This document shows positions 1-26,333 of a DNA stretch of 26,333 nucleotides, one piece after another (position 1 is the stretch's first letter; each line of letters starts with the position of its first letter). The translations under genes and the position numbers were made by a program. Source of the stretch: a virus; IMG/VR virus record IMGVR_UViG_3300030385_002437, positions 1 through 26,333 of that record. One strand, written 5' to 3'. The notes under the pieces were generated by a model, which searched no databases, was not told the origin of the DNA, and worked only from the letters and a program-made list of their open reading frames with translations.

Positions 1-2896
1 CCCCAGCCCCACCAAAGGCCAAGCCTCCACTTTGGTATTGGTCCATGATCTCGGCGGTCGATAAAACTTTATCGTCCCAGTAACCGGCCACGTCCATGAC
101 GCCATTCCAGGCGTTATTGGCGTCAAAATTTCCAGCGGAATCTACGTAGATGCCCCAGCCCATTCTTGTACCAATGGTGGCGAGGGTTGTGTCTACTGTT
201 CCATATCCTCTGAGTGCTCCGTCAATCCAGATGTCCAGCTCTTTCGAAACGGCGTTCCATGTTACAACTAGGTGGTGGAGTGAGCCATCGCTCAAGTCCT
301 TGCCAAGGGAGGCGTCCGTGAATGAGGTGGAAATAGTATTGAGATAAACTCTCAGCTCGTTGTCGGTTGGATCGTGGGTAATGCGAAATACATCATTTCC
401 AGCACCATCGCTCGCGATACAGAAAATTGTTCGTTCGGCGCTAGAACCTCCGTCGCTATAGAGCCATGTGGAGAATGAGCAACCCACTGAAGTGTTAGCA
501 TCGAGACCATTGATAAAAAAAGCCTGGTCGTCGCCAGCCCCAGGACCAATTTGGTTGAATGCGAATGAGAACCCAACGCTAGACCCGGCAGCCCTAATGA
601 GTCCGTCCCGTTCTGCCTCAGGATCGTTGGCCGTCGTCGTGGCGTTGTTTCCGTTCCCCGAACTGTCCAGGACTGTGGGGAAGGCCGAAGCAGGTTCATC
701 CATTTTGTAATATGCAGTGGGGCCTTGGGCTATGACTCGCGTGTCGTAACTATCTGGGGAGGTTTGTCCCATTAGGGGAATGTTATCCGTGGTGTTGAGG
801 AACAACCCACCCGTGCCCGTATTCCAATATGGGAATTCTAGATTAGAACCTTGAAACCCAGGGAATCCATTTATCACATTCCCTTGGAATCCAGTGAGTG
901 GGGCCAAAGCCGTGACGTCTGTAATAGCCGCTCCACTTGTAGTCACTGTCTCAATTGCGTAGGAACTACTACCAAGGTTGGATTGGTTAGTCCCAAAAAT
1001 AGTCATGCCCGTATACATATCACGGCCTACGGTGATGGTGGAGCTCGCAGGCATTTCTATAGTGGTCCCATTCGAAGGATAATTGATCGGTGTATAAGGT
1101 GAGCTTGTGAACATTTGGTTAACGGTCAAATCCAAACCAGCAAATAGGGATGGGGTGTAGTCAGGTGTGAAGTCTCCTAAAATCAAACCGCTCTGGTTCC
1201 AACTCTTCATAAGGTCAGCAGTTGTAAAGATAAAAGAAGAAACTAAATCAGATGTGGTTGTTGGTGTCCATGCTTCAGTATATCCAGTTGTTGAGCTTAC
1301 CCTTGACAAGCCCCATTTTATTTTTCCTGCGTTTATATCAACATTCTTTTCTATAACTTCCCACTTGTCTGTTGTCGCTCCATTAGATCCAAATGTTAAA
1401 AATTCAGGTTCTTCGATTGTTATCAGGTCACCAATTTGGAAAGCATATTTTGAAAGGTTTGTCGTTAAGGAAATAACGCACAGCCCTTCACTCAACCGCT
1501 CAATGATTTGCCTGCTTAAATAAACAGGAATAGTCAAATCATACACATACGTTCTAGAGAGGTTAGTAAAATCCAAACCTGTGGAAGTCGTTCCAGGATC
1601 AAAGTATTTGCGCCCACCTATTGCAGAAATATCATAAGAGGACTTCAAAGCAATGGCCGAACCCACAAAGAATGAATCACTTTGCCAGATATTCATGTCT
1701 GCGGGACTTACCCAAACATCTTGGTCTAATGTAATCCCATCGCATTCTATAACTTCTTGCTTTGTTGGAAGTGCTGAACCTTGGCTTTCTGTTGCGACTA
1801 AAAGGTAAACTTTTCGGTTTGGATTTGGTTCCGATTCCGTTCCTTGTTGCCGCATACCGCAAAAGCAATTACCCAATAATCCTGATATAGTGCACTCGGT
1901 ATCAGCAGCATCTAAACTCTCCCAAAGCATCGACATAGAATTTAGCCACTTAGTGTCGAAATCAAAGACCAACTCTTTGTCATCATCACCTGGCCACGCA
2001 CATGCCTCTGAGCTTGCAGTGTTTGTATGGGTTATTGTCCGGGCGTATGTTTCGCCTTCTTTTATAAATTGAAAACGAATTACAATCTTATTATAATATT
2101 CTGAAACACTAGTGTCTTGGCTGAATTTAGATATGTCGTCGGCGGTCCAAGTATCAAGGGATGCAGCGGAAGAATCATATAAAGAAAAACTAAGTTTTCC
2201 ATCTTCAGAAGGGACAACGGTCCCTTGGCAAATATGTGCAAGTTCATTGATAAGAGCAAAAGCATTCTCTTCTTGAATAGCTGAAGATGCTCCAATTAAG
2301 TTATACCCTCCACGACTAACATTCCAGTGTGATATAGTTGTCGCATATTCATCAGGGTCGAAGGTTGTTGCATCATAAAGGTCCGAACTAAGTTCAGCCT
2401 TTTCAAAAATCTTTTCCATCACTTCGAGCGGATGGAGCATTGTGAAGGATTGGTTCTTGATAATTTTTTGTTTCAAGAATCCAAATGTGTTTACAAGAAT
2501 TAATTCAATTAACCCTCCAGAGGGCTTGACATCGTTAATGGTCCCGGTAAAGTAGGGAGCAAAATCGGCCTCTTCTAGTGACTCCTCTCCAATACTTATT
2601 GCAACCTTTTTTCCTTTGAACCTGGTCGAGGAAAGTATATCCCTTAATACACCATCATCTACAAATAAAACAGAAGCTTCCCCCATTGTAGAGGTTCTAT
2701 TGATCGGATCAAGCTTAGACCCAAGGGGTGAAACAGAACTAACAGAAGGATCGTAAGACAACTGTGAGTTGGGAGTAGATACAAATTTATGTATGATCGT
2801 GGTCGCTGAAGTTGAAAGGTCGAGCTCAACCAAAAAGACAGGAACACATCCATCTTTTCCAATTGCTCTTATCCAATTTTCAGGTAGTGTCAGCAT
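1..2896 (-). CDS. Large tail hub / receptor-binding protein with C-terminal LamG-like domain (partial at 3' end)
   Basis: One frame stays open from an ATG at 2896 to the left edge, 965 codons with no stop, so the C-terminus lies outside the window. The start directly abuts the stop of the upstream tail gene and has an AGGG five bases before it. Residues 1 to about 560 look like a phage tail-hub or central tail protein: an N-terminal domain starting MLTLPENWIRAIGKDG, then long beta-rich segments. A linker rich in Ser, Thr and Gly follows. From about residue 720 it resembles a LamG/concanavalin-like jelly roll: AYYKMDE, LDSSGNGNNAT, HHLVVTWN near 875, and the closing WNGVMDVAGYWDDKVLS. LamG domains bind sugars, so a role in host-surface contact at the tail tip is inferred. 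The family assignments come from pattern recognition; the open frame and its position after the tape measure are seen directly. Confidence 0.85.
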   Translation of the reverse strand, partial: MLTLPENWIRAIGKDGCVPVFLVELDLSTSATTIIHKFVSTPNSQLSYDPSVSSVSPLGSKLDPINRTSTMGEASVLFVDDGVLRDILSSTRFKGKKVAISIGEESLEEADFAPYFTGTINDVKPSGGLIELILVNTFGFLKQKIIKNQSFTMLHPLEVMEKIFEKAELSSDLYDATTFDPDEYATTISHWNVSRGGYNLIGASSAIQEENAFALINELAHICQGTVVPSEDGKLSFSLYDSSAASLDTWTADDISKFSQDTSVSEYYNKIVIRFQFIKEGETYARTITHTNTASSEACAWPGDDDKELVFDFDTKWLNSMSMLWESLDAADTECTISGLLGNCFCGMRQQGTESEPNPNRKVYLLVATESQGSALPTKQEVIECDGITLDQDVWVSPADMNIWQSDSFFVGSAIALKSSYDISAIGGRKYFDPGTTSTGLDFTNLSRTYVYDLTIPVYLSRQIIERLSEGLCVISLTTNLSKYAFQIGDLITIEEPEFLTFGSNGATTDKWEVIEKNVDINAGKIKWGLSRVSSTTGYTEAWTPTTTSDLVSSFIFTTADLMKSWNQSGLILGDFTPDYTPSLFAGLDLTVNQMFTSSPYTPINYPSNGTTIEMPASSTITVGRDMYTGMTIFGTNQSNLGSSSYAIETVTTSGAAITDVTALAPLTGFQGNVINGFPGFQGSNLEFPYWNTGTGGLFLNTTDNIPLMGQTSPDSYDTRVIAQGPTAYYKMDEPASAFPTVLDSSGNGNNATTTANDPEAERDGLIRAAGSSVGFSFAFNQIGPGAGDDQAFFINGLDANTSVGCSFSTWLYSDGGSSAERTIFCIASDGAGNDVFRITHDPTDNELRVYLNTISTSFTDASLGKDLSDGSLHHLVVTWNAVSKELDIWIDGALRGYGTVDTTLATIGTRMGWGIYVDSAGNFDANNAWNGVMDVAGYWDDKVLSTAEIMDQYQSGGLAFGGAG

Positions 2897-3832
2897 TTAT
2901 TCCCTCGAGAAGAATGGCGCTTTTTCAACTAGGCTCATGGCGCCCCGCTGTGTCTCGTCAGCTCCTGGGGATCTAAGGAATGGAAAAACAGTGTCTTTAA
3001 CATTAACCCAAATCGGACTTGTTGGATCAGTATTAGGTTGGTCCCACCATAGAAAGGGTTGAGTTCCTTCTTCACTTTGGTCCCACCATTCCCTAAACTT
3101 GTCAATTTCACTGCTACCATAAGTCAAAAATTTAGGTTCCCTTATTGCCTGCCCTCTATTGTAAATATATCGGGATGAGATTCCTGAATTGCTTACAAAT
3201 GTCGTTGTAGAGGCTGCGGTAGTTTCCATTGAGAAGGGTGGCAGTGGTTTTCTATAAAGCTGGCAACGGTTGCCTAATAGAACCTCACCGAGTTGCGGGA
3301 CGATTGGAGTAAGGGCCCCGGTCGTGATCTTGATTCTACAATAGGTGACGTTAGAGAATCGCCTAGGAAGCAAAGTCATACCTAAATCTATACTGCAGAG
3401 CCTCTCGTCAATAATTGCATGGGGCGCTCCGTTGGTCCATTCCTGTATTTCTTGCTGTCCAAACCAGTTTCCGAAGTTAGCAACAAAAACCTCAACAAAA
3501 CGTGCCGGTCCAAAATTATGGTTGAGCAGCACAATAGTATCAAAATCAGCATTTCCATCATTGGCATCATCGAAAACCATTTCAAGATACCAGGTCGTTG
3601 CTGCTGCGCCTGTAGGCTTAGAAATCAAATGTGCATGGTTATCATATAGACGCGACGTCGGGAAGTTAGGATCCGTGACATCAACACCGACCGACGTTTT
3701 CCACGTCACTTCGAAGTTTGGAAAGTCCGATGTAGACAAGTCTCTTAGTTGATGATTAGAGAGGATGAGCGGCCTGTCGGCTGTCGCATTTGTAAGGTCA
3801 ACTGTTGGGACTCCTGTCTCGGCAAAGGCCAT
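2897..3832 (-). CDS. Distal-tail-like / minor tail protein
   Basis: This 311-residue protein is encoded between the tape measure and the tail hub, the usual place for the distal tail protein that joins the tube to the tip. The ATG follows the tape-measure stop with no gap and has AGGAG eight bases upstream, inside the end of that gene. The sequence is beta-rich, with a galactose-binding-like look in the middle (TTWYLEMVFDD, DTIVLLNHNFG, FVEVFVANFG, RRFSNVTYCRIKIT) and many aromatic residues near the end (FREWWDQSEEGTQPFLWWDQ). No enzymatic motif is visible. The tail role rests mainly on gene order; the exact name (Dit-like or other tip protein) is inferred. Confidence 0.7.
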   Translation of the reverse strand: MAFAETGVPTVDLTNATADRPLILSNHQLRDLSTSDFPNFEVTWKTSVGVDVTDPNFPTSRLYDNHAHLISKPTGAAATTWYLEMVFDDANDGNADFDTIVLLNHNFGPARFVEVFVANFGNWFGQQEIQEWTNGAPHAIIDERLCSIDLGMTLLPRRFSNVTYCRIKITTGALTPIVPQLGEVLLGNRCQLYRKPLPPFSMETTAASTTTFVSNSGISSRYIYNRGQAIREPKFLTYGSSEIDKFREWWDQSEEGTQPFLWWDQPNTDPTSPIWVNVKDTVFPFLRSPGADETQRGAMSLVEKAPFFSRE

Positions 3833-5668
3833 TTAAAACGCTCCTGCTATTTTTCGCCTTTTGAGTGCAGGGACTAAAGCTGAATCTACAAAGGCATCTA
3901 TCTCAGCTCTAGTTTGTGGGAAAACAGTATTATACTCGACGGTAACTCCACCGCCACCACCTCCACCACGTGGCAAGACTGTCTCCCCCTCCTGCAACAT
4001 GGTCAATCCTTCGTCTGCGGCCATTCCAGGTAAATTCAGCAAATTATCTTTTGTGACTACCCCACCAGTGTGCATCTTACTAAGAAACCCTTTAAGAAGT
4101 GCAAAGACTGAAGCTGCAGCACCGGCCGCTAAAGCCGGACCAACTATCGGAATTCCAGCAACTGACTTACCTGCAGCCGTTGCACCGGCAGCTGCATTCA
4201 TTGTAATTTCCTTGATGACTAAATCTCGCAACATATCCAAGGTTGTATTCATAGCACTCTTGGTGGCATTTTCAAGGGCTTCATGGCCTTGTGTGGCTGC
4301 ATGGAATACTTCCCCAACCTTTGCACCCATCCTTACAGAATTTCTTATAACTTTCTCTTGGAGATCTAGTTGCTTTGAAATCCGTTCGTCTAGGTTTGCA
4401 TTGTCCTTTTCATTCCGTTCATCTTTCTCTTCACCATATTCTGCATCTGCAGTTCTTAATATGCCAAAGGTCGCTATTCCTGCTTCGCCTAGTTTCTTAA
4501 ATCCTTCTATTCCTGCAGTTAAACCTTTGTCCAACTTGTCAAAATCAGCTAAGTCTTCAGCCAGTTTTATTTGAGCCCCGGCTTCTAGTTCCCCATTAAA
4601 CTCCCGAGCTTTGGTCACTAATCCTGAAAGGCTATCTAATAATGGCGCCCAACTAACTCCCACTGATACTAAGTCTAGAACTCTTGCAATCCGCACTAGT
4701 AGTTTTAGGGAATCATCAAGCAAGGGAAGTGTGCTGTCAATCGCCGTGAACATTGCAAGGAAAGCACCAGTCGAAACAACACGTAATGCTGCCATCACCT
4801 TAAGAATAAAACCAACCGTTTTAAATAAAACTATACTCTTGTCTATGAAAAGAATGAGGCCAGCCTTAACAAGATCCCTCATCGCATCCTTATTTCTAAG
4901 CAATGCGTTACCTAGATCAATAATCTTCCCGAGGAAAAGATTAAAAGTCGGGACTAAATTCTGGCCAATTAGAATTAGCAAATCCGAATGGATAGCTTTT
5001 ACTGTCCTTAACCTATTCGCAAATGCCTGGCTTGTATTAGCTGCATCGTTCTGGATTGCAGCCATCCCCTCCATTATAAATTTATAACGAAGTGCAACCT
5101 TCTCGCCTTCTGTCATCTTTTGAATAAGTTTGTGGTTGCCTTCTGCCATTGCAAACGCTTGCAAGTTGGCGACTGACATCACAACACCTAATGAACGAAG
5201 TGGTTCGATCTCCCCAACAATACCAGCCCGGAGTTTTTCAAGGGCCATTTTCTCAGGCATGTTCCGAGCAGACGAGACATCTATCGCTAATTTGGCAAGG
5301 CCTTGACTCAAACCTTTAGCAGCTTCTTTAGACTTTAACATTGGACCAAGAACAGCTTGGAACTCTGTCGCCATCCCTGCAATTTCAAACCTAGATCGAC
5401 CTGTGGCCTCAGCCAATTCGGTCGACCACTCCATGACTTCTTTTTTGGACTTGCCAAAAACGAGGCCCATGAGGTTCATCGATTCCTCGACATCGGACGC
5501 AGCTACACTAGCTTTGCCCATTGCACGAAAGAATCCTTTGAAGGCCGCACTAGACAATTGAATAACTTTGTGAAGTGCAAAGAGCTGGATAATCGAGCCC
5601 TTTAATCTACTCTCAAAGCTATCTTTCTTTAGTCCAAGTTTTACCCAAATTGTCGCTTGTTCAGCCAT
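3833..5668 (-). CDS. Tail tape measure protein
   Basis: The tape measure sets tail length, fills the tube during assembly and leaves ahead of the DNA. This 611-residue protein follows the tail chaperone, as is standard in siphoviruses. It is mostly alpha-helical with many Ala, Lys and Leu. The N-terminal part contains the typical tape-measure segment around residues 60-200 (SMNLMGLVFGKSKKEVMEW, ATGRSRFEIAGMATEFQAVL, EKLRAGIVGEIEPLRSLGV). Hydrophobic stretches lie near residues 265-310 and 500-535. A run of seven glycines lies near residue 570, before the C-terminal tail. At the commonly used 1.5 angstrom per residue, the length implies a fairly short tail of about 90 nm; this is inference. 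The ribosome-binding site is weak (AAAGAAA), and the ATG is one base after the stop of the frameshifted chaperone product, so translational coupling is likely. Confidence 0.88.
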   Translation of the reverse strand: MAEQATIWVKLGLKKDSFESRLKGSIIQLFALHKVIQLSSAAFKGFFRAMGKASVAASDVEESMNLMGLVFGKSKKEVMEWSTELAEATGRSRFEIAGMATEFQAVLGPMLKSKEAAKGLSQGLAKLAIDVSSARNMPEKMALEKLRAGIVGEIEPLRSLGVVMSVANLQAFAMAEGNHKLIQKMTEGEKVALRYKFIMEGMAAIQNDAANTSQAFANRLRTVKAIHSDLLILIGQNLVPTFNLFLGKIIDLGNALLRNKDAMRDLVKAGLILFIDKSIVLFKTVGFILKVMAALRVVSTGAFLAMFTAIDSTLPLLDDSLKLLVRIARVLDLVSVGVSWAPLLDSLSGLVTKAREFNGELEAGAQIKLAEDLADFDKLDKGLTAGIEGFKKLGEAGIATFGILRTADAEYGEEKDERNEKDNANLDERISKQLDLQEKVIRNSVRMGAKVGEVFHAATQGHEALENATKSAMNTTLDMLRDLVIKEITMNAAAGATAAGKSVAGIPIVGPALAAGAAASVFALLKGFLSKMHTGGVVTKDNLLNLPGMAADEGLTMLQEGETVLPRGGGGGGGVTVEYNTVFPQTRAEIDAFVDSALVPALKRRKIAGAF

Positions 5669-5669
5669 A

Positions 5670-6124
5670 CTATTTTCTTTTGCTGGTTATCTCTAACCAT
5701 TTAGCAGCTTCAACAATTAGTGTCACAGGCCAACTCTCCACATCCAGCGGGCTCAGACCGAACCTTTCAGCTATAGCCCATAGCGTCTTTCGCTGGTTGT
5801 CGATTAAGAGTTTCCCTGGATCACCTCAACATTAGCTTCACTCAGGAAAGAAGTCGCCGCTTCTGCCAATGCTTTTACCAGCCCTATAGGTAGATCACTC
5901 ATCTCCCCATCGACTCCCTCAAAAAGGAGTTTTTCAGAACCGGGTGCATAGGTGCAGTGTTTTATAAGCTCAAGTGCAATACTCTTTTCATCCAATGTCG
6001 CAATTTGTTCTGTAATTTTCAATGTTGGCTCATGAACTTCAAAGGTCAATCCTTCATAATCGACCAACTGCTTGCGTCCTCTGAGAGCCAGAGCTTTGTC
6101 CCTTAACTCTTGAATCTTTCCCAT
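5670..6124 (-). CDS. Tail assembly chaperone, long form made by -1 frameshift (G-T type)
   Basis: The zero-frame product ends at 5804 after 106 residues. If ribosomes slip back one base at GGGAAAC (5810-5816), the protein continues in the -1 frame for 46 more residues (LLIDNQRKTLWAIAERFGLS and on) to a TAG at 5670-5672, giving 151 residues. The extension contains FGLSPLDVESWPVTL, which looks like real protein and resembles the second domain of tail chaperones. It stops one base before the tape-measure start. In lambda and many siphoviruses the long form binds the tape measure and the short form coats it during tube assembly. The slip site and the open frame are seen directly; that slippage occurs is inferred from the family. 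Confidence 0.8.
5804..6124 (-). CDS. Tail assembly chaperone, short form (G type)
   Basis: This 106-residue zero-frame product starts at an ATG behind AGAAGGGA. It is acidic and helical with a small beta N-terminus (VDYEGLTFEVHEPTL), as is common for the first of the two tail chaperones in siphoviruses. It sits between the tube gene and the tape measure, the expected position. It ends Gly-Asn-Ser-stop, with the slippery heptamer overlapping the Gly-Asn codons, so most ribosomes should terminate here and a minority make the long form. Confidence 0.82.
   Translation of the reverse strand: MGKIQELRDKALALRGRKQLVDYEGLTFEVHEPTLKITEQIATLDEKSIALELIKHCTYAPGSEKLLFEGVDGEMSDLPIGLVKALAEAATSFLSEANVEVIQGNS
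5810..5816 (-). promoter_or_regulatory. Programmed -1 ribosomal frameshift site GGGAAAC
   Basis: Read on the minus strand, the heptamer is G GGA AAC in the zero frame, a canonical X XXY YYZ site. It lies two codons before the zero-frame TAA at 5804-5806. Slippage places GGG and AAA in the ribosome and opens a 46-codon extension. A small hairpin, AGCG-AAAGA-CGCT (5782-5794), begins about 15 bases downstream. A second possible stem, GCTAT/ATAGC (5770-5784), overlaps it. Lambda uses GGGAAAG at the same place in its G-T genes. Confidence 0.8.
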
Positions 6125-6142
6125 TTATAGATCCCTTCTACT

Positions 6143-6562
6143 TTAGAATGTTGTTCTAGTAACAGCACCACTCACTTGGAGTGACGCGGAAAAACTAACG
6201 AGATCGGCTACAGGTGCTGAAATCTCATAACCTGTGCAGATACATTCGCCCTCATATTTGGCCCCACCTGCGGCATCAGGTGCAAATTCAAAAGAAGCAG
6301 TTGACGCAAAGCCTATGAGGCCAGACAAAACAGTGTCTGAACCCGTCAAGGCTGTAGTGTCAAAGACACCTTCAATTGAAATTGTATGATCCTGCAAACC
6401 GGGAATGTAAGTTTTGGCTCCATCTGTGGCCTGGAATGTCGTTGAGTCAACAGCGTCCATCGAGGCCGGTAGTGAAACAGAATTAACATCAGTTGATAAA
6501 TCCCTCAAGATTCCTCCAGAGTCATCAATTTTGAATGAGGCATTTTTGCCTGTAAGTGCCAT
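6143..6562 (-). CDS. Tail tube-type protein (short paralogue)
   Basis: This 139-residue beta-rich protein lies just upstream of the tail chaperone, where the major tail tube protein usually sits. It starts at an ATG behind GGGAG. It shares a clear pattern with the larger protein encoded next door: DSTTFQATDGAKTYIPGLQD against ETTTFADSSKTFIPSLID, and YEISAPVADLVSFSASLQ against YEITAPVEDIVSVSLSAQ. The two are therefore paralogues. As the shorter and simpler copy, this may be the main tube subunit, but which copy forms the tube cannot be decided from sequence. Confidence 0.8.
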   Translation of the reverse strand: MALTGKNASFKIDDSGGILRDLSTDVNSVSLPASMDAVDSTTFQATDGAKTYIPGLQDHTISIEGVFDTTALTGSDTVLSGLIGFASTASFEFAPDAAGGAKYEGECICTGYEISAPVADLVSFSASLQVSGAVTRTTF

Positions 6563-6616
6563 AGGAAACTCCCTTGTTTTCTTAGTGCCATGGTTTTCCC
6601 TTCTGGCTGGTTTAGT

Positions 6617-7348
6617 TTACTTTCTACAAACCCCAACAAAAAATGAAAATGTTGGAGTGTCTGAACCGTCTAAAGTCCAAGTCGCTTTTAAAAATTGGTT
6701 TACTGTTCCAGTCACTGCAACCCTTTGGTGCTGATTAGCCGTGCTCACTAGAGTGAAATCACCAAGGGATGAAAATGCACCTCCTGAAGAGGTGGCATGC
6801 TCAACAGAAACTGTCAAACCTTCACCTCCTCCAAAGGTTCCACTTACATCCATCACTTGCAACCATAAGCTGGCACCATTCGCTGATGCTGCACCACTAT
6901 CCAATTCAGCTGATGAACCTGCAGATGTTTCTTCTCCAAGTGGTTCAAGAACATTTATTCTTTCAACACCTGTAGTCGATTGAGCTGAAAGAGAAACGGA
7001 AACAATGTCCTCTACCGGTGCTGTTATTTCATAAGAGGTGCTTATTCCCCTTGTGGCATAGCCTACATTTCCCTCAGCATCCCCCTCATATAGAACAATC
7101 AAATCATTATCGGCTGCAAGGGAGGCAGAAAAAACAGCATCAGTCGCATTTGCACTCCCGTCAAACAAACCTGACAAGGTATAAGTAGCGTCTATGAGTG
7201 AAGGGATAAACGTTTTTGAACTATCAGCAAAGGTTGTTGTCTCAGCTACTCCTTGGCTTCCAGTTGGTTCACTTGCTTCATTAAGGAAAGATGAAAAATC
7301 CCTTCCGTTGAAGTAAACCTTAGTGTTTTTTGAATGTGTGGCGGCCAT
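6617..7348 (-). CDS. Tail tube-type protein with extra C-terminal beta domain
   Basis: This 243-residue protein starts at an ATG behind GGAG. Residues 1 to about 130 match the tube fold of the next gene downstream. Residues 130-145 are a Ser/Ala/Gly-rich linker. Residues about 150-243 (SLWLQVMDVSGTFGGGEGL, VEHATSSGGAFSSLGDFTL, QRVAVTGTVNQFLKATWTL) look like an added beta-sandwich domain of the kind found decorating phage tubes. It may be the major tube protein with an exposed decoration domain, with the shorter paralogue as a second tube or cap subunit, or the reverse. The homology between the two is seen directly; the division of labour is not. Confidence 0.8.
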   Translation of the reverse strand: MAATHSKNTKVYFNGRDFSSFLNEASEPTGSQGVAETTTFADSSKTFIPSLIDATYTLSGLFDGSANATDAVFSASLAADNDLIVLYEGDAEGNVGYATRGISTSYEITAPVEDIVSVSLSAQSTTGVERINVLEPLGEETSAGSSAELDSGAASANGASLWLQVMDVSGTFGGGEGLTVSVEHATSSGGAFSSLGDFTLVSTANQHQRVAVTGTVNQFLKATWTLDGSDTPTFSFFVGVCRK

Positions 7349-7352
7349 CTTT

Positions 7353-7592
7353 TTACTCCTCTACGATCACAAAGTCCTTCTCACAACGCGGACAATAAAA
7401 GGCCCGCGGCCCATTGCCCATTGTCGTCGTATCAATTTTGTCTTCATGCAAACAACTTCCCGTGCTGTGTTCGTGTAGTTTAATAATGGCCCTATTAACA
7501 AATTCAATTGCTTGGCCTAAATCCTTGACTGCGCTTTCCAATCTATTGGAGGCACCGAACTCTGAACCGGGCTGAAATTTGCCTGTAGTCAT
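7353..7592 (-). CDS. Small protein with a C-terminal zinc-binding pattern
   Basis: This 79-residue protein is encoded between the tail terminator and the tube genes. The ATG at 7592 has AGTAGG seven bases upstream; a GTG one codon earlier is possible. The first 40 residues are helical. The C-terminal half has C47, H49 and the pair C67-PR-C70, a likely zinc site. Its first 50 bases overlap the end of the preceding gene in another frame, which is long for this genome. I do not recognise the family and assign no function. Confidence 0.7.
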   Translation of the reverse strand: MTTGKFQPGSEFGASNRLESAVKDLGQAIEFVNRAIIKLHEHSTGSCLHEDKIDTTTMGNGPRAFYCPRCEKDFVIVEE

Positions 7593-7947
7593 CACTCAAC
7601 CTACTGTTAATGTTTTCTAAATTTATACTTATAAAAGTCCAACCTTCTGTTAAAGTCAAGGTTGACCAGTTCAAAGTATCTACTACTAAATCTCCAAGAA
7701 CATTCACCTGATCGTCATATTTCTCATCACTCCAAATGTTCACTGTCAATGTAACATCTCTAAAGTTGGAACCTGTCCCCGCATAAGTATCGTCAATTGT
7801 TTCCGTTGTGGATGGTATATCAATATATGGAAAGCTCATGTTGTCGGGAGGTATTTGATAAACGTCTGCTATAGCAACGATGGAGGCGTTGTTTTTGATC
7901 TTATCATAAATTGCATTTCTGCATGACAATATCGCACTACCTGGCAT
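7543..7947 (-). CDS. Tail terminator / tail completion protein
   Basis: This 134-residue protein follows the HK97 gp10-like gene and precedes the tube genes, the standard place for the tail terminator that caps the tube. The sequence begins with a helix (LSCRNAIYDKIKNNASI) and continues with alternating beta strands (FRDVTLTVNIWSDEKYDDQ, then RQISARFRVRC), the pattern of DUF3168/gpU-like terminators. It starts four bases after the upstream stop. The identification combines gene order with fold-like pattern; no diagnostic motif exists. Confidence 0.68.
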   Translation of the reverse strand: MPGSAILSCRNAIYDKIKNNASIVAIADVYQIPPDNMSFPYIDIPSTTETIDDTYAGTGSNFRDVTLTVNIWSDEKYDDQVNVLGDLVVDTLNWSTLTLTEGWTFISINLENINSRLSDDYRQISARFRVRCLQ

Positions 7948-7950
7948 TCT

Positions 7951-8475
7951 CTAAACCTTCTTCTTTAGTCTCTTCATTTCTTTCAGAACCATTTTCGGAA
8001 GTTTCTTCCGCACATCTTCATAAGCAGGAATTAAGAAAGGCCTGGCCTTTGTTCCTTCTGCTGCAATCTTCTTTCCTACAAAGTATGCGATGGTTTTAGT
8101 TTCAGCTTCACTCTTTCCAAATTTCCTTTGTGCCCAATCAATAAGGGCTGCCTGAGGAACCTGGTGAGGGGGTGACCCATATTCTATAGCTTGAGCATAG
8201 GGTAAATTAGATCCTACAATAGCAAAAACCCCTGTTCCTCCGACCATTAAGCTATCAGAGGCATATTTGGACATACCTTGTCCAAAGCCAACTGATGCAG
8301 CCAACTTGCCTGTGTCGGTTATCGGTGGACTGTATCCACTCATTATTGTAGTCCTGGCTTGGCTCATTATCATAGTAGCAGCTTCATTAATAACATTGAC
8401 TGCAGCCTTAGGGGCTTTCTTATATAACCGCATCAAGGCTTTCTCAGCGTTCTTTGTATTGACTGTGATCGCCAT
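7951..8475 (-). CDS. HK97 gp10-like neck / tail completion protein
   Basis: I place the start at the ATG at 8475, which overlaps the stop of the small upstream gene by one base (TGATG); the same frame runs open to 8520, but that part overlaps the upstream gene. The 174-residue product has the typical gp10 pattern: an N-terminal helix (EKALMRLYKKAPKAAVNVIN), TDTGKLAASV, PYAQAIEYGSPPHQVP and the closing ARPFLIPAYEDVRKKLPKM. Members of this family form part of the connector between head and tail. The C-terminus is strongly basic (KEMKRLKKKV). Confidence 0.82.
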   Translation of the reverse strand: MAITVNTKNAEKALMRLYKKAPKAAVNVINEAATMIMSQARTTIMSGYSPPITDTGKLAASVGFGQGMSKYASDSLMVGGTGVFAIVGSNLPYAQAIEYGSPPHQVPQAALIDWAQRKFGKSEAETKTIAYFVGKKIAAEGTKARPFLIPAYEDVRKKLPKMVLKEMKRLKKKV

Positions 8476-8624
8476 CAAGCTCCCCAATAAAAATCTTTGA
8501 CCGTCCTGCATTTTCTGCATTTTGTAATTGGTTTATAAATTTCATTATCAAACAGTTTCATCATACCACGTTCCCATTCATGCCCAGTCACCCACCGACA
8601 CCATTGATATTGAAAGAAACGCAT
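8475..8624 (-). CDS. Small CxxC protein in the head-tail joining cluster
   Basis: This 49-residue open frame exactly fills the space between the head closure and gp10-like genes. Its ATG overlaps the upstream TGA by one base (TGATG), and its own TGA overlaps the next ATG by one base in the same way. The product starts MRFFQYQWCRWVTGHEWERG and ends KCRKCRTVKDFYWGA, rich in Trp, with C36 and C39 forming a CxxC pair. The one-base overlaps on both sides are good evidence for a real gene. I do not recognise the family. With one clear cysteine pair, a metal site would need C9, His or a dimer. Confidence 0.72.
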   Translation of the reverse strand: MRFFQYQWCRWVTGHEWERGMMKLFDNEIYKPITKCRKCRTVKDFYWGA

Positions 8625-8977
8625 CACTCAACAGGTCGCTCCTGGACTTTCAACTCTAACCAGTCATCGTTCTCATCTGGTATATGCCTTTGGCCAGTTA
8701 TATAGAAGAACCGATTCACACTTCGGATGGTAGAAATGGCCCTAGTTTTCCCGGTATTTATGTCATCACGATTTCTCACGAAAATCCTATGGGTTACAAA
8801 TGGGATTTCAGCATCTGCAGTGAAGGATTCAGTAGCCGAGATTGGTTCGATCTTACACCATACTGTTGCATCTGATGCTATGTCTTGCCAATCTTCAGAT
8901 TGTTTCCACCCACTTGAATCAGCTACTTCATCATTTTCTTGGAATGTGCAGCGGTGCCTCATCTCATTGAAATTCAT
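8624..8977 (-). CDS. Head closure protein (head-tail adaptor)
   Basis: This 117-residue protein fits the phage head-tail joining family (SPP1 gp16 / HK97 gp9 type). It opens with MNFNEMRHRCTFQ, then a variable loop and beta strands (ATVWCKIEPISATE, THRIFVRNRDDI, NRFFYITGQRHIP), and closes with LELKVQERPVE. The order connector, closure, gp10-like, terminator is the classic one. Its ATG overlaps the stop of the connector gene (ATGA). Confidence 0.8.
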   Translation of the reverse strand: MNFNEMRHRCTFQENDEVADSSGWKQSEDWQDIASDATVWCKIEPISATESFTADAEIPFVTHRIFVRNRDDINTGKTRAISTIRSVNRFFYITGQRHIPDENDDWLELKVQERPVE

Positions 8978-9570
8978 AAAGTCAAAACTCGTATACTCTG
9001 AACTAAACCCTCAGCAGGTTTGGTCCAAGGAATTGTTGCAAACTCCACTTGGTCACCGGCCCGGTTATCATACATGGACCCAACAAGAGTGAGGACTGCA
9101 GTCTGCACCATATTTTTATAAAAAGAATCCACATCTGCTATGGCTGCCCCCCATCCCGCTACAAATTCTATAAGCATGGCCTTATTAGACCGCATGTCAG
9201 TTGGCCAGGAGCCACCTTGCGCAATGAAAATCCTGCCAGGTTGTTGAGTTATATCAACGGTATAATTGTCTGTAGAGAAGGTCTGCTCTGTTCCATCACT
9301 CTCGAAATAACTCACACTTGTGACAGATGAGAGTGGGGCCCTTGGGAGCTCAATAGATGTTCCAGTGACATCAGACTCATCAAGGGACAACTGCCAACTG
9401 GAATCCAGGAAACTCCTATTGGTGTATTGCTCAAGGTAAGTTGAAGCCATCAAAATATATCTATCAATCAATGAATCATCTGCTGAGTTGTCAACCTTTA
9501 AAAAGGTTTTAGCTTCTGCAGTGGTCACAATCTGGTTGGTTGTGCCTGTAACTAAACTAAGAAACTTCAT
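8974..9570 (-). CDS. Head-tail connector (gp6-like / phiE125 gp8-like)
   Basis: This 198-residue protein matches the phage connector family that forms the ring below the portal. The N-terminal helices are typical: IVTTAEAKTFLKVDNSADDS followed by LIDRYILMASTYLEQYTNRSF. A beta part follows (SSWQLSLDE, IELPRAPLSSVTSVSYFESDG, TVDITQQPGRI), then C-terminal helices. The start overlaps the end of the small upstream gene by 14 bases. Confidence 0.82.
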   Translation of the reverse strand: MKFLSLVTGTTNQIVTTAEAKTFLKVDNSADDSLIDRYILMASTYLEQYTNRSFLDSSWQLSLDESDVTGTSIELPRAPLSSVTSVSYFESDGTEQTFSTDNYTVDITQQPGRIFIAQGGSWPTDMRSNKAMLIEFVAGWGAAIADVDSFYKNMVQTAVLTLVGSMYDNRAGDQVEFATIPWTKPAEGLVQSIRVLTL

Positions 9571-9772
9571 TGGTCTGCTCTTTATTTTTAAAACTATAGC
9601 TATACATTTTGTTTGTAGGAGGTCCCCCCCCTGCTTTACATACCAAGATGCAAGCAGAAGGGGGTTCCATGTTTATCAGTTCTAAAGCAAGCTCGTCATC
9701 AAGTGCATAGATGCTATCCCTAAAGTAGTGTTTGTTTCCAATTATACAATCAACGAGCAATCTTACTTTCAT
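9557..9772 (-). CDS. Small protein downstream of the capsid gene
   Basis: This 71-residue protein starts at an ATG behind GGAGGGAGT. The first 40 residues (MKVRLLVDCIIGNKHYFRDS, then a Leu/Glu-rich helix DDELALELINME) resemble the short proteins often found after the major capsid gene, of the type 'valine-leucine strand, then a ...ELA.ELI... helix'. The C-terminal part is polar and unrecognised. Its role is unknown; a head or connector accessory role is suggested only by position. Confidence 0.65.
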   Translation of the reverse strand: MKVRLLVDCIIGNKHYFRDSIYALDDELALELINMEPPSACILVCKAGGGPPTNKMYSYSFKNKEQTNEVS

Positions 9773-9787
9773 TCTACTCCCTCCATT

Positions 9788-10966
9788 CTAGGTCTCGGCT
9801 TGAACTACTACAAATGCAGAGGGGTCAGTCGTTAGGCCCCCCGTGCGCCGATGGGCGATAAATCTGACAATGCCGTCTGCAGCTGAGGTATAATCGTCCC
9901 TCAACACTGACATTCCCAATCGGTCATACACAGTATAACCTTTGAAGTCACCCACTACAATGGATTTTGAGTCACTAGCCAGTGCTGCCATTCCATCACA
10001 AACAATGATTGGGCGCCCGAGTAGCGTCGATGGTGAAGCACCTGTCAGACCTGGCTGCCAGAGGTATTGTCCTTCGTCATCAGTCAACCCACGCAAAGAC
10101 CCTTGGGTTCCCATGTTCATAGCCCATGTTGCATTGGCTGCATACCCACCTTTGAGGGTATAGAAGGCATCAATTAGAGTAGGTGCTGTGATGACTGCGG
10201 TTGTAGTAGACGCATCCTGAACGACTGGAACATCACTATTTACAATCACCCCTTCAGGTTGACCACTACCAGTTCCCAACAAAATGCCTTCGCCTTCTTT
10301 ATCAGCAAATGCTTCTGCGAAGTCTGTAGTCAATTCAGCTTCTACGTCAAAATAAGCGTCTTCAAGAAGCTCGACCGTGACTGGAGTCAGGGCGCTCAAT
10401 TTAAAGGCCGCGATGGTATTCAACGCATAAGTTGGTTGTGTTGCAGAAGTAGTTGCAGCTTCAGCTACCCAATCGCATGCTAGGTTAACTGTTCGAGCAG
10501 GAATTTCAATTGATTTCGCTTGGCCTGTTTTAACATCACAGACCTGGCGAATCGGATTTGAATTAGTAAGTCGCCTCAAGAGTTCACGAATAAACTCATT
10601 GGGTGCCATCGGCCCACCATCTGCAGGTTGCGAACCCACGCCTTCACTCAGGGTTTTAGATTCAGTAGGACTCAACCCATGGTGTCCTTTTCGCAGGTAT
10701 TTAGAAAATGCAGCCTTGTGTGCATCTACTTTTTCCTGTTGCTCATCAGCAACGTCGCCAAGGGAGGGCCTGTTCAATTTGGTTTGGAGCTCGTCAATCT
10801 TTCCTTGAGTTGCATCCATTCCTTTTGTGATTTTATCAAGCCGTTCATCCAATTCAGGACGGCTCATGCTTCTGTCTTCGAGATCTTTGAACTTCTCATC
10901 GTTGTATTCCTTCAACGAATTGAAGTCCCTATTAAGATCTTCAATATGATCTTTTAGTTCTTTCAT
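9788..10966 (-). CDS. Major capsid protein, HK97 fold
   Basis: This 392-residue protein starts at an ATG behind AGGAGAACCTT, one of the stronger ribosome-binding sites here. Residues 1 to about 100 are charged coiled coil (KDLEDRSMSRPELDERLDK), the delta/scaffolding domain that the prohead protease usually removes. After it comes the HK97 coat pattern: GGPMAPNEFIRELLRRLTNS, a beta stretch with SIEIPARTV, PVTVELLEDAYFDVEAEL, FADKEGEGILLGTGSGQPEG, and the closing FIAHRRTGGLTTDPSAFVVV. The protease gene directly upstream supports a cleaved precursor; the exact cleavage site cannot be read from sequence. Confidence 0.93.
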   Translation of the reverse strand: MKELKDHIEDLNRDFNSLKEYNDEKFKDLEDRSMSRPELDERLDKITKGMDATQGKIDELQTKLNRPSLGDVADEQQEKVDAHKAAFSKYLRKGHHGLSPTESKTLSEGVGSQPADGGPMAPNEFIRELLRRLTNSNPIRQVCDVKTGQAKSIEIPARTVNLACDWVAEAATTSATQPTYALNTIAAFKLSALTPVTVELLEDAYFDVEAELTTDFAEAFADKEGEGILLGTGSGQPEGVIVNSDVPVVQDASTTTAVITAPTLIDAFYTLKGGYAANATWAMNMGTQGSLRGLTDDEGQYLWQPGLTGASPSTLLGRPIIVCDGMAALASDSKSIVVGDFKGYTVYDRLGMSVLRDDYTSAADGIVRFIAHRRTGGLTTDPSAFVVVQAET

Positions 10967-10983
10967 AAGGTTCTCCTGTTTGC

Positions 10984-10997
10984 TGGGATAAATCCCA
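10984..10997. repeat. Perfect short palindrome in the capsid gene leader
   Basis: TGGGAT-AA-ATCCCA is a perfect inverted repeat in the 84-base gap between the protease and capsid genes, about 18 bases before the capsid ATG. In RNA it could form a small hairpin near the ribosome-binding site; in DNA it could be a protein site. A function is not shown. Confidence 0.35.
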
Positions 10998-11050
10998 ACC
11001 GGTTTTTCCGCTATTGCGTTAATACAAACTCAATAAGTTCCCTTTGTAGG

Positions 11051-11785
11051 TTACTTCTTCATTGAGTGTTTTATGTTACGCCTTAGCCGTTCGATCGAGT
11101 GGAGCATCTCCGAGTCGACTTCACCAACACCGGGTCTTAGTTTCAAATCATGGTCAAGCAAGTTTCCGCTGGAAGAGTTGCCTTGACTGCCATTGTTCCT
11201 GAGAATGGTGTCTAATTCGTTAAGGGCTTCTTGTGCCGCTTCCACACAATATGGAGGCAGCTTTGTTGAAGTCCTTTTCACACTTCTTATAGAAATAAGT
11301 AATGCAGTTAGGGCTTCATCAAAAACTTGTTTATGGTCTTTAACCGATTCAATCGTTGCGTCCTCGTTCATTGGAAACGTCACAGGACTATATTCATAGA
11401 GCTTAATTTCAGTAATAAATCTATTACCAGATTTCTCATCTAATTCATCTTGAATGGATTCATAGCCAATTGACAACCCTTTGAGGGCGCCTTGTGCCAT
11501 TAGAGCTCTGGCCTCCCTGGCTTGTTGAACTTCTAAACACAGCTGGCCTTTAACAAACAACCCTTTGCTGTCTTCATAAGCATCAACACCAGCCCCAATA
11601 GGTTTGGTTGGATCATGCTGCCATAGAATCGGGTGACTCTTATTGTTTTCAAGAGTGCGTGAGAATGCACCTTTTCGAATAATGTCCCCCCCTTGATCTA
11701 GGGAATACGCAGCTGCATATCCTTCGAACTGGCCTGAGTCATCAATCGACTTGAATTTCATTTTGAAGGATCTTGTTTGTTTCAC
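11051..11785 (-). CDS. Prohead protease, HK97 family
   Basis: This serine protease matures the capsid by cleaving the coat precursor. I place the start at the GTG at 11785, just after the portal stop, with GGAG six bases upstream; an ATG at 11800 is the alternative, and the frame open to 11872 overlaps the portal gene. The product is about 244 residues. Typical motifs are GQFEGYAAAYSLDQGGDII, KGAFSRTL, PILWQHDPTKPIG (catalytic His in QHD), ALKGLSIGYE (catalytic Ser in GLSIG) and EYSPVTFPMNEDA. The last 80 residues are a helical, charged tail with a Ser/Asn/Gly-rich linker, possibly scaffold-like. It lies between the portal and coat genes as expected. Confidence 0.9.
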   Translation of the reverse strand: MKQTRSFKMKFKSIDDSGQFEGYAAAYSLDQGGDIIRKGAFSRTLENNKSHPILWQHDPTKPIGAGVDAYEDSKGLFVKGQLCLEVQQAREARALMAQGALKGLSIGYESIQDELDEKSGNRFITEIKLYEYSPVTFPMNEDATIESVKDHKQVFDEALTALLISIRSVKRTSTKLPPYCVEAAQEALNELDTILRNNGSQGNSSSGNLLDHDLKLRPGVGEVDSEMLHSIERLRRNIKHSMKK

Positions 11786-11786
11786 T

Positions 11787-14036
11787 TTATTCTCCAGCAT
11801 CCATTCTTTTATAAACTTCAACACACCTGCAGTTAATAATATTCCCAGGAGAGGCGTCAAAGGTCCAGTCACCTGGAAACATCAACCGGTCATAACCGTT
11901 GAATTGCCCACGTGCAGGGTTCTTACCTGGCCTCTTGACAACATAAGCCACATCCATTTCAGCTGATTGAATACCTGCCTGGTGCCATTTACGTGCCCGA
12001 AAGTCCGGCGTTCCTATCCAGGTTTTAACCAGGGTGAGGCCTGTGGCCTTGGCTGCAAAGTGGCTAGATGCAGATGCAGCGGTCAAGGTTTCAGTTCTGG
12101 CTATTCGTTCAGCCCTGATCTTAACCTCATGGCCTCCAGGCATAGTCGCCTCTATTTCATTTGCAACATCCTTCCAACTCATTCCCCCCTCAAGGTATTC
12201 AGTAACTTTCTTCCAGATGACATCTTGAGTTGTGTGGGATAAGTCTAGGAACTTCTTACCAAAGGCTTCTTCTAAGTATTCAATGATGAACCGGCTCCAG
12301 GTTGACAACACACTTTCGTCAATCTTCAATTCAGTCGGGCCCGGTTGGTTCTTCAAGTTATCAAAGACACTTACCGCGAACCCTTCACCGACACCTAAAT
12401 AGACTTCTTGTAGGGTCTTATTCCATTGGTCTTTCTGTTGTTCAGCAGCTATTTCAAGTGCAATAATTAATTCTTGTTCTGCCGTTGCATAGTTTAAGGC
12501 TTTGCATATTTCCTTAATTTCTTGATTCAGGCGCTTTTCAAAGATCCCTTTGGTTGCCTCAACAGCTGCCTCACGTTGTTGGTCTACACCTTTCCAGGCA
12601 TTTAGCTTCTGTTCATTTGTCATGATAGACTGAACCTCAGCCTTGGGCCCATCTATCACAGCAAGCTGCCTTTCAGCTTCAGCTCTAGTCGCATGGCGTC
12701 CTAACACCCTCGACTCATCTTCAGTTAACACACACCACACTTGATCGGCACCAGGTTTGTCTGGATCCTTTTCACCAGGCGTGCATCGTCTGACTGTCTT
12801 GGTGTTACTTGGCAGGAGTAAAGCCTTAGGGGCTTCATCTATGGCAACAGGATCATCCCACGATACTAGTGTATCCATGCCTTCAATACTTTCAAAACCC
12901 AAAAGGTCCCTGGCTTCATTGGTGGTGATAACTCCAGCCGATACTGCACTCATAGTCCTTGTCCATATTTCTGAACGATCTTCTTGGAGTGCATCAACCC
13001 TGTCTTTGTCAACCATCAATCTATAGCGGTCATCCAGTTTGGGCATTAGCCAATTGTTAATTTCCTGCTCATATATTTCAGCGATAGGCAGAACCGTTTC
13101 CATATAGAACGATTTGCGTGCCTCAGAGTAACTTGCATAGGATCGGTTTTGACTGTCACCAATTACCTCAGGAGGAACACCAAGTGCAATAGCAATTTCT
13201 TTACCGCTCAACCTAATACCTTCTGACCAATCCATCTGCTCAGGAGACTGGCTGATAATGTGAGGCTTGATTCCCCCCTCAAACACTTTAGGTTTGGCGG
13301 CATTAGTAGGCCCTGAGTATTTATCTTCAAACTCTTTCTTAATCCTTTGCCGCTGTTGGTCAGTTAACTCTCCATCAGTAGTCAGGGCAAATGTAACCTT
13401 TGCATTATTCTTCAGGAGGTTATAGTTCCAAAATCTAGATTCGTTGTTTTGGTCCACTGACCGAGCTGCCGCTTCAAGAGGGCTCATCCCATAATAGTCT
13501 GAGATAGGATTGAAACTTTTAAGATGAAGGCAATCCTCAAAGGCAATACGAATCTTTTTTTGTTTTACTTTGTATTCATAGCCTATGATCCCTTCCCTCC
13601 CTGGAATCACTGACATCCTGTCTGGCCTCAATAACCAAATTTCTTTAGGAGCTCCATTTTCCGGCCCCACTGCTTCAATGTAAACATTGCCGGCTATTAA
13701 GTAAAAAGAAATGGCCGCCTCAATGAAGGTGGCCGAAGACTGGTCAGGGTTGGGTCTATTTATAAGTTTCAACACCGGGTTGTTTGGGTCACTTACTTGT
13801 GACTGCGAACCGTCCCGGTTTTTCTCAATGACAACCCAGGGAAGACCGCTCACACTTCTGGCAATCTCTGAAATGGCAGCGAACACATAAGGATTAGATT
13901 GATACCCATCTTTTGAAAAAGTTTCGTAATCCCTGGGAGCCCAGACTGCCGCAGACCCTTCAACCACCATAAGACCTTGGCCTGAGGACTGTTTAGCTTC
14001 AAACATTTCTTTTATGTTGTCAAGTATACTCATCAA
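11787..14036 (-). CDS. Portal protein fused to a MuF-type (SPP1 gp7) head morphogenesis domain
   Basis: This 749-residue protein has two parts. Residues 1 to about 400 are an HK97-type portal: YQSNPYVFAAISEIARSVSG, the polymorphic-toxin-free core GNVYIEAVG, WLLRPDRMSVIPG, ISDYYGMSPLEAAARS, IALGVPPEVIGDSQNRSYAS. Residues about 420-475 form a short insert with TPGEKDPDKPGADQVWCV and RHATRAEAERQLAVID. Residues about 480-620 are helical. The C-terminal 120 residues are MuF-like: AERIARTETLTAASASS, VKTWIGTPDFRARKWHQAG, MFPGDWTFDASPGNIINCRC. The portal is the DNA gate of the capsid; MuF domains are minor head proteins that enter the head or act in assembly. The start overlaps the upstream small gene by four bases. 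I see no stop or frameshift at the junction, so the fusion looks genuine. Confidence 0.9.
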   Translation of the reverse strand: MMSILDNIKEMFEAKQSSGQGLMVVEGSAAVWAPRDYETFSKDGYQSNPYVFAAISEIARSVSGLPWVVIEKNRDGSQSQVSDPNNPVLKLINRPNPDQSSATFIEAAISFYLIAGNVYIEAVGPENGAPKEIWLLRPDRMSVIPGREGIIGYEYKVKQKKIRIAFEDCLHLKSFNPISDYYGMSPLEAAARSVDQNNESRFWNYNLLKNNAKVTFALTTDGELTDQQRQRIKKEFEDKYSGPTNAAKPKVFEGGIKPHIISQSPEQMDWSEGIRLSGKEIAIALGVPPEVIGDSQNRSYASYSEARKSFYMETVLPIAEIYEQEINNWLMPKLDDRYRLMVDKDRVDALQEDRSEIWTRTMSAVSAGVITTNEARDLLGFESIEGMDTLVSWDDPVAIDEAPKALLLPSNTKTVRRCTPGEKDPDKPGADQVWCVLTEDESRVLGRHATRAEAERQLAVIDGPKAEVQSIMTNEQKLNAWKGVDQQREAAVEATKGIFEKRLNQEIKEICKALNYATAEQELIIALEIAAEQQKDQWNKTLQEVYLGVGEGFAVSVFDNLKNQPGPTELKIDESVLSTWSRFIIEYLEEAFGKKFLDLSHTTQDVIWKKVTEYLEGGMSWKDVANEIEATMPGGHEVKIRAERIARTETLTAASASSHFAAKATGLTLVKTWIGTPDFRARKWHQAGIQSAEMDVAYVVKRPGKNPARGQFNGYDRLMFPGDWTFDASPGNIINCRCVEVYKRMDAGE

Positions 14037-14221
14037 TGGTTCCCAATTTTGTGGGTTGTCCGTATTTCAAAGTGTGACATCTTACCCCCCTGGAAGGAAA
14101 CAGTAAGGCTCCCATACTTCTTTTCGTGTGCGATACTAATAAGCTCGGCAATCACTTGAGCCAAGTGTGGGAATTTTTCAAGAAGCTCGAGCGTCACAAT
14201 CATATCATCGTGCTCATACAT
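14033..14221 (-). CDS. Small DUF2292-like protein between large terminase and portal
   Basis: This 62-residue protein starts at an ATG with GGA six bases upstream and overlaps the portal start by four bases. An N-terminal helix (LELLEKFPHLAQVIAELISI) is followed by YGSLTVSFQGGKMSHFEI, a beta hairpin. This 'GSLTV...GGK...E' pattern resembles small DUF2292-type proteins seen in phages and bacteria. The function is unknown. Confidence 0.65.
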   Translation of the reverse strand: MYEHDDMIVTLELLEKFPHLAQVIAELISIAHEKKYGSLTVSFQGGKMSHFEIRTTHKIGNH

Positions 14222-14255
14222 TTACGTTCCATGATAACAAATTAAACTACAAAAA

Positions 14256-15608
14256 CTAAATACTCCATACAGATGGGGTGCAATTCTTTTCAAGAACCAA
14301 TTCAGTAACAGCCCACACTAGAGCGTCAGCTCTATCTGGAGAATCCGAACCCTCATAGCCAGACGGTGTGAACATAACAATCTGATCTTCCAACTTAGGA
14401 TAAGATCCAACCATGTGAATCCTTTTCTGTTCAAACAAACTCCCTACAGGTTCAAACCTAATATGTTTCCCTTTACTTGCCCTAACAGCTCTGAAGGGAA
14501 CATTTTTGTCTACAGTCCTAATGGTTGCCTCTACTAGATCACCGCCATTGTTTACCTCTCCTAGTATTCTCCCATTCAAATCAGGGGCCCACTTGTGCAG
14601 GCTTTCAATTGCCCTGGTAGCCCAAGCCTTAGGACTCACCCTGCAAGATCGATCATCAAGCACATATACTTCATCATCAATCCCTAAGCCAGCCACTACT
14701 ATCCCAGTCTCATCAGAATCTTCTGAGGAGGTCACCGCGGGGTCTATTCCAACCACAACACGCTGCAGGTCTGGGACTTCCCCTGATACTACCCGGGCCT
14801 CATCTAACAGCTCATGGCTGACCAGGGCACCGTCTACATCTTCCAACAGTTGGGCCCAGATCTCTTGTTTGGCCAGCCTAGTCCCCTTATACCTCTCCAG
14901 GATTGAATTAAAAAATGCTTCTGGGAGGTTCGCCCTGTTATCAAATGACGACCCCCTAATCACTACCACGTCCTCCCCCTCCCTGGACAACAGGCCTTTC
15001 ATTAGCTTAGAAGGCCTCGGTGTGGTTGTAACAATGGCTCTGGGGTTGTTTCCCAGCCTTAAGCCAAACATTAGTTGGTCCCAGCTTTCTTGATACCTCC
15101 AGGAACAGATCTCATCTGTCCAGGCAAATGAGGCCTGTAGGCCCCTGAACCGGTCTGGCTCATCAGCTGATACCAGCACCGCCCTGGCCCCGTTAGTCCA
15201 GGTCACCCGCCTCTTGCTGGGTTCATACTTTGGAAAGTTCCAAGCTGGTGATATTGCTAGCAAACCAGACTCACCCTCTACCATAATATCCCTGACATCA
15301 GCTGCAGTTGGGCCGGCCAGGATCAGGTCGCCACTCTCCCCTGATTCAACTACTGACCTGACCGCCTCAGCCCCTGTTCTGGTCTTCCCAAACCCCCTGC
15401 CACAGCACCACATGGCAACCCTCCAGTCGCCTTTTGGAAGTAGCTGGTTAGGCCTGGCCCATATTGGCCAGAGGTATTTGACTGTGAGGCGTTGGCGTTC
15501 TGTTAGTATATCCAGGGCATCAGGCCCTAGCTCTTGGAATAAGCGAACGATGGGGGACTGACCTGGATCAATTTGCTTGGAGTTAGTTGACGGGCTCTTT
15601 GGTTTCAT
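14256..15608 (-). CDS. terL: Terminase large subunit
   Basis: This 450-residue ATPase-nuclease packages DNA into the prohead. The Walker A motif is GRGFGKT (residues 70-76). The Walker B motif is FAWTDEI (about 161-167), and the coupling motif is TTTPRPS (about 204-210). The C-terminal RNase H-type nuclease starts at VVVGIDPAVTSS (Asp near 299) and closes with PDRADALVWA (about 425-434). The length fits the Terminase_6-type large subunits. The ATG overlaps the end of the upstream membrane-protein gene by 26 bases, and the ribosome-binding site is weak. The DNA here looks richer in G and C than the early region, with many GGCCT and CCTGG words. Confidence 0.93.
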   Translation of the reverse strand: MKPKSPSTNSKQIDPGQSPIVRLFQELGPDALDILTERQRLTVKYLWPIWARPNQLLPKGDWRVAMWCCGRGFGKTRTGAEAVRSVVESGESGDLILAGPTAADVRDIMVEGESGLLAISPAWNFPKYEPSKRRVTWTNGARAVLVSADEPDRFRGLQASFAWTDEICSWRYQESWDQLMFGLRLGNNPRAIVTTTPRPSKLMKGLLSREGEDVVVIRGSSFDNRANLPEAFFNSILERYKGTRLAKQEIWAQLLEDVDGALVSHELLDEARVVSGEVPDLQRVVVGIDPAVTSSEDSDETGIVVAGLGIDDEVYVLDDRSCRVSPKAWATRAIESLHKWAPDLNGRILGEVNNGGDLVEATIRTVDKNVPFRAVRASKGKHIRFEPVGSLFEQKRIHMVGSYPKLEDQIVMFTPSGYEGSDSPDRADALVWAVTELVLEKNCTPSVWSI

Positions 15609-15813
15609 CTTTGTCTAGTCGCACTAGAATCAGAGGGGCATCTTCTGTTGTGACCGCATCAAGGCCACCAAGAACGGCCTCCATCTCTTCAAGCTGTTTG
15701 ACCACTATGTCACTTGCAGCTTGTTTGAATCCTATTATAAACCCTACCGCTTTTCCAAGTAGAAAGAAGGCGATGCACAAAATACTTGTGCAGGCTAAGT
15801 AGTAGAGCATCAT
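15583..15813 (-). CDS. Small membrane-anchored protein before terL
   Basis: I place the start at the ATG at 15813, which overlaps the upstream TAA by one base (TAATG); the frame runs further up to 15894, but inside the neighbouring gene. The 76-residue product has an N-terminal hydrophobic stretch with two likely parts (LYYLACTSILCIAFFLLG and AVGFIIGF), then a charged helix (VVKQLEEMEAVL) and an acidic tail. One transmembrane helix with a cytoplasmic tail is likely. I do not recognise the family. It sits inside the packaging region and lacks the usual holin layout. Confidence 0.7.
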   Translation of the reverse strand: MMLYYLACTSILCIAFFLLGKAVGFIIGFKQAASDIVVKQLEEMEAVLGGLDAVTTEDAPLILVRLDKDETKEPVN

Positions 15814-16055
15814 TATGAACCTGTCTCCAGCTTCTTTATTTGGACAACACATCCTTTGGGGATACTCATGGCTTCCCCTCCATCTTCCCCACAAAGTGAT
15901 TGGACAACTTGCACCTCTTCTTTGTTATCCTTAGTCAGGAAACCCACTGTTGTGCACTCTACTATTGAATGGCCTTCTATTAAGTCTTCTAAGTTTGTCC
16001 ATCTATTGTCAGATGCTGCTGCATCGTGCCAAGTCACTTTTACAATAGGGAACAC
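15813..16055 (-). CDS. Conserved small phage protein of unknown function
   Basis: The start is a GTG at 16055 that overlaps the upstream TAG by one base. The 80-residue product opens VKVTWHDAAASDNRWTNLED and continues with FLTKDNKEEVQVVQSLCGED and IPKGCVVQIKKLE. This order (K-V-T/W strand, acidic loop, 'GFL..DN...V.V..S', IP...V..I..L) recalls a small protein common in tailed phages, usually listed as hypothetical. Probably a small beta-barrel; the function is unknown. Confidence 0.72.
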   Translation of the reverse strand: MFPIVKVTWHDAAASDNRWTNLEDLIEGHSIVECTTVGFLTKDNKEEVQVVQSLCGEDGGEAMSIPKGCVVQIKKLETGS

Positions 16056-16864
16056 TATCTGACCTCCACAGTTATGACCACTTGATCGTTGACTGAATCA
16101 ATCTTGATAACAGGCGCACCTTCGACACTAGGAGGGTAGGCTGCATCTTTAGAATATTGTTCGCTCCCTAGCCAACAGCCTGTGATGACTACATAACGCC
16201 TTTTGACCTTTGGCGGGAACCCAGTCCAGACTTTCTCTACGCGAGCAGCATTCTCATGAACATGACCCATGAGACATATATCAACGTCCGGTTTTAGAAC
16301 CGCCAGGGAGCTGGCCCGGTTTATTTTTCCCCCGGGCTGTCTTCCACCCCCTATTCCATGATGACACAAAATCTCTAGATTGCATCTATAGTTCTTATCT
16401 TTCTTCTGGTTGAACTTGTAACGGATCACTGTGCATGCCGGACGGTAGACCCCAGGTCGGCCAAGGAGGGCGGCTAACTGAGCACTCACATCGAGGCCCA
16501 CCGTCCGATCTAAAGTTCTGCGTTCATGGTTGCCTGGAATAATCAAATCGATACGATCCTTGACAGGTTCTAGCAGTTCAACCATCCGCTCGAGTTCCTG
16601 TTGTGGTGTCACTGCACCATACCTAAACCCTACCGACTCCTTGATACTCATATCCATGAGATCACCGAGCAAGAGGATTCTGTGGTTACGTGGATGATCT
16701 TTTATATAATCGAGCTTGGCCTTGAAGGCTTTGTCGTGGTGGGCTTCAGCTCCAACGTGCACATCTGAAATTGGGTGAAGGATGAAGGACTTCTCTTTGA
16801 CTTCCGCCTCTTGGGTAAAGAACGGCTGGTCTTTAGGTATACCGATATGACTCCCCCTTGCCAA
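16055..16864 (-). CDS. Calcineurin-like metallophosphoesterase
   Basis: The 269-residue frame shows all the main motifs of metallophosphoesterases: ISDVHVG (D34, H36), LLGDLMD (67-71), PGNHE (110-114), CHHG (167-170) and GHVH (200-203), which bind two metal ions. Such enzymes cleave phosphoesters in DNA, nucleotides or proteins; the substrate here is unknown. The start is unsure: TTG at 16864 is the first usable codon after an in-frame TGA and has no good ribosome-binding site. The conserved core begins only near residue 30, so an unusual start further in would leave it intact. It is flanked by a DNA methyltransferase and packaging genes, so a DNA role is possible. Confidence 0.86.
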   Translation of the reverse strand: MARGSHIGIPKDQPFFTQEAEVKEKSFILHPISDVHVGAEAHHDKAFKAKLDYIKDHPRNHRILLLGDLMDMSIKESVGFRYGAVTPQQELERMVELLEPVKDRIDLIIPGNHERRTLDRTVGLDVSAQLAALLGRPGVYRPACTVIRYKFNQKKDKNYRCNLEILCHHGIGGGRQPGGKINRASSLAVLKPDVDICLMGHVHENAARVEKVWTGFPPKVKRRYVVITGCWLGSEQYSKDAAYPPSVEGAPVIKIDSVNDQVVITVEVR

Positions 16865-16967
16865 GGTTACGAGCTGCCTTAATCATATTACATGTTGAGG
16901 GAGGGAATAAAAAGTTAGCGGCAAGCCAGCACCAACCACGCAGATGATTAAACCAGCCTACCGCCAT
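16833..16967 (-). CDS. Possible 44-residue small protein
   Basis: An ATG at 16967 opens 44 codons (MAVGWFNHLRGWCWLAANFL, then FPPSTCNMIKAARNLGKGES) that end inside the first codons of the phosphoesterase frame. The first half is hydrophobic with three Trp. The bases before the ATG are pyrimidine-rich with no Shine-Dalgarno sequence, which speaks against it. It fills most of the largest intergenic gap. The rest of that gap (about 16968-17064) shows only a weak hairpin and no tRNA. Confidence 0.28.
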   Translation of the reverse strand: MAVGWFNHLRGWCWLAANFLFPPSTCNMIKAARNLGKGESYRYT

Positions 16968-17064
16968 GAAAAGAATAAAGAAAGGAGGAGAGGCCGCTTA
17001 AGAAGAAGAGCCCACAAAATGGGTTATCAACGACCTCCCCTCACCCTTGCTTGAGTCTGGTGAT

Positions 17065-17967
17065 TTATACCCCAACAGCTGTGGCTTGTAAACCTTTATT
17101 TGAACGCCACTCTAGAAGGTCCTGGGCTATCAATCCTATAGTGTAAGCCACTGGAGGTGCAACAGCATTGCCTAGGCATTTGAGGCGGTGAAGTTGATCG
17201 GGAACCCCATGAGCCACTCGACCCACATCGGGTTCAACCTCCCATGGGTTTTCTGGTGTTTCGATATATGGATTTCGAGGTCCGGCACATCTATCCGGCT
17301 CACTGTGTTCGCCCAGTGTTTCCCTTTCCTCTTCGAACCCGAGTCGATAAGGGTTTGTTGTGTTCTGTCCTTGGCTGCTATTAGTTCCTCCTTTGCCACC
17401 TGACACGATTCCTGATTGTCTAGAATGTCCATCACTACTGCCAGGCCGTCTAGGCTCGGTGTCTTCGCCTTTGTTGTATTGAACCTCCCCGCCATTGGGG
17501 TAGGCCAGGATGAAGATGCGGTCACGTCTGTGAGGGGCGCCAAGGGCTGAAGCTGGTATGCAATCCCACCAGCTGTCATACCCGACCTCGGCCAAATCCT
17601 CGAGAACTGTTCCGAGCCCCCTAATAGTGAGAGCTGATACGTTTTCCATGATTGCGAGCTCTGGTCTAAATAAGCGAATGAGTCGACACATCTCTTTCCA
17701 TAACCCGGACCTCTCGCCCTCAATGCCAACTTTGTTGCCTGCTCCTGAAATGTCTTGGCAGGGGAATCCCCCACAAATGACATTTGGTCGTTCAACGGTT
17801 TCATCGATTGTTCTAACGTCTTCATAAATCGGCACGCTCCAATGTTTGCGTAAGATTGTTTGTGCAAAGGGTTCCATCTCACACTGCCAAATTGTGTGCC
17901 CCAGTCCTGACCACTCGAGGCCCATCTCTAGGCCGCCTATACCACTGAACAGACTCCCAATCTTCAC
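17065..17967 (-). CDS. DNA (cytosine-5) methyltransferase
   Basis: This 300-residue enzyme transfers a methyl group from S-adenosylmethionine to cytosine in DNA. Motif I is LFSGIGG (6-12), motif IV GGFPCQ with the catalytic C70, motif VI ENVSAL (108-113), motif VIII PHRRDRIF (145-152) and motif X LGNAV (265-269). The target-recognition part between motif VIII and the end is short and polar (about 155-250). The start is a GTG that overlaps the upstream TGA (GTGA) behind AAGGTGA. No restriction enzyme is recognisable nearby, so it is probably an orphan enzyme that protects phage DNA from host restriction. The +1 frame of the same DNA is also open over 236 codons (see the next entry). Confidence 0.93.
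   Translation of the reverse strand: MKIGSLFSGIGGLEMGLEWSGLGHTIWQCEMEPFAQTILRKHWSVPIYEDVRTIDETVERPNVICGGFPCQDISGAGNKVGIEGERSGLWKEMCRLIRLFRPELAIMENVSALTIRGLGTVLEDLAEVGYDSWWDCIPASALGAPHRRDRIFILAYPNGGEVQYNKGEDTEPRRPGSSDGHSRQSGIVSGGKGGTNSSQGQNTTNPYRLGFEEERETLGEHSEPDRCAGPRNPYIETPENPWEVEPDVGRVAHGVPDQLHRLKCLGNAVAPPVAYTIGLIAQDLLEWRSNKGLQATAVGV
17172..17825 (-). CDS. Overprinted +1-frame protein inside the methyltransferase gene
   Basis: In the +1 frame of the methyltransferase, the DNA is open from 17882 (GTG) to a TAG at 17172. ATG starts lie at 17825 (217 residues) and 17783. Neither has a good Shine-Dalgarno sequence; GGAG lies 11 bases before the first. The product reads like a family: GDSPAKTFQEQA (19-30), SWKTYQLSLLGG (59-70), IWPRSGMTAGGIAYQLQPLA (77-96), SWPTPMAGRF (106-115), and the closing LNPMWVEWLMGFP (197-209). 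I recall proteins with this WPRSGM...EWLMGFP pattern from phage genomes, often beside cytosine methylases. Caution: these blocks lie over conserved methylase motifs (GDSPAKTF over motif IV, EWLMGFP just before motif X), so part of the resemblance could be a shadow. No function can be assigned. Confidence 0.5.
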   Translation of the reverse strand: MKTLEQSMKPLNDQMSFVGDSPAKTFQEQATKLALRARGPGYGKRCVDSFAYLDQSSQSWKTYQLSLLGGSEQFSRIWPRSGMTAGGIAYQLQPLAPLTDVTASSSWPTPMAGRFNTTKAKTPSLDGLAVVMDILDNQESCQVAKEELIAAKDRTQQTLIDSGSKRKGKHWANTVSRIDVPDLEIHISKHQKTHGRLNPMWVEWLMGFPINFTASNA

Positions 17968-18443
17968 TCGTCACCTTCTTCCAGGTTGGTGGTTAACAGT
18001 TCCAATTCTTCATGGTTATCTATTACCTTACCAGGCTCTACGTTGTCAAGGGTAATCAAGATCTTCTGGATAGCGATCTCTGTTTCTTCTTGCAAAGATT
18101 TAAAGGGATTGTTGGGGTCTTCTCCAATCAATTGCCGGTCTGATTGGCCCAACTCATTCTTCCCGAGCCAGATCAACATGGTTGTGTTTCCCTTCTTCGC
18201 TTGGTCCCATTGGAGGTCACGAAGGTTGAGGCGTCGCACACTCTCGCCCCTTTTTATAGCGGCCAAGAACTCAGGATCTTCTTTTTTACGGGTTTTAATA
18301 GTAGAAAGGCTGCACCCTAGCTTGATAGCCATGTCATCGAGTGTAGCTCCCTTAAAGGCTAATGCCTCAACTACATCGTTGCTGAAATCAAGGCGGGGGC
18401 GTCCCCCTTTACTCTTCTCGTCTGGTTCAGTCATCAGTCTCAT
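17964..18443 (-). CDS. Likely terminase small subunit (HTH protein)
   Basis: This 159-residue protein opens with KGGRPRLDFSNDVVEALAFK and then a helix-turn-helix (TLDDMAIKLGCSLSTIKTRK), followed by FLAAIKRGESVRRLNLRDLQ and KKGNTTMLIWLGKNELGQSD. This layout (GRPR, HTH, then '...GN.TM.IWLGK..LGQ') is typical of HTH proteins annotated as small terminase subunits, which recognise the packaging site. The C-terminus is acidic and would contact the large subunit. The start could also be the ATG at 18434, which overlaps the upstream TGA. It lies more than 2 kb from terL, with a methylase and a phosphoesterase between. A plain DNA-binding regulator is the alternative. Confidence 0.7.
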   Translation of the reverse strand: MRLMTEPDEKSKGGRPRLDFSNDVVEALAFKGATLDDMAIKLGCSLSTIKTRKKEDPEFLAAIKRGESVRRLNLRDLQWDQAKKGNTTMLIWLGKNELGQSDRQLIGEDPNNPFKSLQEETEIAIQKILITLDNVEPGKVIDNHEELELLTTNLEEGDE

Positions 18444-18678
18444 TTGATTCTACCAACTTATCGTAATCAATACAAGTTTCATCATGGCCCTTGCGTCCTA
18501 ACCTCATGATGGTTCGTATATCACACTGGCAGAACCTAACCCAGATAGTGGGAACAGATTCAGGCGAAGGGAGGTCTACATCTAGCTGACCGCACTTGTC
18601 GCAACTCCACCAATCCTTATGCCATGTGAATATTCCATTGGAGCAGGTATCGCATAGAGAATTTGTCTTATACTTCAT
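18427..18678 (-). CDS. Small zinc-ribbon protein
   Basis: This 83-residue protein starts at an ATG that overlaps the upstream stop (ATGA). It has a four-cysteine ribbon: C9-DT-C12 and C26-DK-C29, with aromatic residues between (FTWHKDWWS). A further FCQCD lies in the second half. The ribbon implies zinc binding. The gene sits between the resolvase-like nuclease and the small terminase. The function is unknown. Confidence 0.75.
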   Translation of the reverse strand: MKYKTNSLCDTCSNGIFTWHKDWWSCDKCGQLDVDLPSPESVPTIWVRFCQCDIRTIMRLGRKGHDETCIDYDKLVESNETDD

Positions 18679-19007
18679 TCAACTTTGAGCAGTCCTTGAT
18701 CTATAAGTTCTAGAAAGTCTTGTGAGTATAAGGTAACAATAGGTTCTTCAAAATCATCCTTAGTAACGGCTATAGGGTAAAAACCTTTTGCCTTCTGGCA
18801 CTCTGTTGCCTGTTTCAGGGCTGCCTTGGGGTTGGTCTTTTTACCCCTCTTACATTCAAATAAGAAGGGGCCAGCTATAACATCTGGGGCTTCATTCCCG
18901 TCTCGATACTGTAGGCCGCGCCTGGCATCAGGGAAGTGTGGCCTCATTTGTCTTGCCCACCATCTTTCGAAGTTGTGGCCTTTTGTCCTCGATGAAGCAC
19001 CTCCCAT
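18675..19007 (-). CDS. Resolvase-like PD-(D/E)XK nuclease
   Basis: This 110-residue protein starts at an ATG behind a strong GAGGAGG. It shows the compact nuclease pattern: KGHNFERWWARQMRPHFPDA (Glu near 14), then GNEAPDVIAGPFLFECKRGK (Asp near 42, ECK near 51-53), then QATECQKAKGFYPIAVTKDD. This D...ExK layout matches phage Holliday-junction-type resolvases that trim branched DNA before packaging. The position between the replication and packaging genes fits. VRR-NUC-type or other small nucleases are possible alternatives. Confidence 0.8.
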   Translation of the reverse strand: MGGASSRTKGHNFERWWARQMRPHFPDARRGLQYRDGNEAPDVIAGPFLFECKRGKKTNPKAALKQATECQKAKGFYPIAVTKDDFEEPIVTLYSQDFLELIDQGLLKVE

Positions 19008-19113
19008 GTTTCGCCTCCTCTGTCTCTAGTATTATATGAAATGAACCTACCCCGGCCAGACCTAGAATAGTCATCACAAGGGTAAGCCAAGCCAATGTTA
19101 CGAGCTCACTCAT
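18928..19113 (-). CDS. Possible small membrane protein overlapping the resolvase gene
   Basis: The ATG at 19113 has AGG five bases upstream and overlaps the stop region of the HNH-like gene; a GTG two codons earlier is possible. The 61-residue product has one likely transmembrane helix (LVTLAWLTLVMTILGLAGVG) and a basic tail. Its last 80 bases overlap the start of the resolvase gene in another frame. The good start site and the hydrophobic helix support it; the long overlap and lack of a known family speak against. Confidence 0.45.
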   Translation of the reverse strand: MSELVTLAWLTLVMTILGLAGVGSFHIILETEEAKHGRCFIEDKRPQLRKMVGKTNEATLP

Positions 19114-19612
19114 TCTCACCTTCTGTGGGTAGATCCCTGGAAAGTTTAGAGTGGCACCTGAAACAATGGCGGTTATTAATCAGTGACCACGTGGAAAAGT
19201 CTGAACCACACCCCAAGCATGGGATGATCCCTTGCCCCCAATCTCCCTCAGGTTTTTTGACCTTAACCCCCGGAGCATAGAGGTGTAGGGGAAAAATGCA
19301 GTCCTTTTTGCAGATGGATTTGACTGTCCCACTATGGTCTAAGCCGTTTACAATGTTAAACAATACTTGTTTGATGTTTATTTTCCGGTGTCCTATTTTT
19401 ATAATAGGCCTCTCATTAACCTTGCAATCAGAATCACCCCACCAAAGCCAGCAGCCGGTGTTGGGTTCCAGGGTGTAGGATCGCACCCTCTGAACGAAAG
19501 GCAGGGCCTCCCACCAAAATGGCTCCCTGGTTAAATTCAAGAAACCTCCAAATTTGGCCTGTATCAGTTCTAAATCTGACGGAGGACAGGTGGCCCACAG
19601 TTCCAGATTCAA
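19106..19612 (-). CDS. Degenerate HNH-like protein with zinc ribbon
   Basis: The start is a TTG that overlaps the upstream TGA (TTGA). In the 168-residue product, residues 52-112 resemble HNH endonucleases of phages: NTGCWLWWGDSD, a strand with IKIGHRKINI, then a helix and CKKDCIFPLHLYAP. In active members the helix begins AHR and the centre reads H-x-C...C-x-N-P-x-H-L. Here the first His is replaced (IKQ), the second position is SIC, and NP is FP; only the last His remains. It is probably inactive or strongly diverged. A C-terminal ribbon has C132-LG-C135 and C150-FR-C153. The role is unknown. Confidence 0.6.
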   Translation of the reverse strand: MNLELWATCPPSDLELIQAKFGGFLNLTREPFWWEALPFVQRVRSYTLEPNTGCWLWWGDSDCKVNERPIIKIGHRKINIKQVLFNIVNGLDHSGTVKSICKKDCIFPLHLYAPGVKVKKPEGDWGQGIIPCLGCGSDFSTWSLINNRHCFRCHSKLSRDLPTEGENE

Positions 19613-20208
19613 GGCTTCTGAGGAGATCCTTGGCTCCTTTTGGCACTATTTTGGGTCCTACCACTGGCATCCATTTGGTCGGATAGCTCCCTGATCTTCT
19701 GGGTTGGGCTGACTCCCTGGTGGGTCTGGCAGTTGTTAACACATCCAAATTCATGGTGCATAAGGTCGATAACGGCCTCATGGGTTATCTTCCCCAGGTT
19801 GGATTGTTTCATATAGTTGACGGCCCGCTCAGCGTAATCATCTGGTGCACTGGTATTTTCGACCGGTGGCTTGTCAGTCGGCTCGGGTAAAGGCTGCCCC
19901 TGCGAAATAGCTGCCCATAATTGGTTGCAGGTGTATCGGTTCCATACGGCTTTAGGGTAGGTTGAAAAATTATCTAGTTGGACTTGATACCAATCAACAA
20001 AGGATGACTCTGAGTGTTCAGCCCTCCCCTGCCTGACATCATGGTGGAACATACAATAGAAATCGATCCCAGCCCCCTGGCTCAGGGTCCCAATCAGGCC
20101 ACACTGAACCTGGTTTGAGGTGCTGGTAGTATAGCCCGTATCATCTGTGGAATGAGGGTAGAAAGATGTAATGTATTTACATTTTAAGTTTGGATAGTCT
20201 AGTGACAT
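19609..20208 (-). CDS. Hypothetical protein of the replication region
   Basis: This 199-residue protein starts at an ATG behind a strong AGGAGAC. I do not recognise it. The N-terminal part has a possible metal site: LKCKYITS, QVQCGLIG and FYCMFHHD, with Cys and His spaced as in treble-clef or ribbon proteins. The middle contains VDWYQVQLDNFSTYPKAVWN and CNQLWAAISQGQPLP, and the C-terminal third is polar with a CVNNCQTHQG. It lies between the helicase-loader-like gene and the HNH-like gene, so a replication-linked role is possible. Confidence 0.7.
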   Translation of the reverse strand: MSLDYPNLKCKYITSFYPHSTDDTGYTTSTSNQVQCGLIGTLSQGAGIDFYCMFHHDVRQGRAEHSESSFVDWYQVQLDNFSTYPKAVWNRYTCNQLWAAISQGQPLPEPTDKPPVENTSAPDDYAERAVNYMKQSNLGKITHEAVIDLMHHEFGCVNNCQTHQGVSPTQKIRELSDQMDASGRTQNSAKRSQGSPQKP

Positions 20209-20218
20209 TTTTTGTCTC

Positions 20219-20698
20219 CTATGATTTTAGCCTGCCTGGTTTCTTTCCTTCTAATTGAACCACTGAAGCCTTCAGCAGCTCTTCGTGTTTCCTGCCTCCT
20301 ACGTTCACAATGGCTTGATAGGCATTGATGAACGATGTTCGTAGTATAGCCAAATTATCACAATGGCGAAACGCCCAATCACCTCCGACGGCAATAATAG
20401 CCTTTTTTATTTTGTCATCTTTCATTCCTAGGCCTTTACCGGCCAACGCAATACCCCAAGCGTCTTCAGCTGGGAGGGCATCTCCTTTCTGTAGGCAATC
20501 AATAAATTCAGCCCAAGAAGGGAACCATTTCTCTTTCCGGACCAAGGCACAGATTGTAGTATAGACCTCTTCTTTGGGGAGTTCTGTGAAATAGCCAACC
20601 CAAAGCCGTTCAGTGGAAGGGGACAGCCCCTGATTTTGAACGTGTGGATAATGGCTAGCAAGAAAGGCCAACATGTCGATCGCTTCTGGTTTAGTCAT
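20219..20698 (-). CDS. Replicative helicase loader-like protein (G39P type)
   Basis: This 159-residue protein has the layout of phage helicase loaders/inhibitors of the G39P type: an N-terminal helical part (EAIDMLAFLASHYPHVQNQG, LWVGYFTELPKEEVYTTICA, FPSWAEFIDCLQ) and a C-terminal part with AWGIALAGKG, KKAIIAVGGDWAFRHCD and LRTSFINAYQAIV. Such proteins bring the replicative helicase to the origin. It overlaps the end of the replisome organiser gene by eight bases (ATGACTAA), which fits the usual initiator-loader order. No ATPase motif is present, so it is not DnaC/DnaI-like. A helicase gene is not in the window, so the host helicase may be used. Confidence 0.7.
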   Translation of the reverse strand: MTKPEAIDMLAFLASHYPHVQNQGLSPSTERLWVGYFTELPKEEVYTTICALVRKEKWFPSWAEFIDCLQKGDALPAEDAWGIALAGKGLGMKDDKIKKAIIAVGGDWAFRHCDNLAILRTSFINAYQAIVNVGGRKHEELLKASVVQLEGKKPGRLKS

Positions 20699-21542
20699 TC
20701 CAATCCCTTTCTGTTATATCACCCCTTGTCCCTTTATTTGCTAGGGATTGGGCATAGTCAAAGGCCGGTTTATTTATAGACTTAGCATGTTGCCGTGGTT
20801 CCCTTTGGGCCCAGTCCTCCCATGCTCGTTGATTGAGCCATGTGGATAGGTGTTGGGTTTTAGATCCGACATTGATGCAGTCCTGTAGGTATTTTCTAAT
20901 TGAGTCAGTAATTAAGACTAAGAAATTGGCATCGGGGGAACCTATGACTTTTTCCCATGATTTGGAAGCCATAGATTTTACCCCCGGGCCGGATCCTATT
21001 TGATGCGCTTCGCTTTCCATCCAAACATTCCAAACAAACAAAAATTCTTCGGTGTATTTAGGGAGGGCCTTCTTCGCACTTGGTTTGTTATTCTTATTCT
21101 TATTCTGTATATGCTTCTTATTATGTATATGAATGGTTGAGGGATCGATTGGCGATGGTTCGACGATCGTTGAGGTCCGTTCTTTTGATTTCAAGGACTT
21201 GGAACCTGCGATGCTACACTTCTCCCGACGACCTTTCGCCTTATTCCACTCCTTTTCTATCCGTTTATTTGTTAAAAACTCTGGAGTTCGCTGAATAACC
21301 GGACTGAATTCGTCCAATAAAACCTCAGAAATCCTTCTCCATCGGCGCACTGAGACTCCGGTAATCCTAGCCAAGATGGTGTCGTTTTCAGGTAGACCTC
21401 TCCATTCTTCCCGGTCATTGTTATGGTTCCACATGGCGCAAAGGACGCGGATATAAGCACCGCACTGCTCAGTGGTCAAAGCTTGTTGTCCCAAATCTGA
21501 TAGAAAATCAGCAGGGTAGAACATAAAGTAAGGTAGACTCAC
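20691..21542 (-). CDS. DUF1376-type replication initiator / replisome organiser
   Basis: The start is a GTG with a weak ribosome-binding site; the conserved motif begins right after it. The 283-residue product opens with the DUF1376 pattern: PYFMFYPADFLSDLGQQALT, EQCGAYIRVLCAMWNHN, PENDTILARITGVSVRRWRR and FLTNKRIEKEWNKAKGRRE. A low-complexity middle follows (IHIHNKKHIQNKNKNNKPS), then a C-terminal helical part (EEFLFVWNVWMESEAHQIG, STWLNQRAWEDWA). In many phages proteins of this kind bind the origin. The middle of the gene carries tandem and spaced repeats that could be that origin. The downstream helicase-loader-like gene supports this role. Confidence 0.82.
   Translation of the reverse strand: MSLPYFMFYPADFLSDLGQQALTTEQCGAYIRVLCAMWNHNNDREEWRGLPENDTILARITGVSVRRWRRISEVLLDEFSPVIQRTPEFLTNKRIEKEWNKAKGRREKCSIAGSKSLKSKERTSTIVEPSPIDPSTIHIHNKKHIQNKNKNNKPSAKKALPKYTEEFLFVWNVWMESEAHQIGSGPGVKSMASKSWEKVIGSPDANFLVLITDSIRKYLQDCINVGSKTQHLSTWLNQRAWEDWAQREPRQHAKSINKPAFDYAQSLANKGTRGDITERDWND
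21088..21175. repeat. Iteron-like repeats inside the replication gene (possible origin)
   Basis: Three perfect TTATTC repeats stand in tandem at 21088-21105. TTATTCTGTATATG (21100-21113) recurs with one change as TTATTATGTATATG (21118-21131), 18 bases apart. Next to this A/T-rich stretch are two GTTGAGG (21136-21142, 21169-21175) and two GATCG words. Lambda and several other phages have their origin of this kind inside the initiator gene. Origin function is inferred. Confidence 0.45.
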
Positions 21543-21649
21543 AAATCACACTCACATTCTTCTGTTTCAGATTAGCATAAAAAAGAGGACCCTACTCGAG
21601 ACAGGAAAGTAATGACAAAAACCCTCAAGAGTAAGGCCCTCCAGGCAGG
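21543..21649. other. Intergenic gap before the replication gene
   Basis: This 107-base gap lies between a small membrane-protein gene and the replication gene. On the minus strand it contains GAG-TAGGGTC-CTC followed by six T, a very weak terminator-like signal. I see no clear promoter, RNA gene or small frame. Confidence 0.3.
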
Positions 21650-21880
21650 TTACTTCCATAATGTCAAAAGGGCTAGGCAAGAAACAACCCCCAAAAACCA
21701 AATTAATCCTATAAAAGTATAAAAAATGAAAGCATGGTTGTTTTCAGTTTCATAAAGTTGGGCCGATGTAAAGAGGTCTTTAGGTTCTGTGTTCTCATCC
21801 TGGTATTGAATTCGCATTGTTTCCTCCCAAGTATCTTTTGCAACCAAGCGCCTACTCTTTTCAATGAGTTTGCACTTCAT
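21650..21880 (-). CDS. Small membrane protein
   Basis: The frame starts at an ATG (21880) that overlaps the upstream TGA (ATGA), giving 76 residues. An internal ATG at 21817 has a much stronger GGGAGGAAACA before it and would give 55 residues (MRIQYQDENTEPKDLFTSAQ and on); either or both may be used. The C-terminal part has one likely transmembrane helix (AFIFYTFIGLIWFLGVVSCL). The N-terminal part is basic and helical in the longer form. I do not recognise the family. Confidence 0.6.
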   Translation of the reverse strand: MKCKLIEKSRRLVAKDTWEETMRIQYQDENTEPKDLFTSAQLYETENNHAFIFYTFIGLIWFLGVVSCLALLTLWK

Positions 21881-22059
21881 CTCTTCATTCTTATTATAGC
21901 CCAACCGGTCCCGCGACAAGCTAGGCAAGCAATAGGGCTGCAACTATAACAAGAATCTCCGTCGGCTATTCCTTTAAGCTTTAACCCACTCGAACAATTA
22001 ACATCGTGGACTTTACCCGTCCCACAACAACAATCACAAGTTCGATCTTTCACATTCAC
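21877..22059 (-). CDS. Small protein with two DnaJ-type CxxCxGxG motifs
   Basis: This 60-residue protein carries the CxxCxGxG motif twice, at C8-C11-G13-G15 and C45-C48-G50-G52, the repeat that binds zinc in the cysteine-rich domain of DnaJ. Two such motifs form one zinc site. Between them are more cysteines (NCSSG, CYSC). There is no J domain. Short proteins of this kind occur in phages and may act as zinc-dependent adaptors. The start lies 13 bases after the nuclease stop. Confidence 0.75.
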   Translation of the reverse strand: MNVKDRTCDCCCGTGKVHDVNCSSGLKLKGIADGDSCYSCSPIACLACRGTGWAIIRMKR

Positions 22060-22072
22060 CTCTATCTGTTGG

Positions 22073-23239
22073 CTACTTCTTGTTGGTAACTCTTAAGGTT
22101 TCAATCTCTGAGGAGGTTATTGCATTCTCTTCAAAGAGCTCTTCATAAATTGCATTTTCTACCCACTTCTTCGCGTCCTTCAAAGGCTTGTCTGGATTAT
22201 CAACTAGCCTGGATTCACAATAGTCAGACACTGCCCTCTTGATTGAGGCCCTGGAAATGCTTAAAGACTGAGGAAACATCTGGCCTAAATGGTTTTTTAA
22301 AATAGGCAACGCTTTCTCAGATTCAATAGAGCTCTTTGTAAAGGTTGAAAGCTCTAAATGTTTTCCATCTCCTAAATCAATGGCCCCATTTCTGCGCACA
22401 TAAACCTTTGCGGCCTCTTTGAATTTCCTTGAATAGGCTTCTAGGGCTGCGACTTTAGGCCAAACCCTCTGAAGTGTGTCGTCGTTTATTTGTAAGGCTT
22501 CACCATTCTCTTCTTTCAAAATGGCCAATGCACCCTTGGCGATAGCGGGGCAATCATTAAAGGCGGGGCACCATTTGCAGTGGTCACCTAAAACCAACTC
22601 TTTCTTTGCTAAGATTCCTTTAAGGTCTTTGTGGATTTGGTCAAGTTGAAAACTATCAAAAACTGAATGGTCGTGTGCTTTAATCAATCCATCTTCATCC
22701 ACAAAAAGAATTCTAGCATAGACCTTTGGGATATTGTAAGCCCTTGAGGCCGCTAATGCTAGAAACTTAAGTTGGTAATTATCATAAGGGCCAGGAACAA
22801 AAGAGCGGCCGGTTTTAATATCATCAAGGAATATTGCATCATCTCCCACATTGATAATATCGGCAGTGCCGCAAATCCACCCACGTGGTGCCTTTGAATA
22901 ATCACGTTCCAAGAGGGAGCCAAGTTCTACAGCAACATCTTTTTTGGGGTCCCATGCGAAAGATACTTCACTTTGTAGGTATTCAAATTGACCGTCAAAC
23001 CAGTTTGAAAAGTCAGAATTCTCAGCCATGTCTATGATTTCTTTATCACATAACTCTAATGCAATCTCCCTCCCATGAATAATGTAGTCACTAATAAATT
23101 GGTGGAAGAAGATCCCCCTCCTTTGTGGATCGTTGACGGAATCAGTGCACTCTAAAAATGATGGACCTGCGCACTTTGACAAGAGTGGGAGCTGTGAGGC
23201 CGTTATCTTATTGCGTTTTTTTCTTTTAGTCGCTGCCAT
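22073..23239 (-). CDS. PD-(D/E)XK nuclease, DUF2800-like, with Fe-S type cysteines
   Basis: The ATG overlaps the upstream TAA by one base (TAATG) behind GGAGGAAAC. The 388-residue product shows the RecB-family nuclease pattern: RRGIFFHQFI (His 46), GTADII (Asp 127), LDDIKTG (D140, K142) and YDNYQLKFLALA (152-163). A lone Cys near the N-terminus (C23, with C31 close by) and a C-terminal C221-KW-C224-AFND-x-C230 triad match the C...CxxCx5C iron-sulphur signature of Cas4/AddB-type nucleases. The remaining 150 residues are helical and unassigned. Beside a DNA-annealing protein, it probably resects DNA ends for phage recombination. The fold call is strong; the cluster is inferred. Confidence 0.82.
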   Translation of the reverse strand: MAATKRKKRNKITASQLPLLSKCAGPSFLECTDSVNDPQRRGIFFHQFISDYIIHGREIALELCDKEIIDMAENSDFSNWFDGQFEYLQSEVSFAWDPKKDVAVELGSLLERDYSKAPRGWICGTADIINVGDDAIFLDDIKTGRSFVPGPYDNYQLKFLALAASRAYNIPKVYARILFVDEDGLIKAHDHSVFDSFQLDQIHKDLKGILAKKELVLGDHCKWCPAFNDCPAIAKGALAILKEENGEALQINDDTLQRVWPKVAALEAYSRKFKEAAKVYVRRNGAIDLGDGKHLELSTFTKSSIESEKALPILKNHLGQMFPQSLSISRASIKRAVSDYCESRLVDNPDKPLKDAKKWVENAIYEELFEENAITSSEIETLRVTNKK

Positions 23240-24150
23240 TAGTTTCCTCCCGCGAGGGTGCTAAGTGAAAAGAAGATTTCATCTTTGGTAGCTTCTCCAT
23301 TTTGTAAAAAGTAGGCAATTTGTTCGTTTATCTCTATCCCAAAAGGCTTGATTTTCCCAAATTGAACACCTAGTAAGTCCTTGAATGGAATCCCAAGGAA
23401 TTGGCTCAGCTCCCCTTGGCTCTTGCCAGATTGTGCCAAGTATGAACTAAGTTTTTCCCCATAATTCCCATCATCAATAGCGGCATCTTCTTCAATGACC
23501 TCAGGCTCAACTTCAATGACCTCTTTAGGTTCTTCAATTTCAACCTCAACCTCCTTTTGTTTAGGTTTGGGTTTGGTTGTTTTAGGAGTCTCTTTCTCGA
23601 GTTGAGATACTCCCGCGGGGCTGTAAGAATCAAGTTCTAGGGAAGGATCAAAAACCACTGCACCCTTAATAGTCTCGACCTCGGACTCATCTATTTTCGC
23701 CAAGCCGCAAATGGCTAAAGTCACACGCCTCTTTGCTTTGGTTTCTGCCTTCATTAAAGCATTGGCAAGTTTGTCCCCATTGAGACCTCTAATATTAACC
23801 GCCCCTACATCTTCATCATAACGGCCCAACTTATCTTTGGCTGTAGCTGTAACCATATAGATCTCGTTTTCTATTTTACGTTCCAAGATCCTGACAGAGA
23901 TCCCATGCAATTTCCTAAGTTGATCCGTGGCACTCTTTTGACAATAAAGGGTAAGTTTACCATTGAGGCGGATATATGCAAAGGGCTGTGTTTTCCAATT
24001 TAAACCAAGGCTTTCACAGATGGACCAATAGAAGTCGACCCTTTGTTGTGGGGTCAGTTGAGCAAGGTCACCATTTATTAATAAGGTTTCTACTACCTTT
24101 GAATCAACTGCAGTATCTTGAACAGCCAATTTTTTTGATTCTGTTCGCAT
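23239..24150 (-). CDS. Phage DNA-annealing / RecT-like recombination protein (candidate)
   Basis: This 303-residue protein starts at an ATG behind AGAGGAGTAG. Residues 30-165 form a conserved domain: ESLGLNWKTQPFAYIRLNGK (46-65), LTLYCQKSATDQLRKLHG (66-83), GRYDEDVGAVNIRGLNGDKL (109-128) and KAETKAKRRVTLAICGLA (134-151). I recall this pattern from phage proteins coded next to exonucleases and treated as RecT-like or ssDNA-binding; the exact family is unsure. A highly acidic and Lys/Pro linker follows (about 185-225). The C-terminal 75 residues look like a Cro/XRE helix-turn-helix (GELSQFLGIPFKDLLG). It is joined by a one-base overlap to the nuclease. Confidence 0.6.
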   Translation of the reverse strand: MRTESKKLAVQDTAVDSKVVETLLINGDLAQLTPQQRVDFYWSICESLGLNWKTQPFAYIRLNGKLTLYCQKSATDQLRKLHGISVRILERKIENEIYMVTATAKDKLGRYDEDVGAVNIRGLNGDKLANALMKAETKAKRRVTLAICGLAKIDESEVETIKGAVVFDPSLELDSYSPAGVSQLEKETPKTTKPKPKQKEVEVEIEEPKEVIEVEPEVIEEDAAIDDGNYGEKLSSYLAQSGKSQGELSQFLGIPFKDLLGVQFGKIKPFGIEINEQIAYFLQNGEATKDEIFFSLSTLAGGN

Positions 24151-24153
24151 TTT

Positions 24154-24429
24154 CTACTCCTCTTCATCATGGGCCCAGTCATCACCTTCATCGTGCTCGC
24201 CCATGAAACGTTCATTTTCATATTTTTCAGCCTCTAATTGTGCACTAAAAACCTCACCTTGTGAGTGGCAGGTTCCCGCAATTCCTAAAGATATAGAAGG
24301 CAAGGAGTCATCTTGGCAAGCTAGGACATCCATGGCACGCCTGATGCTTTTAATGTAACTCTCTTCAGCTGCTGCTACTCCACCAACTGCCCACTTTGTC
24401 CATAAGGGTTCTGCGTCTTTTATTTTCAC
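24154..24429 (-). CDS. Small acidic hypothetical protein
   Basis: The start is a GTG that overlaps the upstream TGA (GTGA), behind AAAGGAG. The 91-residue product has a helical middle (EESYIKSIRRAMDVLACQDD), a strand-like LPSISLGIAGTCHS and a strongly acidic C-terminus (HDEGDDWAHDEEE). No family is recognised. It is encoded directly before the annealing protein and may be co-expressed with it. Confidence 0.7.
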   Translation of the reverse strand: MKIKDAEPLWTKWAVGGVAAAEESYIKSIRRAMDVLACQDDSLPSISLGIAGTCHSQGEVFSAQLEAEKYENERFMGEHDEGDDWAHDEEE

Positions 24430-24623
24430 CGTGCACTCCTTTTCATTTCCTTGGATTCATCAACCCAACCCGCCTCTTGTTTCATGAGGCCTATAGCCAT
24501 CCTAATAATTTGGGCAATGCTCCTGTTTTCTTTTGCTGAATAAAACTCCAAAAATCTTTTGTCATCCGCAGCAAGGTAAGTTGTATAAGTTTCCCCCGCC
24601 TTGATGATCTTCTTTCTACCCAT
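24426..24623 (-). CDS. Ribbon-helix-helix DNA-binding protein
   Basis: This 65-residue protein starts at an ATG behind AAAAGGAGACC. The pattern ETYTTYLAADDKRFLEFYSA followed by NRSIAQIIRMAIGLMKQEAG is that of ribbon-helix-helix (CopG/Arc-type) proteins: a short strand that enters the DNA groove and two helices. Such proteins repress small operons and often their own genes. A possible promoter with a perfect TATAAT lies 44 bases upstream, so autoregulation is plausible. Confidence 0.72.
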   Translation of the reverse strand: MGRKKIIKAGETYTTYLAADDKRFLEFYSAKENRSIAQIIRMAIGLMKQEAGWVDESKEMKRSAR

Positions 24624-24666
24624 AATGGTCTCCTTTTAAAACGAAAAAATTAGGCCAATGCCTTGA

Positions 24667-24672
24667 ATTATA
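24667..24672 (-). promoter_or_regulatory. Possible -10 element (TATAAT) before the ribbon-helix-helix gene
   Basis: On the minus strand, a perfect TATAAT lies in the 102-base gap between two genes, 44 bases before the ATG at 24623. The -35 region is poor (GTGGGC at 17 bases spacing). Two TTCAT words with a spacing of 11 bases surround it and could be an operator half-site pair. Consensus match seen; promoter activity inferred. Confidence 0.35.
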
Positions 24673-24725
24673 TGAACAATCCATGAACAGCCCACAAACA
24701 AAGTTACGCACAGAACCACAAACAT

Positions 24726-24881
24726 TCACCCCTTCCCCTTAGCTTTTATGAAGTTAACCCTCAATCCATCACTATGGCAGTAGGGGCATTTGGATCGAAT
24801 AAAAGTATCTTGGGTGATTTCAGTCCATCCGCATTCTAGACACATCAAATGAACTTCTTTGCCGCACATATCAATCATCAT
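24726..24881 (-). CDS. Small zinc-ribbon protein (51 residues)
   Basis: This frame starts with two ATG codons (24881, 24878) that overlap the upstream TGA (ATGATGATTGA); AGG lies shortly before them. The product (MMIDMCGKEVHLMCLECGWT, then EITQDTFIRSKCPYCHSDGL) has a classic four-cysteine ribbon: C14-LE-C17 and C32-PY-C35. Proteins of this kind resemble the short phage 'C..CGW....F....CP.C' ribbons. Zinc binding is likely, the function unknown. Confidence 0.75.
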   Translation of the reverse strand: MMIDMCGKEVHLMCLECGWTEITQDTFIRSKCPYCHSDGLRVNFIKAKGKG

Positions 24882-25281
24882 AGCCTGCTAGCTTTGACCG
24901 ATCCCAATCATTCTCAACCCAAACCTTGACCAAATCATGAACGATATACCAAACAAGTTGATTCTTGCGTCCTTCCGGACTTTCTCCGAGCTCACCAATC
25001 ACCTCTAATTCTAATTCAGCTACAAGACACCCTAAGCGGTCAGCATGGAAAGTCAGCATCATATAAATAAGAGACTCATTCTTCTCATAAAATTTAGATG
25101 TATCGTGGTAAGTAGTGAAATCGGACACTCCACCCTCCATTCCGTGGGTATAAATATCTTGGAGGTGGTGAACTGAAAAGTCGTTTTCGGTATGCTTTTG
25201 CACTTGTTCCATCAATTTGAGGTAAGTTCTATTAATTTTGGTAAGTCTATTTGGGGTCATTTCTTGGCTCCAATTTGTCAT
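24871..25281 (-). CDS. Conserved phage hypothetical protein
   Basis: This 136-residue protein starts at an ATG behind TTGAGGAGT. It contains NDFSVHHLQDIYTHGMEGGV, SDFTTYHDTSKFYEKNESLI and a long helical C-terminus. I recall the pattern 'F...DI...G...G.....Y..T..FY......I' from small phage proteins (DUF7222-like, unsure); their function is unknown. It is largely helical and acidic, with no catalytic motif visible. Upstream, at 25314-25327, is a 14-base palindrome. Confidence 0.72.
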   Translation of the reverse strand: MTNWSQEMTPNRLTKINRTYLKLMEQVQKHTENDFSVHHLQDIYTHGMEGGVSDFTTYHDTSKFYEKNESLIYMMLTFHADRLGCLVAELELEVIGELGESPEGRKNQLVWYIVHDLVKVWVENDWDRSKLAGYDD

Positions 25282-25313
25282 TTTTTACTCCTCAAGTTAT
25301 TGTTTAAAATCCT

Positions 25314-25327
25314 CTATAATCTTATAG
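25314..25327. repeat. Palindrome CTATAA-TC-TTATAG upstream of a small gene
   Basis: A perfect inverted repeat of 6+6 bases with a 2-base centre lies 33 bases before the ATG at 25281, in a 59-base gap. It contains a TATAAG/TATAAT-like -10 word on the minus strand. It may be an operator over a promoter or just A/T-rich chance. Confidence 0.35.
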
Positions 25328-25340
25328 GTCTTCTGCCTTC

Positions 25341-25628
25341 TTAATCATCACCTTTCTTTGCTCCTTTGAGCGCATAAACCTCTTCTTTATTTTTCAACTG
25401 TTCACCGGTTTCGATACTGTAAACTTGTCCCCTTCCGACACCTAAGCCGACGCCGTTAGTATTGAAACAATTCCAACACATATACACCCACATCGTCATA
25501 TAGTTGCCCCACCTACCGTCAACAACAACCTTAGGTTGATAGCAATTTGTGTTCTTTATTCTGTCAAAACTTGTCTTACAGATCTCGCAACATTTTGGAA
25601 TGGATAACAATTTAGTGGTTGTAGCCAT
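25341..25628 (-). CDS. Small zinc-binding phage protein
   Basis: This 95-residue protein carries two cysteine pairs: C13-C14-EI-C17 near the N-terminus and C51-WN-C54 in the middle. They flank a segment with VDGRWGNYMTMWVYM, and GVGLGVGRGQVYSIETGEQL follows. The pattern 'C..C...F.DG......W..MC..C....G.GLG.G.GQ.Y' recurs in many phages as an uncharacterised zinc protein. A ribbon fold is likely. The ATG is 5 bases after the upstream stop, with AAAGG eleven bases before it. Confidence 0.78.
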   Translation of the reverse strand: MATTTKLLSIPKCCEICKTSFDRIKNTNCYQPKVVVDGRWGNYMTMWVYMCWNCFNTNGVGLGVGRGQVYSIETGEQLKNKEEVYALKGAKKGDD

Positions 25629-25632
25629 TTAT

Positions 25633-26130
25633 TTAGTTACCTTTCTTAAGTGGCGCATATTTAGTTCCGGCGCGAATAAGTTTTGTGTCTTTACCCTTTA
25701 TCGACATTTCTTCGATAGCCTCAAATCTTAACAAGTCAAGCTTAGATGTATCCTCTTCTGCTCCATCAATAGTGCCTTGACAAAAGAGCTCTTCGATTTC
25801 TAGATAATTCCATACAGTTCTGACTTCTATCACCCAATCTAATTCACCACAAAGATATTGGGCAATGATATTAGACTGTTCACCATCTGCCACACCTAGA
25901 CTGTAGCCATAATTGAAGATCCTAAATTTGAATTCTTTGCTAAGTGGGCTTTCCTTCTCTTCTTCAAAGGTGCCTTTTTTCTTTCTCAAATCAAGGCATC
26001 CGTCGCAAATAGAACCACCTTTTACCATGAGAAGGGATTTGAACATTTTCTTGCAGTCGTCACATTCAAGGTCACTTGCATATTTATTTAAAAGCTCTTG
26101 TGTCACATTGATTTTCATCTTTTTCTCCAT
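25633..26130 (-). CDS. Hypothetical protein with N-terminal zinc ribbon
   Basis: I place the start at the ATG at 26130, with AGGA ten bases before it and 17 bases after the upstream stop; an ATG at 26118 with GGAG six bases before it is equally good. The frame open to 26169 would overlap the upstream gene. The 165-residue product has C23-DD-C26 and C42-DG-C45, a four-cysteine ribbon. The middle is charged (LRKKKGTFEEEKESPLSK), and the rest is helical with no recognised motif (AQYLCGELDWVIEVRTVWNY). Confidence 0.68.
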   Translation of the reverse strand: MEKKMKINVTQELLNKYASDLECDDCKKMFKSLLMVKGGSICDGCLDLRKKKGTFEEEKESPLSKEFKFRIFNYGYSLGVADGEQSNIIAQYLCGELDWVIEVRTVWNYLEIEELFCQGTIDGAEEDTSKLDLLRFEAIEEMSIKGKDTKLIRAGTKYAPLKKGN

Positions 26131-26147
26131 TTTAGCTGTTTCCTTTA

Positions 26148-26333
26148 TTAACAAACAGGAAAAGTCCAATCTTCGCCATTTGTTTCACCACCAAACAAAG
26201 CACCGGCACTGTTACCTTCATCGTCAGAACTTGGGAAGATATAACTACCATCATCAAAAAAGATGCAAAGTGGAGATTCACACCATCCCATTTTTGCACG
26301 TTCGTCTTTCTCCATATATCTAACTTCTACGAT
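26148..26333 (-). CDS. Small phage protein, 5' end outside the window (partial)
   Basis: The frame is open from the right edge (IVEVRYMEKDERAKMGWCES) to a TAA at 26148, 61 codons. It may begin at the ATG of MEKDER or outside the window. The core PLCIFFDDGSYIFPSSDDEG followed by NSAGALFGG matches a short protein seen in many phages and thought to be beta-rich ('...I.L.DG....P..DDEGN.AG.L'). The function is unknown. Confidence 0.7.
   Translation of the reverse strand: MVEVRYMEKDERAKMGWCESPLCIFFDDGSYIFPSSDDEGNSAGALFGGETNGEDWTFPVC

Follow-up and report, generated by a model that had tools for sequence, protein, structure and literature searches.

A conserved protein overprinted on a phage C5 cytosine methyltransferase gene probably supplies motif IX of a split enzyme

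Reports of long gene overlaps on the same strand in bacteria and phages are disputed, and evidence of selection exists for few of them. Among C5 cytosine methyltransferases (MTases), the gene for the small subunit of M.EcoHK31I is nested out of frame in the gene for its large subunit. A published account presents M.EcoHK31I and M.AquI as natural two-polypeptide C5 MTases (PMC3404938). As described there, the large subunit of M.EcoHK31I (YGGCCR) has motifs I–VIII and X, the small subunit carries motif IX only, and the predicted target-recognition domain (TRD) is placed in the large subunit; in M.AquI (CYCGRG), two polypeptides together carry the motif set (PMC3404938). A different kind of overlap is found in ShiLan, where a hidden HNH endonuclease is encoded by an out-of-frame open reading frame (ORF) in a phage DNA methylase (PMC11855218). 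Among open-licence papers, apart from EcoHK31I/AquI and the ShiLan HNH element, we found no report of a phage C5 MTase with an overlapping subunit.

The window, which is the whole 26.3 kb stretch of an IMG/VR virus record that was analyzed, bears terminase, portal, protease, capsid, and tail genes on its minus strand. On the same strand, a C5 cytosine methyltransferase of 300 aa with a GTG start, hereafter alpha, is encoded at 17065..17967 and was identified using PF00145, AlphaFold, and Foldseek. The terminase small subunit gene (17964..18443, minus strand, by ORF coordinates; phrog_309, E 2e-12) is just upstream, and its stop overlaps the GTG of alpha by 4 nt. An antisense ORF of 153 codons opposite the terminase small subunit gene (17986–18447, plus strand) is probably due to chance. 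The catalytic domain of alpha, with motifs I, IV (PCQ), VI (ENV), and VIII, matches PF00145 over residues 1–166 (1e-39). Motifs I–VIII and X are in frame, without motif IX, and include the catalytic GGFPCQ of motif IV (17755..17772), motif VIII GAPHRRDRIFILA (17503..17541), and motif X LGNAVAP (17155..17175), all recognized by sequence on the minus strand. The match to PF00145 covers profile positions 1–171 of 324, and that to TIGR00675 ends at 163.

Inside this gene, the +1 frame of the minus strand is open for 251 codons from stop to stop. The ORF from the first possible start, a GTG, has 236 codons (17172..17882) and is the version that an earlier note had described from the sequence. The start is likely not the GTG and is instead the ATG at 17825, which yields a protein of 217 aa (17172..17825), hereafter beta; GGAG at 17837..17840, 11 nt upstream of this ATG, is a possible Shine-Dalgarno. 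The N-terminal part of beta, SWKTYQLSL...IWPRSGMTAGGIAYQLQPLAPLT (17529..17651), lies over motifs IV–VIII of alpha, has predicted beta strands, scores 96 bits against a null maximum of 56, and is a candidate target-recognition part. The middle segment is weakly conserved and, in the window, is not above its own null. The block RLNPMWVEWLMGFPINF (17190..17240), which is motif IX by comparison of L150 with M.HhaI, scores 52.5 bits against a null maximum of 18.6, and motif X of alpha is located just past it.

By layout, the locus can be likened to M.EcoHK31I, with motifs I–VIII and X in alpha and motif IX in the small polypeptide. However, the TRD of M.EcoHK31I is published as being in the large polypeptide, whereas residues 170–255 of alpha fall in a gap that is variable in length and predicted to be disordered, and the TRD is predicted to be held, probably, by beta. 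M.EcoHK31I also belongs to a restriction-modification system, whereas the window has a phage gene with no restriction endonuclease recognized among the neighbor genes searched. M.AquI has a divided variable region and both motifs IX and X in its small subunit, whereas motif X of the window stays in alpha; the relatives in Krili and Blue7 are nearer to M.AquI in layout. The single-chain enzymes M.HhaI and M.HaeIII share the catalytic fold and motifs of alpha but, unlike alpha, whose profile match ends at 171 of 324 ahead of the disordered gap, have the small domain, TRD, and motif IX all in one chain. The ShiLan HNH is a homing insertion, whereas in all members sampled it is the gene core that beta overlaps.

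In 20,000 synonymous-codon shuffles within the methylase gene of the window, the longest open run in the +1 frame averaged 89 codons and peaked at 214, never reaching 251. The claim of the earlier note that this frame is open beyond chance is thus borne out, and every sequence block it quoted from the product is present. The third frame has a longest open run of 45 codons compared with a mean of 50 in the same shuffles. Near the expected start of beta, 62% of genes have a +1-frame ATG with a Shine-Dalgarno of at least 4 nt versus 31% in shuffles, and 15% versus 2.4% have one of at least 6 nt. This enrichment favors beta having its own initiation over frameshifting.

Loci found through the +1 protein are a biased sample and we therefore drew a second sample from IMG/VR by using a conserved methylase pattern only. 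A scan with a single MTase sequence gave one locus only and was replaced by a scan with an alignment. All 80 genes of this methylase-side sample encode a +1 protein matching the beta profile, and in 79 of them beta is entirely in the +1 frame, with L150 as the exception. In 160 further loci, both frames are intact in 149, beta is interrupted by a stop in one, and the remainder are split or frame-swapped.

Conservation of the methylase could by itself create a similar pattern, a caveat raised by the earlier note. The profile null test included 87 distinct genes, composed of the methylase-side sample minus duplicates, L150, and L173, plus the window and bacterial contigs that beta had led to. 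The real genes have a mean score of 183 bits to the beta profile (minimum of 106), whereas shuffled genes have a mean of 65 bits and never reached the real score. Over the segment of motifs IV–VIII, the values are 77 bits real and 31 bits shuffled, with the shuffle reaching the real score in 7 of 87 genes; for the motif IX block, they are 41 and −3 bits, with the real score reached in none of the 87. About one third of the beta profile score can be put down to conservation of the methylase alone. The caveat is therefore real, accounting for ∼65 of ∼183 bits overall and ∼31 of 77 over motifs IV–VIII, yet it contributes nothing to the motif IX block and is insufficient to explain the beta signal. 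The +1 frame of the methylase encodes a real, selected protein.

In the overlap, position 3 of alpha codons is position 2 of beta codons and position 1 of alpha is position 3 of beta. Across 30 independent gene pairs of the enterobacterial type, from prophages, 75% of the changes that precede beta fall at alpha position 3. In the gap between motifs VIII and IX, 60% are at alpha position 1, the rate of which is 0.154 per site compared with 0.048 and 0.053 for the others, and past the stop of beta, alpha position 3 leads again with 53%. For 20 pairs from other phages, not all of which are independent, the pattern is 65% at position 3, 43% at position 1 in the gap, and then 55% at position 3. For the Firmicutes-type set, in which the motif VIII landmark failed and two regions were merged, a shift to the beta frame is clear only in the motif IX block. 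Judged from these substitutions, beta is the more constrained frame in the gap, and its family is under purifying selection in its own frame. The variable recognition region had been singled out beforehand as the fair test of overprinting, and it was passed, with the fastest-evolving base being the third position of the +1 frame rather than that of the methylase.

The beta ORF matches phrog_1008 (E 2e-22; best stretch is residues 27–145 of 236 aa), which is already labeled "DNA methyltransferase", so the protein is not wholly undescribed as the earlier note had supposed. The label, however, records neither the overlap nor a role in supplying motif IX. Searches of beta against Pfam and NCBIfam found nothing useful, and sequence and profile searches against the PDB returned weak, unrelated matches only. 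The C-terminal block of beta, LNPMWVEWLMGFP, is near-invariant and is C5-methyltransferase motif IX. In rare relatives, such as L150, the alpha frame itself contains this block; in L150 it comes immediately ahead of motif X, and the IX–X region aligns without gaps to residues 270–318 of M.HhaI; the score of 6 bits is weak alone, but the order after motifs I–VIII is right. With motif IX in frame, the L150 protein matches PF00145 over positions 2–322 of 324 and TIGR00675 over 1–321. The alpha frames of all 87 genes lack the motif IX block. In Lton, Nimbo, Aggie, Quico, Trax, and Baddon, the alpha frame contains motif IX and the +1 frame does not; in Krili and Blue7, alpha stops after motif VIII, and motifs IX and X are found in a +1 gene that overlaps it in part. 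Across the layouts of L150, the Lton group, and Krili and Blue7, motif IX thus shifts from one frame to another and, in these cases, is present once.

Rather than a distinct enzyme or an independent anti-restriction protein, beta is most likely the missing part of the same methyltransferase. The broader proposal, overprinting by a real protein that acts together with the methylase, finds support in the conserved +1 frame, the substitution pattern, and motif IX. Free-standing relatives, which were also anticipated, were not found in the 160 further loci, and beta overlaps the methylase frame fully or partly wherever examined. In some actinophages, which have motif IX in the alpha frame, the N-terminal part of beta is nonetheless still in the +1 frame, suggesting that supplying motif IX is not the sole role of beta. 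Most simply, the role of the retained part itself would be target recognition.

At L187, L190, L191, L192, L188, L012, and L150, the alpha frame bears motif IX, and the N-terminal part of beta in the +1 frame nonetheless scores well above the shuffle null. In L260, L344, L349, L351, L352, L355, L357, and L358, the two frames exchange C-terminal ends in the gap, such that the N-terminal part of alpha is joined to motif IX and that of beta to the other end, possibly due to sequencing errors or because these are pseudogenes. In L173 (1850–4090), the beta frame continues without a stop into a downstream primase/helicase-like ORF, possibly as a fusion.

The AlphaFold model of alpha has a confident catalytic domain (residues 1–160) and C-terminal helices around motif X, and is disordered from about 170 to 255, where the small domain belongs. 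Foldseek aligned alpha to the large (catalytic) domain of M.HhaI only, with ∼163 columns at 1.5 Å. As modeled, alpha is predicted to have no ordered small domain. The model of beta alone has low confidence except for a beta-sheet region (residues 49–91), and a Foldseek search of the PDB with this low-confidence model gave no meaningful match. A poor fold of beta by itself may be expected if the subunit needs a partner, and its predicted beta-sheet region falls short of proving a TRD.

We suggest that the locus very probably encodes a split C5 methyltransferase, in which alpha is complemented by an overprinted beta providing motif IX and, probably, target recognition. Frame 0 would yield alpha, the catalytic domain with motifs I–VIII and X, and the +1 frame would yield beta, probably by separate initiation at the internal ATG. 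The N-terminal part of beta would be rich in beta structure and be followed by a "WPTP" segment and motif IX. The two would assemble into a single enzyme whose small (target-recognition) domain is provided by beta; neither is predicted to work alone. The phage genome, adjoining terminase genes, and failure to recognize a restriction endonuclease nearby suggest that the enzyme may methylate phage DNA, the simplest purpose being protection from host restriction. It is possible, though on balance somewhat doubtful, that beta is the specificity subunit and that its target-recognition domain is double-coded by the catalytic core of the enzyme it steers.

Were the locus to encode a single protein, methylase conservation and codon bias alone would have to keep the +1 frame open and similar, and shuffled genes do score ∼65 bits to the beta profile and ∼31 over motifs IV–VIII. 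But no shuffle reached the real scores, which have a mean of 183 bits, the motif IX block has no null signal, and substitutions switch to the beta-frame pattern in the gap. A pure artifact of conservation is contradicted by the shuffle test and was rejected as highly improbable. Programmed +1 frameshifting that joins motifs I–VIII of alpha to motif IX of the beta frame in one chain would fit the colinear order of these motifs, and the natural frame-swapped variants L349, L352, and L260 join the N-terminal part of alpha to motif IX. Such a chain would, however, waste the conserved N-terminal part of beta over motifs IV–VIII and lose motif X, and the Shine-Dalgarno enrichment before the beta ATG favors a separate start, making frameshifting unlikely.

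Retention of the N-terminal part of beta in actinophages with an alpha-frame motif IX would also be consistent with a separate regulator or anti-restriction protein that overlaps the methylase by chance. This is quite improbable because beta bears the motif IX that is missing from alpha in 87 genes and AlphaFold predicts alpha to be without an ordered small domain. The ShiLan element, an out-of-frame ORF in a phage methylase as well (PMC11855218), raises the idea that beta derives from a mobile insertion of the type seen in actinophage methylases. Beta, however, overlaps core motifs IV–VIII and is not an insertion, is in all sampled family members with neither insertion boundaries nor a patchy distribution, and matches no nuclease family; an HNH insertion is scarcely conceivable and was rejected.

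The pair of alpha and beta that we interpret as a split enzyme is found in phages of Mycobacterium, Synechococcus, Microcystis, Acinetobacter, Salmonella, and Lacticaseibacillus, on a Leptospira plasmid, and on an archaeal plasmid, and Gordonia phages have variants of it. DNA similar to an enterobacterial member is in 68 of 5,426 complete E. coli genomes, and the beta frame is present in all three E. coli regions inspected. This methylase design, with two proteins in one stretch, is widespread in phages and prophages and is usually annotated as a single gene. Database records annotate the alpha frame, the beta frame, or both, and RefSeq annotates alpha alone or two broken fragments in the E. 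coli regions inspected. With only one frame annotated, or with the gene regarded as broken, these enzymes resemble methylases that lack a target-recognition region. In E. coli Ec1117 (L195, 2495–3664), RefSeq has two broken fragments, yet the frame is open from stop to stop across the gene.

The overlap described here has more than 200 doubly coded codons and is backed by hundreds of diverged loci. If the split-enzyme reading is true, cloning the annotated protein alone would produce an inactive enzyme and codon optimization would destroy beta. The locus offers a tractable system for studying the co-evolution of two subunits under double coding and is amenable to tests in E. coli. If beta is indeed the specificity subunit, the same nucleotides, read in two frames, would carry the evolution of both catalysis and sequence recognition in phages, bacteria, and archaeal plasmids.
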